NCBI GenBank assembly: GCA_026988435.1
Contig: JALSLH010000053.1
Coordinates: forward strand, 1 to 64,000
Origin: Methylophaga sp.
GTDB taxonomy: Bacteria > Pseudomonadota > Gammaproteobacteria > Nitrosococcales > Methylophagaceae
Reading direction: 5' to 3'
Length of the DNA: 64,000 bases
Shown: positions 1 to 64,000 of the stretch, piece by piece
How positions within the stretch are numbered: position 1 is the stretch's first letter
Layout: every line of letters begins with the position of its first letter
Position numbers and translations under genes: made by a program
The notes under the pieces: model-generated
Told to the model about the DNA's origin: nothing
Databases searched by the model: none
The model's input: only the letters and a program-made list of their open reading frames with translations

Positions 1-49
1 TGAATAAACTCAACCATCGCCCTCGAAAAACACTCAATTTCAAAACACC

Positions 50-628
50 TCATGAGCTCTTTTTTGATGAAAACCACCAAAAAGCTGCATGAATATTGGA
101 ATTGCACTTATTGGTTGAATCTAAGATAAAAATAGTCGTTGGTAATACAATAAAAACCAATTCTGACAATATGACTTTTAAGCCGTATTCACTAAAAAAA
201 GCACTGATGCCAATAGGGGAAACTTGTACCGGATGGTATGGAAAAAAGTATCGACTATTATCAAAGGGCCAGAAAAAAGCTACCCCTAAACCACCATTAG
301 TGAATGCATCAAGCACACCATGTGAAATTGCCGATAACGACAAGATAGTGAATACCGCTAATAATTTCGCTTTAAAGCGGAAATAATCCCTGAAAAATAG
401 TGCTGTAACAAACGCAGCCATCATCATAGAAAATACTATCGAGTGCGTAGCGCCACGATGCCCCCACGGGCTTTCATACGGCACACCTATCAAAAAACCT
501 ATCACATCAGCATCAGGTAAAATTGACAATACGACCGAAAAGAACACGCAGCGCTTCCAATAGGGATGCTCCATAAATGTGTTATTTACGCCATACGCAA
601 CAAAGGCATGGCTGAAAATTGATGCCAT
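50..628 (-). CDS. YdjM/DUF457-type membrane-bound metal-dependent hydrolase
   Basis: A 192-residue integral membrane protein of the YdjM/DUF457 (LexA-binding inner membrane hydrolase) family. Several hydrophobic segments are visible, including residues near 20-50, 65-85 and 150-170. The family signature HRGATHS lies near residue 57, and an SHGVLDAFTNGG-type stretch near residue 102 supplies further conserved His and Asp residues for a presumed metal site. The substrate is unknown even for well-known relatives. The gene ends close to the window edge. Its start faces the repeat-filled gap before the MscS gene, so it appears to be transcribed alone. Confidence 0.8.
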   Translation of the reverse strand: MASIFSHAFVAYGVNNTFMEHPYWKRCVFFSVVLSILPDADVIGFLIGVPYESPWGHRGATHSIVFSMMMAAFVTALFFRDYFRFKAKLLAVFTILSLSAISHGVLDAFTNGGLGVAFFWPFDNSRYFFPYHPVQVSPIGISAFFSEYGLKVILSELVFIVLPTTIFILDSTNKCNSNIHAAFWWFSSKKSS

Positions 629-672
629 AAGTTAAACTAGTCCCTATAAATAAAACCTATTTACTTGTACTA

Positions 673-814
673 TACCCGTAATCATCTCAACTGCAGGTTT
701 TATACTCCGTCATCCTCGAAATCTTTTATCGGGGATCTATTTCATTCAACTAGAGATTCCGGCTAAAAACCTGCCGGAATGACGGAAAATTTGCACATTG
801 AATGGTCACGGGTA
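673..814. repeat. 142-bp TIR element, type A, TA-flanked
   Basis: The element begins TACCCGTAATCAT and ends ATGGTCACGGGTA, so its ends are inverted copies of each other, and it is flanked by TA on both sides (671-672 and 815-816). The interior is a REP-like pair of hairpins. The clearest has the stem ATTCCGGC/GCCGGAAT at 756-763 and 773-780. A weaker first hairpin pairs around the ATCCTCG/CGGGGAT stretches near 711-740. It shares its right flanking TA with the 262-bp element that follows. No ORF is present. With that element it accounts for the gap before the MscS gene. Confidence 0.8.
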
Positions 815-816
815 TA

Positions 817-1078
817 TACCCGTTACCATTCAATCTGCAGAATTCAGCATGAGAAGAAGCCATACTATTCTAGACATAAAGTCGCAGAATTAGTCATTCT
901 AATTTAAGACTTTATAACGACGAAGAGTGTGGCTTATTCTCTTGCCCTGTGGGAGATTAGCACAAGCGCCAGTGCCGCGTTACAATGTTTGACAAGGACT
1001 CGTCATTGCCTTCACATTGCGCCTTGCCCTGACGCTTGTGCTAAACTCTGAAATCTACAGATTGAATGGTCACGGGTA
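817..1078. repeat. 262-bp MITE-like element, type B, copy 1
   Basis: Non-coding element with terminal inverted repeats (TACCCGTTACCATTCAAT at the left, ATTGAATGGTCACGGGTA at the right), flanked by TA at 815-816 and 1079-1080. It is almost identical in sequence and identical in length to 58313-58574. Internally it has a two-stem hairpin domain (857-866 with 926-935; 876-883 with 908-915; inner 888-893 with 899-904). A second long hairpin pairs 957-972 with 1029-1044. TA flanks are typical of IS630/Tc1-mariner type MITEs; that assignment is inference. It ends 36 bp before the MscS start codon, so any promoter for that gene probably lies inside it. Confidence 0.88.
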
Positions 1079-1114
1079 TATAACAAACAAAATAAGAACA
1101 AGGATGCGAACACA

Positions 1115-2419
1115 ATGAACCTAGAATCAATCAAAGCAGAATTTTCTCAATTGCTTGATATGCTAGAGAAATGGGCAGTGAGTCCTAAATTTTATGCTCA
1201 GATAATTGCCATTGTAGCTGCAATTTTCTTAGCTTGGTCGCTCTCAAAAATTCTCAAGCGTAAACTCTCTTTCTTAAATACGCCACCTGCTAAATCAAAG
1301 TCAAAGTTAGCACACGGATTATTAACGGGGTTTTATACTGCACGTGACCTTGTGTTCCCTGTGCTCGCTGTTTCGTTTCTTTCAATTGCCATTCAAGCAA
1401 CCCATATACAAGTTGGGCAGTCATGGCTAGTTATTATTGCCCAAGGGCTAAGTGTAGTGCTTTTATTGCGCACAGCTATCACTCGGTTTATACACAATAG
1501 CTTCATCCGCTCATTATTTCTATGGGTCGGTATCCCCGTTGCCACCTTACATGTTTTCGGTTGGCTGGATAACACGATTACCTTCTTAGATAGCATGGCT
1601 CTGGAAGTCGGCAATATTCGCTTATCTGCTTACGCCCTTGCCCGAGTAGCTGTTTTTGGTTCCATACTGTTTTGGCTAGGTCGAATTTCAAATAAAGCCG
1701 GACAAGAAGCCATTCGTAGCCAAGAAAAATTAGACGTGCGAAGCCAAGAAGTATTCTCTAAGCTATTTGAAATTGCACTCTTCATGGTTATCTTCTTTGT
1801 ATTGTTACAAATTGTCGGCATAAACCTTACCACCCTTGCCGTATTTGGTGGCGCATTAGGTGTGGGATTAGGGTTTGGTTTGCAACAAATTGCAGCGAAC
1901 TTTATTTCAGGCATTATTATTTTACTCGATGGTTCAATGACTGTCGGTGAATATATCGAGTTAGAAGACGGCAGAAGCGGACACTTAATTGCCATCAATA
2001 TGCGTTCTTCAACTATTGAAACATTTGAAGGCAAAGAAATTGTCGTGCCTAATGAACAATTTATCACCACGGCATTCACTAACTGGACACGAAAAGATCC
2101 CTACCAACGTTATACCGTTGAGTTTTCCGTATCCTACGATAGTGATATCCCCGCTATTCCGGCACTTATATTAGAAGCGATTAGGAAGCATCCACAAATT
2201 ATTGAAACACCTGAACCCTCCGATTGTGAAATCATCGGCTTTGGTGACTCAGGGGTAAACTTCCATGTCGAATACTGGATGGAAGGTATTGATGACGGCA
2301 GAAATAGAGTTGATTCTGATTTAATGCTAATTATTTGGAATACGCTAAAAGAAAATAATATTTCAATTCCATTCCCGCAACGTGAAGTACGTATTGTTGG
2401 TGGAGAAATGCCGAAATAG
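1115..2419 (+). CDS. MscS-family mechanosensitive channel
   Basis: A 434-residue small-conductance mechanosensitive channel protein of the inner membrane, which opens under membrane tension to release solutes during osmotic downshock. There are about five hydrophobic segments. The pore-lining helix is recognisable near residues 240-262 by its Gly/Ala-rich pattern (FGGALGVGLGFGLQQIAANF), followed by the MscS beta domain (LEDGRSGHLIAINMRSSTI) and a soluble C-terminal region. It is longer at the N-terminus than E. coli MscS (286 residues), with extra transmembrane helices. AAGGA ten bases upstream supports the ATG. The region directly upstream is repeat element B. Confidence 0.92.
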   Translation: MNLESIKAEFSQLLDMLEKWAVSPKFYAQIIAIVAAIFLAWSLSKILKRKLSFLNTPPAKSKSKLAHGLLTGFYTARDLVFPVLAVSFLSIAIQATHIQVGQSWLVIIAQGLSVVLLLRTAITRFIHNSFIRSLFLWVGIPVATLHVFGWLDNTITFLDSMALEVGNIRLSAYALARVAVFGSILFWLGRISNKAGQEAIRSQEKLDVRSQEVFSKLFEIALFMVIFFVLLQIVGINLTTLAVFGGALGVGLGFGLQQIAANFISGIIILLDGSMTVGEYIELEDGRSGHLIAINMRSSTIETFEGKEIVVPNEQFITTAFTNWTRKDPYQRYTVEFSVSYDSDIPAIPALILEAIRKHPQIIETPEPSDCEIIGFGDSGVNFHVEYWMEGIDDGRNRVDSDLMLIIWNTLKENNISIPFPQREVRIVGGEMPK

Positions 2420-2435
2420 CATATAAGGGATGACC

Positions 2436-3557
2436 ATGCATACAATATTAATTCTAGGTGGTTATGGTAATTTTGGTAAACGCATCGTTGAAAGCCTAAT
2501 CCATTTAGACAATCTAGATATACTTGTTGCCGGTAGAGACCGTAAAAAAGCAGAACAACTAACACAGCAACTTAGTACATCATCAACAGCAACACTTACG
2601 CCTGTTGATCTTGATATTAATTCATTTAGCTTTGAAGCTCAGCTTGAAGAACTCAAACCTAATATTGTTATCCATACTAGCGGACCATTTCAAGGCCAAA
2701 ATTACCGGGTTGCAGAAGCCTGTATTAAACTGGAATGCCATTATATTGATTTAGCTGACGACCGACGCTTTGTATGCGACATCGCAACTTTAAATGAGCA
2801 GGCCAAAGCCAAAAATGTACTACTCGTAAGTGGCGCCAGCACTGTTCCAGGACTGTCTTCGGTCATTATTGATCATTATTCATCCCAATTTAACACTATT
2901 TCATCTATTGATCTTGCTATTGCGCCCGGTAATAAGGCGGAGCGCGGTGAGGCTACCGTTAATGCAATATTAAGTTATACAGGACAAGCATTTGATGTTT
3001 TCAGTCAAGGTGAGTGGCGCCTTGCTTATGGCTGGATGGATGCTCGAAAAGTAGATTTTGGTGATATTGTGGGACAGCGCTGGCTTGCAAATGTTGATGT
3101 TCCCGATCTTGAATTATTTCCATCTCGTTACTCCGTAAAAGAGTCCGTTAGGTTTCAGGCTGGCTTAGAATTAGCCATTATGCACTTGCCCATGGTTGCC
3201 ATGGCATGGTTAGCAAAAGTACACTTGGTAAAAAACTGGGCACCATTAACAAAATCTATCGTAACGCTGAGTAATTTCTTTCTTAAGTGGGGAACAGATC
3301 AAGGAGGCATGAGAATTATTATTAAAGGCTTAGATAAGAATAACAAAGCAAAAACTATAACATGGTCACTTTATGCTGATAATGGAATTGGCCCCTACAC
3401 ACCCACTCTCTCTACAATTATTATAGCCAAAAAACTCATCACCGGAGACATTAACCTAGTAGGCTCTGTGCCATGCCTAGGATTGTTTAGTTACGATGAG
3501 TTATCTGCACACGCCGAAACACTAGGAATTTATTTCAAGGAAGAGATTATTGGATAG
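2436..3557 (+). CDS. Saccharopine dehydrogenase-like NAD(P)-binding protein
   Basis: About 373 residues. The N-terminus is a Rossmann fold with a GGYGNFG glycine motif, as in the saccharopine dehydrogenase/trans-acting enoyl reductase family (Sacchrp_dh_NADP). The C-terminal half is the family's less conserved substrate domain. The substrate cannot be told from sequence. Two in-frame ATGs exist: one at 2430 directly abuts the AAGGG ribosome site, while the one at 2436 is seven bases away and is preferred. The gene overlaps the next one by 8 bp, which suggests translational coupling with the DUF2269 and DoxX-like membrane proteins. Confidence 0.8.
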   Translation: MHTILILGGYGNFGKRIVESLIHLDNLDILVAGRDRKKAEQLTQQLSTSSTATLTPVDLDINSFSFEAQLEELKPNIVIHTSGPFQGQNYRVAEACIKLECHYIDLADDRRFVCDIATLNEQAKAKNVLLVSGASTVPGLSSVIIDHYSSQFNTISSIDLAIAPGNKAERGEATVNAILSYTGQAFDVFSQGEWRLAYGWMDARKVDFGDIVGQRWLANVDVPDLELFPSRYSVKESVRFQAGLELAIMHLPMVAMAWLAKVHLVKNWAPLTKSIVTLSNFFLKWGTDQGGMRIIIKGLDKNNKAKTITWSLYADNGIGPYTPTLSTIIIAKKLITGDINLVGSVPCLGLFSYDELSAHAETLGIYFKEEIIG

Positions 3558-4023
3558 TTATCTCGTCCTGAAAACACTTCATATCCTTTCAGCAACTATC
3601 TTAATTGGTACGGGGGCTGGCATTGCATTTTTTATGTTTATGGCCGCTCGTTCAAAAAATATCCCCGCGATATATTTCACTAGTAAATATGTGGTATTAG
3701 CTGACTGGATATTCACAGCACCCGCCATCATCACCCAATTGATTACTGGTTTTTTACTAATGGAAGACTTAGGTTATAGTTATAACTCACCATGGTTTCA
3801 TTGGGCTATTGTTTTATTTATTTTTATAGGTTTATGTTGGATACCCGTTGTTGTGATCCAATATCGACTGCGTAATTTAGCAAAAACAGCTGTAAAAACC
3901 AAGCAGATTGATCCTGAATTTTATACGCTAATGCGCATTTGGACACTACTCGGCATACCTGCCTTTTCTGCAATTATTCTTCTATTATGGATAATGGTTT
4001 TTAAACCTTTTCATATAACCTAA
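3550..4023 (+). CDS. DUF2269 family integral membrane protein
   Basis: A 157-residue membrane protein with four hydrophobic segments and the LKTLHILSATILIGTGAG beginning typical of DUF2269 proteins, whose function is unknown. The first helix carries the conserved His that often marks such small four-helix proteins as possible haem or quinone binders; here that is only inference. It starts with TTG inside the end of the preceding gene, overlapping its stop codon by 8 bp. The next gene begins 3 bp after it. Together the three genes form a tight operon. Confidence 0.78.
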   Translation: MDSYLVLKTLHILSATILIGTGAGIAFFMFMAARSKNIPAIYFTSKYVVLADWIFTAPAIITQLITGFLLMEDLGYSYNSPWFHWAIVLFIFIGLCWIPVVVIQYRLRNLAKTAVKTKQIDPEFYTLMRIWTLLGIPAFSAIILLLWIMVFKPFHIT

Positions 4024-4026
4024 ACA

Positions 4027-4416
4027 ATGAATATATCAACAGAACTTCTATTCAAGCTTGCAAAGACTTCGCTTGCATTCTTATGGATTTTTACAGGTCT
4101 AACATCTCTTTTCTTCTCCCCTGAATTAGGGTTTAATTTATTGAAAACTGTAAACATCACAAATGAAAGTGCAGAGTTAATTATATATAGTGGAGCAATT
4201 CTTGATATTGCACTAGGTATTTGGCTTTTTTTATCTTGGAAAATACAACTCTGTTGCAAAATACAATTTTTCACCATCATTACCTATACGATATTACTCT
4301 CTATTATTGATGCATCTTTTTGGCTGCATCCATTTGGTCCTTTAACAAAGAACCTGCCTATCTTGATATTAATCCTGATGGTCTTAGCGAATGAAAACAC
4401 TAAAAATTCTAATTAG
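4027..4416 (+). CDS. DoxX-like small membrane protein
   Basis: A 129-residue protein with four predicted membrane helices, resembling the DoxX-like family (pattern FLWIFTGLTSLFFSPELG in helix 1, SGAILDIALGIWLF in helix 2). DoxX relatives are linked to membrane redox or sulfur metabolism in some organisms, but many members are uncharacterised. It is the last gene of the saccharopine dehydrogenase-like/DUF2269 operon. Its stop overlaps the 3' end of the convergent acyltransferase gene by 8 bp, so there is no room for a separate terminator. Confidence 0.7.
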   Translation: MNISTELLFKLAKTSLAFLWIFTGLTSLFFSPELGFNLLKTVNITNESAELIIYSGAILDIALGIWLFLSWKIQLCCKIQFFTIITYTILLSIIDASFWLHPFGPLTKNLPILILILMVLANENTKNSN

Positions 4417-5071
4417 TTTTCTCGATAACTAGTGATATTCGGTTTAAACAGTCCACCATTTCATCCGGTTCACAAACAAATGATTTTGCCATTGTTAGCT
4501 GAACATGACTTGGAATAAAGGGGGCGATAACCACTTTTCCCTCACCGCCCACACCATCAATTCGCACAGGAAATATCGGTACACTTGACCATGCAGCAAG
4601 TCGTGCTACGCCGCCTTTAAGCTTTCGTGGTGGATCGGTATCAAGGTGTATTTTGCCATGGGGGAAGATGGCAATCACTTCACCTTCTTTTAAAGCACGT
4701 AAAGCTTGGCGTAGAGCCAATTCGGGCTTTCCTGTTCTATCTACTGGAATACACCCCGCCTTTTTAAATAGCCAATGCAAAATTGGGCGTTCGTATTCTT
4801 CTTTTGCAATTAAAAACCGTAAGGGTCTGCGACTAACAGAAATTAATAATAAGGGATCAAGCCCAGAAACATGGTTGGCAACGACAAGTGCTCCGCCTGT
4901 TTCAGGTAATGGAATATAGGTTTTTGGAAGACGGTGAACAACGCGACATAACAGTCGAACTAAACCATCGATCCAGTTAATTGATCGACCAGCCCAAACG
5001 GCAGCCGAGGCACGATCAGCTAGATAAACAACACATGCTATTGCTACAATAATGGCAATGAGCCAAGTCAT
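4409..5071 (-). CDS. 1-acylglycerol-3-phosphate acyltransferase-like (PlsC family)
   Basis: A 220-residue PlsC-family acyltransferase. An N-terminal hydrophobic segment (residues 2-20) anchors it to the membrane. The catalytic H-x4-D motif is present as NHVSGLD near residue 67. The second motif appears as FPHG near residue 137 in place of the usual FPEG, and a VPIFPVRIDG block follows. It probably transfers an acyl chain to a glycerophospholipid or related acceptor; which acceptor is unknown. It lies 3 bp downstream of the YciO-like gene and reads in the same direction, as the last gene of that operon. Confidence 0.82.
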   Translation of the reverse strand: MTWLIAIIVAIACVVYLADRASAAVWAGRSINWIDGLVRLLCRVVHRLPKTYIPLPETGGALVVANHVSGLDPLLLISVSRRPLRFLIAKEEYERPILHWLFKKAGCIPVDRTGKPELALRQALRALKEGEVIAIFPHGKIHLDTDPPRKLKGGVARLAAWSSVPIFPVRIDGVGGEGKVVIAPFIPSHVQLTMAKSFVCEPDEMVDCLNRISLVIEKTN

Positions 5072-5074
5072 CGA

Positions 5075-5698
5075 TTAATCCTGAAAGTGGGAGGGATCGC
5101 CCAGCCCAACGCGCATCACCTCGGGCATATCATCAATAAATTCAATCACCGTCGTTGGCTCATTAGTGCCATAACCACCATCAATCACTAAATCAACGTG
5201 TTTATTTAGGCGCTCAACAATCTCTTCTGGATCGGTCATTGGAAGCTCTTCATCTGGCATGATCAGCGTAGAGCTCATCAATGGTTCATTCAATTCTTCT
5301 AATAGCGCTAAGGTAATTTCATTATCTGGAATACGTAAGCCAATGGTTTTACGTTTAGCATGTTGTAAGCGTTTAGGCACTTCTTTAGTCGCAGGTAATA
5401 CAAAGGTATAAGCGCCTGGTGTATGTGCTTTTATCGCACGATAGACACTGTTATTCACTTTAGCATAGGCTGAAAGCTCAGATAAATCACGGCATACCAA
5501 GGTAAAGTTATGATCGCTATCTAAATCACGGATCCGGCGAATTCTATCCATCGCATTTTTATCACCGATATGGCAGCCGATGGCATAACCTGAATCTGTC
5601 GGATAAACAATGAGCCCCCCTTTTCGAATAATATCGCAGGCTTGCCCTATTAAACGTTTTTGCGGATTGTCGGGGTGGATATGGAAAAATTGACTCAC
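5075..5698 (-). CDS. YciO-type Sua5/YrdC/YwlC family protein
   Basis: A 207-residue protein of the Sua5/YrdC fold. The N-terminal KGGLIVYPTDSGYAIGC block and the SDHNFTLVCRDLSELS stretch match the YciO branch more than TsaC itself. The TsaC/Sua5 enzymes make threonylcarbamoyl-adenylate for tRNA t6A; YciO proteins share the fold but their role is less settled. It overlaps the OhrR-like regulator gene by 4 bp. The nearby RNase AM gene (6774-7598) and a YciI gene (7651-7950) are also neighbours of yciO in E. coli, which supports the YciO reading. Confidence 0.85.
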   Translation of the reverse strand: MSQFFHIHPDNPQKRLIGQACDIIRKGGLIVYPTDSGYAIGCHIGDKNAMDRIRRIRDLDSDHNFTLVCRDLSELSAYAKVNNSVYRAIKAHTPGAYTFVLPATKEVPKRLQHAKRKTIGLRIPDNEITLALLEELNEPLMSSTLIMPDEELPMTDPEEIVERLNKHVDLVIDGGYGTNEPTTVIEFIDDMPEVMRVGLGDPSHFQD

Positions 5699-6114
5699 GA
5701 TAAACTCACTTTAATTTTCTGGCACAGCTGAATTAACTGCTCTGCTTCGTTATTAGTTAAACCTGTTGCGCATAGTGCTTGCTTTGCAATTCTGTCAGCA
5801 TCCGCCACTAATGATTGCCCTTGTTGCGTTAGGCTAATGCATTTTTGGCGTTCATCACCGGGTTCAAACTCGCGCGTTATATAGTCTAACGCTTCTAATC
5901 TTTTTAATAACGGCGTCATTGTTGGTTTGCTTAAGCCTATGGTGGCTGCAAGCTCTGTTACTGAAACGCTGTCTTTCTGCCACAATGCCATCATCACTAC
6001 AAATTGTGGATAGGTTAAATTGAGCGGCTTTAATAAAGAGCGATAAGCCTGCGTAATGATGCTTGACGTCGAATAGAGCGTGTAACAAACCTGCTCTGTA
6101 AGAATGGGGCCCAT
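5695..6114 (-). CDS. OhrR-like MarR family regulator
   Basis: A 139-residue winged-helix regulator. The N-terminal sequence QVCYTLYSTSSIITQAYRSL followed by LNLTYPQFVVMMALW is characteristic of OhrR, the organic-peroxide sensor. The reactive Cys of that family aligns with Cys10 here. The DNA-binding region is VSVTELAATIGLSKPTMTPLLKRLE. The family normally represses ohr, but the divergent gene here is a small secreted protein and no Ohr is present in the window. A perfect 16-bp palindrome lies in the divergent promoter region. The gene overlaps the YciO-like gene by 4 bp. Confidence 0.88.
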   Translation of the reverse strand: MGPILTEQVCYTLYSTSSIITQAYRSLLKPLNLTYPQFVVMMALWQKDSVSVTELAATIGLSKPTMTPLLKRLEALDYITREFEPGDERQKCISLTQQGQSLVADADRIAKQALCATGLTNNEAEQLIQLCQKIKVSLS

Positions 6115-6141
6115 GCCTGAAACTTCTCTTTAAAAATAAGT

Positions 6142-6170
6142 TTGACAAATTATACAGAGTATCAAATAAT
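6142..6170 (+). promoter_or_regulatory. Sigma-70-like promoter for the small secreted protein gene
   Basis: TTGACA at 6142-6147, a 17-bp spacer, then AATAAT at 6165-6170. The -35 is a perfect match to the consensus and the -10 matches four of six. It lies about 70 bp before the start codon at 6240 and just upstream of a palindrome, a layout in which a bound repressor would block transcription. Confidence 0.55.
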
Positions 6171-6182
6171 TAGTATACGAAC

Positions 6183-6198
6183 CATTAGCTAGCTAATG
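6183..6198. promoter_or_regulatory. 16-bp perfect palindrome, candidate MarR/OhrR-like operator
   Basis: CATTAGCTAGCTAATG is a perfect inverted repeat between the divergent OhrR-like regulator and the secreted-protein gene. It sits about 13 bp downstream of the putative -10 box. MarR-family dimers commonly bind palindromes of this size in such a position. Binding by the adjacent regulator is inferred from position only. Confidence 0.5.
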
Positions 6199-6239
6199 TA
6201 TTCGACCGGAGATTAAAACCATTAAAATGAGGATTCACC

Positions 6240-6548
6240 ATGAAAAATTTACTTTCAATTTTTATACTACTTGCATCACTTTCACTATCTGGATTTGTAG
6301 TCGCCGATGAGCACAAAGCCAAATCAGCAGATTATATGCCAAGTCTTATTACCGCTACACCACTTAAAGGGCGTCAACTTGCCATTCTAATCGTGAGAAA
6401 AACAGTGGGGACTATTCAACGTGACGGTAAAACTAAACATGCTGTTCGTGATATTTATGCTGATGATCCAATGATGTTAATGCGTGCTGTTGAGTTAGTG
6501 AATGCAGAGTTCGCCATTATTGCTGTTGCCAATGATTACTGGCGTTAA
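6240..6548 (+). CDS. Small secreted protein divergent from OhrR-like regulator
   Basis: A 102-residue protein with a clear signal peptide (charged MKNLL, hydrophobic core, cleavage probably after VVADEH or slightly before). The mature part of about 80 residues contains no Cys and no motif I recognise; it includes stretches such as GRQLAILIVRKTVG and MMLMRAVELVNAEF. The function is unknown. AGGA lies at a good distance from the ATG. The gene has its own candidate promoter and a strong terminator, so it is monocistronic. Its position suggests control by the divergent OhrR-like repressor, so a role in peroxide or envelope stress is possible. Confidence 0.72.
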   Translation: MKNLLSIFILLASLSLSGFVVADEHKAKSADYMPSLITATPLKGRQLAILIVRKTVGTIQRDGKTKHAVRDIYADDPMMLMRAVELVNAEFAIIAVANDYWR

Positions 6549-6570
6549 AAAAACGTGTTAGTTTGAAAAA

Positions 6571-6598
6571 GGCGGGCTAGAAATAGTCTGCCTTTTTT
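6571..6598 (+). terminator. Rho-independent terminator after the small secreted protein gene
   Basis: Stem GGCGGGCT (6571-6578), six-base loop, stem AGTCTGCC (6585-6592) with G-T pairs, followed by six T at 6593-6598. It begins 22 bp after the stop codon at 6548. Confidence 0.8.
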
Positions 6599-6640
6599 AT
6601 GTGTCTCTTGATCAGCCAATCTGTGAATTTTCGCTCCTCC

Positions 6641-6769
6641 GTCACTCCGGTATGTTACCCAGTCAAGCTGAGCACAAGCTTAAGCCGGAGTCTAGTTTGT
6701 GCGGAGATCCCGGCTAAAAGAATACCGGGATGACAGGATTATTTTGCACATTGAATGATTATGGGTATA
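6641..6769. repeat. REP-like/type A TIR element, second copy (left end degenerate)
   Basis: Two hairpins: ACTCCGG/CCGGAGT (6644-6650 with 6684-6690) and ATCCCGG/CCGGGAT (in 6715-6733). They are followed by TTTTGCACATTGAATG and an ATGGGTA end with TA at 6768-6769, matching the right end of the element at 673-814. The left terminal repeat is not clear. The element abuts the 3' end of the RNase AM gene, whose stop is at 6774-6776. It explains most of the gap 6549-6773 apart from the terminator. Confidence 0.65.
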
Positions 6770-6773
6770 TGTC

Positions 6774-7598
6774 TTAAAATGTAGTCCAGATTGGTGTGCA
6801 TGATTCTGGCAAGGCCGATAACATTCCAAGTTCAGCCCAACTATCTGGTGTATGAAAATCTGATCCGCAGGAAGCGTATAATTCAAATTTCTCGGCTAAC
6901 CGCGCTAAGTTTTTTACTTCTTCAGGATGTTGTCGCCCAGACACCACTTCAAAACCGACCCCGCCCGCCTCTTTAAATTCTGTAATTAATCGACGTAATT
7001 TGGTGGCGGTTATTTTATAACGTGCAGGATGCGCAATCACCGCTTGGCCGCCCGCACTGTTGATCCAACTGACGGCTTCATGCAATGTTGTCCATTGACC
7101 CGGCACATAGCCCGGTTTGCCCCGCACTAAATAGCGCTTAAATACACTGGGGATATCTTTTGCATAATTATGCTCGACTAAGAACTTAGCAAAATGAAGA
7201 CGGCCTAGCATCACTTCTGATGCATATTTTCTAGCACCTTCGAGTGCACCAGAGATCCCTGCTTTATCCAAGCGTTTTGCGATTTCATGCGCTCGACCTA
7301 CTCGAAAATCACGCATTGCGGTCAGCCCTTGTTGTAATTCGGCATTTTCTGGATCGATATTTAAACCCAAAATATGTACGGTACCATTACCCCATGTGAC
7401 TGATATTTCAACGCCTGCAATAAGTGTTAAATCACTTGCTTTTGCCGCCTTTTGTGCTTCGGCAATTCCTTCCGTACCATCGTGATCCGTCAGCGCTAAC
7501 ACATCGACATTATGTTCAATCGCACGTGAAATTAACGCTTCTGGCGACAGAGAACCATCTGAAGCGGTTGAATGGGAATGTAAGTCGTAACACGTCAT
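6774..7598 (-). CDS. rnm: PHP-domain phosphoesterase, RNase AM (YciV/TrpH family)
   Basis: A 274-residue PHP-domain enzyme. Metal ligands are visible in the order expected: DLHSHSTASDGS near residue 5, LTDHDGT near residue 37, AGVEIS near 61, and AHPARY and CGSDFHTPDS toward the C-terminus. E. coli RNase AM (formerly YciV/TrpH) is a 5'-3' exonuclease that matures the 5' ends of rRNAs and hydrolyses 3',5'-nucleotide bisphosphates. The length matches that enzyme. The gene is next to YciO- and YciI-type genes as in E. coli. It reads away from the YciI gene; the gap is 52 bp. Confidence 0.88.
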   Translation of the reverse strand: MTCYDLHSHSTASDGSLSPEALISRAIEHNVDVLALTDHDGTEGIAEAQKAAKASDLTLIAGVEISVTWGNGTVHILGLNIDPENAELQQGLTAMRDFRVGRAHEIAKRLDKAGISGALEGARKYASEVMLGRLHFAKFLVEHNYAKDIPSVFKRYLVRGKPGYVPGQWTTLHEAVSWINSAGGQAVIAHPARYKITATKLRRLITEFKEAGGVGFEVVSGRQHPEEVKNLARLAEKFELYASCGSDFHTPDSWAELGMLSALPESCTPIWTTF

Positions 7599-7650
7599 GT
7601 ATACTAGTTTACGTTAAAATCATGATTTATTCTTAGAGGATAAAAAAATA

Positions 7651-7950
7651 ATGCTGTATGCCATTATCAGTGAAGACATATCTAATAGTTTGCCGCTTCG
7701 CATAAAAGCTCGGCCAGCACATATTGAGCGTTTAAATGAACTAAAACAGCAGGGGCGTTTAGTGCTCGCGGGGCCTCATCCAGCCATTGACAGCAATGAT
7801 GCTGGTGAGGCTGGTTTTACTGGAAGCTTGGTGGTAGCAGAGTTTGCTGATTTAGTCTCAGCCCAAGCATGGGCTGATGCCGATCCCTATGTTGCTGCAG
7901 GTGTTTATGCCAATGTGACAGTAAAACCATTTAAGAAAGTGCTGCCATGA
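7651..7950 (+). CDS. YciI family protein
   Basis: A 99-residue YciI-like protein, a ferredoxin-like alpha/beta fold found as a small cytoplasmic protein of unsettled function. The family His/Asp pair is represented by the RPAHIERL region near residue 24 and the [10 protein letters not shown] region near residue 80, both typical. Its stop overlaps the start of the BolA gene by 4 bp (ATGA), so the two are translationally coupled. Confidence 0.9.
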
Positions 7951-8222
7951 CCGATACTACAGTTAAGTTAGAGAAAGCATTAGAGCATTTAAACCCAACT
8001 TATCTTGAGATCCAAGATGATAGCGCTCTTCACGCTGGCCATGCAGGAAATATGGGCGGCGGTCACTATACAATTACGATTGTTAGTGAATTATTTGAAG
8101 GCTTGTCTATAATCAAGCGGCATCGACTTGTATATGATGCAGCCAAAATTTTGTTAGAAAAGGAGATTCACGCACTGAGTATTAATGCAAAAGTGCCGAG
8201 TGAATTTAAGAATAATAAATAA
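7947..8222 (+). CDS. BolA family protein
   Basis: A 91-residue BolA/IbaG-type protein. The signature [19 protein letters not shown] followed by [14 protein letters not shown] is clear. BolA proteins pair with monothiol glutaredoxins and take part in Fe-S cluster trafficking; some also act on gene expression and cell shape. The conserved histidines for cluster ligation are present. It is coupled to the YciI gene by a 4-bp overlap. Which BolA paralogue it is cannot be decided from sequence alone. Confidence 0.9.
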
Positions 8223-8259
8223 CATTGTGAACTGAACCGTCACAATATTTTAATAATTT

Positions 8260-9891
8260 ATGACTGAAAATACTGCAACTAAATCTCGAAACCAAGCTTT
8301 TTTAGAGCAACATGAGCGTCAGCGCTTAAGTAAGCTGTGCAATCGTGCAATCGATTTACGTGGCAAAGTAGCCGGAGAATGCCAAGCCTATCAGTTCGGT
8401 GACAAAACACATTATCTCGATGACCGTGGCTATTTAATCGCCAAGCAATTACTTGAACGCTTTAATGGCCGCTATACTTTTGGTGTTTATGAAACAGTAT
8501 TAAAAGCGCTCAAACAATTATCCGCTAATGATAAAACTGCTACAGAAAAAGAACTTGATTTCATCTTGAGCCGTAGCCGATCCGAAGTGCAGTTCATTCC
8601 TTTTTCTGGACAATTACATCGCAAAGAATCCCGTATTATTTTTGCGACTCCAGTTGCTCTCCATGTCGATGACGTGTTGTATCATGGCGCAACGATGGAC
8701 ATCACCTCTAGCGCCATTAGTATTGCATTAAAGCGCGTATCGACCCTCGAAAAAGGTGATTCGGTTTTAGTCGATTTTTCAGATCTTTGCGAACACCCTA
8801 AACTACAATTATTGACCAATATCCCATACTCTGTTCTGGCTATTGAGCATGACAATTTACGTACTCGCCTTGTTTTACTGCGTAATCGTAAAGATGATGA
8901 TGAAGTAACGCAACAGCTAGATCTTTGGTGCCAACAGCATCATTCACCAGACTATCTAGATCTTGATAATGAGCTTTTCAATTTAGCATGCAGTTTTTAT
9001 CAGCACCTTTATTGCCGCACCTTAACCAGCCCGCAATTTTGGCTAAATCCCAATGACTCTCAAGACCCTATAAAAGCATTCCAATTAGTCCCCACCGCAG
9101 AGTCAACACTCGCCCCTTTTAGAAAAGAAGGAAATAGTGATATTTCATTACTACCATTTAGTGAAATAATGACTGAGCAATGTGATTTTATTCTGCAAAT
9201 ATCATCACAAGAAGTTCATATCGCTCGCCGAGATGATGTTTCACAAGTAGCATCATTGCTAGACAATCATCTCAATCAAGAATCTAGTTATATTTTCTTA
9301 TTAAGGACTCAGAAAACGGATATCAATGTGCTTGATTTTAAGCATGAAATAGCGTTGATTGCAGAAGATACAATAGAGTATGCCAATAATCTAGAAAAGC
9401 GACTCAATGATATTGCCCTTATCATGTCTGTTACAAATATCACATCCTGCTGCACGATGTTAGAAAAATCTTCAGCTGAAAGTGTGATTGCTATTGCCCT
9501 GTCATGGCAGGGAAAATCAATAACGCCTTCTGATTTTAAGCATGCAATTAGCCGGGAAGAAGCACGTTATTTGATTCATACCCCTATTCAAATGCTTGCA
9601 AATGACTCTAAATTCAAAGCAACAACCATTGATGTTTCTACATCTGGCTTAGCACTTAACTTACCCGGAAATATTTCATTATCACTCGGTAGCAGAGTGT
9701 CTATTGATTTTATTCGCTGGCAGCAACAGACTTCTTCTAGTGTAAGGCCTACAAAATTAACCTATCTCGTACGCAGTTGTCATTTTTGGAATGGCGAAAC
9801 CCACATTGGCTTAGAGCGCGATAAGATAGCGGCAACGATAGTATTAATAAGTTTTTTATGTCTACAATTAAGCGCAGTAAAGCCCAGTTAG
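8260..9891 (+). CDS. Double PilZ-domain protein
   Basis: A 543-residue cytoplasmic protein with two PilZ-like regions. The first has R121-x3-R125 (RKESR) but a degenerate second motif, DITSSA at D147. The second has R432-x3-R436 and an intact DVSTSG motif starting at D458, so cyclic-di-GMP binding is more likely there. The middle (about 220-420) has no domain I recognise. A start at 8260 without a clear ribosome site is the least certain point. Its 3' end overlaps the next gene by 34 bp. A link to pili or surface behaviour is plausible given the diguanylate cyclase and pil genes elsewhere in the window. Confidence 0.78.
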   Translation: MTENTATKSRNQAFLEQHERQRLSKLCNRAIDLRGKVAGECQAYQFGDKTHYLDDRGYLIAKQLLERFNGRYTFGVYETVLKALKQLSANDKTATEKELDFILSRSRSEVQFIPFSGQLHRKESRIIFATPVALHVDDVLYHGATMDITSSAISIALKRVSTLEKGDSVLVDFSDLCEHPKLQLLTNIPYSVLAIEHDNLRTRLVLLRNRKDDDEVTQQLDLWCQQHHSPDYLDLDNELFNLACSFYQHLYCRTLTSPQFWLNPNDSQDPIKAFQLVPTAESTLAPFRKEGNSDISLLPFSEIMTEQCDFILQISSQEVHIARRDDVSQVASLLDNHLNQESSYIFLLRTQKTDINVLDFKHEIALIAEDTIEYANNLEKRLNDIALIMSVTNITSCCTMLEKSSAESVIAIALSWQGKSITPSDFKHAISREEARYLIHTPIQMLANDSKFKATTIDVSTSGLALNLPGNISLSLGSRVSIDFIRWQQQTSSSVRPTKLTYLVRSCHFWNGETHIGLERDKIAATIVLISFLCLQLSAVKPS

Positions 9892-10460
9892 CTATAGATA
9901 ATCAAGATACCATCATCAACCTAGAGTCTGAAATTTTTGGCGGTCTCCTTGGAAAATATCTTGCAACAATTCCTTTTTACTTGGGAATGGATGATGACAG
10001 TAAGCGTATTTTACAAGCCGTTGTTTCAAATCATCACTCGCACACAGATACACTTTGGTTAGCATTCCAAAACCTTGTCACCATGATGTCAGCGTTACTT
10101 AATTCGCTCCCCGACAACACCACAGATTCCATTCACTTTGGCATCTATTGCTACCAAGATAATAGCGGAAACTGGCAAGTAACAACAGACCATGACTTTA
10201 ATTCAACCAGTGAAAAATCTGTATTTATCAATCGAGCATTAGCAAATAAAGAACACTATTTTTTCCATTGCCGATTATGCCCAGTTAAATTCACATGGTT
10301 CGAACAAGAAGCAGAACTCACTCGTCAGCTAATGGAATTGAGAAATCATAGCCCTCACAAAGTAAAACAAATGAAAAGCATTTTCCTTAGCCTATTCGCT
10401 GTCGGTGAGCTCACCAATATTACAGATATTATTAGCGCTAACTACCAGCATATTCTCTAG
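9858..10460 (+). CDS. Hypothetical protein overlapping the PilZ gene
   Basis: A 200-residue protein with no family I recognise, no signal peptide and no membrane segment. It starts at an ATG 34 bp before the end of the PilZ gene, in another frame and without a convincing ribosome site, so translation is probably coupled. A CRLCPVKFTWF stretch near residue 138 holds its only Cys pair. Its coding character (long, uninterrupted, with normal composition) and its tight overlap suggest it works with the PilZ protein. Confidence 0.6.
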   Translation: MSTIKRSKAQLAIDNQDTIINLESEIFGGLLGKYLATIPFYLGMDDDSKRILQAVVSNHHSHTDTLWLAFQNLVTMMSALLNSLPDNTTDSIHFGIYCYQDNSGNWQVTTDHDFNSTSEKSVFINRALANKEHYFFHCRLCPVKFTWFEQEAELTRQLMELRNHSPHKVKQMKSIFLSLFAVGELTNITDIISANYQHIL

Positions 10461-10481
10461 AAATATCAGGTTTTCAGTATA

Positions 10482-10648
10482 TACCCATGTTACCTCAATC
10501 TGCATGATTCAGAGTGCTTGAGCCATTCCAATTCTAGGCGCATCTATGCAGCAATGGTTATTCCCTTTCAAATAGATGAAACGACGAAGTGGGATGGCTC
10601 AAGCGCTTCTTCGATGGGTTTAAAACTATTCCTGACTGCCGACAGCCG
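10482..10648. repeat. Divergent, truncated type B-like element with covarying stems
   Basis: The left end reads TACCCATGTTACCTCAAT after TA, resembling the terminal repeat of the 262-bp elements. Stem 1 pairs 10516-10529 (GCTTGAGCCATTCC) with 10591-10604 (GGGATGGCTCAAGC). Stem 2 pairs CATCTAT (10541-10547) with ATAGATG (10572-10578). Single-stranded segments ATTCTAG and ACGACGAAG are shared with the 262-bp copies, while the stem bases differ on both sides. The right end is absent and the element runs into the pmbA stop. An apparent ORF across it is not considered real. Confidence 0.68.
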
Positions 10649-11977
10649 TTATCCTGCCACCATCATATTATCAATCCAAACCGAACCTGTTCTAGTGCTA
10701 CCTCTTGATTCGATATCATTACCGATAGCCTGGATCCCCATAAACATATCTTTTAAATTACTAGCAATGGTGAATTCATCAATGGGGTATTGAATCTCAC
10801 CATTTTCTACCCAAAAACCTGCGGCACCTTGTGAATAATCACCAGTAATGATGCTCACCCCCATACCCATTGTTTCGGTCACCAGTACACCTGTACCCAT
10901 TTCTTTAAGCAAGGCTTTAAAATCTAATTCGCCGCTATCAATGGTTAAATTGCGTACACCGCCAGCATTGCCTGTTGTTTTCATCTTGAGTTTTCGAGCT
11001 GAATAACTGTCTAAAACATAGCTTTGCAATATGCCATCGCTCACCAAATCACGCTTTTTGGTTGTTACGCCATCGCCATCAAATGCGGCGCTACCTAAGC
11101 CTTTTAATAAATAAGGCTGTTCATGGATATGCATAAAGTTAGGGAATATTTGCTTGTCTAAATGATCAAGCAAAAAAGATGATTTTCGATATTGGGCGCC
11201 GCCTCTTATCGCGGCAATAAACTTGCCAAATAACGAAGGTGCAACATCCGCCGCAAAAATAACCGGATAATTTCCGGTCTTAACTGTTCTAGCATTTAAT
11301 CGGCGTAAGGTATTTTCTGCCGCACGTTGACCAATATAAAGCGCTGATCTCATATCCGCCGCATCTCTTGCCATATCGTACCAATAATCACGCTGCATGC
11401 CACGCTCATCATCAGCAATTAATGTGCACACTAAACTATGTCGAGAGCTAATCGTATTGCCCACAAAGCCATGACTGTTGGCATAAACATAACCACTCTG
11501 ATGACTTGAAAGGCTACCGCCTTCTGAGTTCGTTATTTTCGAATCAACATCAAGGCCGGCTTGTTCACATTCTGTTGCAATAGCGATAGCTTCTTCTGCA
11601 TCAATATCCCACGGATGATGCAGCGATAAGTCAGGAAATTCTGTTGCCATCAATTGCGCATCTGCTAAGCCTGCACAATCATCTTCTTCGGTATGTTTTG
11701 CTATAGCTAAGGCAGCTTTAACTGTATCGCTTATCGCCTCTGGTCGCATATCGGAGGTACTGGCGGAGGCTTTTCTTTGCCCATAATAAACCGTTAGGCC
11801 TAGGCCTTTATCATTGTTATATTCTAATGTTTCGACTTCACCTTGTCGCACAGTAACAGATAGGCCATTGCTTTGGCTTACGCCGACTTCGGCCGATGTC
11901 GCACCTTGTTTTTTTGCTTGCTGCAATGCAATTTCAGCGGCTTGCTCTAAGCCGCTATTATCTATTCTCTCACTCAT
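10649..11977 (-). CDS. pmbA: Metalloprotease-related protein PmbA/TldE
   Basis: A 442-residue TldE/PmbA protein. E. coli TldD-TldE is a heterodimeric protease that cleaves unfolded peptides, matures microcin B17 and degrades the CcdA antitoxin; TldE lacks the metal site held by TldD. The sequence shows the family's SHQSGYVYANSHGFVG, DGDGVTTKKRDLVSDGIL and TGNAGGVRNL blocks at the usual places, and its length is typical. tldD is not in the window. It overlaps moeB by 4 bp, an unusual neighbour for pmbA. Confidence 0.95.
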   Translation of the reverse strand: MSERIDNSGLEQAAEIALQQAKKQGATSAEVGVSQSNGLSVTVRQGEVETLEYNNDKGLGLTVYYGQRKASASTSDMRPEAISDTVKAALAIAKHTEEDDCAGLADAQLMATEFPDLSLHHPWDIDAEEAIAIATECEQAGLDVDSKITNSEGGSLSSHQSGYVYANSHGFVGNTISSRHSLVCTLIADDERGMQRDYWYDMARDAADMRSALYIGQRAAENTLRRLNARTVKTGNYPVIFAADVAPSLFGKFIAAIRGGAQYRKSSFLLDHLDKQIFPNFMHIHEQPYLLKGLGSAAFDGDGVTTKKRDLVSDGILQSYVLDSYSARKLKMKTTGNAGGVRNLTIDSGELDFKALLKEMGTGVLVTETMGMGVSIITGDYSQGAAGFWVENGEIQYPIDEFTIASNLKDMFMGIQAIGNDIESRGSTRTGSVWIDNMMVAG

Positions 11978-12726
11978 TTTATACCTTTACCACATACGGG
12001 GCATTCGGGGTTTTGTTTCAATTTTATCTCGTGCCACGACATTGATAGTGCATCTAAAATTAATAAGCGATTAGCCAATGACTCGCCGATATTAGTTAAT
12101 AGCTTTATCGTCTCAACTGCCTGAACACTGCCAATAATGCCTAATAGTGGTGATAGTACGCCACTTTCAGAGCAGGTTTCTTGTAATTCACCATTATCTT
12201 GATAAACACAGCGATAACAAGCACTATCTTCCTGCCGAGCATCATACACCGTTACTTGCCCTTCCATTCGAATAGCCGCGCCTGAAACAAGCGGTGTTTT
12301 TGTCTGTTGGGTCACTTCATTTAATAAAAATCGAGTGGCGAAATTATCACTACAATCGACTACTACATCCACTGTTTCCATTACGTTTATTAGCGCTGCT
12401 TTCGTTAATCTTTTAGTATTAATTTCAAGTTGTATTTCACTATTAATTGCTCGTAAACTTTCTGCCGCAGATTCAACTTTAAGCTTATTAATATTTTTTT
12501 CAGTATGTATGATTTGGCGCTGTAGGTTTGATAACTCAACTTTATCATCATCAACTAAGGTTAATTTGCCCACGCCTGCCGCAGCTAAATATAATGATGC
12601 CGGTGCACCCAAGCCTCCAAGCCCTATTATTAATACGTGACTTTTTAATAACTGTTGCTGGCCTTCAATATCAATCTGTGGCAAAAGGATCTGTCGGCTA
12701 TAACGTAATAATTGTTCATCTTTCAT
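11974..12726 (-). CDS. moeB: MoeB/ThiF-type adenylyltransferase
   Basis: A 250-residue E1-like enzyme that adenylates the C-terminus of MoaD (molybdopterin synthase small subunit) or ThiS. The nucleotide-binding GLGGLGAPASLYLAAAG motif begins near residue 34. The N-terminal RYSRQILLPQIDIEGQ block is a MoeB/ThiF hallmark. Two zinc-binding Cys pairs are visible: CYRC near residue 170 and CPVC near the end. There is no rhodanese domain. No other moa/moe or thi genes are nearby, so MoeB versus ThiF is left open. It overlaps pmbA by 4 bp and prmC by 11 bp. Confidence 0.88.
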   Translation of the reverse strand: MKDEQLLRYSRQILLPQIDIEGQQQLLKSHVLIIGLGGLGAPASLYLAAAGVGKLTLVDDDKVELSNLQRQIIHTEKNINKLKVESAAESLRAINSEIQLEINTKRLTKAALINVMETVDVVVDCSDNFATRFLLNEVTQQTKTPLVSGAAIRMEGQVTVYDARQEDSACYRCVYQDNGELQETCSESGVLSPLLGIIGSVQAVETIKLLTNIGESLANRLLILDALSMSWHEIKLKQNPECPVCGKGIK

Positions 12727-13552
12727 CGGTTTTTTGTCCCATTACAACCCTATTATTCTCACCAAAATCTTGATGTGATGATATGTGGGTGAATTCTGCT
12801 TGTTGGAATAACTTTTGCACTTGTTGTGCTTGGTCATGACCGTGTTCGACTAATAGCCAGCCCGATAACTTCAAACAACGTTGTGCCTGTCGCACGATTA
12901 TACGAAGATCATCTAAACCATCATCACCTGATACTAATGCCGACAATGGTTCAAATCGTACATCGCCTTGTAATAAGTGTGGGTCATCTGTTCGGATATA
13001 TGGCGGATTACTCACCACCAGATCTAAAGCGCAATCAGCGATCGACTCTAACCATTGGCCTTGCCAAAAAGATATATTTTCAAGCTGATGATGAACAGCA
13101 TTTTCTTTAGCTACATTTAGTGCTGACCAAGATTGATCCATTGCAACAATCTGTGCTGTCGGCCGTTCATACGCTAATGAGAGTGCAATTGCACCACTGC
13201 CTGTTCCCAAATCTGCCGCCTTCATATTAGATTTAAGTTTAGTCAGTGCTAATTCAACTAATAACTCGGTATCGGGACGAGGAATTAACGTGTCCGCAGT
13301 AACATTTAGGTCGAATGTCCAGAAACCTTGTTGACCGGTTAGATGAGAAACGGGGTGACCTTGTTGTCTTTGTTCAATTAACTGTTTAAATGCATCCTGT
13401 TGCTGTTGATTCAGCTGTTTTTCTGACCAGCTATGCAAGTATGCTGTTTGGCAGCTTAATATATGACACAGTAATACTTGCGCATCAATTTCGGGGCTTT
13501 CAGATTCAACTAATGTATTGCGACCATAAGTTAGTGCTTGGGAAATATTCAT
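12716..13552 (-). CDS. prmC: Release factor glutamine methyltransferase PrmC
   Basis: A 278-residue SAM-dependent methyltransferase that modifies the Gln of the GGQ motif in RF1 and RF2. The catalytic NPPY motif is in VVSNPPYIRTDD, and the SAM-binding ADLGTGSGAIALSLA motif precedes it. The ORF is open further upstream to 13612, but the ATG at 13552 (MNISQALTYG) gives the family's normal length. prfA, the usual partner, is not adjacent. It overlaps moeB by 11 bp. Upstream lies an imperfect palindrome. Confidence 0.93.
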   Translation of the reverse strand: MNISQALTYGRNTLVESESPEIDAQVLLCHILSCQTAYLHSWSEKQLNQQQQDAFKQLIEQRQQGHPVSHLTGQQGFWTFDLNVTADTLIPRPDTELLVELALTKLKSNMKAADLGTGSGAIALSLAYERPTAQIVAMDQSWSALNVAKENAVHHQLENISFWQGQWLESIADCALDLVVSNPPYIRTDDPHLLQGDVRFEPLSALVSGDDGLDDLRIIVRQAQRCLKLSGWLLVEHGHDQAQQVQKLFQQAEFTHISSHQDFGENNRVVMGQKTDER

Positions 13553-13600
13553 TGCGACACATAATACTATGAGAGCTTTACACGATAAATATTTTTTGTT

Positions 13601-13679
13601 ATGGCAAGGCAAAAATAGTCGAAAAAGCGCAGTTTACTGATGTAAATGAGCATTTTGAGACTATTTTTAACGCCGCCAT
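13601..13679. repeat. Imperfect palindrome upstream of prmC
   Basis: ATGGCAAGGCAAAAATAGTC (13601-13620) pairs with the GACTATTTTTAACGCCGCCAT region ending at 13679; allowing small bulges the arms are about 20 bp. Between them a further AAAAGC/GCATTTT pairing extends the stem. I recall similar palindromes scattered between genes in other gammaproteobacteria, but this needs a search. It lies between prmC and the response regulator gene. Confidence 0.6.
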
Positions 13680-13710
13680 AGCGGAAAAGATGACTCGTGC
13701 AAAGGTCTCA

Positions 13711-14985
13711 TTATAGGATTCCCGCATTCAGGAATAGCGCAATCCCTACCATTGATACTACAACAACAGATAACACCATCACCACCTCTTTAAGGAATGA
13801 AACTTTTTTGGTGAGTTCGTCCAGTTGGATCATGACAAGGCTAGCCGGTTCATCTTCTTTTTCTTCAGATTTATCTGTTTCTTGTTCTGCAAGATGGGCT
13901 GTTATTTTTTCTGCTAAATTCATATCTAAATATTGCGCCGTTAGTGGCGACACATTTTGTTCTACCTGCTGGCTAGCTATAAGCGATATGCGTGGCTCTT
14001 GACCATCTAACCATGCATTACCTTGCTGCTCTAATACGGCCTTAGCTTTCGATGGCAAATCAAAATCATCGATCGCAAATTGCACTGCTGATTCAACAGA
14101 ATCATCAATCATTTGCTGTGCTGTTTGCTGCGCAACTTCAACTGTAGATTGCTTCGTTTGCTCCTTTAATTGTTCCTTAAACGAAGGTAATAAAGTAGCC
14201 AAATGACCTGCTATAGACGTTTCCATTGAGTCTAAGACAATCTGCCTACCCACATCCTCGACCCTTTCTTGTATTGTTTGCCGTATTTTTGGTAATAAGT
14301 CATTTTCTATATTCGCTGATATGGTCGCTTCTAATTGACTGTCATCCCTCGGCTCAGCTACGGTATTTTGCACCTGGTTAGCCATAACGCCTTTGACTGT
14401 TTCAGCTGCAATTCGGCGAGTAACATCTCCCACCTGCTCATAGATGGATTTTTGTATTCCCGGCAACCATTCTTGTTCTAGTCGAGCAATGACATCATTA
14501 TCCATAATGAGGGGTGTTGTCTTTATATCTCGTTGAGATTCCAGCACGGGATTGGGTTCCATTACTGATGATATTTGCGCGACACGTTCTTCTACAGGTT
14601 TATTTTCAATATGATGGCTTTCGAGCTTATTCATGATTTCTGCCAGTATTTCTCTTTGAGGCGGCTTCGTCAAAGAAGCAATCGCACCCACAGCAAGTGC
14701 ATTATCTTTATCGCCTTGCGTATCATGTCCTGTACACATGACGACAGGAATAGCACTTAAATTCTCATTTTCTTTAATCTTTTTTGTGGTTTCAAGGCCA
14801 TCTAAGCCTTGCATGGTGACATCCATAAAAATAATATCTGGGTTTTCATTGCTCGCGTTCAAATAACTCAGCGCTTCTTCGCCGCTAGCAATTTGCACAA
14901 TATCAAGATCATAGGGTGCTAATAATTTACTCAGTGTTAATCTAGCCACACGTGAATCATCGACTACCAGTGCTTGTCTTTGCAT
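13711..14985 (-). CDS. Response regulator receiver protein with C-terminal membrane anchor
   Basis: A 424-residue protein. Residues 1-120 form a complete receiver domain: acidic D9/D10, phosphoacceptor D55 in FMDVTM, T85 and K107. Residues about 165-390 are helical and contain at least two copies of a roughly 65-residue repeat (LPGIQKSIYEQVGDVTRRIAAETV and LLPKIRQTIQERVEDVGRQIVLDSM). A charged segment follows, and then a single hydrophobic helix at about 400-422. There is no DNA-binding or enzymatic output domain. A receiver fused to a tail-anchored helical stalk is an uncommon architecture. Its partner kinase is not in the window. Confidence 0.8.
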   Translation of the reverse strand: MQRQALVVDDSRVARLTLSKLLAPYDLDIVQIASGEEALSYLNASNENPDIIFMDVTMQGLDGLETTKKIKENENLSAIPVVMCTGHDTQGDKDNALAVGAIASLTKPPQREILAEIMNKLESHHIENKPVEERVAQISSVMEPNPVLESQRDIKTTPLIMDNDVIARLEQEWLPGIQKSIYEQVGDVTRRIAAETVKGVMANQVQNTVAEPRDDSQLEATISANIENDLLPKIRQTIQERVEDVGRQIVLDSMETSIAGHLATLLPSFKEQLKEQTKQSTVEVAQQTAQQMIDDSVESAVQFAIDDFDLPSKAKAVLEQQGNAWLDGQEPRISLIASQQVEQNVSPLTAQYLDMNLAEKITAHLAEQETDKSEEKEDEPASLVMIQLDELTKKVSFLKEVVMVLSVVVVSMVGIALFLNAGIL

Positions 14986-15009
14986 TTCCTACCTCTTGTG
15001 CTTACCCTT

Positions 15010-15336
15010 TTATTCTGCCCGATAAACATCTAAATTTATTTTAGTTACATGTCGGCCTAACATCACGATTTCGCCTTGATAACGTTGTGCCATATCACTG
15101 GCAAACTCAAAGAAATACGTACGTTGAAATTGCATTCGCCCTTGGCTATTTCGCTTTAGGCGTATTTTTTTCCAGCCAACGGTATCATTTAAAAAAGCTA
15201 CACCAACTCGGTCACAGCGCTGTCTTACTGCTTGAATCGCTCGCTCAGCTACGCCACGGCTATCCCACCAAAACCATAGTAAACCAAATATTAATAAAAT
15301 GGTTAAACCATTATCTATCACCCAATATCTCCCCAT
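15010..15336 (-). CDS. DUF3301 domain-containing protein
   Basis: A 108-residue protein with one N-terminal membrane helix (about residues 9-25) and a short basic cytoplasmic domain, matching DUF3301. The VAERAIQAVRQRCDRVGVAFLNDTV block and the RMQFQRTYFFEFASD block are the conserved parts. The function is unknown. Its start overlaps the end of rsmE by 19 bp, so it is probably co-translated with rsmE. Confidence 0.82.
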   Translation of the reverse strand: MGRYWVIDNGLTILLIFGLLWFWWDSRGVAERAIQAVRQRCDRVGVAFLNDTVGWKKIRLKRNSQGRMQFQRTYFFEFASDMAQRYQGEIVMLGRHVTKINLDVYRAE

Positions 15337-16046
15337 ACTGCTTGCACAACAGCCAATGCGGCTACTGTTGCGGTCTCTGTTCGTAGAATTCTTGGACCCA
15401 TTGTTGTTGCCTGAAAACCTACATTAACAGCCTGTTGAATCTCTTGTTCAGCTAGGCCACCTTCAGGCCCAATTAACAGCGCTACTTCATTTTGTGTGGC
15501 CAGCGTCGTTAGTCCAGAATCAGCTAAGGGATCTAATACCAACCGACATTTTACCGTACAGTTATTGATCGCTTCTTCTAGCTGCGTCACATTACTTAAA
15601 ATTGGCAATATTGATCGACCACTTTGTTCGCAAGCACTCGTTATAATGCCCTGCCAATGTGCTAACCGTTTTTCGGCTCGACCGCCAGTAAGCGGCACAT
15701 TACATCGCTCGGTTATCACAGGAATAATATGATTAACCCCTAACTCCACTGCTTTTTGTAAAGCATAGTCCATTCGTTCCCCGCGTGAAATACCTTGTAA
15801 TAGGGTAATAAACAGCGGCGATTCATTCTCAACTTTTAGTAACTTTACTAGTTTTACCGTTGAGCTGCGCTTGGCTACCTCCTCTAATACAGCTAAATAT
15901 TCTAAACCTTGCCCATTAAACAAATGTAATTCAGCACCTTGTTTTAATCGCAAAACTTGAATAGCATGCCGATGTACTTTATCTGGCAAGACTAATACTT
16001 CAGTATTTTCATCCAATTCAGGGCAATATAATCGTGGAATTCTCAT
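15318..16046 (-). CDS. rsmE: 16S rRNA m3U1498 methyltransferase RsmE
   Basis: A 242-residue SPOUT-family methyltransferase that N3-methylates U1498 of 16S rRNA. The trefoil-knot SAM site is visible as ALLIGPEGGLAEQEI, followed by GPRILRTETATVAAL near the C-terminus. The N-terminal PUA-like RNA-binding part includes HAIQVLRLKQGAELHLFNG. Length is normal for the family. The start is 21 bp from the divergent inositol monophosphatase-like gene, so their promoters must overlap or lie inside the genes. Confidence 0.95.
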   Translation of the reverse strand: MRIPRLYCPELDENTEVLVLPDKVHRHAIQVLRLKQGAELHLFNGQGLEYLAVLEEVAKRSSTVKLVKLLKVENESPLFITLLQGISRGERMDYALQKAVELGVNHIIPVITERCNVPLTGGRAEKRLAHWQGIITSACEQSGRSILPILSNVTQLEEAINNCTVKCRLVLDPLADSGLTTLATQNEVALLIGPEGGLAEQEIQQAVNVGFQATTMGPRILRTETATVAALAVVQAVWGDIG

Positions 16047-16067
16047 AATGTTTAGTATACTGACATT

Positions 16068-16868
16068 ATGATTAATTTAGAACGCATCAAAGAGATTGTT
16101 ATCTCAATCAGCAAAACCGAACTTCTGCCTCGCTTTAATTCTGTAGCGCGCAATTACAAAGCCGATGGCAGTGTCGTCACCGAAGCCGATCTTATTATGC
16201 AATCTCGCCTTACTGATGCACTACACGATGCCTATCCTGATATTCAATTATTGGGCGAAGAAATGTCGACAGAGCAGCAACAAGAGCTACTGTCCTCTGG
16301 TCAAGCCTTATGGTGTTTAGATCCCGTAGATGGTACCAGTAATTTTGCTGCTGGCGTGCCTTATTTCTGCGTGTCTCTAGCATTAATTGAACAAGGGCAA
16401 GTTACTTTAGGGCTCATTTATGATCCTATTCGTGATGAGTGTTTTTCAGCCCAGTTGGATCAAGGAGCAACATTAAATGGGCAACTACTTTCATCAAAAG
16501 CTACAGGTTTAACCCTCAATCACTCTATTGCACTGATAGACTTCAAACGATTAACCCATGAATTGGCAACAAAGTTAGTTACTAACAGACCCTATGGTTC
16601 ACAGCGAAGTCTGGGCTCAATCGCACTTGAATTATGTTGGATCGCCGCTGGTCGTGGCCATATTTATTTACATGGAAAACAACAATTATGGGATTATGCT
16701 GCAGCACACTTAATATTAAATGAAGCCGGTGCCTTCGCCTGCACTCTTGAAGGCAAGCCTCTCTCATGTAATCAACTAGAGCCTCTCTCGACGATTGCAG
16801 CACTAGATGAAGATCTGTTCAAACAATGGTGTGATTATCTCAATGTCCCTCTCATTGATTTATCCTGA
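16068..16868 (+). CDS. Inositol monophosphatase family protein
   Basis: A 266-residue Mg-dependent phosphatase of the IMPase/CysQ superfamily. Metal-binding motifs are in order: GEEMS near residue 65, WCLDPVDGTSNFA near residue 86, and the C-terminal LWDYAAAHLILNEAGA. The family hydrolyses inositol phosphates, 3'-phosphoadenosine 5'-phosphate, fructose-1,6-bisphosphate and related esters; the substrate cannot be assigned here. The 3' end overlaps pgeF by 26 bp when the preferred pgeF start is used. Confidence 0.88.
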   Translation: MINLERIKEIVISISKTELLPRFNSVARNYKADGSVVTEADLIMQSRLTDALHDAYPDIQLLGEEMSTEQQQELLSSGQALWCLDPVDGTSNFAAGVPYFCVSLALIEQGQVTLGLIYDPIRDECFSAQLDQGATLNGQLLSSKATGLTLNHSIALIDFKRLTHELATKLVTNRPYGSQRSLGSIALELCWIAAGRGHIYLHGKQQLWDYAAAHLILNEAGAFACTLEGKPLSCNQLEPLSTIAALDEDLFKQWCDYLNVPLIDLS

Positions 16869-17577
16869 CTGGCCGGCACCTGATACGGTTAAAGCCGTAT
16901 CAACAACGCGACAAGGCGGTTTTAGCAAGCCACCTTTTGAAAGTTTGAATCTGGGATTACATGTCGGCGACTCAGCCAATAAGGTTGAAAAAAACCGTAA
17001 TTATTTAATTGAAACAGCACAATTACCTGCGCATCCACGCTGGCTAAATCAAGTTCACGGCACAACCGTATCCACAGCAAATACATGGCAAAATGGTGAT
17101 GAGGCTGATGCAATTATCAGCACGGTAGCAAATCAAGTTTGTACCATTATGACTGCAGACTGCCTGCCGATATTATTGTGCAATCAACAAGGAGATACTG
17201 TTGCCGCTATTCATGCAGGTTGGCGGAGTTTAGCCGACGGAATAATTGAAAAAACATTATTACAATTTAACCACGCTCCACAAGAAATAATGGTCTGGCT
17301 CGGCCCTGCAATTGGCCCAACACAATTTGAAGTAGGCACGGATGTTTATCACACTTTTACTCAACATTCACAACAAGCCCAACAAGCATTTGTGCAAATA
17401 GATGCAACACATTATCTTGCCAATATTTATCAGCTTGCCAAACAGCGATTAAACGCAAGATATATTCATAGTATTTATGGCGGTGATTTTTGTACTGTCA
17501 CAGAATCCAATCAATTTTTCTCTTTTCGCCGTGATGGTATTACTGGTCGGATGGTATCAATGATATGGATTACTTGA
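16843..17577 (+). CDS. pgeF: Peptidoglycan editing factor PgeF (YfiH, laccase domain)
   Basis: A 244-residue member of the YfiH/CNF1-like family. PgeF removes wrongly incorporated L-Ser from UDP-MurNAc peptide precursors. The conserved ligands are visible: NLGLHVGD, TADCLPILL and AAIHAGWRSL, giving the His-Cys-His metal site. The ORF is open to 16807, but the ATG at 16843 (MSLSLIYPDWP) matches the family N-terminus better. It overlaps the preceding phosphatase gene. Confidence 0.9.
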   Translation: MSLSLIYPDWPAPDTVKAVSTTRQGGFSKPPFESLNLGLHVGDSANKVEKNRNYLIETAQLPAHPRWLNQVHGTTVSTANTWQNGDEADAIISTVANQVCTIMTADCLPILLCNQQGDTVAAIHAGWRSLADGIIEKTLLQFNHAPQEIMVWLGPAIGPTQFEVGTDVYHTFTQHSQQAQQAFVQIDATHYLANIYQLAKQRLNARYIHSIYGGDFCTVTESNQFFSFRRDGITGRMVSMIWIT

Positions 17578-17619
17578 GAATTTGGTGTGGACAGAATTTA
17601 CTGGACTTAACCAGATCTT

Positions 17620-17632
17620 CCTTAATTTAAGG
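17620..17632. promoter_or_regulatory. 13-bp palindrome upstream of ZIP transporter gene
   Basis: CCTTAATTTAAGG is a perfect inverted repeat around a central T, 39 bp before the ATG of the ZIP gene. It could be a regulator site. It is short and AT-rich, so chance is a real possibility. Confidence 0.25.
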
Positions 17633-17670
17633 TATGATCTATTAATTAATCAAAACCTTACAGGAATAAG

Positions 17671-18465
17671 ATGGAATTATTACTTTGGATCATTGGCTTT
17701 AGCCTTATCGGCGGCTTGCTTAGCGTTATCTTAGCTTCATCCTTCTTATTATTATCAGAGAATATGAGAAATGTTTTTGTTCCTCATTTAGTGAGTTTTG
17801 CTATTGGTGCATTGCTAGGCGCTTCATTTTTAGGTTTGATCCCTCATGCTTTGGGGTCAGAGTTTGGGATCGACCCACATGATATTGGTTTAACCTTATT
17901 ACTTGGACTGCTCAGCTTCTTTGTTCTAGAAAAGCTTGTCCTTTGGCGCCATTGTCACCATGACCATTGCGATGCCCATGACCCTGAGTTATCTGGACAT
18001 AGTCATGGCAGAAAGAAGCAAGCCGCGGGTACATTAATTATTATTGGGGATACAATTCATAATTTCGTAGACGGAATCTTGATCGCAGCAGCATTCTTAA
18101 CCGATACGCACCTAGGTATAGTCACGGCATTAGCTATTGCTGCTCATGAAATACCTCAAGAACTGGGGGATTTTGCAATTTTATTACACAGTGGCTATAG
18201 CCGTGCTAAGGCATTATATTACAATGTTCTTTCAAGCCTTGGCACTGTAGTCGGTGCCGTCCTAGCCTATTTTTTATTATCCGATATGCAATATTTATTG
18301 CCATATATTTTAGTTGTTGCTGCTTCTAGCTTCATCTATATTGCAGTAGCCGACCTTATTCCCGGCTTGCATCATAAAGTCAAACCTTTAGAAACACTGC
18401 AACAAATTTCGCTAATCGCTGCTGGCACATTTCTTATTTATATCACTCACAGTGCTTTGCATTAG
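17671..18465 (+). CDS. ZIP family metal transporter
   Basis: A 264-residue ZIP permease with about eight membrane helices, probably importing zinc or another divalent metal. The binuclear metal site motifs HNFVDGILI (helix 4) and HEIPQELGDFAIL (helix 5) are both present. Between helices 3 and 4 is a His-rich cytoplasmic loop (HCHHDHCDAHDPELSGHSHG). Its stop codon shares one base with the GTG start of waaF, an odd coupling between a metal transporter and an LPS enzyme. A 13-bp palindrome lies upstream at 17620-17632. Confidence 0.92.
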   Translation: MELLLWIIGFSLIGGLLSVILASSFLLLSENMRNVFVPHLVSFAIGALLGASFLGLIPHALGSEFGIDPHDIGLTLLLGLLSFFVLEKLVLWRHCHHDHCDAHDPELSGHSHGRKKQAAGTLIIIGDTIHNFVDGILIAAAFLTDTHLGIVTALAIAAHEIPQELGDFAILLHSGYSRAKALYYNVLSSLGTVVGAVLAYFLLSDMQYLLPYILVVAASSFIYIAVADLIPGLHHKVKPLETLQQISLIAAGTFLIYITHSALH

Positions 18466-19505
18466 TGCCGCAAACTATCAATAAAATTCTGATTATTGGG
18501 CCATCATGGATTGGTGATATGGTGATGGCTCAATCTCTATTTAAGGCGCTTAAAGATAACAAGCCAAATGTCATCATTGATGTGCTCGCATTGGCATGGA
18601 CGAAACCTCTCTTAGAGCGTATGCCAGAAGTAAATAAAGCCATCACCATGCCCATCAGCCATGGCACTTTCGGGTGGAATATGCGTAAAAAGATAGGTCA
18701 TAAATTACGCCATGAACAATATGACCAAGCAATCGTTTTACCTAACTCGTGGAAGTCAGCCCTTATCCCTTGGTTCGCAAAGATTCCCCTAAGAACTGCT
18801 TGGCGAGGTGAAATGCGTTATGGTCTGATCAATGACATTCGCGTACTTGATAAATCAGCACTACCAATGATGGTTCATCGCTATGTTTCACTCGCCCACC
18901 CTGCAACACAAGCAAGTATAGTCCATGATTATCCCAAACCTTTAATGATTGCCAATACGCCCTCAAAAAAGTTTCAACTTACTTTAAATCCCAAACAAAA
19001 ACGCCTTATTTTATGCCCAGGCGCCGAGTTTGGCCCAGCTAAGCAATGGCCTGCAACACATTATGCCGAGCTCGCCGATACATTAATCAACCAAGGCTGG
19101 CAAACACTTATTTTAGGTTCAGAAGCCGATAAAATAATTGCCGATGAAATCATCGAAAATAGTAATTCAAAATCTCGTTCAGCTATCTTCAACCTTTGCG
19201 GTAAAACAGAATTAAGCGAGGCGATAGATTTACTAGATACTGCCGATTTAGTAGTTTCTAATGATTCAGGATTAATGCATATTGCTGCCGCATTACAAAA
19301 ACCACTGATCGCTATTTATGGACCAACATCACCTGAATTCACACCACCTCTCGCCGATAGCGCCCATATCGCACAAATTAAAGTTGATTGCGGTCCTTGT
19401 TTTCAGCGAGAATGCCCTGAACACCACCACCATTGCATGCTTAAAATGAACAGTAAATACATACTTAACCTTATTCAAACCCCAAAACTAAACCAAAATG
19501 ATTAA
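18465..19505 (+). CDS. waaF: ADP-heptose:LPS heptosyltransferase II
   Basis: A 346-residue GT9 glycosyltransferase that adds the second heptose to the inner core at the cytoplasmic face of the inner membrane. Motifs are typical of WaaF: ILIIGPSWIGDMVMAQSLF at the start, the LCPGAEFGPAKQWP block, and the nucleotide-sugar region VVSNDSGLMHIAAAL. It starts with GTG, overlapping the stop of the ZIP gene by one base, and its own stop overlaps the next gene by 8 bp. It opens the LPS region. The first heptosyltransferase gene, waaC, is elsewhere in the window (44339-45355). Confidence 0.95.
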   Translation: MPQTINKILIIGPSWIGDMVMAQSLFKALKDNKPNVIIDVLALAWTKPLLERMPEVNKAITMPISHGTFGWNMRKKIGHKLRHEQYDQAIVLPNSWKSALIPWFAKIPLRTAWRGEMRYGLINDIRVLDKSALPMMVHRYVSLAHPATQASIVHDYPKPLMIANTPSKKFQLTLNPKQKRLILCPGAEFGPAKQWPATHYAELADTLINQGWQTLILGSEADKIIADEIIENSNSKSRSAIFNLCGKTELSEAIDLLDTADLVVSNDSGLMHIAAALQKPLIAIYGPTSPEFTPPLADSAHIAQIKVDCGPCFQRECPEHHHHCMLKMNSKYILNLIQTPKLNQND

Positions 19506-20985
19506 CATCCAAAGCCATATTGCTAAAATCAGATTAAGTACCGCATTTGCAAGCTTATTGATATCAATCGTTGCTTTTTACGGAAATGATCTCCTTAATC
19601 GTGATGGCATTTTATATGTTGATATGGCTAGCGCTTATGTCCAAGGTGGCTTTGACGCTCTACTACAATATTCTGATTTTGGCTGGCCATTTTTTTCTAT
19701 CGTTATCGCTTATATTCATCAAATAACCCACTTGCCAGTTGAATTGAGCGCCATCGCACTCAACGTCTTGCTCTTCGTCGTATTAACAGACGCATTAGTT
19801 CTCGTCAGTAATAAGATATTACCCAATCCACGTCAAGTTGCTTTTGCAGCATTACTATTTTTGTGCTTTTTCACCCTCAATCATTATCGGGTCTTTATTG
19901 GTCGCGATGTTGGTTACTGGGCTTTCTGTATGCTGGCTTTGTACCAATTTATTCTTTATCTAGAGAAACCATCCATTAAAAAAGCACTGCTTTGGCAGAT
20001 CCTTATGGTTCTTGCCATCTTATTTCGAATTGATGGGGTGGTTATTTTATTAGGTCTGCCACTCTATTTATTTACAACTCAATCGCCGACAATCGCTCTA
20101 AAACAGATCATTCAATTCTTCTACTTACTAATCGCCGGCGCAGTGCTAGCTATGTTGATTGCTATAGACCAATCTAGCTTGGCAACAATCTTTAGTAAAA
20201 TAGGTTCAATAACGAAATACATAAACCCTGATAATGTACTCACACATTTCAAGCTGAATACGGATCTGATTGAAACCCATATTCTAAATAAATTTTCAGC
20301 ACGATATAGTGCTCTCATTCTCAGTTCCGGGCTCATTACCATGCTAGTTTACAAGCTAATAAATGCATTAACGCTTGGGTATCTTGGCATTTATATCTAT
20401 AGCTTATGGAAATATACCTTTCACAGAGTAACGCCTTATCGTAAGCTCATTGCCTATTTTCTAGCACTTAATCTTATCATTCTGCTTGGCTTTATTTTTA
20501 CTGAATATTTTGTGTCAAAACGGTATACCGTGCTTGCAGTAATGGGTTTATTATTATTAATGCTTCCAAGGATATGTGACACACTAGAAAAGGCATGGCT
20601 TGCCAATTATAAGCCTATTCTTGTGGCTGTCGGTCTCATTCTATTTGTTAGTCTAGTTGATAGTCTAACCCATTCAAACTCTAAGGTTTACATAAAAGAC
20701 GTAGCCATTTGGGCAAGCAACAACTTGCCTGAAAATAGCCGCGTGCTCACCAACAATAAAATCATTAAATATTATTTTAATAGTCATCAGCCCTTAGCTG
20801 AAATTTCGTTAGATCCTAATGTCAATACTTATCAGAATTATGATTATTTAATCATTCTGATTGAAAAGAACAAGTTCAAAGAACTCGGGCAACAACTAAC
20901 AAGTATGAAGATTAAGCCTATATATAAGCTGGAAAATAAACGCGGTAGCAAAGCAACAGTTTATCTAGTTCAGCCACCACAATAA
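19498..20985 (+). CDS. Polytopic membrane glycosyltransferase-like protein (GT39/GT-C type)
   Basis: A 495-residue protein with about ten to eleven hydrophobic helices and a short C-terminal soluble domain. The first periplasmic loop holds NRDGILYVDMASAY, an acidic motif of the kind used by GT-C enzymes with polyprenyl-phosphate donors. I infer a lipid-linked sugar transferase acting on LPS or a glycolipid. It is coupled to waaF by an 8-bp overlap. Donor and acceptor are unknown. Confidence 0.68.
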   Translation: MINIQSHIAKIRLSTAFASLLISIVAFYGNDLLNRDGILYVDMASAYVQGGFDALLQYSDFGWPFFSIVIAYIHQITHLPVELSAIALNVLLFVVLTDALVLVSNKILPNPRQVAFAALLFLCFFTLNHYRVFIGRDVGYWAFCMLALYQFILYLEKPSIKKALLWQILMVLAILFRIDGVVILLGLPLYLFTTQSPTIALKQIIQFFYLLIAGAVLAMLIAIDQSSLATIFSKIGSITKYINPDNVLTHFKLNTDLIETHILNKFSARYSALILSSGLITMLVYKLINALTLGYLGIYIYSLWKYTFHRVTPYRKLIAYFLALNLIILLGFIFTEYFVSKRYTVLAVMGLLLLMLPRICDTLEKAWLANYKPILVAVGLILFVSLVDSLTHSNSKVYIKDVAIWASNNLPENSRVLTNNKIIKYYFNSHQPLAEISLDPNVNTYQNYDYLIILIEKNKFKELGQQLTSMKIKPIYKLENKRGSKATVYLVQPPQ

Positions 20986-21218
20986 TTCTGCAACGGTTTG
21001 GTTTAGAGATAACTGGTATTTGACCGCGGCACCAATGCAGGCAGTCAGCAATAGTAGTCTTTAAAAGACTTATGATTTGTATAAAAGTAATTCGACTTCT
21101 AACTACTCGAGATAAGCAGGAAGATAATCAGGGCAAGAGCATTATAAAAAATAACAAGCTAGTTTATCCTCAAATAACTTGGAAAGTCATTAACTCTTAG
21201 CTCTATACTAAACAAGTT

Positions 21219-21293
21219 GTCATTCCGGCAGGTTTTTAGCCGGAATCTAGGTCAATTGGAGTAGATCCCGGCTAAAAAGCCCACCGGGATGAC
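21219..21293. repeat. REP-like double hairpin
   Basis: Two adjacent hairpins: ATTCCGGC/GCCGGAAT (21222-21229 with 21239-21246) and ATCCCGG/CCGGGAT (21265-21271 with 21284-21290). The block is bounded by GTC and GAC, making the whole a palindrome-like unit. The same arrangement forms the interior of the elements at 673-814 and 6641-6769. The rest of the 458-bp gap 20986-21442 shows no gene or other feature that I can support. Confidence 0.78.
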
Positions 21294-21442
21294 CAAGGTA
21301 TTGGATACTTGTCTATATTTTCTTTTAAAAACTGAAAATTATTTAATATGCTCTTGCCCTGGGAAGATAATGCCTTAAGTATCCCTTAATTCAAAGATTA
21401 TATTATACTGTTCGTCTAAAACATCTTAAACTTGGAAAAACA

Positions 21443-22126
21443 ATGGCTGATAACGAAAACACACCAGATCTTGAATTCTCACAAAAATATAACGAGGCTC
21501 ATGCTAAAGAATATTTTGAAAAGCATAAAAATGGTGGCTTTTGGCGTTCGCTATCTAATTGGCGCGACCATCAACTCACCCGAAAAGCCTTAAAAATTGC
21601 TGGTAACCCGGGCAGTGTTCTAGATATGCCTTGTGGTACTGGGCGTTTCTGGGATGTACTTGCTGAAGAACCAAAGCGTATTATTCACGTTAGTGATAAT
21701 AGTCAAGATATGATTAATGCTGGTTTAAAATATCGCCCCCAAGAAATAGTAAAACGCATCGAATCCTCATTTCAAGCCTCAGCTTTTGATTTGCCCGTTG
21801 CAGATAATTTTGTTGAAAATATTACATGTATCCGTTTAATCCATCATATTGGGGAGCATGAAGATAGATTGAAATTGTTAACCGAACTACATCGAGTCAC
21901 ATCTGAAACCATTATTATTTCTTTATGGGTTGATGGTAATTATAAAGCTTGGAAACGTAAGAAAAATGAGGCTAAGCGTAAAAAACATTTGTATCAAAAT
22001 CGTTTTGTAATTCCTGTTCAAACAATTGAAGATGAATTTAAACAGGTTGGCCTTGAAGTTATCGCTCGATTAGATTTTATTCCACTCCACTCTATGTGGC
22101 GTACATACGTACTAAAAAAAGTCTAA
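21443..22126 (+). CDS. Class I SAM-dependent methyltransferase
   Basis: A 227-residue methyltransferase with the SAM-binding motif VLDMPCGTGRFWDVL near residue 54, an acidic residue at the end of the second strand (HVSDNSQDMI), and the NFVENITCIRLIHHIGEHEDRL motif. The C-terminal part contains a basic stretch. The acceptor is unknown; its place immediately before an LPS-kinase-like gene (16-bp gap) suggests a core sugar or lipid. It is the first gene after the REP-like gap, so a promoter probably lies between 21300 and 21440. Confidence 0.82.
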   Translation: MADNENTPDLEFSQKYNEAHAKEYFEKHKNGGFWRSLSNWRDHQLTRKALKIAGNPGSVLDMPCGTGRFWDVLAEEPKRIIHVSDNSQDMINAGLKYRPQEIVKRIESSFQASAFDLPVADNFVENITCIRLIHHIGEHEDRLKLLTELHRVTSETIIISLWVDGNYKAWKRKKNEAKRKKHLYQNRFVIPVQTIEDEFKQVGLEVIARLDFIPLHSMWRTYVLKKV

Positions 22127-22141
22127 CTGCAGGAACAAAAG

Positions 22142-22915
22142 ATGGCTGAATATTTTCAGAATGAGTGGCAGCAAGTACTTGCAATTAATGAATTAGATAA
22201 CTTTAATGCCTTATGGACGTTAGAAGCCGACTGGTTTGAAGAACCCAATATTAGACGAGGCGGTTGGAGTGGCGTGGTGAAAATTGACCTTGATGCACCA
22301 CAAGGAAATATTGGCGTATTTATTAAGCGCCAAGAAAATCATCTCACAAAATCACTATTACATCCGATAAGAGGTCGACCAACTTTTGAGCGTGAATTTA
22401 GAAATATTTTACGGCTTAGGAAAAATAATATACCCACACTTGAGCCCGTTTATTTTGCAAAAAGAATCCTCAAGGGCGACCATCAAGCTATTTTAATTAC
22501 CAAAGAGCTAGCAGGATATACTCCCCTTGAGTCTCAGCGCTTTCTGACAACTGGTGACTTGATTAAAGACTCGGGCCATAAAGATCGCTTGTTTAAAAAA
22601 GTAGCTGAAGCCATACGAGTAATGCACCATCACCACTATCAACATAATTGTTTGTTTTTGAAACATCTTTTTATCAAACCTGATGGTGATTCATGGGATG
22701 TTAAAATAATTGACTTGGAAAAACTAAAGAAAACCATTTTCAAAAGAAGTGCTGTGTATCGAGATCTCTATACGCTGTATAGACATGCTGAAGGCTGGTC
22801 GACAAAGGATCGGGTAAAATTCTTCCAAGCCTATGTACAAGAAGATAAACTATCTGACAAATCTAAAATGCTTTGGAAAGCAATAGAAAGAAAGATCCTA
22901 CGCAAACTTAGGTAG
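22142..22915 (+). CDS. LPS kinase-like protein (InaA/WaaP family)
   Basis: A 257-residue protein of the lipopolysaccharide kinase (InaA) family. A nucleotide-binding N-lobe is visible (GGWSGVVKIDL, then FIKRQ with the lysine). The catalytic loop appears as HNCLFLKHLFI near residue 176, where the usual HRD is replaced by HNC, and the metal-binding DFG equivalent is IIDLEKL. The missing Asp may mean altered or lost activity. By analogy with Pseudomonas core loci it may phosphorylate a heptose. Confidence 0.78.
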   Translation: MAEYFQNEWQQVLAINELDNFNALWTLEADWFEEPNIRRGGWSGVVKIDLDAPQGNIGVFIKRQENHLTKSLLHPIRGRPTFEREFRNILRLRKNNIPTLEPVYFAKRILKGDHQAILITKELAGYTPLESQRFLTTGDLIKDSGHKDRLFKKVAEAIRVMHHHHYQHNCLFLKHLFIKPDGDSWDVKIIDLEKLKKTIFKRSAVYRDLYTLYRHAEGWSTKDRVKFFQAYVQEDKLSDKSKMLWKAIERKILRKLR

Positions 22916-22981
22916 TCCCAGCAGGCCATCACTTGATATACTAACGTCAAGTCCATCGTAAGTTAACAAAAGAACAACACT

Positions 22982-24703
22982 ATGATCGTATTAGGCCTAT
23001 CCGGCGCAGTAAACCATGACGCATCTGCGGCACTATACATTAATGGCAAACTTGTTGCCGCGGCAGAAGAAGAACGCTTTCTGCGTGATAAACATGCTAA
23101 AGGTAAAATGCCTTATGAGGCAACGAAGTTTTGCCTAGAACAAGCTGGCATCAAACCAGAACAGGTTGATATCGTTGCCTTTCCCTACGCAGAAATTGGC
23201 CTTAAATCACCAGCGCGCTGGCACTATGCAAAACGGCATTGGTATGCACCTGACCGCGCTTTAACCGCCTTATTTAGTGGCAATCGTCGCTATTGGCGTA
23301 ATCATAAAAATGTGATGAAATTGCTTGATGATTTAGGTATTGATTCAAAACGCGTAAAATTCGAAGCAATTGAACACCATCTTGCTCATGCTAGCAGTGC
23401 TTATCACCTGAGTGGGTTTAAAGAAAAAACAGCTATCATCGGCATTGATGGCAAAGGTGAGTATGCCACCACCTTTTTTGGTTATGGTGAAAATGGCAAG
23501 ATCCATAAAATTAAAGAATTCTACGATCCCGATTCTCTTGGCGGTATGTATGGCGCATTAACTGAATTGCTTGGCTTTGAAATGCTCGATGGTGAATTCA
23601 AGGTAATGGGTATGGCGCCTTATGGCGATCCTAATCGCTTTGATTTTTCACGTTTGATTGATTGTCACGATGGTGAATTCAAAGTAAATACTAAGCTAGT
23701 CAATACGGTGGGGTTACGTCGCTATAAAAAAGATGGCAAAGGCTATTTCTTTAGCCCTAAACTCATCGAATGGCTTGGCCCAATGCGTGATGGCGATGAA
23801 ATTGACGACCCTTACATTGATTATGCCGCCAGCATTCAAGCCCTATTAGAAAAAACAGCACTTCATCTAATTGATTATTACCTAGGTGATATCATCAAAG
23901 AAACAGGCAAAGTCTGTTTTGCCGGTGGTGTCGCGCTGAATGTTAAGTTAAACCAACGCATTATCGCCATGCCTGACGTGAAAGAATTATTCGTCCAACC
24001 TGCTGCCAGTGATGCGGGTACGGCGATTGGTGCTGCCAGTTATGCATCTGAAATGGCGGGGGTGCCTGTTGAAAAAATGGAACATGTCTATCTTGGCCCC
24101 TCTTACACAACAGAGCAGTGCATTGAAGCCTGTGAAAGCTATCCTGAAAAAGTAGCATGGCAGCATTTAGAAAACACCACGCAACAAACTGCTGAAATTC
24201 TTAATGCTGGAAATCCTGTTTCATGGTTTCAAGGGCGTATGGAATTTGGCCCTCGCGCATTAGGTAACCGCAGTATTATTGGAAGCCCTAATCATAAAGG
24301 TGTTGCTGATAGAATTAATGCTCAAATTAAATACCGTGAACGCTGGCGTCCATTTTGCCCTAGTATGCTTGACACTGTAGCTCCTGAAATCTTACAAACA
24401 GAGCACCCTAGCCCTTATATGACCTTTACTTTTGATGTAGGTGAAAGTTGGAAAAAACGCATTCCAGAGGTTGTGCACGAAGATGGTACGGCACGTGCAC
24501 AGATCGTAACTAAAGCGACTAATCCGCGTTATTACTCTTTGCTTGAAGAAATGGAAAAATTGAATGGTAATGCAGTGGTGCTTAATACCTCATTAAACCG
24601 CCGCGGTGAACCGATGGTTTGTAGCCCAACCGATGCGCTCAATATGTTTTATGGTTCTGATCTAGAATATCTAGTGATGGAAGATATCCTTGTAACCAAA
24701 TAA
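22982..24703 (+). CDS. NodU/CmcH family carbamoyltransferase
   Basis: A 573-residue O-carbamoyltransferase. The N-terminal ASKHA-type domain contains LGLSGAVNHDASAAL and the metal-binding EHHLAHASSAYHLSGF. The C-terminal YrdC-like part contains WFQGRMEFGPRALGNRSI and YRERWRPFCPS, both family hallmarks. Such enzymes transfer the carbamoyl group of carbamoyl phosphate via a carbamoyl-adenylate. In Pseudomonas the inner-core heptose II carries a 7-O-carbamoyl group made by a related enzyme (WapO). The LPS setting here makes core carbamoylation the best guess. Confidence 0.92.
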   Translation: MIVLGLSGAVNHDASAALYINGKLVAAAEEERFLRDKHAKGKMPYEATKFCLEQAGIKPEQVDIVAFPYAEIGLKSPARWHYAKRHWYAPDRALTALFSGNRRYWRNHKNVMKLLDDLGIDSKRVKFEAIEHHLAHASSAYHLSGFKEKTAIIGIDGKGEYATTFFGYGENGKIHKIKEFYDPDSLGGMYGALTELLGFEMLDGEFKVMGMAPYGDPNRFDFSRLIDCHDGEFKVNTKLVNTVGLRRYKKDGKGYFFSPKLIEWLGPMRDGDEIDDPYIDYAASIQALLEKTALHLIDYYLGDIIKETGKVCFAGGVALNVKLNQRIIAMPDVKELFVQPAASDAGTAIGAASYASEMAGVPVEKMEHVYLGPSYTTEQCIEACESYPEKVAWQHLENTTQQTAEILNAGNPVSWFQGRMEFGPRALGNRSIIGSPNHKGVADRINAQIKYRERWRPFCPSMLDTVAPEILQTEHPSPYMTFTFDVGESWKKRIPEVVHEDGTARAQIVTKATNPRYYSLLEEMEKLNGNAVVLNTSLNRRGEPMVCSPTDALNMFYGSDLEYLVMEDILVTK

Positions 24704-24730
24704 ACCTCACTCAAGATATTAAGGTAAATC

Positions 24731-26554
24731 ATGCTCAAAAATATTAATATGACTGTCTATTTTATATGTACTTGGCTATTTAGCATATTTTTGACCAGCC
24801 ATTTTCTTATTGAAATTCCAGCTGATACAACACACGACCATATTCATAGTTTTTTGGCCTTAGCCACTTATGGCCTTATGTATCAAGGCCCCGCTATTAT
24901 TAGTTATTGGCTGTTGCGGCGGTGGAAGTCTCTTGCAGTCAAAGTTGCCATTTTCTTTTCCATCCTTGGACATGGTATTGTTTTTATTGATTCTCACTTA
25001 TTCGATCTTTATGCCTTTCACATCAATGGTTTTGTCTGGAACTTATTGACAACACCTGGCGGTTTTGAATCTCTGGGGGCAGATCAAACTAATATTTTAG
25101 TCACATTATCCTATATTGCCGTACTTGCTAGCGTGCATATTGTTGGCTTATACCTTGCCTTAAAAATTCCAAAGTTCCATATCCCGACGAGTGCCGTCGT
25201 CATGTTATTTCTAGCTGCAACACTCACAGAAAGAGCGGTATATGGCTATAGCAAAGCGAGTCTTTATGGCCCAATTTTAGATCGCGGCGATGCACTCTTT
25301 TTATACCAACCCATGAGCATGGATTCTTTGCTAAGGAAGCTGGGGGTTGACGTTAAGAAAACGTCACGAATTAAGCTATCCCAACTAAAATCAGAACAGC
25401 TTGATTACCCTAAACAACCAATACAATTAACAAAGGTCGATAAACCATTTAATATCGTTATGCTTGTATCAGAATCAATGCGTTGGGATCTTTTAACACC
25501 CAAAATCATGCCTAATATGAGTACTTTTTCAGAAAAATCATGGAATTTCACACATCATTATTCTGGCGGGAATGGCACGCGACAAGGTTTGTTCTCCCTA
25601 TTTTACGGTCTGCATGGTAACTATTGGGATGCCTTCTTACGTAAACAACAAGGTCCAGTGCTGTTCGATGTGCTTAACGACTATGGTTATCAATATTTTA
25701 TCTATACTAGCGCCCGATTCACCTACCCTGAATTTGATAAAACACTATTCAGTCAAATTCCGCCTGAGAAACTTATAGAACACAATAAAGAAGAACCATG
25801 GAAACGTGATCGTACAAATACCACTGCGCTTATTGACGCCATCCAAAATAGGAATCATTCTAAACCCTTTTATGGCTTCCTATTTTTTGAGGCAACTCAC
25901 GCACGTTATTCATTTCCAGAAGAAGCGATTATCCGCAATGATTATTTAAAAACACTCGACTACGCGGGATTATCCCGTAAAGAGCTTGCACCACAAATTA
26001 AGGGCATGAAAGCACGCTATGAAAATTCAGCTCATGGCATTGATATTCAGCTGCAACGTATTATCGAATCACTAGAAAAATCAGGCGATCTTGATAATAC
26101 ACTCATAATAATAACAGGGGATCATGGCGAGGAGTTTATGGAACGTGATCGATGGGGCCACAACTCTGCTTTTACTGATTGGCAGGTACGCACCCCGATG
26201 ATTGTCTGGATGCCAAATAGTTCACCAAAAACGATCACCGCACCGACCAGCCATATGGATATTCCCATAACAATATTAAGCCAATTAGGTGTGCAAAACC
26301 CCGAGAAAGACTATAGCTTAGGTATTAATCTAGCAACACCCAAAGAAAATCGTAATATCATCGTCGCAAGCTGGTCAGATATCGGGCTTATTAATGAGTA
26401 TGGCAAGCTAGTAATCCCTTTCAAGTCAACAACACAACATAAAAATCTAGCGATGGATCTCAACGACAATCCTGTCGATAGTGCAGTTTTAACGACCCAA
26501 ATGCAATCCATTATTTTTCATGCATTAAATGACAGTCATTACTATAAAAAATAA
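24731..26554 (+). CDS. YejM/PbgA-like membrane sulfatase-fold protein
   Basis: A 607-residue protein with about five N-terminal membrane helices and a periplasmic alkaline-phosphatase/sulfatase-fold domain. The N-terminus (DSHLFDLYAFHINGFVWNLLTTPGG) resembles DUF3413 of YejM, the LPS-sensing regulator of LpxC turnover. The catalytic-type elements LVSESMRWD, GGNGTRQGLFSLFYG and IITGDHGEEF appear intact, so it could be an active phosphotransferase rather than a pure sensor. Its stop overlaps the next start by one base (TAATG). A paralogous role in core modification is inferred from context. Confidence 0.82.
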   Translation: MLKNINMTVYFICTWLFSIFLTSHFLIEIPADTTHDHIHSFLALATYGLMYQGPAIISYWLLRRWKSLAVKVAIFFSILGHGIVFIDSHLFDLYAFHINGFVWNLLTTPGGFESLGADQTNILVTLSYIAVLASVHIVGLYLALKIPKFHIPTSAVVMLFLAATLTERAVYGYSKASLYGPILDRGDALFLYQPMSMDSLLRKLGVDVKKTSRIKLSQLKSEQLDYPKQPIQLTKVDKPFNIVMLVSESMRWDLLTPKIMPNMSTFSEKSWNFTHHYSGGNGTRQGLFSLFYGLHGNYWDAFLRKQQGPVLFDVLNDYGYQYFIYTSARFTYPEFDKTLFSQIPPEKLIEHNKEEPWKRDRTNTTALIDAIQNRNHSKPFYGFLFFEATHARYSFPEEAIIRNDYLKTLDYAGLSRKELAPQIKGMKARYENSAHGIDIQLQRIIESLEKSGDLDNTLIIITGDHGEEFMERDRWGHNSAFTDWQVRTPMIVWMPNSSPKTITAPTSHMDIPITILSQLGVQNPEKDYSLGINLATPKENRNIIVASWSDIGLINEYGKLVIPFKSTTQHKNLAMDLNDNPVDSAVLTTQMQSIIFHALNDSHYYKK

Positions 26555-27525
26555 TGCTACGACACAATACTATCGATAAGATTAAAAAGAAAATATCAAC
26601 GACCTTTCGTCGTCTTCGCTTAGGAAAGAGGCTTAAGCACCAATATATTTGCCACCCTCATTTTGGCTTCATCCGCAACAAAAATGACTATACAATCACG
26701 TGGGACAACCAAATTATTGCTCATGTTGGCAAGGTTTCTTCATTAAAAGATAAATTCAGTGCTAGCAGCTTTATCATCGCAACTGGCCCCTCCCTGAATA
26801 CCGTGGATCTAACAAAAGCAAAACATTTCGATACTATCAGTTTAAATTGCGCAATCCGCCGATTCTCAGAAAATAATTTAATACCAACACACTGTTTAAT
26901 CGTTGACCACCGCGTTTTTGAAAATCATTGGGATTGTGTAAGAGAATCTATCCTTTCTGGATCTTACTGTTATTTTTCGTATGTTGGCTTATCTAGAATT
27001 TGTGAACGAGAACCGGATTTATTAAAAAGGGACAATATTTTCTTAATTGAAAACATAAGGAGAAAATTTGGAATCGAGAGATTGCCTTTCGATCAGTTTC
27101 GACTAAAATACAGTCATAATCCCGACATATTCATCGACCACTCTCTCAAAAATATAGGTGGCAATGTTGGATTCAGTACAAGCGCTGATGAAGGATTTTT
27201 CTCAGGAAAAACAGTAGCTACTTGGGCTGTTCAGCTTGCCTATTATTTAGGATATCGTAAGCAGTTTATTGTCGGCATGGATCTAGGCGGAACAGGCAAG
27301 TCTCACTTCTATAATAATGGCAACAATCGTCCACCTGATTTTATGAAAGATTATGAACCTTTTATTCGTGTTTCTTTTGAGCAAGCACTTCGAGCCTCAA
27401 AGCAACTGGAGTTTTCTATTTATAATCTATCTGAACAGAGTTCTTTGCCCCATGAAATAATACCTAAAATCAGTTATGATGAAGCCTTATCTATTGCGAA
27501 AAATGACCCTAAAGCACCGCTATGA
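26554..27525 (+). CDS. DUF115/MptE-like protein, putative CMP-sugar transferase
   Basis: A 323-residue soluble protein. The FIIATGPSLNTVDLTKAK block and the following ISLNCAIRRF resemble the DUF115/MptE-like Rossmann fold, found in motility accessory factors that transfer CMP-activated nonulosonic acids and in some LPS proteins. GGNVGFSTSADEGFFSGKTVATWAVQLAYYLGY and FIVGMDLGGTG are further conserved-looking blocks. It is followed with a 4-bp overlap by a CMP-sugar synthetase gene, which suggests the two share one activated sugar. The assignment to a transferase is inference. Confidence 0.62.
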   Translation: MLRHNTIDKIKKKISTTFRRLRLGKRLKHQYICHPHFGFIRNKNDYTITWDNQIIAHVGKVSSLKDKFSASSFIIATGPSLNTVDLTKAKHFDTISLNCAIRRFSENNLIPTHCLIVDHRVFENHWDCVRESILSGSYCYFSYVGLSRICEREPDLLKRDNIFLIENIRRKFGIERLPFDQFRLKYSHNPDIFIDHSLKNIGGNVGFSTSADEGFFSGKTVATWAVQLAYYLGYRKQFIVGMDLGGTGKSHFYNNGNNRPPDFMKDYEPFIRVSFEQALRASKQLEFSIYNLSEQSSLPHEIIPKISYDEALSIAKNDPKAPL

Positions 27526-28184
27526 AAATTATTATTCCATTACAAACGTGCTCAACACGCATTCCAAGAAAAAACATCCGCCCTTTTTATAAAGGCGATT
27601 CATTATTTGATATCAAAGCAAAGCAAATTCTAGAATTTGAATCTCCTGAAAATGTATATATTTCATCAGAGAGTGAAGAAGTATCAGAGTTATGTGATAA
27701 ATATGGCTTTAATTTCCTACTCAGAGATAAATCATTAACGGGTAATACGGTCTTTCAGCCTGATCTTGTTAAAGCCTTAACCGATCCTATTCCGGGTGAG
27801 GATGATATTATGTGGATTCAAGTAACATCACCACTGTTTAATCATTTCAAAGAAGCTCTAAGTGAATGGAAAAAAATACGTGATGATTATGATTCTTTGG
27901 TCGCAGTAAAGCCTTTTAAAGGCCATTTACTTGATGAAAAAGGCAATCCCGTTAACTACGGCTTTGGTTATTGGCATAAAGTTTCTCAAGATCTTCCAAA
28001 ACAATATTCAGTGCTGTGGAGTTTATTTATCCTTAAGCGTGAAACCGTTAACCGCTACCATTACCACATTGGAGTAAATCCATACTTATTTGAAACTGAC
28101 ACTATGGTTGTGGATATTGATTATGAAGATGATTTTGAATTGGCTCGTATTGTCTATGACAAACTTCATGGCGTTGTTGATTAG
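27522..28184 (+). CDS. Acylneuraminate cytidylyltransferase-like CMP-sugar synthetase
   Basis: A 220-residue nucleotidyltransferase of the NeuA/KdsB type. The N-terminal PLQTCSTRIPRKNIRPF corresponds to the family's xRxxSxRxxxKN nucleotide loop, and IMWIQVTSPLF and TDTMVVDIDYEDDFELAR match later motifs. It would activate an acidic sugar (a sialic-acid-like nonulosonic acid or a Kdo-like sugar) with CTP. Note that the loop reads QTCSTRIPRKN with Q where many have A. No neuB/pseI or other nonulosonic acid biosynthesis gene is in the window. Last gene of the forward LPS run. Confidence 0.82.
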   Translation: MKIIIPLQTCSTRIPRKNIRPFYKGDSLFDIKAKQILEFESPENVYISSESEEVSELCDKYGFNFLLRDKSLTGNTVFQPDLVKALTDPIPGEDDIMWIQVTSPLFNHFKEALSEWKKIRDDYDSLVAVKPFKGHLLDEKGNPVNYGFGYWHKVSQDLPKQYSVLWSLFILKRETVNRYHYHIGVNPYLFETDTMVVDIDYEDDFELARIVYDKLHGVVD

Positions 28185-28248
28185 GGAATAGAAGTTCTAA
28201 TGGGAATGTTTTTTAATATTATCTGATCTGTAATTTATTGAGGCTATT

Positions 28249-29367
28249 TCACTTTGCCATCTTTTCAATAATTTCGACTATTTTCTCAGGCATACTATAA
28301 AGATCATGACTGTTCGAATAGTTAATGCCATTGTCAGACCAGATTTTTCTATCTGCGTGTAACATTTCATTGAGCTGTAGATCAAAACTATGTTGTTCAA
28401 AAGGTGATGATACGATCTGTCCGGCTTTGGCTTCTGTTACATGTTTTGCATAACCACATACCTCTGTGACTAATACTGGTAACCCTGCGATTATCGCCTC
28501 AATAATCACCATTCCCGCTGCTTCTTTTCTGGCGGGATGTAATAACAAATCAGCCCCTAATAAAAAATAAGGTACGTCGTTACGCCCACCAAAGAAAACA
28601 ACTTGATCTTGAAGCCTAAGCTGATTAATAAGCTTTTGGTAGGGCTCAGGACTCCCTTCTCCTAAAATAAAAAGTTTTGTTTTTTCTTGTAGCCGTTCCG
28701 GCAAGGATGCTAAGCCCTGAATTGCACGATCCACGCCCTTCCTTTTAAAGCCGGTTCCCACCATCAGTAACATGAATTCATCGTCCTTTATATTGAATTC
28801 TTGCCTAAAAGCTTGTCTGATCTCTTGCCAATTATCTGATCGTTTCCTACTTTTATCTATTCCCGGCGGGAGCATAATCAATCGCTCATCTGGCGTGCCA
28901 TAATGTTTTTTAAATAAATCTCGCTGGATCTCTGAAATCATCAATGAAACTGTTTTGCTCTGTTTAGAAAACACCGCCTGTTCATTTTTAGAGAAAATTT
29001 GAAAACGCATACTGAGCTTTTGCAAAAAAGAACTTTTTTTATTTTCTACTTTGTCGATATAGCATGCATCTGCCGCATAATATAAATCTAATCCGGGTAT
29101 TTTATTAAAGCCGATTACAAGGTCATAATTCCCTTGTTTTACCATTGGCGTAATTTGCTCGATATAGGAAGCCACCTTTCGGTGATTACTCCAGCCCTGC
29201 GGCTTAATAATATGAACATTAAAACCTTCGGGTATATCACCCTGCCACAGCATAATATAGACATCAATCTCATATCCACGATCACGACACATCGTCATGA
29301 TTCTTAAAAAATCACGCTCAAGGCCTCCATATGGGAAAAATTTATATAAGCAAACCGCAAGTTTCAT
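28249..29367 (-). CDS. waaG: LPS core glucosyltransferase I-like (GT4)
   Basis: A 372-residue GT4 family, GT-B fold enzyme. The N-terminus (AVCLYKFFPYGGLERDFLRI) and the RKEAAGMVIIEAIIAGLPVL E-x7-E type donor motif match WaaG, which adds the first hexose to heptose II from a UDP-sugar. An in-frame TTG lies one codon upstream, but the ATG at 29367 overlaps the previous stop as TGATG and is preferred. It is the last gene of a minus-strand operon with the kinases, and it converges with the CMP-sugar synthetase gene. Confidence 0.9.
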   Translation of the reverse strand: MKLAVCLYKFFPYGGLERDFLRIMTMCRDRGYEIDVYIMLWQGDIPEGFNVHIIKPQGWSNHRKVASYIEQITPMVKQGNYDLVIGFNKIPGLDLYYAADACYIDKVENKKSSFLQKLSMRFQIFSKNEQAVFSKQSKTVSLMISEIQRDLFKKHYGTPDERLIMLPPGIDKSRKRSDNWQEIRQAFRQEFNIKDDEFMLLMVGTGFKRKGVDRAIQGLASLPERLQEKTKLFILGEGSPEPYQKLINQLRLQDQVVFFGGRNDVPYFLLGADLLLHPARKEAAGMVIIEAIIAGLPVLVTEVCGYAKHVTEAKAGQIVSSPFEQHSFDLQLNEMLHADRKIWSDNGINYSNSHDLYSMPEKIVEIIEKMAK

Positions 29368-30779
29368 CAATCAATCACCTTCAACAGCAAGTTCTGCAAG
29401 GCTGGTGAATGCCAATTTCGCAAAAAACGTACTTTATCTTTTTCAAATCGACGCTGGAATGATTGAACATTTAAACACTCCTGCATCGAATCCAAATCTA
29501 TAAGCTCTATCTCTCCGTTTTCTTTTATTAACAAATTGCTTGCCTTAAAATCACCGTGACTTATTTTATATTCTTTAAATACATCAAAAAGGTTTTTAAT
29601 TTGGGCCAACTCTTTTTCACTGGGCATTCGCTGGTTAAATGTTGCTAACATTTCCTGCCCTTCACTTTTTTCACAAATAAAATAAGCGGTTGAGCGAAAC
29701 CAACCATAACGTCTTTCAATAAAACCGAGGGGCGCAGGTGTTGCAACACCTAACAACTGTAATAAACGCCCATTTCGCCATGAAATGGCTGCTCGACTAG
29801 GTCGATAACATCGTTTTAATAAATGCCAAAAGCTCTTCATATTATAGCGCTTGATAACCAGGTCTTTGCCTGCATAATTAATAGCGACTACAGTAGCTGA
29901 ATTCCCTGCTTTTAACACTTGTCCCGTTGCAATAAGTTGCTCTATTTGCTTAACAAAACTCTCCCCCTCTTTATCAAAGAAAGGGCGATAAAAAGCATAT
30001 TCTTGCCTAAAAGTCTTTTTATATGCTGTCATCGTACACTTACGGAAACATTTTTTAAGATAATTTGTTTTGCGTTTTTGCCACGCTTGTTTTACCCGTA
30101 TCTTAAACTCTTTTTGCTCTTCCACTCCATATTGCCAGCCTCGTTGCTGGTAATATTGCTGAAGCTTGCTCATTAATACTTTCTGCTCGCCAGGCTTGAA
30201 CTGTACGATTAAAACAGCTAAATTTGCTAGGCTATTTTCCTTGCCGACTGATTGCACATTTTTATCTGCGTAAATAGAGGCTAAATCAATAAGATAGAGT
30301 TTATTATCAGCTATTAATATATTGTCTAAATGAAAATCACTATGGAGTAAACCAGCATTGTGTAATGCCGCGGCCATTGCAATCAGGTCATCGTCATACA
30401 TTAATACTATTTCATTTGTATTGGCAAAAGGCACGGAACCTTCTAGATACTGATAGGCAATAACACAATAATCAGGGTGAGTATCATTTGTGAACATAAG
30501 CTCAGGCACATCAATGTCCGTCTGCTTTATTAACTGATAACCCCGTTTTTCCCTAGCTAACTCTCGTTCCCCTTTACTTTGTTTTATAAATATTTTGATA
30601 AGAAAACTATAGCCAGCTTCATCGCATGCTTTGACCACTAATCGTTTGCTCGGTAATAAACGTAATATTTGAGTACAACGATAGGATTTATTTTCAATAT
30701 CTAAATCAAAAGGCAAAGAGATCGTTTCCTCACCTTTTTTAAATGAGCTTAATAGCGAATCAAAATGGACTATTTTCAT
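29367..30779 (-). CDS. Tandem LPS kinase-like protein (two InaA-type domains)
   Basis: A 470-residue protein with two kinase-like domains. The first (about 1-235) has the catalytic loop LLHSDFHLDNIL near residue 149 and YLIDLA as the DFG equivalent. The second (about 275-470) has the glycine-like GNSATVV, VIKRYN lysine, HGDFKASNLLI near residue 413 and ELIDLDS. Both appear catalytically equipped. A protein of similar size and double layout sits in the P. aeruginosa core locus (I recall PA5006). It overlaps waaP by 4 bp and waaG by one base. The probable targets are core heptoses. Confidence 0.85.
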   Translation of the reverse strand: MKIVHFDSLLSSFKKGEETISLPFDLDIENKSYRCTQILRLLPSKRLVVKACDEAGYSFLIKIFIKQSKGERELAREKRGYQLIKQTDIDVPELMFTNDTHPDYCVIAYQYLEGSVPFANTNEIVLMYDDDLIAMAAALHNAGLLHSDFHLDNILIADNKLYLIDLASIYADKNVQSVGKENSLANLAVLIVQFKPGEQKVLMSKLQQYYQQRGWQYGVEEQKEFKIRVKQAWQKRKTNYLKKCFRKCTMTAYKKTFRQEYAFYRPFFDKEGESFVKQIEQLIATGQVLKAGNSATVVAINYAGKDLVIKRYNMKSFWHLLKRCYRPSRAAISWRNGRLLQLLGVATPAPLGFIERRYGWFRSTAYFICEKSEGQEMLATFNQRMPSEKELAQIKNLFDVFKEYKISHGDFKASNLLIKENGEIELIDLDSMQECLNVQSFQRRFEKDKVRFLRNWHSPALQNLLLKVID

Positions 30780-31588
30780 TCAGCCTTACCATTATCTCGT
30801 AATTGAGTAGCACGTTTAGCGACTTTCTCCCAAAATGACTGCTGTTCGCTCAGTACCTGTCGTAAGGGTAGCCCCGAGTAACGTTTGATAAATCGATAGC
30901 GATCGCGCTGTGTTAACTCAACATTTAATGCCGAGAAATACAGACTTCCAATATCCTTAACCAACCAACGTTGCGGCACTTTTTTACGGATCTGGGCACG
31001 ATGTAAATCAATTAAAAACAAGCTTGTCGCGTCTTCAATTGTATTTGTTGTCGAAAAAGACTTATCCAGCAAAAAGTGACATAAATAAAAATCACGATGG
31101 TTAAGCCCGCTTTCATGCATTTTTCTTGATATATTTGCTATTTTTGTTATTAAGCTAAGTTTACTTCGAAAAGTGGGTGGTTTTTTCCGCCATTGTTCGC
31201 CCAAATATTCAAGACTCATTGTATCTACAAGCTCATCCGTTACTAGAAAAGACTCTTTTTTTGCAGGGTTCCAGCCCCGCTCGCCATAAGCAGCAATTTG
31301 CATGCTATCTATTTGATTTTGTTCTAATAGCTGAATCGCTAACCATTCATTTTTTGCACTAATAATCGGTAAACGGAATTGTAAAAGGTTTTTAATGATC
31401 TCAGCCCAACCAATACCTTGATGATATTTGAGAAAATAAGATTTCCCACCCAAAATAAAACGTAGGGTGCGGCGACCTTCTTTTTGGCGAAAAATTTCAC
31501 CCTCTGCCTGTTTCACCATTGAAAAAGGATCCTCTTCCTGCCATTGCTTGGCGAGATCTTCTCTCAAATAGTGTGTCTTTTTATGCAT
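30776..31588 (-). CDS. waaP: LPS core heptose(I) kinase
   Basis: A 270-residue kinase of the WaaP/RfaP family, which phosphorylates O-4 of heptose I in the inner core. The catalytic loop LNHRDFYLCHFLLD near residue 161 is nearly the family consensus, with LFLIDLHRAQIR as the metal-binding segment and WLVKDIGSLYFSAL beyond it. N-terminal FFLKYHQGIGWAEIIKN-type sequence carries the lysine. First gene of the waaP-tandem kinase-waaG operon. In Pseudomonas waaP is essential for a stable outer membrane. Confidence 0.92.
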   Translation of the reverse strand: MHKKTHYLREDLAKQWQEEDPFSMVKQAEGEIFRQKEGRRTLRFILGGKSYFLKYHQGIGWAEIIKNLLQFRLPIISAKNEWLAIQLLEQNQIDSMQIAAYGERGWNPAKKESFLVTDELVDTMSLEYLGEQWRKKPPTFRSKLSLITKIANISRKMHESGLNHRDFYLCHFLLDKSFSTTNTIEDATSLFLIDLHRAQIRKKVPQRWLVKDIGSLYFSALNVELTQRDRYRFIKRYSGLPLRQVLSEQQSFWEKVAKRATQLRDNGKAE

Positions 31589-31694
31589 ATTGAAAATCAG
31601 TTATTCATTTTTATGAGTAGTAAGTGACTGTGTTTTGATACACTGTCTTTAAATATCACTAGATATTATCACTTAGTCCGATAAGAGGTAAGCC

Positions 31695-32252
31695 GTGTCA
31701 TTCAAATCTACCGTTCAACGTCATCAAACTATGGTTGAAGGCTTAGGCTCCCTTGAGCCACAAATTGAGGCATTGGTTGAAAATATTAGAAAATGCCTAG
31801 CCTCAGGCAATAAAGTATTGTTTTTTGGCAATGGTGGTAGCGCCTCAGACGCTCAACATTTAGCCGCTGAATTTGTAGTGCGTTATTACAAACAGCGTCA
31901 GCCACTAGCGGCAATTGCGCTCACAACTGACACATCTATCATTACTGCGCACGGCAATGATTATAGTTTTGACACAATTTTTGACCGTCAAATTCAAGCA
32001 TTAGCTAAAAAAGGTGATATTGCAATTGGTTTATCTACTTCTGGCAATAGTGGCAATGTCATAAATGGCCTGAACACCGCAAAGCAAGCAGACTGTATTA
32101 CCGTCGCATTTACGGGCGAGCACGGTGGCAAATTACTTGAAACAGCTGATCATTGTATTTGTGTGCCTTCTGATGAAACGGCTCGGGTACAAGAAGGCCA
32201 TATCATTATTGGTCATTATATCTGTGAAGCTTTAGACGAAAGCCTCAGCTAA
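31695..32252 (+). CDS. gmhA: Phosphoheptose isomerase
   Basis: A 185-residue SIS-domain enzyme that isomerises sedoheptulose 7-phosphate to D-glycero-D-manno-heptose 7-phosphate, the first step of ADP-heptose synthesis. The LFFGNGGSASDAQHLAAEFVVRY and GLSTSGNSGNVINGL blocks are typical; the later HIIIGHYICEALD supplies the zinc-site His. It starts with GTG after AAGAGGTAAGC. hldE (42818-44263) provides the next steps. It begins a forward operon with the two oxidoreductases; the next gene starts 3 bp after its stop. Confidence 0.93.
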   Translation: MSFKSTVQRHQTMVEGLGSLEPQIEALVENIRKCLASGNKVLFFGNGGSASDAQHLAAEFVVRYYKQRQPLAAIALTTDTSIITAHGNDYSFDTIFDRQIQALAKKGDIAIGLSTSGNSGNVINGLNTAKQADCITVAFTGEHGGKLLETADHCICVPSDETARVQEGHIIIGHYICEALDESLS

Positions 32253-32255
32253 TTA

Positions 32256-33446
32256 ATGAGTCAAAAAAAGCTTACCACTGATGTTGTCGTTATCGGCGCG
32301 GGCATTGCCGGTTTATGGTTACATCATCGTCTAAACCAAATGGGCTTTCATGCCCTATTATTAGAAAATAAAACGATTGGTAATGCACAAACATTAAGCT
32401 CGCAAGGCATTATTCATGGGGGAGCAAAATATGCCCTTAACGGAATTTTATCTAAAGCAACTCATGCGATTGGTGATATGCCCGCACGCTGGCAGGCTTG
32501 TTTAGCTGGTACTGGTGATATTGATCTGACACCCGTCAAGGTATTAGCTGACCACCAATTAATGTGGTCGAAAGAACAATTATCATCAAAAATGGTGTCA
32601 TTCTTTGCCAGCAAAGCACTCAGTAGCCGCATGCAAAGCGTGCCAAAATCAGACCAACCTACCTTATTTCAAGATCCCAACTTCAAAGGTGCCTTGTATC
32701 GTCTAGAAGAACCTGTTTTAGATATTTCAACGGTGCTGACCACCTTAGCTCAACCATGGCAAGAGCGCATTCTTAAGATTGATACACTCTCTTGGCAGCA
32801 AACAAACCAACACGTGCAATCAATACTGATCAATGGCGATATTGAAATTAACGCTCAACAATTTGTTCTAACCGCAGGTGAGGGCAATCAAACATTGCTC
32901 GATGATTTGGGCATTAAAAGACCAGCAATGCAGCGAAGACCCCTGCAAATGGTGATGTGCAAAGCCAAAGAACCCGCACACTCATTGCCTGCAATTTATG
33001 CACACAGCTTAGGTTCTGGTTCAAAGCCTATCGCAACAATAACCAGCCATTTAAACGATGATGGCAACATAGTTTGGTATATTGGCGGCAATATTGCCGA
33101 ACAAGGTGTAGGAAAACCCTTTCTTGAACAATGCTCTGATGCGCATGATTTATTGCTTGATATTCTACCGTGGTTTAGCTTGCCCGATCTGGAATGGGCT
33201 ACACACAATATCAACCGTGCCGAACCTAAACAATCTGCCCTATCTCGTCCTGATACCGCTTTTGTAGAATCAAAAAACAATATCCATATCGCATGGCCTA
33301 CAAAACTAGCTTTAGCACCTGATCTTGCCGATAAAATCATTGAAAAACTCAAATATAGCAGCTTAGTTGCAGAAAAACACAAAGAAGTGACTGGCTTAAC
33401 TAAAGCAGAAATAAGCCCCACATTATGGGATTCTAAATTCAAATGA
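32256..33446 (+). CDS. FAD-dependent oxidoreductase (DAO family)
   Basis: A 396-residue flavoprotein of the D-amino acid/glycerol-3-phosphate oxidase (DAO) superfamily. The ADP-binding motif VVVIGAGIAGLWLHHRL begins near residue 10, and QTLSSQGIIHGGAKYAL is the usual FAD-proximal block. The substrate is not evident. It is flanked tightly by gmhA (3-bp gap) and an aldo/keto reductase (4-bp overlap), so a role with heptose or another envelope sugar is possible but unproven. Confidence 0.82.
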   Translation: MSQKKLTTDVVVIGAGIAGLWLHHRLNQMGFHALLLENKTIGNAQTLSSQGIIHGGAKYALNGILSKATHAIGDMPARWQACLAGTGDIDLTPVKVLADHQLMWSKEQLSSKMVSFFASKALSSRMQSVPKSDQPTLFQDPNFKGALYRLEEPVLDISTVLTTLAQPWQERILKIDTLSWQQTNQHVQSILINGDIEINAQQFVLTAGEGNQTLLDDLGIKRPAMQRRPLQMVMCKAKEPAHSLPAIYAHSLGSGSKPIATITSHLNDDGNIVWYIGGNIAEQGVGKPFLEQCSDAHDLLLDILPWFSLPDLEWATHNINRAEPKQSALSRPDTAFVESKNNIHIAWPTKLALAPDLADKIIEKLKYSSLVAEKHKEVTGLTKAEISPTLWDSKFK

Positions 33447-34243
33447 GCCCTTATTTAGAACAACGCAAGCAAATTGCAAAAACAGGCGTATTTGTATCTC
33501 CACTAGGTTTAGGTACAGTAAAAATTGGCCGAAATACCGCGGTGAAATACCCAAGCAGCTTTAAAATTCCCGATGACAAACAAGTGCAAGACCTGCTAGC
33601 CCAAGCATGGGATTTAGGAATAAATCTAATAGACACCGCACCCGCCTATGGCAATAGCGAACAACGATTAGGTGAGTTGTTAGCAAAACAAAACCATGAC
33701 TTTATCATCGCTACCAAAGTAGGCGAAACCTTCGACACGAAGACCGGCGAATCTAACTACAATTTCACGCCAGAATTTATCAGCGCCAGCATCAAACAAA
33801 GCTTGAAAAGCCTTCAAAGAGACGTGCTAGATATCGTGCTCATTCATTCTGATGGCAACGACAAAACAATCATAGAACAAGGTGCTTTAGAAGTATTAGA
33901 CGAGCTGAAGCAACAAGGTCTAATCCTCGCCACCGGCATGTCCACCAAAACAGTTGAAGGTGGTTTACTTGCACTGCAACACTCTGATCTCGCCATGATT
34001 ATGCATAATCTGGATTACCAACAAGAACAAACGGTCTTGGATCAAGCAAGCCAAGCCGATAAAAGTATCTTTATAAAAAAAGCCCTCGCCAGCGGTCATC
34101 TCACCGCCGACAATGTGCAGAAAAATTTTGATTTAATTTATGCTAATCCAGCGGTAAGTAGCGTCATCATCGGCACAATTAACCCCAATCACCTCAAAGA
34201 TAACCTAGCTAAAGTAATAAGATCGCTAAAAATATACCCGTAA
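33443..34243 (+). CDS. Aldo/keto reductase
   Basis: A 266-residue (beta/alpha)8 oxidoreductase. Catalytic-type residues are visible: NLIDTAPAYGNSEQRLGEL gives the Asp and Tyr, FIIATKVGE the Lys, and VLIHSDG the His. The C-terminal SSVIIGTINPNHLKDN is the cofactor region. The last codons (Tyr-Pro-stop, 34235-34243) are formed by the terminal repeat TATACCCGTAA of an element that begins here. It overlaps the FAD oxidoreductase gene by 4 bp. The substrate is unknown. Confidence 0.85.
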   Translation: MSPYLEQRKQIAKTGVFVSPLGLGTVKIGRNTAVKYPSSFKIPDDKQVQDLLAQAWDLGINLIDTAPAYGNSEQRLGELLAKQNHDFIIATKVGETFDTKTGESNYNFTPEFISASIKQSLKSLQRDVLDIVLIHSDGNDKTIIEQGALEVLDELKQQGLILATGMSTKTVEGGLLALQHSDLAMIMHNLDYQQEQTVLDQASQADKSIFIKKALASGHLTADNVQKNFDLIYANPAVSSVIIGTINPNHLKDNLAKVIRSLKIYP

Positions 34244-34255
34244 TCATTCAATCTA
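34235..34255. repeat. Solitary terminal repeat of the TACCCG element family
   Basis: TACCCGTAATCATTCAATCT preceded by TA matches the left terminus of the elements at 673 and 58313. No matching right end is found before the next gene, so this is a remnant or a solo end. It supplies the stop codon of the aldo/keto reductase gene. The rest of the gap to 34352 holds short imperfect inverted repeats that I cannot classify. Confidence 0.6.
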
Positions 34256-34352
34256 GAACTTATAGGCCAAAAATAAGGAGTTTTTCATAACGAAAAATAG
34301 TTTCGAGACGTATACAATTTGTTAGATTTTCTATCTAAAGTTAAGGTTTTCC

Positions 34353-34868
34353 ATGCGAATTTATCTATTTTTCACTATACTGTTATCGGTGAATGTTTTT
34401 GCCGAAGATTTTGCACGTTTTGAATATGGTGGCCATTTCTACCAACAGTGTGAAAAAACAGCACTACAGACACGTATGGGATATGTTATTAAGGTTGAAT
34501 TTAAACTAGAAGACGATCAGCCCGTTTATGAGTTTAACATTCGTGCCACCGATGGCCGTGATTGGGATATTGAATGTGATGCGGCAACAAACCAAATTAT
34601 TGAAATAGAGGAAGAAGTACCTAGCGTGGCACATCCATTGTTTGCAAAACAAAAGCACATTTCTGAAACACAGGCGCGCGCCATTGCACTTGCTGCATGG
34701 CCGGGTGATATTATTGAAATAGAATATGAGATTGAAGTAAATGGTGCTGCAACCTATGAGTTTGATATTGATACTTATCAAGGCAAAGAAATGAAGATAG
34801 AAGTTGATGCAAGCTCGGGAAATATATCAGAGCATGATGAAGAGCTATGGCAAGAGGGCTATGAATAA
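34353..34868 (+). CDS. Secreted PepSY-domain protein
   Basis: A 171-residue exported protein. A signal peptide at residues 1-17 ends with NVFAED. Two PepSY-like repeats follow: residues about 20-90 (KVEFKLEDDQPVYEFNIRATDGR, then DWDIECDAATNQIIEIEEE) and about 95-165 (IIEIEYEIEVNGAATYEFDIDTY, then KEMKIEVDASSGNI). It is strongly acidic. PepSY proteins are often encoded with metal transport or two-component systems. It overlaps the TolC-like gene by 8 bp and opens the efflux operon. Confidence 0.85.
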   Translation: MRIYLFFTILLSVNVFAEDFARFEYGGHFYQQCEKTALQTRMGYVIKVEFKLEDDQPVYEFNIRATDGRDWDIECDAATNQIIEIEEEVPSVAHPLFAKQKHISETQARAIALAAWPGDIIEIEYEIEVNGAATYEFDIDTYQGKEMKIEVDASSGNISEHDEELWQEGYE

Positions 34869-36234
34869 CTATTTTATTATTGCTTGTTATCTATTACTTC
34901 TTTCAGCATGCGCACCGACCTATCAAACGTATAAAGCCGCTCCGCTTGATACGCAAGAAGCAACAACAACGTATCATACGCGTACAATTGATGCCGCCGC
35001 ACTAAAAAACGGGTTACAAAAACAAGGATTTGCTACTCCAACATGGCCTAAATCAACTTGGGATCTAGAAAGTTTAGTTGCCGTTGGGGAATTTTATAGC
35101 CTCGATCTCCAAATTGAATCTGCTAAAGTAAGTGTTGCTGAGGCCGCTGAAATTACTGCCGGTCAAAAGCTTAACCCAGAAATAAATCTCAGTTCAGAAC
35201 ATCATAGTGAACATGATGGTGGTATTTCACCATGGACCTTAGGTGTGCTGTTCAGTTGGGTTTATCAAGATCCCAAAAAACATCAAACACGGGTTGCTTA
35301 CGCCCAAGCCGTCACTGAAATGACCAAATTGAATGTAGCGCAAGTGAAATGGCAGATCCGAGATCGCATTGTTGACAGCTATCTAAACACCTTAGTCGCC
35401 ATTCATCAGCGTCAATTTATTACTGATGAAATAACGTTATTAGAATCAGCATTAACCATTTTAGAGCGCAGTTTCTCGCTTGGTCAGATCAGTGAGTTTG
35501 AAGTCAGCTCGACAAGACTGGCGTTACAACAAGCAAATTTATCTCTCAATAACATTGAACAAGCTCAAACAGAGGCTCGCACCCAACTTGCTTTGGCCGT
35601 CGGTCTGCCCGCCGATGCCTTGCTCACCGTTCATTTAGATGAACACTCTTTTTCTCAATTGCCCGATATTAACGTGGCAAATTTATCTTTAGATTATTTG
35701 CAAGCACATGCCGTTAAAGAACGGCCTGATCTGAAAAAAGCATTAGCAGAATATTGGGTAGCTGAAGCTGACTTGCATAAAGAAATTGCCAAGCAGTCCC
35801 CTGACTTTACTTTTTCACCTGGCTTTATTTTTGATCAAAATGATAATATCTGGGCACTGGCAAGCAACTTCATCTTACCCATCAATGATGTATATTCTGG
35901 CCCCATAGCTGAAGCTAAAGCCCGGCGCGCATTAAAGGGTAAAGAAATATTGGCATTACAAACATCGCTTTTACAACACGTTCATCAGGCGCATATTATG
36001 TATAAATCTGCCCTTAAATCATTAGCGTATTCTGATACTTTGCTTGACACCGCTACCGAACAGCAAAAGAGCTTGCAACGGCAATATAAATTAGGGTTTA
36101 CTGACAGCTTAAAACTCATTTGGCAGCAGCGTGAAAGCCTATATATACAACGTGCCCGTTATTTACTAGAAGTATCTGCGTGGCGAGAATTTGCACGTTT
36201 AGAAGATGCAGCAATGACTCGGTTGAATAAATAA
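34861..36234 (+). CDS. TolC-family outer membrane lipoprotein
   Basis: A 457-residue outer membrane efflux protein. The start at 34861 gives a lipoprotein signal with the lipobox LLSAC (Cys15 approximately). The rest is the TolC-type duplicated helical hairpin pattern: one half around residues 60-250 and the other around 270-450, with alternating heptad-like helices. The upstream open frame to 34804 lies within the PepSY gene and is not used. The adaptor gene begins directly after its stop (TAAATG), consistent with one tripartite pump. Confidence 0.88.
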   Translation: MNNYFIIACYLLLLSACAPTYQTYKAAPLDTQEATTTYHTRTIDAAALKNGLQKQGFATPTWPKSTWDLESLVAVGEFYSLDLQIESAKVSVAEAAEITAGQKLNPEINLSSEHHSEHDGGISPWTLGVLFSWVYQDPKKHQTRVAYAQAVTEMTKLNVAQVKWQIRDRIVDSYLNTLVAIHQRQFITDEITLLESALTILERSFSLGQISEFEVSSTRLALQQANLSLNNIEQAQTEARTQLALAVGLPADALLTVHLDEHSFSQLPDINVANLSLDYLQAHAVKERPDLKKALAEYWVAEADLHKEIAKQSPDFTFSPGFIFDQNDNIWALASNFILPINDVYSGPIAEAKARRALKGKEILALQTSLLQHVHQAHIMYKSALKSLAYSDTLLDTATEQQKSLQRQYKLGFTDSLKLIWQQRESLYIQRARYLLEVSAWREFARLEDAAMTRLNK

Positions 36235-37383
36235 ATGATTAAAAAAATAATTAAAATCAGCGTTATTCTGCTACTCGCCTTATTGGTGCTTATCGCTGTG
36301 CGCTCTTTCACCGCTAAACAAGGGCTTGTAGCAACGATTGATCACTATCTCGAAGATTATCGGCAACAGCAAGCAGATGACGAATTAGAAGATGAAGAGC
36401 AGAACAGCTATAATGAAGAAGACGATGATGATGACGCCCCTTCTCGTGTTGAAATTTATAAAGGTCTCCCTGCGGTCAAACTAGATGAAGAAGTGATCGC
36501 GCAAAGCGGTATTGAACTGAGTACGCTGCAGCTTATAAAACATTTAAATGAAGCACAAGCAACAGGCCAAGTGATTGACTTTGAACCGCTATTACAGAAA
36601 AGGACGGCTTATCAAAAAGCCGAAGCCAGCAAAACCGTTATCGCTCAACGTTTAAATGCGGCCAATAAAATTTATAATCGCTTATTGACCTTATATAAAG
36701 AGCGAACCAATGTGTCATTACGGCAAGTGGAAGAAGCGCGCTTAGAAAAGGTAGAAAATCAAGCGCAACTGCAGGCCGAAAACAAACAAATGGAAAATAT
36801 TCGATTAGAATCTGTCCAGCATTGGGGAAAGGAGTTAACAAATTGGGCATTAGGTAAGGCAGGAACGAAAGAAAAAACCAGTTATTTTGACCGCTTATTA
36901 CAAAATAAAGATGTATTGGTTATGGCTTCGTTACCGCCAGCGCTTGATCTCCCAGCAGAAAGTAGCTTTATTTTCATAAACAGTCATCCTGAACGAATAA
37001 GCGCAAGAAAAGCGTATCTTATTTCACCCGCCACTTACACTAATAACGTATCGCAAGGGCTGACTTATTACTTTAGAACACCGGCAACAGCATTGCGGAT
37101 CGGCATGCGTTTAAATGCTTGGATTGTATTATCTGACGAAATTGAAACAGGTGTTAATGTGCCATTAACCGCAGTAGTTTGGTATGGCGGACAACCTTGG
37201 GTATACGTACAAGTTGATGAAGATTTATACCAACGTCGCCCGGTTTCTGATTATCGCGAGACTGATTTTGGCTGGTTTATCCGCGATTCCTTCAAGCAAG
37301 ATGATAATGTCGTTACCCGCGGTGGGCAATTATTGCTATCAGAAGAGCTCCGGTGGCAGATACCTGAAGAGGATGACGATTAA
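36235..37383 (+). CDS. Efflux RND transporter periplasmic adaptor subunit
   Basis: A 382-residue membrane fusion protein. An N-terminal membrane anchor occupies residues about 8-22. A strongly acidic stretch at residues 48-67 (DDELEDEEQN then EEDDDDD) precedes a helical hairpin (about 125-200, QLQAENKQMENIRLES) and the beta-barrel parts. The acidic stretch could bind metal cations; this is inference. It lies between the TolC-like and RND pump genes, and matches the CusB/CzcB role in the pump. Confidence 0.82.
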   Translation: MIKKIIKISVILLLALLVLIAVRSFTAKQGLVATIDHYLEDYRQQQADDELEDEEQNSYNEEDDDDDAPSRVEIYKGLPAVKLDEEVIAQSGIELSTLQLIKHLNEAQATGQVIDFEPLLQKRTAYQKAEASKTVIAQRLNAANKIYNRLLTLYKERTNVSLRQVEEARLEKVENQAQLQAENKQMENIRLESVQHWGKELTNWALGKAGTKEKTSYFDRLLQNKDVLVMASLPPALDLPAESSFIFINSHPERISARKAYLISPATYTNNVSQGLTYYFRTPATALRIGMRLNAWIVLSDEIETGVNVPLTAVVWYGGQPWVYVQVDEDLYQRRPVSDYRETDFGWFIRDSFKQDDNVVTRGGQLLLSEELRWQIPEEDDD

Positions 37384-37430
37384 TGCCTTACTCTCCATGC
37401 TCTACAAAATATAGCGTATAAAGGCACGTC

Positions 37431-40400
37431 ATGTTATCGGCTATTGTTCGCTTTTCAGTTCGCTATTATGGCATTGTGCTTGCGCTTGCGCTTATGGTGC
37501 TTTGTTATGGCGTTTATCGCCTTTCTACCGCGGGTTTAGATATCTTCCCTGAATTCTCGCCCAAACAAGTTATCATTCAAACCGAGTCACCAGGCTATTC
37601 AGCTGAACAAGTCGAAATTTTAGTTACGCAACCCATTGAGAGCACGATTAACGGTGTAATTGGACTCGAATATTTACGCTCAGAATCAATACAAGGGCTT
37701 TCTATTGTCACAGCAACCTTTGATGATAGTACCGATGTTTACCGTAATCGACAATTAGTGAGTGAACGTTTAGCGGGGCTTAATGGTTCACTACCTGAAG
37801 GTGTTGGCGTGCCGGTTCCTGCACCTTTAGCATCCTCATCTGCCACTATTTTAACCATTGGTGTACAGTCTGACACTGTAGATATGATGGCATTACGCCA
37901 CGCAGTAGACTGGTCAATCGTGCCGCAAGTACTCAGTGTCAAAGGCGTAGCCGATGTCAATGTGTTTGGCGGTGAGATTGAATCACTACAAATACAAATT
38001 AATCCTGAGAAACTATGGAAATTTGGTTTAAGTATTGATGATGTTGTCACTGCAGCCAAGCAAGCGACAGCTATTAAATCCGCCGGTTTTATTGAAAATG
38101 ATAACCAACGCTTCACCATTCAGACCAGTGTCAATACTGTTGATCCAGAACAAATCGGAAAAGTAATCATCAAGCGTGAAAATGGCCATTCTATTCAAAT
38201 TTCTGATGTTGCCACCGTAACTATGGCACCTGAACCACGTATTGGTGCGGCCGCTATTATGGGTAAACCCGCCATCGTGATGATGGTGATCGGACAATTT
38301 GGCGCCAACACCTTGAATGTCTCAACAGATGTTGAAGCTGTGCTTGCTGACTTAGCCACTGTTTTTGAAAAACAAGGTATTACTTTTTATCCTCGTCTTT
38401 TCCGCCCTGCCGATTATATCGAGCGATCCCTACATAATATTACCGAACACCTCCTTCTTGGTGGTGCCTTTGTCTTACTTATTCTCTTTATCTTTTTGTT
38501 TAATATTCGCACGGCATTTATTTCAGCTATTGCCATTCCATTATCACTCGTTAGTGCTGCACTGGTTCTATTAGCCACGGGGGTTAACCTAAATATTATG
38601 GTGCTTGGTGGTTTGGGCATTGCATTAGGTGAAGTGGTCGATGATGCCATTATCGACACCGAAAATATTTATCGCCGTTTGCGAGAAAACAAATTATTAG
38701 CCATGCCACGTGCCATCGCCGAGGTTGTCTATGAAGCCTCAATGGAAGTGCGCGGCTCTGTTGTTTATGCCAGCTTTATTGTCGCATTGGTTTTTGTGCC
38801 TTTGCTCACACTAAACGGGGTTGCAGGTCGTTTATTTTCACCCTTGGGCGTATCGTATATTTTAGCTATTTTGGCATCGCTATTTGTTGCACTCACTGTT
38901 ACACCCGCACTGTGTTATTTATTGCTGGGCAGAGGCAAACTGCCCGATAACGATCCACCATTACTACGTTTGATCATGCCCATTTATTCGGCAATATTAC
39001 GTCTCACCGTTAAATTACCCATGGTGACTATGGCAACGGTTGTTTTGTTATGCACAGCGGGTTTGGCCATTATTCCCAGCTTAGGCACACAATTTTTACC
39101 CGAATTACGTGAAGGCCATTATATTGTCCATACCACTGCAATTCCTGGCACTTCATTAGAACGCTCAATTCAAGCGGGCAATCAGTTAACTGAAAAATTT
39201 CTAAAAATTCCCGGCGTTCGTTCCGTATCACAATGGGCAGGACGAGCAGAACGATCCGCAGACACCTATGGCAGTCATTACAGCGAGTTTGAAGTCGATC
39301 TTGAACCCTTATCAGGCAGTGAACAACAAAAAGTCATGGATAGCCTGCGGGCAATCTTAAAGAGCTTTCCCGGTTTATTATTTGAAGCAAATACATTTTT
39401 AATCGAACGTGTCGATGAGACAATATCTGGGTATACCTCGCCGATAGTCGTTAATCTCTACGGTAATGAACTTGGCTTTTTAGACCGAAAAGCACAAGCC
39501 TTAGCCGAAATTATGCGCTCTATTGAAGGTGCGACTGATGTGCAAATGCGCTCCCCCACCGGCACACCTGTGCTACAAGTTCAGTTAAAGCATGATCGGC
39601 TCAATAGTCTCGGTTTGCGTCCAGTTGAAGTGATGGAGACCATACAAACCGCCTACGAAGGAAAAGTGGTCGGTAATAGCTACCAAGGTAATCGACTTTT
39701 TAATGTTTCAGTTATCATCGACGAAAGCTTGCGAAGAAAACCTGAAGATCTGGCCAAACTCCCCATTAAAACAGCAGATGGCTTCACCGTACCATTGTCA
39801 GAAGTAGCCAATATTATTCAAGTTGAAGGTCGATATAACATCTTGCATCAAAGCGCCCAACGTATTCAGGCTGTCACCTGTAATGTTGAAAACCGAGATA
39901 TGGGTAGCTTTATTAAAGAATTAAAAGCACGCGTCTTTGATGAAATGGAATTTGAAGCCGGTGCCTACCCAGAATTTACCGGCACAGCCGTCGAGCAAAC
40001 CCAAGCACGAGAAGATCTTATTCTACATTCACTCGTCGCCGCCATCGGCGTATTTATCCTTATTTATATGGCAGTAGGTCGTATCCGTTATTTGAGCATT
40101 ATGCTAATCAACTTACCCTTCTCATTAGTGGGCGGCGTGATCGCCGTTTTGCTCACCGGCGCAACAGTGTCGGTTGGCTCTATTGTAGGTTTTGTTACCC
40201 TATTCGGCATCACCGTCCGTAACTCGATTATGCTTATTTCGCATTATCGTCACCTAGTCGAAGTCGATAATCTACCGTGGAATATCGACACCTTAATTCT
40301 AGGTGCCAAAGAACGCCTACCTTCCATCTTAATGACTGCATTAGTGACTGCATTAGCCATGCTCCCCATCGCAATTGATAGCGATAACCCAGGCCGAGAA

Positions 40401-40526
40401 ATTATGGGACCCATGGCCGCCATTATTATTGGCGGAATGGCATCTTCAACCATTTTAAACCTACTAATACTGCCCAGCATTATGTTTTATTGGGGCGGGT
40501 TTAAAAGTCATCATTCTAAGCAATAA
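37431..40526 (+). CDS. CusA/CzcA-type heavy-metal efflux RND pump
   Basis: A 1031-residue RND permease with twelve membrane helices and two large periplasmic loops. LDIFPEFSPKQVIIQTESPGYSAEQVE at the start and the helix-4 sequence GGLGIALGEVVDDAIIDTENIYRRL are typical of the heavy-metal (HME) branch. Similar blocks recur in the second half (VGSIVGFVTLFGITVRNSIMLISHY). The exported substrate (Cu/Ag, Zn/Co/Cd or an organic compound) cannot be assigned. It is the last gene of the PepSY-TolC-adaptor-pump operon, and no metal regulator is adjacent. Confidence 0.92.
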   Translation: MLSAIVRFSVRYYGIVLALALMVLCYGVYRLSTAGLDIFPEFSPKQVIIQTESPGYSAEQVEILVTQPIESTINGVIGLEYLRSESIQGLSIVTATFDDSTDVYRNRQLVSERLAGLNGSLPEGVGVPVPAPLASSSATILTIGVQSDTVDMMALRHAVDWSIVPQVLSVKGVADVNVFGGEIESLQIQINPEKLWKFGLSIDDVVTAAKQATAIKSAGFIENDNQRFTIQTSVNTVDPEQIGKVIIKRENGHSIQISDVATVTMAPEPRIGAAAIMGKPAIVMMVIGQFGANTLNVSTDVEAVLADLATVFEKQGITFYPRLFRPADYIERSLHNITEHLLLGGAFVLLILFIFLFNIRTAFISAIAIPLSLVSAALVLLATGVNLNIMVLGGLGIALGEVVDDAIIDTENIYRRLRENKLLAMPRAIAEVVYEASMEVRGSVVYASFIVALVFVPLLTLNGVAGRLFSPLGVSYILAILASLFVALTVTPALCYLLLGRGKLPDNDPPLLRLIMPIYSAILRLTVKLPMVTMATVVLLCTAGLAIIPSLGTQFLPELREGHYIVHTTAIPGTSLERSIQAGNQLTEKFLKIPGVRSVSQWAGRAERSADTYGSHYSEFEVDLEPLSGSEQQKVMDSLRAILKSFPGLLFEANTFLIERVDETISGYTSPIVVNLYGNELGFLDRKAQALAEIMRSIEGATDVQMRSPTGTPVLQVQLKHDRLNSLGLRPVEVMETIQTAYEGKVVGNSYQGNRLFNVSVIIDESLRRKPEDLAKLPIKTADGFTVPLSEVANIIQVEGRYNILHQSAQRIQAVTCNVENRDMGSFIKELKARVFDEMEFEAGAYPEFTGTAVEQTQAREDLILHSLVAAIGVFILIYMAVGRIRYLSIMLINLPFSLVGGVIAVLLTGATVSVGSIVGFVTLFGITVRNSIMLISHYRHLVEVDNLPWNIDTLILGAKERLPSILMTALVTALAMLPIAIDSDNPGREIMGPMAAIIIGGMASSTILNLLILPSIMFYWGGFKSHHSKQ

Positions 40527-40662
40527 AAATTATGGTTTTCTTTCTTGCCACCTCAATGTCTTTTAGCAAAACAAGCTTTACAGTTTTGATAAAAGCATGT
40601 CACTCAAAACTCAGGTAAATGTGAGCATTAATTATTCAAGATGTAGGATAGATTATTACCCC

Positions 40663-42672
40663 TTACTCCTGCGAATCATGGGTACCGAGTTGCCCGTATA
40701 ATAACGCCTTCATTGCTGATTGAATATAAGCGTTGATCTTTAACTTCATATGCTCGTGTTTTTCTTTATCATCTATTGCTTGAACACTATTCTGTTCAGC
40801 CAATTCATAATTGTATAGTTTATCTTTGACGCCTGGGTGCTGAATTAAAATACTGTCGCCTTGTAATAATGCCGTGGTCACATCAGAACCTGACGATTTA
40901 ATCATTGCAAAACCTGCATCATCTACATTTAATAAATCTCTTCCCCAACAACTATGTATAAATGAGCCGCCTAATAAACCGGCTATCGTCGGTGCAATAT
41001 CAACCTGCGAACCCACCGTATTATTGTGAAAGCCATATTGTTCGGTTACATTGGGGCCAATAATCAATAATGGGACATGAAAGCGTAATAGATCAATATC
41101 GGTAAGTTGCTCATTAGTACCAAAACCATGATCACCTACTAAAACAAAAATGGTATTTTGATAAAAATCCATTTTTTCAACTTTGTCAAAAAACTCTCCT
41201 AATGCCCAATCCGCATAGCGCATGGCTGTTAAGTGTTCATTCAGCCCACCCATATCAGTGACATCATCAACCGGCAACTGTTCTGGCAAGGCATAAGGTG
41301 TATGGTTTGACAATGTTTGTAAAAAAGCAAAAAAAGGCTTATCTGTCGGTTGTTTTGCTAACTCTTGCGCCGCACGATTGAACATGTCCTCATCAGACAC
41401 ACCCCATGTTGGATCTGAGAACTTAGGATCCACAAAATCATGTCGACCAATAAACCGCTGCATGCCTTGACCACCAAAAAAACCATTTTGATTATCCCAT
41501 GCAAAATCGCCATTATAAATATACATACTTTGATAGTTTCTTTGATTCAGCATATCTAAAATGCCACTAAATTTAGTATCACCCTCGGGGGTCTGCATTA
41601 GTGCGGAATAACCCGGTATATTGGGAAAGCAGGCGATTGATGCAAACATCCCTTGATGGGTATGTGTTCCATTTGAAACAAAATTCGAAAATAATAGGCC
41701 TTGTTTACTTAAACGATCAAAGTTAGGGGTGATATCGTAATCATGTCCTAAACTTCCGGTAAATTCACCACTAAAACTTTCCATTAAAATAAACACCACA
41801 TTTAATGGCTTGTCGCTTAAACCTTGGCCAGCATTGTATTGTCGTAATACAGCCGATGAATCTGGTTTAAGTAGTTTTTCACCTGTAATTAATAATGATG
41901 CTTGTGTTTCCAATAAAGCTTCATCCTCAGGCATAAGTTTCAACCATCTATTCTTTTTATCTTTGTTGAGATTGGCAATAAAGGCTTTACTAAAGGTAAA
42001 GCTACCATTTAACCCCAAGTGATTGGCAAATAAATAATCGCTTTGAAAGGCATCGCCCCAACGTAGCGGCGGACCATGTCGTAAAGTACCTCGCGCTGAA
42101 ACAGCGACCACGATCACAAGCAAGAAAAAACTGGTTAAACGAAGTAAATAATGTGTTCTACCTTGGCGAGGTAACCAACGAATGACCATCATAAACAGGC
42201 CATATAAAATAGCGGTGATCACTGCTATTAAAATCAAATATCGCACAACAGGAAAACCATACCAAATCATGCTCATAACGGTAGCAGGATCTTCTTTCAA
42301 ATATTGAAAAACAAGACTGTTTAAACGCACATGAAATTCATAGTAAAAATCAAGTTCTAGCACCGCTAAGAAGATAAAAACACTGGCGATTAAAGTCAGC
42401 CACAATGCTGCCAACTTATAATTAAGCCCTCGCGGGTGCAATAAACTGAACACAAGCGGAATCATGGCATACGCCGTCATCAGCAAATCAAATCGCAAGC
42501 CTATTAAAAAGGCATTAAACATCACACTATCAGGAATCACCGCAGCCAGTTCTTGATTTCGCCATAATAGTAATCCTCTTAATAGCGTTTGCAATGCCAT
42601 CAAAAGAAAAGCTGAACTCGCAAGAAAAATAAGATCTGATTTCACGGATGAGCTGTTTAGATTCTGTTTCAT
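40663..42672 (-). CDS. LTA synthase/phosphoglycerol transferase-like membrane sulfatase
   Basis: A 669-residue protein with five N-terminal membrane helices and a periplasmic sulfatase-fold domain of the LTA synthase family. The catalytic parts are FILMESFSGEF (metal Glu) and SNGTHTHQGMFASIACFP with the nucleophile Thr, plus FVLVGDHGFGTNE. Gram-negative members transfer phosphoglycerol or phosphoethanolamine to glucans or LPS. A TATAAT at 42710-42715 on the minus strand, about 40 bp upstream, could be its -10 box. It reads in the same direction as the hldE gene but is separated from it by 145 bp. Confidence 0.9.
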   Translation of the reverse strand: MKQNLNSSSVKSDLIFLASSAFLLMALQTLLRGLLLWRNQELAAVIPDSVMFNAFLIGLRFDLLMTAYAMIPLVFSLLHPRGLNYKLAALWLTLIASVFIFLAVLELDFYYEFHVRLNSLVFQYLKEDPATVMSMIWYGFPVVRYLILIAVITAILYGLFMMVIRWLPRQGRTHYLLRLTSFFLLVIVVAVSARGTLRHGPPLRWGDAFQSDYLFANHLGLNGSFTFSKAFIANLNKDKKNRWLKLMPEDEALLETQASLLITGEKLLKPDSSAVLRQYNAGQGLSDKPLNVVFILMESFSGEFTGSLGHDYDITPNFDRLSKQGLLFSNFVSNGTHTHQGMFASIACFPNIPGYSALMQTPEGDTKFSGILDMLNQRNYQSMYIYNGDFAWDNQNGFFGGQGMQRFIGRHDFVDPKFSDPTWGVSDEDMFNRAAQELAKQPTDKPFFAFLQTLSNHTPYALPEQLPVDDVTDMGGLNEHLTAMRYADWALGEFFDKVEKMDFYQNTIFVLVGDHGFGTNEQLTDIDLLRFHVPLLIIGPNVTEQYGFHNNTVGSQVDIAPTIAGLLGGSFIHSCWGRDLLNVDDAGFAMIKSSGSDVTTALLQGDSILIQHPGVKDKLYNYELAEQNSVQAIDDKEKHEHMKLKINAYIQSAMKALLYGQLGTHDSQE

Positions 42673-42817
42673 TTCTTCCCAATAAAATTATGCATACAAA
42701 AGACCGATTATTATACCGTAGAACGATTAAAGGACTCTTAGTGGTTTATAGCCGCTAAGCTTGACTAGCTAAGCATATCGAAACGAAGTAACCGAAGGTG
42801 CAATTACAAGAGACTGT

Positions 42818-44263
42818 TTATTTACCTTGACTAATTTTCTCGACAATAGCCGTAGTAGAACAATTCGGTGTCATGCCCATCACTCTAACTTCACCACCAT
42901 AGCCTTCTACAATCTCCCAGCCCACCACACCTGTTTTATCATAATCACCGCCTTTGACTAATATGTCAGGCTGGATTGCACGCAATAGCTCTTCTGGTGT
43001 ATCACCGTCAAAACAAGTCACCCAATCAACCGAAGCCAAACCCGCCAGCACAGCCAAACGTCGATCTGCTGAATTAATAGGTCGTCCTGGCCCTTTTAAT
43101 TTAGCTACTGATTTATCGGTATTAATAGCCAATACCAATCGATCACCTTGTGCTCGCGCTTGTTCTAAATAGGCGACGTGTCCCGCATGCAAAATATCAA
43201 AACAGCCATTGGTAAACACCACTTTTTCACCGCGTTGTTTGGCTTGCTCTACCGCGAGTTTGAGCTGCTCAACAGTCACCACGCCGGCGATACTATGATC
43301 GGTATTATTTGTACCTTGATGGCGTTGGTATTCCACTTGTAGTTCGGGGCCACTGACGGTTGCTGTGCCTAGTTTGCTGACCACGATACTGGCGGCAACA
43401 TTAGCTAAAGTAACCGCTTGCTCTAGATCACCACCGGCGGCTAATGTAGCGGCTAAAGTCGAGATAACCGTATCACCTGCACCCGTTACATCTGCCACTT
43501 CTTTAGCAATAGCAGGTAAATGGAACTCTGCTTCGTTCTTGCGAATAAGTGACATGCCGTGTTCGCTACGGGTAATCAATAATGCGCCAATATCTAGTTC
43601 AGTAATCAGTTGTTGTGCTTTTTCAATTAAATCGGCTTCAGATTCAACCTTACCGACTACCGCTTCAAACTCGGTCATATTGGGTGTGATTAAATCAGCG
43701 CCTCGGTATTTTTCAAAATCACTGCCTTTAGGATCCACCAGCACAAGAATATCATGCTGCTTGGCTAATGTAATCCAATACTGCGGATCGGCTAATGTGC
43801 CTTTATTGTAATCGGATAGCACCATCACTGATGTATCACTTAAAAGCGGTTCAACAATATCTTTGAGCGCAAACCATTCGTCGCCACCAAATGGTGATTC
43901 AAAATCCATCCGTAATAGTTGCTGATGATTGCTGATTACGCGGCGTTTAATAATAGTATTGGTAGTTTCTGAGTAATTAAAAGCGCAGTCAACACCGACA
44001 GAATTAAGTTTTTGTTGTAATACTTTTGCCGCATCATCTAAACCCGTTATTCCGCACACTTGGCTTTTTGCACCCAGCGAGGCTATATTCATCGCCACAT
44101 TAGCCGCGCCACCTGGCAACTCTTCTATTCGTTCGACATTAACGACAGGTACAGGTGCTTCAGGTGAAATGCGGTTAGCTTTGCCATGATAAAAACTATC
44201 CAACATAAGATCGCCAATAACAAGCACTTGCGCTGCATGGAATTGTGGAAATATTTGTTTCAT
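42818..44263 (-). CDS. hldE: Bifunctional heptose 7-phosphate kinase/heptose 1-phosphate adenylyltransferase
   Basis: A 481-residue two-domain enzyme of ADP-heptose synthesis. Residues about 1-320 form a ribokinase-fold kinase (VLVIGDLMLDSFYHG, LPGGAANVAMNIASLGA, DVTGAGDTVISTLAA). Residues about 345-481 form the cytidylyltransferase-fold domain with VVFTNGCFDILHAGHVAYLEQA. Both domains look intact and the length is typical. It supplies ADP-heptose for WaaC and WaaF. A half palindrome of the GGGGTCA family lies in the 75-bp gap before waaC. Confidence 0.96.
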   Translation of the reverse strand: MKQIFPQFHAAQVLVIGDLMLDSFYHGKANRISPEAPVPVVNVERIEELPGGAANVAMNIASLGAKSQVCGITGLDDAAKVLQQKLNSVGVDCAFNYSETTNTIIKRRVISNHQQLLRMDFESPFGGDEWFALKDIVEPLLSDTSVMVLSDYNKGTLADPQYWITLAKQHDILVLVDPKGSDFEKYRGADLITPNMTEFEAVVGKVESEADLIEKAQQLITELDIGALLITRSEHGMSLIRKNEAEFHLPAIAKEVADVTGAGDTVISTLAATLAAGGDLEQAVTLANVAASIVVSKLGTATVSGPELQVEYQRHQGTNNTDHSIAGVVTVEQLKLAVEQAKQRGEKVVFTNGCFDILHAGHVAYLEQARAQGDRLVLAINTDKSVAKLKGPGRPINSADRRLAVLAGLASVDWVTCFDGDTPEELLRAIQPDILVKGGDYDKTGVVGWEIVEGYGGEVRVMGMTPNCSTTAIVEKISQGK

Positions 44264-44266
44264 CGC

Positions 44267-44310
44267 AAATCAAAGGGGTCAACTCGATTGATTTTAGCCC
44301 CCTTTGATTT
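44267..44310. repeat. GGGGTCA-family palindrome, partial copy upstream of hldE
   Basis: AAATCAAAGGGG (44267-44278) pairs with CCCCTTTGATTT (44299-44310). The left part continues AAATCAAAGGGGTCAACTCG, then ATTGATTTT, closely matching the arm consensus of the copy at 45354-45433. A further CCCCCTTTGG follows at about 44311. It fills most of the hldE-waaC gap. Confidence 0.7.
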
Positions 44311-44338
44311 CCCCCTTTGGTTTGATTTCTAATTACTT

Positions 44339-45355
44339 CTATTTTGCAGGTAAAAGGCTTTTCAGTCTATCCCAAACCTGTTCTACGGTTATATTTTCCA
44401 TTCCAATCGGCTCGCCTTGTTTTGCATTAACTAATGATTGCTGCAATAAATCACTGATAATATGCTGCTGGTTTTTACCGTAGGTGCCTATCCGTTTAGG
44501 ATTGGTTGCGCCATAAAGTGTGACTGACGGAATGCCTGCCACTGCCGCTAAATGTGCTAAACCGGTATCACTGCATACCGCGCCTGTAGCATTATGTGTA
44601 ATCGCCGCCATTTCATTTAAAGATAGTCTAGGCAATGCATGAGCCTGTGGGTTGGCACTAGCGATCTGCTGCGCACGTTGATATTCCTCATCATTGCCGC
44701 AAGGCAGTAGTACCGAATAGCCCGAAGCAACTGCTTTTTCAATTAAATCCTGCCATGATGAAACTGGCCATAACTTAGTTAACCAACTGGCATTATGCAC
44801 AAACAATAGGTAGTTGTCTGGCAGTTTAATATCCAGTTTTGGCAATGGGTATAAACTTAAATCAACACCATAATCGGCGGGCATGTCTGGCAAACTATAG
44901 TTCAATGCTTGTGCCATTAATTCACGCATTTTTTCAATTGAATGTTGATTGGTATTGACGGTATAACGATATTTATATGCCCAGTGTGCGGGTTTTTCGC
45001 GAACACAGCTTTTATCTAATCCTGATACATTGCTTTTACACAACCACGATACCACCGCGCTTTTTAGATTGCTCTGTAAGTCAATCACTGCATCATAATC
45101 TTGTGCATTGAGCTGTTTGTAGAAGTTTGGCAATCGACCGTCTTTCCATGCAGAAATAGGTTGTTTTCGCCATTGCCGATGAGCCGTTTTTATAAGGTGT
45201 TTTACATTAGGGTGCCATAGAGGAACATCGGCAAACGCCTGATCGACAACCCAATCAAATTCGATATCAGAGATCGCACGTGCCGCGTCTGTTATGGCAG
45301 GCAAGGCGTGCATTAAATCGCCCATTGAGGTTAGTTTTATAATTAAAACACGCAT
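44339..45355 (-). CDS. waaC: LPS heptosyltransferase I
   Basis: A 338-residue GT9 enzyme that transfers the first heptose from ADP-heptose to Kdo of Kdo2-lipid A. LIIKLTSMGDLMHALPAITDA at the start and AAITHNATGAVCSDTGLAHLAAVAG near the C-terminus are WaaC hallmarks. An in-frame TTG precedes the ATG at 45355, but it is part of a palindromic repeat and the ATG is preferred. The repeat's left arm covers the first bases of the start codon region, so the translation start is inside a potential hairpin. It is co-directional with hldE downstream and thrB upstream. Confidence 0.95.
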   Translation of the reverse strand: MRVLIIKLTSMGDLMHALPAITDAARAISDIEFDWVVDQAFADVPLWHPNVKHLIKTAHRQWRKQPISAWKDGRLPNFYKQLNAQDYDAVIDLQSNLKSAVVSWLCKSNVSGLDKSCVREKPAHWAYKYRYTVNTNQHSIEKMRELMAQALNYSLPDMPADYGVDLSLYPLPKLDIKLPDNYLLFVHNASWLTKLWPVSSWQDLIEKAVASGYSVLLPCGNDEEYQRAQQIASANPQAHALPRLSLNEMAAITHNATGAVCSDTGLAHLAAVAGIPSVTLYGATNPKRIGTYGKNQQHIISDLLQQSLVNAKQGEPIGMENITVEQVWDRLKSLLPAK

Positions 45356-45433
45356 CAATGGGGTTAGACTCGATTGATTCTAAATTGATACTTAGCAAAC
45401 CCGCCAAAATCAATCGAGTCTGACCCCATTGAT
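45354..45433. repeat. GGGGTCA-family palindrome filling the waaC-thrB gap
   Basis: Arms of 26 bp: 45354-45379 (ATCAATGGGGTTAGACTCGA then TTGATT) and 45408-45433, complementary except for one base, around a 28-bp loop. The element spans the entire gap between the thrB stop (45434-45436) and the waaC ATG (45353-45355), including two bases of the latter. As RNA the hairpin would sequester the waaC ribosome-binding region. Confidence 0.88.
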
Positions 45434-46375
45434 TTACTTAAGTTTGTCTTCATTGCCTTGATGCTGTTTGAGGATCTTTAAAAATGCATCCGGATCTTTA
45501 ATTTGTGTCAGCTCACCTTCTCGCGGGAAGTGTTTATCTAATAGACGTGAAATCCAAAAACGTAATGCTGCAGCGCGCAGTACTAAATTCCAGAATTCTT
45601 GTTCTGCCTCGGTGAGGCCCCTGTGCAATAGATAAGCCTGCATTAAAGCTTGGTAGCGTTTGTGTTCAATTAAACCATTTTCATCAATACACCAATCATT
45701 CACGGCAACCGCTAGGTCATAAAGCAAGTATTCATCACAGGCATAATAAAAGTCGATGATGCCTTGTAACTCATTGCCATCAAATAAGGCGTTATCTCGG
45801 AATAAATCAGAATGCGTCATACCAAAGGGCAAGTCTAACTTGGCATATTGAGCCTGAAATACCAACTCATTTTTCAATAATTCGGCGCTTTCATTATCCA
45901 AAAGAGGCAGTAATTTATTCGCACTGTTTTGTCGCCAATCATGACCTCGTTGGGTGACTCTTTTAGGCTTAAACTCTTTGCCTACAAGGTGCATTTTGCC
46001 TAATACATCACCAATAACTTGGCACTGCTCTATAGTGGCAACAGCATCTACTCCACGACCAGATAAACGCAGCACTAACGCCGCCGGCTTGCCACAAAGT
46101 TCTTTTAAATACTGGCCTTCTTTATCTGCAGCGGGGTGCGCGGAAGGAATATCATGCTGATAGAAAAAGGTCATTACATCGAGAAAGTAAGCTAACTCAT
46201 CAAATGAATGATGCTCAAATAAGGTGAGCACAAACTCACCTTGATCGGTTGTAACAAAGTAGTTGGTATTTTCTATGCCATCGCTAATGCCTTGGTAAGA
46301 TACCAAGTCGCCAACCGCATAATCTTGCAAGAACGCAACTAGCTCGTCGCGTCCGACTTCTGTATAAACTGACAT
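45434..46375 (-). CDS. thrB: Homoserine kinase, type II
   Basis: A 313-residue protein-kinase-like homoserine kinase, as found in Pseudomonas (unlike the GHMP-fold ThrB of E. coli). It phosphorylates homoserine in threonine synthesis. The catalytic region is FGMTHSDLFRDNALFDG near residue 192, followed by GIIDFYYACDEYLLYDLAVAVNDW. The N-lobe contains GIENTNYFVTTDQGEFVLTLF. The neighbours DUF2782 and polA occur next to thrB in other gammaproteobacteria as well. There are 27 bp between it and the DUF2782 gene. Confidence 0.94.
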   Translation of the reverse strand: MSVYTEVGRDELVAFLQDYAVGDLVSYQGISDGIENTNYFVTTDQGEFVLTLFEHHSFDELAYFLDVMTFFYQHDIPSAHPAADKEGQYLKELCGKPAALVLRLSGRGVDAVATIEQCQVIGDVLGKMHLVGKEFKPKRVTQRGHDWRQNSANKLLPLLDNESAELLKNELVFQAQYAKLDLPFGMTHSDLFRDNALFDGNELQGIIDFYYACDEYLLYDLAVAVNDWCIDENGLIEHKRYQALMQAYLLHRGLTEAEQEFWNLVLRAAALRFWISRLLDKHFPREGELTQIKDPDAFLKILKQHQGNEDKLK

Positions 46376-46402
46376 AAGAACCTAAAACCTATAAACAGTA
46401 AC

Positions 46403-46741
46403 TTACCACTTAAATAAAATCCAATTAGGCACTATATGACCTGATAATTCATGTTGTTGTGAATCTAAAGAACCATCGCCATCAGTATCGATGAAATAGT
46501 ATGGCACACCGACGGTCGGTATTACTTTAATCATATAAATCTGACCATTCATACGATATTCTTCGATAGTACGATCGTCTTTTTGGATGATATTGATTTC
46601 CGGCTCAATGCTTTCACCATCCATCAAAGGCTCAGGAAGAACCGGTGGTTGTGGGACATTTAAATCTTCCGCCCAAATATTTGCTGACATTAATAATGCA
46701 ACAGCGCATACAATATGCATAATAGACAATTTATAATTCAT
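46403..46741 (-). CDS. Secreted DUF2782 family protein
   Basis: A 112-residue exported protein: signal peptide at residues 1-24 (ending NIWAED), a Pro-rich stretch VPQPPVLPEPL, and the DUF2782 core (EYRMNGQIYMIKVIPTVGVPYYFIDTDGDGSLD). DTDGDGSLD resembles an EF-hand calcium loop. The function is unknown. Two ATGs are adjacent (46744 and 46741); GGAG is better spaced for the second. It is conserved between thrB and polA in related bacteria. Confidence 0.85.
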   Translation of the reverse strand: MNYKLSIMHIVCAVALLMSANIWAEDLNVPQPPVLPEPLMDGESIEPEINIIQKDDRTIEEYRMNGQIYMIKVIPTVGVPYYFIDTDGDGSLDSQQHELSGHIVPNWILFKW

Positions 46742-46834
46742 CATCGTACTCCGAAATATAGTGATTTAAATATAGCATTTTCGGCGTGACGATTAAAGAT
46801 TTATTACCTTATAATTTTAGTGATATTCAAGCTT

Positions 46835-49585
46835 ATGAAACAATCTGCCCCTTTTATCTTAGTTGATGGTTCCTCTTATCTTTATCGCGCTTACCATGCG
46901 ATGAGCCAAGCCAATCTTACTAATGCCCAAGGGCAAGCCACTGGCGCAATTTATGGGGTGGTGAATATGCTTAGGAAGCTACTGGCCCAATATAAACCTG
47001 AGCTTATCGCCGTCGTTTTTGATGCTAAGGGAAAAACCTTTCGCAACGATATGTACCCTGAATATAAAGCCACTCGTCCACCAATGCCGGATGATTTGCG
47101 CGAACAAATCGAGCCTTTGCATGATGTGGTTCGCGCGATGGGGTTTCCGCTAATTATGGTTTCAGGCGTTGAGGCAGACGATGTTATTGGCACGCTTGCA
47201 CATCAAGCAACTGAACTCAAAATTGATACCGTCATATCTACCGGCGATAAAGATATGGCGCAGCTCGTTAATGAGCATGTCACCCTTATTAATACCATGA
47301 GCAATACTATGACCGATGTGAATGCCGTTCATGAAAAGTATGGCATTGCTCCCAATCGTATTATTGATTACCTCGCGCTAATGGGAGACAAGGTCGATAA
47401 TATTCCCGGTGTACCAAGTGTGGGGCCTAAAACAGCGACTAAGCTATTACAGCAATATGATTCACTTGAGGGCGTTATAGCTCATGCCGAAGAAGTAAAA
47501 GGAAAAATGGGGGAGAAATTACGCGAAGCGGCGGCAGACTTGCCTTTATCATATCAACTGGCCACCATTAAACTAGATGTTGAGTTAGACGATACGCCCA
47601 CTAGCTTGAAATTGAAACAGCCTGATAATGAAGCACTGTTAGCCTTATTTAAGCATCTTGAATTTAGAACATGGACAAACGAATTAGAAAATCAAGGGGG
47701 CAGCCAGCTTGATTCCTCTCATCAAAAGCCAGATCACGGTAAACCTTCAGGAATCAAGCTGGCTGACCCCTTGATTCAGAACTACGAAACTATACTAACG
47801 GATGCACAGCTACAATCATGGCTTAAAAAACTAAAAGAATCTGATCTTTTTGCTTTTGATACTGAAACCACTAGCCTAAATTATCTTGATGCACGTATTG
47901 TCGGTTTATCATTCGCAGTTAACGCTGGCGAAGCGGCCTATTTACCTCTAAAGCACGATTATATCGGCGCGCCAGAACAACTTGATTTTGATTCGGTGAT
48001 GGCACAGTTCAAGCCACTACTGGAAGATTCAAAACAATTAAAAGTAGGCCAAAACCTAAAATATGATCGCCATATTTTGCTCAATCACGGTATTGATTTA
48101 CAGGGTATTCAACACGACACCATGTTGCAATCTTATGTCTTAAACAGCACGGCAACACAGCATAATATGGATGCATTAGCCGAGAAGTATCTAGATCGCA
48201 CTACCATTCATTTTGAAGATGTCGCTGGCAAAGGTAAAAAACAGCTCACCTTTAACCAAATTGATCTTGAGCAGGCTTCACCTTATGCCGCAGAAGATGC
48301 CGATATCACCTTGCAACTACATCAAGCTTTGTGGCCGCAATTACAAGCCATTCCCAGCCTAGAAAAGGTGTATTCCGAACTTGAAATGCCATTATTGCCG
48401 GTTATTAATACGCTGGAACGCAATGGTGTCAATATTGATATTTGGATGTTACAACAACAAAGCGACGAGCTTGGCCACAAAATTAATAAAATGGAAAAAC
48501 AAGCTTGGGATATCGCCGGTGAAGAATTCAATTTAGCTTCGCCTAAACAGTTAGGCACTATTTTGTATGAAAAGCTTGAACTTCCTATTTTGAAAAAAAC
48601 ACCAAAAGGCCAACCATCAACGGCTGAAAGCGTGTTGCAAGATCTTGCTGACGATGGTTATGAATTACCGCAAGTCATTATGCAATATCGTAGTTTAAGC
48701 AAGCTTAAGTCTACTTATACCGATCGATTGCCTGAACAGGTCAACCCAACAACAGGGCGTATTCATACTTCATACCATCAAGCCGTAACCGCTACCGGCC
48801 GTCTGTCATCTTCCGATCCCAACTTGCAGAATATTCCTATTCGCAGTGAAGAAGGTCGCCGTATTCGTGAAGCCTTTGTTCCGGCGGAAGGTAATACACT
48901 ATTAGCTGCCGATTATTCACAAATCGAATTGCGGATCATGGCGCATTTATCACAAGATAAAAGTCTACTAAAGGCATTTGCAGCTGGTGAAGATATTCAT
49001 CGCCACACCGCATCTGAAATATTTAATGTATCTTTAGAAGATGTCTCCAGCGATCAACGACGCAGTGCTAAAGCCATTAACTTTGGTTTGATTTATGGTA
49101 TGTCAGCACACGGTTTATCAAAACAATTAGGTATTGAGCGCCATCAAGCGGCGGATTATATGACCACCTATTTTGAGCGTTATCCGGGCGTAAAAGAGTA
49201 TATGAACAGCACCCGTGAGCAAGCCAAATTAGATGGTTATGTTGAAACATTATTCGGTCGCCGCTTATATCTTCCCGAAATTAATGCTAGCAACGGCATG
49301 CGTCGTCAATATGCTGAACGCACAGCAATTAATGCGCCCATGCAAGGCACCGCAGCAGATATTATCAAGCGTGCCATGATTAGCATTCAACATTGGTTAC
49401 AAGAATCAAACAGTAATATTCGAATGATTATGCAAGTACATGATGAATTGGTATTTGAAGTACCACTAGACCAGATTGATGATGCCAAAACTAACATTGA
49501 GAAATATATGGTTGATGCCGCGCAACTAGATGTGCCATTAGAAGTCAGTATGGATAGCGGTGATAATTGGGAGCAAGCACATTAA
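46835..49585 (+). CDS. polA: DNA polymerase I
   Basis: A 916-residue polymerase with three domains. Residues 1-285 are the 5' nuclease (ILVDGSSYLYRAYHA; GVEADDVIGTLA; GDKVDNIPGVPSVGPKTA). The 3'-5' exonuclease is intact (FAFDTETTSLNYLDARIVG; YAAEDADITLQLH). The polymerase has ADYSQIELRIMAHLS and MQVHDELVFEV. A GTG codon at 46820 is in frame, but the ATG at 46835 is preferred; neither has a clear ribosome site. The interdomain linker, residues 286-314, is encoded by an 87-bp palindromic repeat (47690-47776). Confidence 0.97.
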   Translation: MKQSAPFILVDGSSYLYRAYHAMSQANLTNAQGQATGAIYGVVNMLRKLLAQYKPELIAVVFDAKGKTFRNDMYPEYKATRPPMPDDLREQIEPLHDVVRAMGFPLIMVSGVEADDVIGTLAHQATELKIDTVISTGDKDMAQLVNEHVTLINTMSNTMTDVNAVHEKYGIAPNRIIDYLALMGDKVDNIPGVPSVGPKTATKLLQQYDSLEGVIAHAEEVKGKMGEKLREAAADLPLSYQLATIKLDVELDDTPTSLKLKQPDNEALLALFKHLEFRTWTNELENQGGSQLDSSHQKPDHGKPSGIKLADPLIQNYETILTDAQLQSWLKKLKESDLFAFDTETTSLNYLDARIVGLSFAVNAGEAAYLPLKHDYIGAPEQLDFDSVMAQFKPLLEDSKQLKVGQNLKYDRHILLNHGIDLQGIQHDTMLQSYVLNSTATQHNMDALAEKYLDRTTIHFEDVAGKGKKQLTFNQIDLEQASPYAAEDADITLQLHQALWPQLQAIPSLEKVYSELEMPLLPVINTLERNGVNIDIWMLQQQSDELGHKINKMEKQAWDIAGEEFNLASPKQLGTILYEKLELPILKKTPKGQPSTAESVLQDLADDGYELPQVIMQYRSLSKLKSTYTDRLPEQVNPTTGRIHTSYHQAVTATGRLSSSDPNLQNIPIRSEEGRRIREAFVPAEGNTLLAADYSQIELRIMAHLSQDKSLLKAFAAGEDIHRHTASEIFNVSLEDVSSDQRRSAKAINFGLIYGMSAHGLSKQLGIERHQAADYMTTYFERYPGVKEYMNSTREQAKLDGYVETLFGRRLYLPEINASNGMRRQYAERTAINAPMQGTAADIIKRAMISIQHWLQESNSNIRMIMQVHDELVFEVPLDQIDDAKTNIEKYMVDAAQLDVPLEVSMDSGDNWEQAH
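47690..47776. repeat. GGGGTCA-family palindrome inside polA
   Basis: Arms of 27 bp (47690-47716 and 47750-47776) are complementary except for one base, around a 33-bp loop. AATCAAGGGGGCAGCCAGCT begins the left arm and CTGGCTGACCCCTTGATT ends the right. The total length is 87 bp, exactly 29 codons, and the reading frame passes through it uninterrupted. It relates to the palindromes at 44267 and 45354. Confidence 0.92.
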
Positions 49586-49740
49586 TTTATCGGTAGTTTA
49601 TAAGCCTTTCATACTAACAGCTATCTCTACATATAACTAAAACGTATAAATTATGTGTTTTTTATTATTTGTAATTATAAGCCTGCCCTTTTAAACTGTA
49701 TCGCTTTAATATACTCAGTCTATCTCTTAGGAACTCCACC

Positions 49741-51030
49741 GTGATCAAGTCAGCTTTAAAATCTTTGGCCTTTTTCTCTGCCATCGCATTCTGTTCAACC
49801 GCCTTCGCCACTAACGGCTATCTAGCTCACGGCTACGGGATTAAATCTAAAGGTATGGCAGGAACAGGTGTTGCCTTACCACAAGACAGCTTAATTGGGG
49901 CAACGAACCCAGCGGGCATTGTCTTTGTTGGCAATCGTTTAGATCTTGGTGTGTCGATATTCAGCCCCCGTCGTAGCTATGATGTAGAAGGCACTCCTTC
50001 TGCGCCACCTTCACCGGCACTCGCACCGGGGAAAGTCGATAGCGACCGTGAATATTTTATTATTCCTGAATTTGGTATGACATGGCAGTTAGATGATCAT
50101 AAAGCGGTTGCTGTTACCGTCACGGGTAACGGTGGCATGAATACTAAATATGCATCTAGTGAAAATACATATGGTGGCGGCAAAGCAGGTATCGATTTAT
50201 CACAACTTTTTATTGCTCCCACTTTCTCGTATCGTTTTGATAATGATGCCGCTATTGGTGTATCAGCTATTTTGGCTTATCAAGGTTTTGAAGCGAAAGG
50301 CTTGAGTCAGTTTGCCGGCTTATCAAACAGCCCCTCAGATTTAACAGATAATGGCCATGACAGTTCGTATGGTGCTGGTATTAATGTTGGTTTCATTCTG
50401 CCTGTAGGTTCTAAAGTCACCCTTGGTGGCGGCTATCGCTCTCGCATTTACATGTCTGAGTTCGATGATTACAAAGGCTTGTTTGCAGAAAAAGGTGATT
50501 TTGATATTCCAGCGTCAGCCACCATTGGTTTAGCATGGAAAACAACTGAACAGCTGACTGTTTTATTAGATGTGCAAAAAACATGGTATAGCCAAGTTGA
50601 TGCGATTGGTAATAGTCAAAACCCAGCGATGGGGGCATGTGGTGCTGCAAAATTTGGTGGCGCAACGACTCACCCATCGTGTCTTGGCGGTAACAAGGGA
50701 TTAGGCTTTGGCTGGGATGATATGACCACGGTTAAATTGGGTGTGCAATATGAAGCATCAAACGATTGGACATGGCGTGCGGGTTATAGTCATGGCAATC
50801 AACCTATTCCTGATTCTGAAGTATTCTTCAATATCTTAGCCCCCGGTGTGATGGAAGAACACTTCACCGTTGGTTTCACCAAAAAGATTGCAAATGGCCA
50901 ACAAGAAATTAACTTTGCGGCTATGTATGCTCCTACACATAATATTAAAGGGGCAATCAGTCCAACCCAAACCGTTGAGTTAGAAATGAAACAATACCAA
51001 CTTGAACTTGGCTGGTCATTGCTATTCTAA
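49741..51030 (+). CDS. FadL/OmpP1/TodX outer membrane transport protein
   Basis: A 429-residue outer membrane beta-barrel of the FadL family, which carries hydrophobic compounds such as fatty acids or aromatic hydrocarbons. A signal peptide at residues 1-23 (ending STAFA) is followed by the conserved N-terminal hatch NGYLAHGYGIKSKGMAGTGVALPQDSLIGATNPAG. Its last residue is Phe after a hydrophobic strand (ELGWSLLF), the usual barrel end. It starts with GTG after an AGGAACTCCACC region. A strong terminator follows. The transported compound is not evident. Confidence 0.92.
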   Translation: MIKSALKSLAFFSAIAFCSTAFATNGYLAHGYGIKSKGMAGTGVALPQDSLIGATNPAGIVFVGNRLDLGVSIFSPRRSYDVEGTPSAPPSPALAPGKVDSDREYFIIPEFGMTWQLDDHKAVAVTVTGNGGMNTKYASSENTYGGGKAGIDLSQLFIAPTFSYRFDNDAAIGVSAILAYQGFEAKGLSQFAGLSNSPSDLTDNGHDSSYGAGINVGFILPVGSKVTLGGGYRSRIYMSEFDDYKGLFAEKGDFDIPASATIGLAWKTTEQLTVLLDVQKTWYSQVDAIGNSQNPAMGACGAAKFGGATTHPSCLGGNKGLGFGWDDMTTVKLGVQYEASNDWTWRAGYSHGNQPIPDSEVFFNILAPGVMEEHFTVGFTKKIANGQQEINFAAMYAPTHNIKGAISPTQTVELEMKQYQLELGWSLLF

Positions 51031-51058
51031 ACGATCCTCTGATCTTCAAACTCTGCAG

Positions 51059-51087
51059 ATAGCGGCATATATTGCCGCTATTTTTTT
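51059..51087 (+). terminator. Rho-independent terminator after FadL-type gene
   Basis: A perfect 9-bp stem ATAGCGGCA (51059-51067)/TGCCGCTAT (51073-51081) with a five-base loop, followed by T to 51087. It lies 29 bp after the stop codon. Confidence 0.9.
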
Positions 51088-51108
51088 GCCTGCTGTTTAA
51101 ATATTTCA

Positions 51109-51334
51109 CCACAGAGGCACAGAGTTCACTGAGGAAAGATTTATTCAATCATAATGCATTCTGAGGCTTGTTATCCAATTGTAATATGACAGATCGTAGG
51201 AGCGGATTCAGCCGCGAACAGCTAAGTTCCATTTACGGCTGAAGCCGTTCCCACGTTTTTATTAATTACGGGTAGATTACTAATTTATAGCCTTTTAAAA
51301 AATATTTTCCTCTGTGAACTCTGTGCCTCCGTGG
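51109..51334. repeat. 226-bp inverted-repeat element with a nested palindrome
   Basis: The outer arms of 29 bp, 51109-51137 (CCACAGAGGCACAGAGTTCA then CTGAGGAAA) and 51306-51334, are complementary with two mismatches. Nested inside are arms 51196-51214 (GTAGGAGCGGATTCAGCCG) and 51236-51254, complementary with three mismatches. No ORF is present. Both motif types look like common intergenic repeats of gammaproteobacteria as I remember them. With the terminator this explains most of the 365-bp gap 51031-51394. Confidence 0.78.
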
Positions 51335-51394
51335 CCCCTTCTGGCATCAATTTTGCTTTACTATCATTAATCAAATTGAGCGATACAGTGAAAT

Positions 51395-51916
51395 ATGAAA
51401 ATAACTCCAACATCCACAGAACTTAAAATGAGCGACAATGACTTGATCGTTTCAAAAACAGATCTTAAAGGCAAGATAACGTATTGCAACGAGATTTTTA
51501 TTTATTTTTCAGGCTATGATGAAGTCGACCTGATTGAGCAACCTCATAATATTATTCGCCACCCCGATATGCCATGTTCAGTTTATCGTTTTATGTGGGA
51601 AAACCTTCAAAAACAGCAAGAGTTTTTTGGCATAATTAAAAACCTATGTAAATCCGGTGCTTATTATTGGACTTTTGCTACTGTCACTCCAAGCTTTAAC
51701 GAAAAGGGGGAAGCTATCGGCTATTACTCTGTTCGCAGGCAACCCTCTCAACAAATCATCGATATTTTAAGCCCAATCTATCAACAAATGGTTGCTGAAG
51801 AAGCAAAATATAGTAGTAGTCATGAGGCTATGGATGCCTCTATTTCTATTCTTAATAATGCAATTGCAGAACATGGATTAACATATAATGAATTTATCTA
51901 CACGCATGTCCAATAA
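51395..51916 (+). CDS. PAS-domain protein, N-terminal half of an Aer-like pair
   Basis: A 173-residue PAS protein. The core resembles the Aer redox sensor: [26 protein letters not shown], then [24 protein letters not shown] and [12 protein letters not shown]. In Aer this region binds FAD and is fused to the signalling half. Here the ORF ends at 51916, while the chemoreceptor ORF starts 29 bp earlier in another frame, so the two products are either coupled or were once a single protein. The C-terminal extension (about residues 125-173) is helical. Confidence 0.85.
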
Positions 51917-53384
51917 AATTACTCAACTCTTGTTAGCTGGCTTGGTCATAGCGATGGTGCTTGCCTTAGTCTTTGTCTATGGGGCTAGTTATTGGTTTTT
52001 AATTACTATTATTGTGTCAGCCTTCCTTGTTATTTTCGCGCGAAAAGAGATTGATCTTACCTCCTCTACCATGCAAAAAATTATTCGAATGTTGCACTCT
52101 GTTCGACAAGGGGAGTTAGAGTACCGTATTACCCATATTGATAAAAATGATTCTTTCTATACCATTGCATGGTTATTAAATAATGCCATTGATCAAATAG
52201 AAGTGGTAATGCGTGAGTCTGAATCTTCTTTTATCGCGGCACAATGGCAAGAATATTATAGAAAACCGATCCTAAAAGGTATCAGCTTTGGCTTTCACCC
52301 TCAACTTAAAAATATTAGCACATCAATTGATGCATTAAGCACTTCTTATTGGCAGCAACAAGAAGATGAAATGTTTTCTAAGCTAGGTAAACAGAAATCA
52401 GAACATCTTTTGGTTAATATTGGCCATACGCAACGTGATATTGGTATTGTAGCTGAAGATATGGTAACCGTTGCAGTTCTATCTAAAGAAGCCGCTGAAG
52501 GCGCCATTAATAATCAGGAAAATGCCAACACTTTACATGACCGGCTAAATATTATTGTCGAAAAATCAAGAGCTATGCAATCAAGCTCACAAGAATTAGC
52601 TAATAGCAGTGAGCAAATAAAAGGCATGGTGACCATGATAGTAGGCGTAGCTGAGCAAACCAATTTATTAGCCCTCAATGCCGCGATTGAAGCCGCCCGA
52701 GCCGGCGAGCATGGTCGTGGTTTTGCGGTGGTTGCCGATGAAGTTAAAAAACTAGCTGGCACCACAAAAGATGCCGCCGAACAAATTTCACAGATTATTG
52801 GTCGCTTTTCAACCGCCAGTAAAGTAATGTCGGAAGATACGGATACCATGGCGACTATTTCAGAAGATTCAAAAGATCTAATTAATGAATTCAAAGCTAG
52901 CTTTGATCGCTTAGCGACTAGCTCCCAAAAAACCTATGAAATGGTCTCAAATACTCAAATAATTTGTAATACAGCCCTAATTAAGGTTGACCATATTATT
53001 TATATGCAACGCGCCTATTATGCTGCAGAGTCTAATGAGCCGTCAGGTGAGGCAGGTCAAGCAGTGTGCGTTGATCACCATAATTGCCGCTTTGGTAAAT
53101 GGTATGACAGTGGTGAAGGCCATAAAGAATATAGTCACTTACCTATTTATACGTCTATTATTGATCCTCATAGCCGTGTTCATAGCAATGTACATAAGGT
53201 ATTAGCCGTTTTGGAAGAAAATTGGCATGAAAGTAAAGAGTTGCAACAAAATATAATGACTTATTTTAGCGAAGCTGAAAAGGGCAGCTCCGACTTAGTT
53301 GATCTTCTTGAAACGATGGCCGATGAAAAAAAACACTATGAACACGCAGGCGACGATATTGTCGGTGAAGTGAATCTATTCTGA
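51888..53384 (+). CDS. Methyl-accepting chemotaxis protein with CZB domain
   Basis: A 498-residue chemoreceptor. Two closely spaced membrane helices lie at residues about 12-52 with almost no periplasmic part, as in Aer. A HAMP-like region follows. The signalling hairpin tip is visible as [33 protein letters not shown] near residue 265. After it comes a CZB zinc-binding domain ([19 protein letters not shown], then [13 protein letters not shown]). CZB domains sense zinc or hypochlorite in known receptors. An alternative ATG at 51906 would shorten the overlap with the PAS gene. It is convergent with the REC-GGDEF gene, overlapping by 9 bp. Confidence 0.9.
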
Positions 53385-54311
53385 AACAATCACATTGCCG
53401 CCTTGCTTTTTACCTTCATAAAGTCGTGTATCAGCCATTTCTATCATAGAATAAACCGCTTCATCTATATTTTGATATTTCTCCATCCCTGATGGTAAGC
53501 TGGCAACGCCTAGACTGAGTGTCACATATTCAGCCACCGATGAATGAGCATGCGGTATTTTATTCTCAGAAAAGATATTTTTCACCAACTCAGCTACTTG
53601 CCGTGCCGCGATAATATCAGTTTCAGGCAGAATAATAGCAAACTCTTCACCACCGTAGCGCGCCACTAAATCACCCGGTCGCTTGATAACTGATTGTATT
53701 AATTTTGCAACGATCTTTAAACAATCATCGCCAGCCTGATGTCCGTAATTATCATTGTAGAATTTAAACTTATCAATATCTGCCAAAACAAGTGAAAGCG
53801 GTGTTTGGCTGCGCGTGCTTCGTTTAAATTCTTTTATCATAGCTTCATCAAAATGGCGTCGATTTGCTAAACCTGTCAGGCCATCTCTCATCGCCATTAA
53901 TCTTAGCTTTTGATTCGCTTTTTGCAAGTCATGCCGCATATTAGCGATGCGCTGCATGGCATCTAATTTCGCGTTTAAGACCACCGCATCAATCGGCTTG
54001 GTAAGATAGTCATCACCGCCCGCTTTAATGCCGCGGGCAATATCATCTGATTCGGTCATTGCAGATAAGAAGATGATTGGCACCCAGTCATGAGCTTGTT
54101 CACATAATGCACGAATTTCTTTTGCCGCCTCAATACCGTCTTTGATAGGCATAATCACGTCTAACAAAACTAAATCAGGTTCGGTGGCGTTAAATTGCTC
54201 TACTGCTTGTTGACCATTTTCTACTGAAACCACTTGATGACCGGCATCTTCAATATAAGATCTAATCACTATTTGACTTGAACGAGAATCTTCCGCAATA
54301 AGTACTTTCAT
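53376..54311 (-). CDS. Diguanylate cyclase response regulator (REC-GGDEF)
   Basis: A 311-residue protein with an N-terminal receiver (acidic E7/D8, phosphoacceptor D51, T86 region and K105) and a C-terminal GGDEF domain. The active-site motif is GGEEF at residues 220-224. An RxxD inhibitory site is present at R211-D214, five residues before it, so feedback inhibition by cyclic-di-GMP is expected. It makes cyclic-di-GMP when phosphorylated. There is no adjacent kinase gene. A possible reader is the double PilZ protein at 8260-9891. Confidence 0.94.
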
Positions 54312-54383
54312 ATTTTATATTTTATATTTGCAGACTAACGTCATAATATTCAGTCTACCTTATTTTGTATGCTGCAAACATGA

Positions 54384-55292
54384 CTATTTCCCTTTCTTTG
54401 CTCGTGGATGAGAGCTATCATACACTGTAGCTAGCTGTTGAAAATCAACATGAGTATAGATCTGTGTGGTAGATATATCGGCATGGCCTAGTAACTCTTG
54501 AACTGCCCGTAAATCACCACTAGCCTCTAGCATATGTGAAGCAAAAGCATGACGCAAACGGTGCGGATGCACGCGATCTGATACACCTTGTTTTTTACCC
54601 CAATAATTCAGCCGCTGTTGGATAGAACGCACGCCTAATCGCCGACCCTGCTTGCCAACAAATAGTGCTTTTTGTTCAAAAGACGCCCATTGTGTTCTTT
54701 TTTCTAACCAATCTTTTAATGCCAACATAGCTTGTTTGCCGACGGGTATCACACGGCTTTTATTGCCCTTGCCGATGACATAGACAAGCTGATCGCCAAA
54801 ATCAACATCTCGAATATCCAAATCTGCCAATTCGGCCAAGCGTAAACCAGAAGAATAAAACAGCTCCATAATTGTGTGATCACGACAAGCAATTACACTA
54901 TCTATCGTTGAGATATCTAATAAGCCATTCATTTGATCAACATCTAATGTTGCAGGCAGACGTTTTTGGGATTTGGGTGCTTGTACTGCTTGAGCAGGAT
55001 TTAAATCAGCTAAACCTTCACGAATTAAATAACGATACAAGCTCCGTATAGCTGACAATGCACGTTGAATTGTTTTTCCTGATAAACCATTTTGATGAAG
55101 CTCCGCTATAAATTGCCGGATATGACTGCTTTTCAACGTTGTCCACGACACTAAATCGTGCTGTTCACAAAAAGCTAATAATCGTTTTAGATCTCGTTGA
55201 TAATTTGTCACGGTATGCGGTGACATGCGTTTTTCTTGCGCTAAATAGTGCAAGAATGAGGTAACATCCTGCTGATACTTATATTCTGTCAT
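54384..55292 (-). CDS. xerC: Tyrosine recombinase XerC
   Basis: A 302-residue site-specific recombinase that resolves chromosome dimers at dif with XerD. The catalytic Arg is in FYSSGLRLAELADL, the Lys region in YVIGKGNKSRVIPVG, the HxxR in HPHRLRHAFASHML, the late His in LLGHADIST and the nucleophile Tyr in TQIYTHVDF. The SAM-like N-terminal domain is normal. It is next to DUF484 and dapF, the usual xerC neighbours, and shares one base of overlap with DUF484. Confidence 0.95.
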   Translation of the reverse strand: MTEYKYQQDVTSFLHYLAQEKRMSPHTVTNYQRDLKRLLAFCEQHDLVSWTTLKSSHIRQFIAELHQNGLSGKTIQRALSAIRSLYRYLIREGLADLNPAQAVQAPKSQKRLPATLDVDQMNGLLDISTIDSVIACRDHTIMELFYSSGLRLAELADLDIRDVDFGDQLVYVIGKGNKSRVIPVGKQAMLALKDWLEKRTQWASFEQKALFVGKQGRRLGVRSIQQRLNYWGKKQGVSDRVHPHRLRHAFASHMLEASGDLRAVQELLGHADISTTQIYTHVDFQQLATVYDSSHPRAKKGK

Positions 55293-55984
55293 TATCCATA
55301 AGGGCGCAATAAGCGCATCGTGACTTCACCTAAGAAACTCAAATAATCTGTTGCCATATCTGCATGAAAGCGATCTTCATCATAACTGGCAATGGCTAAT
55401 ATGCCCGCACAGGGTTCATGACCTAATGGCAAACAGGCAACAGACTGCACCTTATCTGCTTTTTGGGGAAACAATAATTCATTTTGAGCCTTAGTGAGGC
55501 GACCACATACCGGATCTTGTTTTGATAATAACTTATCAAATATGCGTAGATCCTCGGCATCGGCATGTTGCTGCACTACATTCTCACCTGTTTCAGGTAG
55601 CACAGGTGGCGTGTTACCCGCATAAAACCACCTTAATGCCACTTCATCAGCATCAAACTCTTGCTTCAATTCTGTCATCAACATCGGTAATAAAGCACCA
55701 AATGATGGTGCATCCATTAAGCGTAAACAGAGCTGATGAATTCGCGCCTGTAATGCCGTATTTTGGCGGGCATTTTCAATAAGCATGTTTAACTGCTCAT
55801 GCAACTGCTGATTTTTCATCTGTAAGCGATCTAATTGCCGTTGCGCCAATGAAATTGTTCCTTCGGGCGATTGGCCTAATTGCAGTAGATCCATCACCTC
55901 TGGCTGATGCAGAAAAAAATCTGTATGTTCAGCCAAATAATCCTTCACCTGTTGCACTGTTATTGATTGTTTATCATCGCCCAC
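55292..55984 (-). CDS. DUF484 family protein
   Basis: A 230-residue DUF484 protein, a GAF-like cytoplasmic protein typically encoded between dapF and xerC; its function is unknown. The N-terminus includes [22 protein letters not shown], followed by a helical coiled region (about 40-75) and the GAF-like domain ([26 protein letters not shown]). It starts with GTG, overlapping the 3' end of dapF by 25 bp, and overlaps xerC by one base (TAATG). Confidence 0.9.
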
Positions 55985-56811
55985 GCAATTTCTCCGTCAA
56001 ATACTTGTGTTGCTGGCCCCGTCATCTGCACAGAAGCCTTATCATCTGGCCAAGCTATGGTTAATTGTCCACCGAGTAGTGATACCGTTACTTCACGTGC
56101 CAATAATCCACGCTGAATCCCGCTCACCACCGCGGCACATGCACCTGTACCACAAGCTAGTGTTTCACCCACGCCACGTTCAAAAACGCGTAATTTAACC
56201 TCATTCTGACTAATGACTTGCATAAAACCAACATTTACGCGGTCAGGAAAATCTTTGTGGCTTTCGATCATCGGTCCTAATATTGCCACATCGGCGGTAT
56301 CAATATTATCAACAAGCATTACCGCATGAGGATTGCCAATTGAAACGGCGCTAACTTGTATGCGCTGAGTATTCGGCAAATCTAAAAGATAATTTACCGC
56401 TTGTTGTTTGGCAAGAAAAGGAATGTCATTTGGTTCAAAATGCGGTTTCCCCATGTCAACACGAATATCGCCCTGTTCTTGTATATTCGGATAAATAACA
56501 CCAGAATTTGTTTCAACGGCGATCGTTGTTTTATCCGATAAACCTTTATCATGAACAAATTGAGCAAAACAGCGTGCACCATTACCGCATTGAGCGACTT
56601 CGCCACCATCTGCATTAAAAATACGATACTTAAAATCTGCACCTTCATGCTCAGCTTTTTCAACTAGCAATAATTGATCGCAACCAATGCCAAAATGACG
56701 ATCGGCTAAAAACCGGATCTGACTTGTCGTTAAATCGACCATCTGATTAATGGCATCAATAACGATAAAATCATTGCCCAAACCGTGCATTTTGCTAAAT
56801 TTCAACATCAT
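55960..56811 (-). CDS. dapF: Diaminopimelate epimerase
   Basis: A 283-residue PLP-independent racemase converting LL- to meso-diaminopimelate for lysine and peptidoglycan. Both catalytic Cys regions are present: [13 protein letters not shown] near residue 75 and [14 protein letters not shown] near residue 221. Three consecutive possible starts exist (GTG 56814, ATG 56811, ATG 56808). The GTG overlaps the lysA stop; the last ATG gives the usual [14 protein letters not shown] beginning. The choice among them is not settled. Operon order lysA-dapF-DUF484-xerC. Confidence 0.95.
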
Positions 56812-56813
56812 CA

Positions 56814-58064
56814 CTACTCTGGAAGAACCTGTTCGCCAGCATAGAGCGATTCGATTGTTTCTCTTTCCCGTATCACATGCATTTGATCACCATCCACCAT
56901 AATTTCCGCAACACGTGGGCGTGAATTGTAATTTGAGCTCATGGTGAAACCATATGCACCCGCACTGCGAATGACCAACAGATCACCCTGCTTAATGGCT
57001 AACAAACGATCTTTTCCTAAAAAATCACCCGTTTCACAAATAGGACCTACAATATCATAGAGAGCAGGTTCAATTTTTTCATCCTCCATTACCGGCTGAA
57101 TCATTTGCCATGATTGATATAAAGCAGGGCGTAATAAATCATTCATTGCCGCGTCAACAATGGCAAATTGTTTGTCGTCTGTCGGTTTTATATATTCTAC
57201 TTTTGTCACTAAAATGCCTGCATTTCCTGAAATGGCGCGACCTGGCTCCAATAGAATTTCTAAATCACGGCCCACTAATAATTTACGCAATGCCTCTGCA
57301 TATTCTGTTGGACTAGGTGGCGTTTCATCTTGATATGTAATGCCTAAACCTCCACCCACATCCAGATGAGTGAGTTTGATTCCTTGAGTTGCTAGCTTAT
57401 CAATTAGCACCAACACCCGTTTTAATGCATCAACAAATGGTGTGACCGTCGTTAACTGTGATCCAATGTGGCAATCAATTCCTACGACATCTAAATGCGC
57501 TAATTGTGCTGCTTTTTGATATACCGCCTCAGCATGTTCAATCGCAATACCAAATTTATTCTCTTTTAAGCCCGTAGAAATATAAGGATGCGTTTGCGCA
57601 TCGACATCCGGGTTAACTCTTATAGAGATTGGCGCGCGGACTCCCCGTTCGCCAGCAATATCATTAATTCGCTCTAGTTCAGCAATTGATTCGACATTAA
57701 AGCAGCGCACTCCTTGCGCTAATGCATAATTAATTTCCGCTATTGTTTTGCCTACACCTGAAAAAACAGCTTGGTCAGCCCTGCCTCCAGCTGCTAAAAC
57801 GCGCGCTAATTCACCCGCAGATACAATATCAAATCCTGAACCCAGTCTGGCCAAAATATTCAATACCGCTAGGTTAGAATTTGCTTTTACTGCATAGCAT
57901 ACACAGTGCGGCATTCCTTCAAAAGCATCATCGAATGCCCTCCAATGGCGTTCTAATGTGGCGCGTGAATAAATATATAATGGCGTACCTGCTTTGCTCG
58001 CAATCGATGACACTGCAATGTTTTCGGCAAATAATTTATTCTCTCTATATTCAAAATAATCCAT
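56814..58064 (-). CDS. lysA: Diaminopimelate decarboxylase
   Basis: A 416-residue PLP enzyme (fold type III) that decarboxylates meso-diaminopimelate to lysine. The PLP lysine is in [15 protein letters not shown] near residue 59. Other motifs are [27 protein letters not shown] and [11 protein letters not shown]. Its length is as expected. The preceding gene is the tiny lptM, 7 bp upstream, and the following dapF overlaps by one to several bases depending on its start. Confidence 0.96.
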
Positions 58065-58071
58065 TTTGTAT

Positions 58072-58200
58072 CTAACCCATCCAACTCATCAATGCACTTC
58101 CTTCCGGTAAATAAAGATCGCCCTTTTGACCGCAAGCTGTTGTTAATAATACGAGGCAAATTATAGCTGCTACTCGCTTCCCAGTAGTTCGTTTTTTCAT
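58072..58200 (-). CDS. lptM: Small lipoprotein LptM (YifL family)
   Basis: A 42-residue lipoprotein. Reading the minus strand gives MKKRTTGKRVAAIICLVLLT then TACGQKGDLYLP and a short tail. The lipobox LTTAC places the lipidated Cys at residue 23, and CGQKGDLYLP right after it is the LptM/YifL signature. In E. coli LptM assists oxidative maturation of the LptD-LptE translocon. Position just upstream of lysA-dapF matches the gammaproteobacterial arrangement. Spacing to lysA is 7 bp. It fits the LPS-rich content of the window. Confidence 0.9.
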   Translation of the reverse strand: MKKRTTGKRVAAIICLVLLTTACGQKGDLYLPEGSALMSWMG

Positions 58201-58312
58201 TATTTCTGTCCTACGTCCGATATCTACATAGAAGTATATACGGGAATCTAGTTTGTCGTCTCAACTTGCATACTAGAATTTATATGCCAACTTGCATAGT
58301 ATGACTGTTTTA

Positions 58313-58574
58313 TACCCGTGACCATTCAATCTGCAGAATTCAGCATGGGAAGAAGCCATACTATTCTAGGCATAAAGTCGCAGAATTAGTCATTCTAATT
58401 TAAGACTTTATAACGACGAAGAGTGTGGCTTATTCTCTTGCCCTATGGGAGATTAGCACACGCGCCAGTGCTGCGTTACAATGTTTGACAAGGACTGGTC
58501 ATTGCCTTCACATTGCGCCTTGCTCTGACACTTGTGCTAATCTCTGAAATCTACAGATTGAATGGTCACGGGTA
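58313..58574. repeat. 262-bp MITE-like element, type B, copy 2
   Basis: Same length as the copy at 817-1078, and I count about ten base differences. Ends are TACCCGTGACCATTCAAT and ATTGAATGGTCACGGGTA, perfect inverted repeats over at least 18 bp, flanked by TA at 58311-58312 and 58575-58576. Both internal hairpins are kept, though the second has more mismatches here. It lies between lptM and pilB. The stretch 58201-58310 before it holds only a direct repeat of CAACTTGCATA (58262 and 58288). Confidence 0.9.
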
Positions 58575-58599
58575 TAGTATAAAACAAGCTCATATTGAA

Positions 58600-58618
58600 A
58601 ATAATGATAATTAACATT
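58600..58618. promoter_or_regulatory. Weak Fur-box-like sequence upstream of pilB
   Basis: AATAATGATAATTAACATT matches 14 of 19 positions of the Fur consensus, with an uninterrupted 11-base core. It lies in a very AT-rich region about 115 bp before the pilB start, so chance resemblance is likely enough that I give it low confidence. No clear -35/-10 pair could be chosen for pilB. Confidence 0.2.
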
Positions 58619-58731
58619 AATAATCTGGCTTAACTATTGGTTTTTGCCAACTATACAACGAAAATAATCATTATTTAATGATAAGCTGACATTTGAACTT
58701 AATAAATATTTTTTAGAGTTGCACGATACAT

Positions 58732-60447
58732 ATGGATACAACTGAAACACCAACACGGTTAAATGGTTTAGCCAGACGCCTTGTTAACGATAAGCTGTTA
58801 GATGAAGACGATGCTTTAGCGGCGCAACACGACGCGAAAGAAGCAAAACAAACCTTTGTAAGTTTTTTAGTAAAAAATGATTTGGTCGCTAGTCAAAAAA
58901 TCGCATTAGCAGCATCGCAAGAGTTTGGTGTACCTCTTTTTGACCTCAGCACGATGAATATCGAAGCCGTTCCAACTGGACTTATTAAAGAAGCTTTAAT
59001 CCACGAACATAATGCTTTACCTCTTTTTCAGCGTGGCACGCGGCTTTATGTTGCGGTATCCGATCCAACCAATCTGCAGGCCATGGATGTATTTCAATTT
59101 AACACTAGCTTTAATACTTTCCCCGTACTTGTCGAGGAGCATTTATTAGCATCCACTATTGAACGTTCGTTAAATGCCGATGAAACCGATGATTTTGGTG
59201 ATTTTGGTGATGCCGACTTAGATGATATTGATGTTGGCCAAGATGAAGTTGAACAACAGGATGATGGCGCATCTGGCGCGAATGAAACCCCTATTGTTCG
59301 TTTTGTAAATGGTGTTTTAACAACCGCCATTAAATCAGGTGCTTCTGATATTCACTTTGAACCTTATGAAAAGAAATACCGCGTACGAACGCGTATTGAT
59401 GGCATATTACATGAAATAAAATCAGCTCCTATTAACCTTGCTGGTCGCATTGCAGCTAGGTTAAAAGTGTTATCACGGTTAAATATTGCTGAACGACGTG
59501 TTCCTCAAGATGGCCGGATGCGATTAAAATTATCTAAAACAAAAACCATTGATTTTCGTGTTAATACCTGCCCGACCTTATTCGGTGAAAAAATAGTATT
59601 ACGTATTTTAGATCCTACCAGTGCGCAATTGGGGATTGATGCTCTAGGCTATGAGCCTGATCAGAAAAAAATATTTATGGATACCATGCATAATCCATAT
59701 GGCATGATATTGGTAACAGGCCCGACAGGTAGCGGTAAAACAGTGTCACTCTATACCGCTCTCAATATTCTGAATACTGAAGATAGAAATATTTCAACCG
59801 CTGAAGATCCCGCTGAAATTAGTTTGGCAGGAATCAACCAAGTGAATGTAAATCCTGGCGTTGGTTTAACCTTCTCTGATGCGCTACGTGCTTTCTTGCG
59901 TCAAGATCCAGATATCATTATGGTAGGTGAGATTAGGGATCTAGAAACTGCAGAGATTTCTATTAAAGCGGCACAAACAGGTCATATGGTATTATCAACA
60001 TTACATACTAATGATGCACCGCAAACACTAACGCGTTTAGCTAATATGGGCGTGCCTGCATTTAATATTGCATCCGCAGTCTCATTGATTATTGCACAAC
60101 GCCTTGCTCGGCGTTTATGTAGTGCGTGTAAAGCACCTGATGATCTACCAAATGACGTTTTACTAGAAGAAGGTTTTACTCAAGAGCAAATTGATGAAGG
60201 TGTAACTGTCTTCAAAGCGGTTGGTTGTGATAAATGTACTCGTGGTTACAAAGGACGCGTTGGCATATATCAGGTCATGCCGGTATCTGATGGCATGGCA
60301 AGAATTATCATGGAAGGTGGCAACTCAATTCAATTAGCCGATCAGGCTGAAAAAGAAGGTATTGATGACCTACCAAAATCAGGTCTAAAAAAAGTGGCGG
60401 CTGGTTTAACTAGTCTAGAAGAAATCAATCGTGTAATTAAGGAGTAG
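58732..60447 (+). CDS. pilB: Type IV pilus assembly ATPase PilB
   Basis: A 571-residue extension ATPase. The N-terminal MshEN-like domain (about 1-150) includes LNGLARRLVNDKLLDEDDALAA. An acidic linker (about 160-180) precedes the core ATPase with Walker A GPTGSGKT near residue 334, an Asp-box/Walker B region IIMVGEIRDLETAE, and a tetracysteine zinc site (LCSACK and GCDKC). It powers pilus assembly at the inner membrane. MshEN domains in PilB/MshE bind cyclic-di-GMP, linking it to the GGDEF gene. pilA is not adjacent. Confidence 0.95.
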   Translation: MDTTETPTRLNGLARRLVNDKLLDEDDALAAQHDAKEAKQTFVSFLVKNDLVASQKIALAASQEFGVPLFDLSTMNIEAVPTGLIKEALIHEHNALPLFQRGTRLYVAVSDPTNLQAMDVFQFNTSFNTFPVLVEEHLLASTIERSLNADETDDFGDFGDADLDDIDVGQDEVEQQDDGASGANETPIVRFVNGVLTTAIKSGASDIHFEPYEKKYRVRTRIDGILHEIKSAPINLAGRIAARLKVLSRLNIAERRVPQDGRMRLKLSKTKTIDFRVNTCPTLFGEKIVLRILDPTSAQLGIDALGYEPDQKKIFMDTMHNPYGMILVTGPTGSGKTVSLYTALNILNTEDRNISTAEDPAEISLAGINQVNVNPGVGLTFSDALRAFLRQDPDIIMVGEIRDLETAEISIKAAQTGHMVLSTLHTNDAPQTLTRLANMGVPAFNIASAVSLIIAQRLARRLCSACKAPDDLPNDVLLEEGFTQEQIDEGVTVFKAVGCDKCTRGYKGRVGIYQVMPVSDGMARIIMEGGNSIQLADQAEKEGIDDLPKSGLKKVAAGLTSLEEINRVIKE

Positions 60448-60450
60448 ATT

Positions 60451-61701
60451 GTGGCTCAAGCTATCGTGCAAAAGAAAAAGAAAATTAAGGTTAAAGTTGA
60501 TCCCATTTTTACTTGGCAAGGCACCAATAAACAGGGGCGCAAAATCAAAGGTGAGCACTCGGCACCTAACCTTAACGCCGCTAAAGCTATCTTGCGCCGC
60601 CAGGGTATTACACCGATTAAAGTTAAGAAAAAATCAAAAGAATTATTTGCCCCAAGAAAACCCAAAATCAAGCCTTCTGATATTGCCGTTTTTAGTCGCA
60701 TGTTAGCCACCATGATGTCTTCTGGTGTGCCGCTGATGCAATCAATGGAAATTATCGGTGAAGGCCATGAAAATGCCAGTATGCAAGAAATGATTCTTGC
60801 TATTAAATCCGATGTAGAATCAGGAACCAGTCTCGCCGAATCATTAGGTAAATTTCCACTGCATTTTGATGAGTTATTTGTCAGTTTAGTTCATGCCGGC
60901 GAGCAATCAGGTACTTTGGAAACATTGCTGCATGAAATTGCAATCTATAAAGAAAAAACCGAAGCCTTAAAAGCAAAAATTAAAAAAGCATTGGTTTATC
61001 CCATTGCAATTCTCGTTGTTGCATTTGTGGTAACAGCGATCTTAATGATTTTTGTAATTCCACAATTTCAAACCTTATTTGAAGGCTTTGGCGCCGAACT
61101 ACCAGGACTCACTCAATTTGTTATCAGCGTTTCTATCTTTTTCCAAAAATGGTGGTGGTTAATATTTGGCGGTATTATTGGATCCGTTTTTGCACTCAAA
61201 GAAAGTATTCGCCGCTCAGAAAAAGTTGCACACTTTTTTGACCGAATGTTATTAAAAGTGCCTGTTATTGGCGTCATCATGACAAAGGGCGCGATTGCTC
61301 GTTTCGCGCGTACGTTCTCGACGATGTTCAAAGCTGGTGTACCTATGGTTGAAGCGATGGTTTCTGTTGCTGGCGCCACAGGTAATATTGTTTATAAAGA
61401 AGCCACAATGAGTATGCGGGAAGATATCTCAGCAGGTACTCAACTCAATGCAGCCATGGTTGTGCATAAAGATTTGTTTCCTAATATGGTCATCCAAATG
61501 GTCGCCATTGGTGAAGAATCAGGTGCCTTAGATGCCATGTTGGCTAAAGTGGCTGACTTCTTTGAAGCTGAAGTTGATGATGCTGTTGATAATATGACAG
61601 CACTGATGGAGCCGATGATTATGGCTTTCTTAGGTGTTGTTATTGGTACACTTGTTATTGCTATGTATCTACCTATATTCAAGTTGGGTGCGGTTGTTTA
61701 A
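60451..61701 (+). CDS. pilC: Type IV pilus inner membrane platform protein PilC
   Basis: A 416-residue GspF/PilC family protein. There are two repeated cytoplasmic domains (about 75-200 and 280-400) with the pattern GVPLMQSMEIIGEGHENASM and GVPMVEAMVSVAGATGN, and three membrane helices (about 180-205, 232-252, 385-405). It anchors the pilus motor in the inner membrane and interacts with PilB. It starts with GTG 3 bp after the pilB stop. Confidence 0.95.
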   Translation: MAQAIVQKKKKIKVKVDPIFTWQGTNKQGRKIKGEHSAPNLNAAKAILRRQGITPIKVKKKSKELFAPRKPKIKPSDIAVFSRMLATMMSSGVPLMQSMEIIGEGHENASMQEMILAIKSDVESGTSLAESLGKFPLHFDELFVSLVHAGEQSGTLETLLHEIAIYKEKTEALKAKIKKALVYPIAILVVAFVVTAILMIFVIPQFQTLFEGFGAELPGLTQFVISVSIFFQKWWWLIFGGIIGSVFALKESIRRSEKVAHFFDRMLLKVPVIGVIMTKGAIARFARTFSTMFKAGVPMVEAMVSVAGATGNIVYKEATMSMREDISAGTQLNAAMVVHKDLFPNMVIQMVAIGEESGALDAMLAKVADFFEAEVDDAVDNMTALMEPMIMAFLGVVIGTLVIAMYLPIFKLGAVV

Positions 61702-61721
61702 TACCACTAGAGTTAAAAATA

Positions 61722-62585
61722 ATGGCTATTATTGAAATATTACAAGCATCGCCTGTATTATTTATGACCGTTATTACAATCTTAGGGTTGTTAATCGGTA
61801 GTTTCCTAAATGTTGTTATTTACCGCCTGCCGGTAATGATGCAACAAGAATGGCGGCAGCAATGCGATGAATTAAGTGGCAAAGAGCCCGAAGCCACTGA
61901 AGCTTTTACACTCAGTCGTCCTCGCTCTCGCTGCCCCAAATGTAATCATGAAATTACTGCTTTAGAAAATATTCCCGTACTAAGCTATCTTGCCTTAGGC
62001 GGAAAATGCAGCCAATGTAAAACCACTATTTCGGCTCGTTATCCGCTAATCGAGGCCTTTACAGGGTTACTCTCAGCTCTCGTTGCATGGCACTTTGGCT
62101 TTGAATGGAGCTGTTTAGGCGCTCTATTGCTTACTTGGTCTCTTATTGCGCTCAGTTTTATTGATGTTGATCATCAATTATTACCCGACAGCATTACACT
62201 ACCGCTTATGTGGCTAGGCATTATCTTTAGTTTTTTCACTGTTTTCACTGATCTTCATTCTAGTGTTGTCGGTGCAATTGCAGGTTATCTCTCCCTCTGG
62301 CTGGTGTATCAAGGTTTCAAACTTGTCACGGGTAAAGAAGGTATGGGCTATGGCGATTTTAAATTGTTAGCTGCATTAGGAGCATGGCTGGGCTGGGCAC
62401 TGTTACCCACCATCGTATTACTCTCTTCTCTTGTCGGTGCTATTATTGGTATTTCCCTCATTGTTTTTCGACAACATCAACGTAATATTCCGATTCCTTT
62501 TGGTCCATACCTCGCTGCAGCAGGATGGATAGCGCTAATGTGGGGAAATCAAATTAATGTGCTTTACATTGATTGGATAGGGTAA
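61722..62585 (+). CDS. pilD: Prepilin peptidase PilD
   Basis: A 287-residue bifunctional aspartyl protease and N-methyltransferase of type IV prepilins. The zinc cysteines are CPKC and CSQC (near residues 71 and 98). The catalytic aspartates are in FIDVDHQLLPD and the GMGYGDFKLLAALGAW motif. It has about eight membrane helices. It is located 20 bp after pilC. Confidence 0.95.
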   Translation: MAIIEILQASPVLFMTVITILGLLIGSFLNVVIYRLPVMMQQEWRQQCDELSGKEPEATEAFTLSRPRSRCPKCNHEITALENIPVLSYLALGGKCSQCKTTISARYPLIEAFTGLLSALVAWHFGFEWSCLGALLLTWSLIALSFIDVDHQLLPDSITLPLMWLGIIFSFFTVFTDLHSSVVGAIAGYLSLWLVYQGFKLVTGKEGMGYGDFKLLAALGAWLGWALLPTIVLLSSLVGAIIGISLIVFRQHQRNIPIPFGPYLAAAGWIALMWGNQINVLYIDWIG

Positions 62586-62592
62586 AATAGTA

Positions 62593-63216
62593 TTGCTTAA
62601 AATTGGCTTAACAGGAGGTATTGCCAGCGGTAAATCTACCGTCTGTGCTTTATTTGAACGCTACCAAGTACCTATCATCGATGCCGACCTAATTGCTCGC
62701 CAGCTTGTTGAACCTGATGAAGAAGCTTATTCTGAGATTATTCAACGCTTCGGGCAAGCAATTCTGCAGAAAGATAAAACGATTCATCGCAAAAAACTTC
62801 GCCAACTAATTTTTTCAGATCCTACTGCAAAACAAGATTTAGAAAATATTCTTCACCCTAAAATACGCCAACAACTAATCTTAAAATCTCAACAACAATG
62901 CGCATCTTATATTATCCTCGCGATTCCTTTATTGATTGAATCAAAAATGTACGATCTGGTCGATCGCATTGTTGTTATCGATATTAATCCAGACTTACAG
63001 CTTTCACGTCTACAACGACGTGATGATAGCTCATCAGAACAAGCACAAATAATGATAAACTCTCAGTGTAGCCAAGAGCAGCGTTTAGCTCGAGCAGACG
63101 ATATTATCAATAATAATAGTGAGCCTGTAGCGCTAAACAATCAAGTCGAACAACTGCATAAAAAGTATATTAAACTCAGCAATGGTTGCCAGCACGCCAA
63201 TAGTCATGGACAATAG
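62593..63216 (+). CDS. coaE: Dephospho-CoA kinase
   Basis: A 207-residue P-loop kinase performing the last step of coenzyme A synthesis. The P-loop is GLTGGIASGKSTV at residues about 5-17. IIDADLIARQLVEP and HPKIRQQL follow in order, with the LQRRDD lid region. It starts with TTG 7 bp after pilD, in the common pilD-coaE arrangement. Confidence 0.93.
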   Translation: MLKIGLTGGIASGKSTVCALFERYQVPIIDADLIARQLVEPDEEAYSEIIQRFGQAILQKDKTIHRKKLRQLIFSDPTAKQDLENILHPKIRQQLILKSQQQCASYIILAIPLLIESKMYDLVDRIVVIDINPDLQLSRLQRRDDSSSEQAQIMINSQCSQEQRLARADDIINNNSEPVALNNQVEQLHKKYIKLSNGCQHANSHGQ

Positions 63217-63246
63217 TCTTATTACTATTTCATAAAAAATTTTGCC

Positions 63247-64000
63247 GTGACTGACACTATTATTTACGAACAACCTCTGAATGAACGGATCCGTACTTTT
63301 CTAAGAATAGAATTTCTATTTAAACGGATTGATCGTATTTTAGAACATGGAAACACGGCGCAACACCGAGATGCATTAACTAATTTACTCAATATCTTAT
63401 CTATTTTTGAGCGCTCTGATCTAAAACAAGAAGTCATAAAAGAATTAGAGCGCTTAACGACAACCCTGTCCGCATTAGAAAATAAGCCCGGCGTGGATAT
63501 GACTGCACTGAATGATTTGCTCGGGGAGTTAGACCAGATCCTTGATGAGATCCACGTAAACAAATCAGCCCTTGGACAATCATTGCGTGACAATGAATTT
63601 TTATCTAGCATCCGCCAGCGATCAACTATCGCTGGTGGCAGCTGTGCTTTCGATCTCCCTGCATATTATTATTGGTTACAACATACCTCAAGTGAGACTC
63701 AAAATAAGCAGTTACATGAATGGATAGGGCAACTGGCTAGCGCTAGATCTGCTATCGATATCGCACTCAAACTTATTCGAGGAAGCACTGGGTTCAGCGA
63801 TCTTTCCGCGCCATCAGGTTTTTATCAACAAAGTTTAGATAATGGTCAATCTCACCAACTTATTCGTATAAAAATACCCAAAGAAGCTAATTGCTACCCA
63901 GAAATCAGCGGCGGAAAACATCGCTTTACCGTTCGCTTTATGGAATTTGACATTGAGCAACGCGCCAAGCAAGTGACGGATGATATTGAATTTTCACTCA
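63247..64000 (+). CDS. zapD: Cell division protein ZapD, 3' end beyond the window
   Basis: The first 251 codons of a ZapD (DUF1342) protein, which bundles FtsZ filaments. The N-terminus reads TDTIIYEQPLNERIRTFLRI then EFLFKRID, the family hallmark, and the later YWLQHTSSE and FYQQSLDNGQSHQLIRI blocks are also typical. It starts with GTG at 63247; no better start is available without losing conserved residues. The frame runs off the window end. Position after coaE is usual. Confidence 0.92.
   Translation, partial: MTDTIIYEQPLNERIRTFLRIEFLFKRIDRILEHGNTAQHRDALTNLLNILSIFERSDLKQEVIKELERLTTTLSALENKPGVDMTALNDLLGELDQILDEIHVNKSALGQSLRDNEFLSSIRQRSTIAGGSCAFDLPAYYYWLQHTSSETQNKQLHEWIGQLASARSAIDIALKLIRGSTGFSDLSAPSGFYQQSLDNGQSHQLIRIKIPKEANCYPEISGGKHRFTVRFMEFDIEQRAKQVTDDIEFSL

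Follow-up and report, generated by a model that had tools for sequence, protein, structure and literature searches.

The usual account of bacterial MITEs treats each family separately, as the remnants of one insertion sequence. Among other short repeats, REPINs consist of two hairpins that face each other, with one strand preferred, and REPs, to our knowledge, lack transposon-type inverted repeats. The length given for REPs is 20–40 bp (PMC3733652). ERIC has been described as one long stem-loop (PMC2267715), with a length of about 127 bp (PMC2229807), and a study of Photorhabdus connects ends of the kind reported here with 'CCC-type' IS630 as well as with MITEPlu5, a relative of ERIC (PMC6267812). 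Precedents for MITE action at the RNA level are ERIC, through an RNase E site, and Correia/NEMIS, through RNase III (PMC10969869, PMC2229807).

In the window, by which we mean the whole 64-kb stretch of DNA that was analysed, we found three copies of one element type, two of them intact (A type) and one divergent and truncated (C type; Table 1). Common to all three is a 91-nt hairpin with a first stem of 15–16 bp (one mismatch in the A type), an internal loop ATTCTAGGC/ACGACGAAG (consensus over a wider set, CAAGGC/AACGCNG), a second stem of 7–8 bp (CATCTAT/ATAGATG in the C copy) and a third stem-loop beyond; in the second intact element the stems are AAGCCATACT/AGTGTGGCTT and ATAAAGTC/GACTTTAT. 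The stems quoted in a preliminary description of this DNA are real, but stem 1 is longer than was given there, at 15 bp in the C copy; the loop, which had been called unpaired and conserved, is indeed conserved, but contains TTC and GAA that can pair and that are nearly invariant (20, 20 and 18 of 20 sequences). The same description had named misaligned loops as a possible objection. We found the loops in register, with ATTCTAGGC and ACGACGAAG 41 nt apart in the A, B and C element types; the spacing is 40, 42 or 43 nt in three relatives and 89–91 nt in hairpins with nested inserts.

Table 1. Features of the elements in the window, with E values for the hairpin models R1 and R2.
Feature	Positions	Strand	Remarks
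Intact A-type element	815..1080	+	266 bp (262-bp copy of the preliminary description)
Inverted repeats of that element	815-847 and 1048-1080		
First hairpin of that element	851..941	sense on +	R2 E=4.4e-18
Second hairpin of that element	956..1045	sense on -	R2 E=4.4e-14
Left terminal inverted repeat, divergent (C) copy	10480..10504	+	TATACCCATGTTACCTCAATCTGCA; pattern match
C-copy hairpin	10515..10605	+	R2 E=2.3e-19; fold
Spacer and start of lost second half, C copy	10606..10626	+	CTTCTTCGATGGGTTTAAAA
Weak single relative of the hairpin	13586..13694	+	R2 E=8.8e-6; fold z -6.2
Second intact A-type element	58311..58576	+	266 bp (262-bp copy of the preliminary description)
Inverted repeats of the second intact element	58311-58343 and 58544-58576		
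First hairpin of the second intact element	58347..58437	+	R2 E=6.9e-19; folds
Second hairpin of the second intact element	58452..58541	-	R2 E=8.9e-14; R1 E=3.7e-6; faces first

Both intact copies carry 33-bp inverted ends (e.g., TATACCCGTGACCATTCAATCTGCAGAATTCAG) and, on the opposite strand, a further such hairpin 14 nt away from the first, giving the plan end, hairpin (+), short spacer, hairpin (-), end; since the second hairpin sits on the other strand, the element is in plan nearly its own reverse complement. This facing hairpin and the wide distribution of the element were absent from the preliminary description. Fold z-scores ranged from -4.0 to -8.7 in six folds of 91–92 nt (four sense strands and two reverse complements), and that of a whole 266-bp copy was -11.2. 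In the C copy, TATACCC marks the start at 10480, and the element is cut short near 10626, before reaching the stop of pmbA at 10649; when compared to a locus in a same-genus genome (L032), this copy is missing the second hairpin and the right end, and both ends are present in full-length C copies of relatives. Neighbouring ORFs are divergent around both intact copies and convergent around the truncated one. The weak relative near the border of two minus-strand ORFs (CAAGGC-AAAAAUAGUC..GACUAUUUUU-AACGCCG) differs in its apical part and showed no terminal repeats by eye.

Other repeats were seen in the window. A small TATACCC-ended element at 671–816 abuts the first A copy and has a different core, GTCATTCCGGC..GCCGGAAT, with a similar core again at about 6630–6771 and 21219–21300. 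Further long inverted repeats, apart from the element, lie at 45354–45433, 47690–47776 and 51109–51334.

The preliminary description had pointed out compensating base changes in both stems between element families, and this is borne out: the quoted stems and loops are present, and 24 of 34 pairs are changed on both sides. We aligned 20 own-genus sequences found by BLAST, nine of the C or a related type and eleven of the A or B type (three of 23 distinct cores, two of A type and one with an N, were left out). The covariation score was 0.702 as against 0.223 in shuffles, none of 500 shuffles reached 0.702, and slid registers gave at most 0.148. A model built from these 20 sequences (R1) yielded 61 hits in 47 loci (alignment A2), in which all 34 pairs are changed on both sides (score 0.948 vs. 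0.225), and the model of those 61 hits (R2) yielded 97 hits in 52 loci (alignment A3; 0.856 vs. 0.203). In A2 and A3, hairpins separated by less than 60 nt form 51 pairs, every one of them arranged (+,-) and 47 with a spacer of 13–17 nt, so transcription from either side meets a sense hairpin first; this uniformity may reflect one inherited event.

Since these hits were picked by models that reward pairing, we also searched the named-genome collection by a pattern that combines the loops with the third stem and leaves stems 1 and 2 unconstrained save for one purine at the foot of stem 2. The scan gave at least 110 stretches, with 108 usable hits, 103 of them distinct, among the matches listed. 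Within these 103 listed hits, stem 2 was paired at 95.6%, as against 53.6% with the 3' halves swapped, and stem 1 at 89.7% in the expected register, as against 35–49% in six others; the best register was at least 80% paired in 89 of the 103, compared to 7% of swapped controls. We drew 42 independent nearest pairs from the 89 listed hits whose stem 1 pairs at 70% or more in register 0, a design that limits, without removing, the effect of shared ancestry, and in these pairs both sides of a base pair had changed 82 times when 32.1 were expected. Pairing was kept in both sequences for 73 of the 82 double changes, and 56 of 92 one-sided changes were still paired. Covariation goes beyond shared ancestry here, as would be expected of a structured RNA element.

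Double changes could also arise with no selection at all, by template switching during replication, in which one arm is copied onto the other; such quasipalindrome correction is known for imperfect palindromes. Copying of this sort should, however, erase the internal loop, and AGGC is kept in 58 and AACG/AACA in 59 of the 61 A2 hits. Both loop strands are likewise kept in all 53 of the 97 A3 rows that fall outside the scan pattern (the other 44 have them by construction). Nor should such copying make G·U commoner than A·C, as the counts show it to be, and we regard this origin as extremely improbable.

On the strand that reads CAAGGC, the listed scan hits gave counts of G·U to A·C of 107:18 for stem 1, taking only hits paired at 70% or more, and of 47:2 for stem 2, taking every listed hit. 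The counts were 30:2 for 15 dissimilar representatives and 27:4 for the first stem of the BLAST set; the single-hairpin set, which was model-selected, gave 115:6 over 37 hairpins. Because G·U far exceeds A·C, and the opposite strand turns every G·U into A·C, one strand is selected for folding, and a role as duplex or symmetric cruciform is disfavoured. The preliminary description had spoken of selection on a folded RNA or single-stranded DNA, with which the pairing-blind scan, the nearest-pair test and these counts agree. The excess looks RNA-like, being the pattern that would be expected of RNA; single-stranded DNA, too, tolerates G·T better than A·C, so the preference for one strand falls short of proving RNA. 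A structured, one-stranded element carried by mini-transposons is real, its internal and apical loops conserved and its stems free to covary, and most likely the hairpin acts as RNA on read-through transcripts, with a putative partner that reads the loop.

Some hairpins carry nested inserts of about 48–50 nt in the apical loop (L015–L020, L022, L037 and L041). Each insert consists of two mini-hairpins, stem-TGCTCCTGC-stem and NNNCA-TCCA-TGNNN, the stems of which vary between copies in a matched way, as judged by eye. The pattern GCTCCTGC..CATCCATG was seen in 14 of the 235 loci searched, in some of them without nesting.

The element is small, has no transposase gene, bears terminal inverted repeats and occurs in many copies in one genome, as is typical of MITEs. 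Its own genome holds 14 A-type copies at 93–100% identity and eight longer copies with inserts, and most copies printed have TATACCC/GGGTATA borders, with TA at the border, between unrelated flanks. A DDE_3 (IS630-type) transposase match is present in 5 of 29 genus genomes. One of the same genus (G018) has an IS630 element of 1111 bp with a DDE_3 transposase, the open frame of which (380 aa) starts just outside the left end; its ends, TATACCCGTGATCATTGAAACTGCAG / TATACCCGTAATCCTTCAATTTGCAG, are of the same TATACCC..TGCAG kind as TATACCCGTGACCATTCAATCTGCAG in the MITE. The own genome has broken IS630 relatives only, one of them with such an end. Because a same-genus IS630 element has matching ends, IS630 likely moves the window's element family in trans, as far as likeness of ends can tell. 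The G018 element abuts a B-type MITE, lying exactly at its end (L231, 70–1180), where GGGTA and TATACCC meet.

Elsewhere the same core lies, by eye, within ends CTAGTGTCCTGTC, TTAGTACTCCGTCA, CTAGGGTCTGTTGACGTTTC, TAGGGAAGCTCTGATT and TATACCAATC, and in the own genome the same hairpin was seen by eye with three kinds of end: TATACCC, TAGGGAGCCTCTGAACAAGTC and GGGTCCCTCTATCTGTTTAAG. Since the core occurs with several unrelated end types, several transposases are probably involved. TATACCC-ended elements of the own genome hold two hairpins or one, again by eye; a single-hairpin family of about 140–165 bp with TATACCC-type ends was noticed there (L237–L240, L244 and L245).

These ends bear on whether the hairpin might be needed for DDE transposition itself, joining the ends as folded or cruciform DNA. 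Its place between the ends, the nearly constant spacer between hairpins and the strong fold of the whole 266 bp would suit such a role, but the same core accompanies unrelated end types, even in one genome. Moreover, the hairpin model had no match between the IS630 element's own ends (L231 and L234), the two matches in L234 both lying in the neighbouring MITE, and use as duplex or cruciform predicts G·T equal to A·C. We consider a part in DDE transposition quite improbable.

R1 matched at E ≤ 0.001 in 17 of 29 genus genomes and in 53 of 274 class genomes, the own genome included. Of 398 phylum genomes, 108 had an R2 match at E ≤ 1e-4; counting the own genome, 50 of these are from its class and 58 from other classes. 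Hosts among the matches listed include Pseudomonas, Stutzerimonas, Azotobacter, Shewanella, Colwellia, Paraglaciecola, Microbulbifer and Thiohalomonas. A typical two-hairpin copy (L137) was seen on a contig binned as Aquificaceae, which could be transfer or a binning error. Phages gave no match to one Pseudomonas copy used as query, viral contigs gave one stretch that exactly matches the loop pattern, and five plasmid records matched one query, with the match between annotated genes in the two examined.

This spread across classes, together with the weak relative at 13586–13694 that has no visible ends, would fit a regulatory or small RNA that serves the host and was picked up by transposons. 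Against this, inverted ends are seen by eye on most copies printed, and 221 of 274 class genomes are without an R1 match at E ≤ 0.001, which makes a host RNA very improbable.

The statement in the preliminary description that no named RNA family fits holds for Rfam 15 at its gathering cut-offs, where there were no matches in the window and none in the 20 loci searched out of the 29 class-wide ones (L076–L104). Relaxed Rfam searches of two element regions returned four matches, to mir-3473 (on both strands), rliG and a group-II intron model, all far below the cut-offs and attributed to chance. The core is undescribed in the open PMC literature searched, and a string search of the same literature returned only papers unrelated by title.

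The sense strand of the hairpin could instead work as single-stranded DNA, extruded at replication forks or within a transposition complex and handled by a hairpin enzyme, as in REP/REPIN-RAYT systems (Y1). Facing hairpins resemble REPIN, one folded strand is preferred, and Y1_Tnp genes are present in 77 of 108 genomes with the hairpin as against 136 of 290 without it (Fisher p 1.5e-5, an association that ignores kinship). Y1_Tnp covers IS200 as well, however, and 31 of the 108 positive genomes, some of them incomplete, are without a Y1_Tnp match at E ≤ 0.001; a Y1 transposase, though associated, was not adopted as the partner because of these genomes. Furthermore, the inverted repeats of the window's elements are of the DDE type, with TA, and an IS630 element turned up as partner. 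Action as single-stranded DNA seems to us rather unlikely.

Gene context was taken from simple ORF calls. The 80 loci on named contigs comprised 27 tandem, 16 convergent, 10 divergent, 17 edge, 8 inside an ORF and 2 far; the 29 class loci, 8 tandem, 6 convergent, 3 divergent, 6 inside an ORF and 6 unclassed; and the 30 own-genome loci, 16 tandem, 8 divergent, 2 convergent, 3 edge and 1 unclassed. Compared to a length baseline of 56% tandem, 31% divergent and 14% convergent, convergent sites are in excess among the named-contig and the class loci but too few in the own genome, and we therefore claim no placement bias.

One-hairpin elements, being asymmetric, are informative on direction. We took 40 single-hairpin regions from the matches listed and used 38, two cut by contig ends being left out. 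Between tandem genes, 18 hairpins lay opposite to and 6 in the same direction as the genes (two-sided p 0.023; 17:6 and p 0.035 with stricter ORFs), and the other loci were divergent (5), convergent (5) or far (2), or had another hairpin close by (2). In a second set of 10 regions with 13 hits, of which 4 hits in two facing-pair loci were left out, the remaining 9 were 5 opposite, 0 same, 2 divergent and 2 edge (4 opposite with stricter ORFs). Genes tend to be oriented along the direction of replication, so the bias could reflect replication; for this reason, and as the ORF calls are simple and the test was conceived after the data had been seen, we take the result as a hint, and no more, that transcription feels the hairpin. 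The bias would mean that host mRNA mostly carries the antisense strand, and the RNA, if acting, would work in transcripts from the other side or be purged from host mRNA. A sense hairpin in mRNA is apparently not strongly harmful, since two-hairpin types often lie between tandem genes (16 of 26 classed loci of the own genome). In the C copy, promoter-like and terminator-like sites (0 and 0) did not exceed chance; for the A copy, 3 sites of the promoter-like kind compare with 1.3 expected. An intrinsic terminator was considered and rejected, as neither element region contains a terminator-like site.

On balance we hold it to be probable, if only just, that the hairpin is the core of a non-autonomous IS630-type MITE family that IS630 moves in trans, and that it works as RNA. 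The IS630 transposase would act in trans on the TATACCC..GGGTATA ends at TA targets; read-through transcription would copy the CAAGGC strand, and the nascent RNA would fold. A conserved cellular protein, or an RNase, would then recognise the internal loop and terminate, cut or stabilise that transcript, the facing hairpins ensuring that a transcript from either side meets a sense hairpin first. In this way the hairpin would set the effects of insertions on neighbouring genes and, with them, how well insertions are tolerated. More tentatively, and with doubt prevailing, we suggest one ancient RNA module that a conserved bacterial protein binds and that unrelated mini-transposon families carry as cargo across Proteobacteria, the module swapping its ends and keeping its loops. 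If true, the module would be a portable cis-acting RNA, and insertions would act on, or be shielded from, read-through transcription. The testable question is which protein reads the AAGGC/AACG loop, and whether the action is by RNA or single-stranded DNA.

Of the systems compared, REP/REPIN-RAYT shares with this element the facing hairpins and the preferred strand. Unlike REPs and REPINs, the units here are 91 nt long and lie inside inverted ends, and Y1 genes do not accompany the repeat wherever it occurs, so that neither in size and lack of terminal repeats nor in partner does the element belong with them. ERIC and its relatives (MITEYpe1, MITEPlu5), as far as described in PMC6267812 and PMC2229807, are alike in having TA, CCC near the terminus and IS630-type ends, and in being small, present in many copies and strongly folded. 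The present element differs from ERIC, compared by description only, in having 91-nt hairpins, one or two of them, with CAAGGC/AACGCNG loops, in occurring with several types of end, and in covariation that spans classes. Correia/NEMIS resembles it as a MITE with an RNA-level effect by RNase III (PMC10969869, PMC2229807) and is set apart, again by description, as an element of Neisseria that is cut at its terminal repeats. YPAL (RU-2) of Yersinia is palindromic, mobile and 168 bp long (PMC2759123), and its centre, TACATGGATGTA, resembles by eye the second mini-hairpin of the nested inserts; in the letters printed in that source no CAAGGC/AACGC loop pair was noticed by eye. R200 (320 bp) and R6 (177 bp) of Pseudomonas fluorescens roughly fit the two-hairpin elements in size and host, going by their description in PMC2718517, and may be the same element under another name. 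A covariance model of the hairpin would name many unannotated intergenic repeats in Pseudomonas, Shewanella and relatives. One folded core, strongly covarying and with no match at the Rfam cut-offs in the window or the loci searched, is here common to MITEs with unrelated ends.
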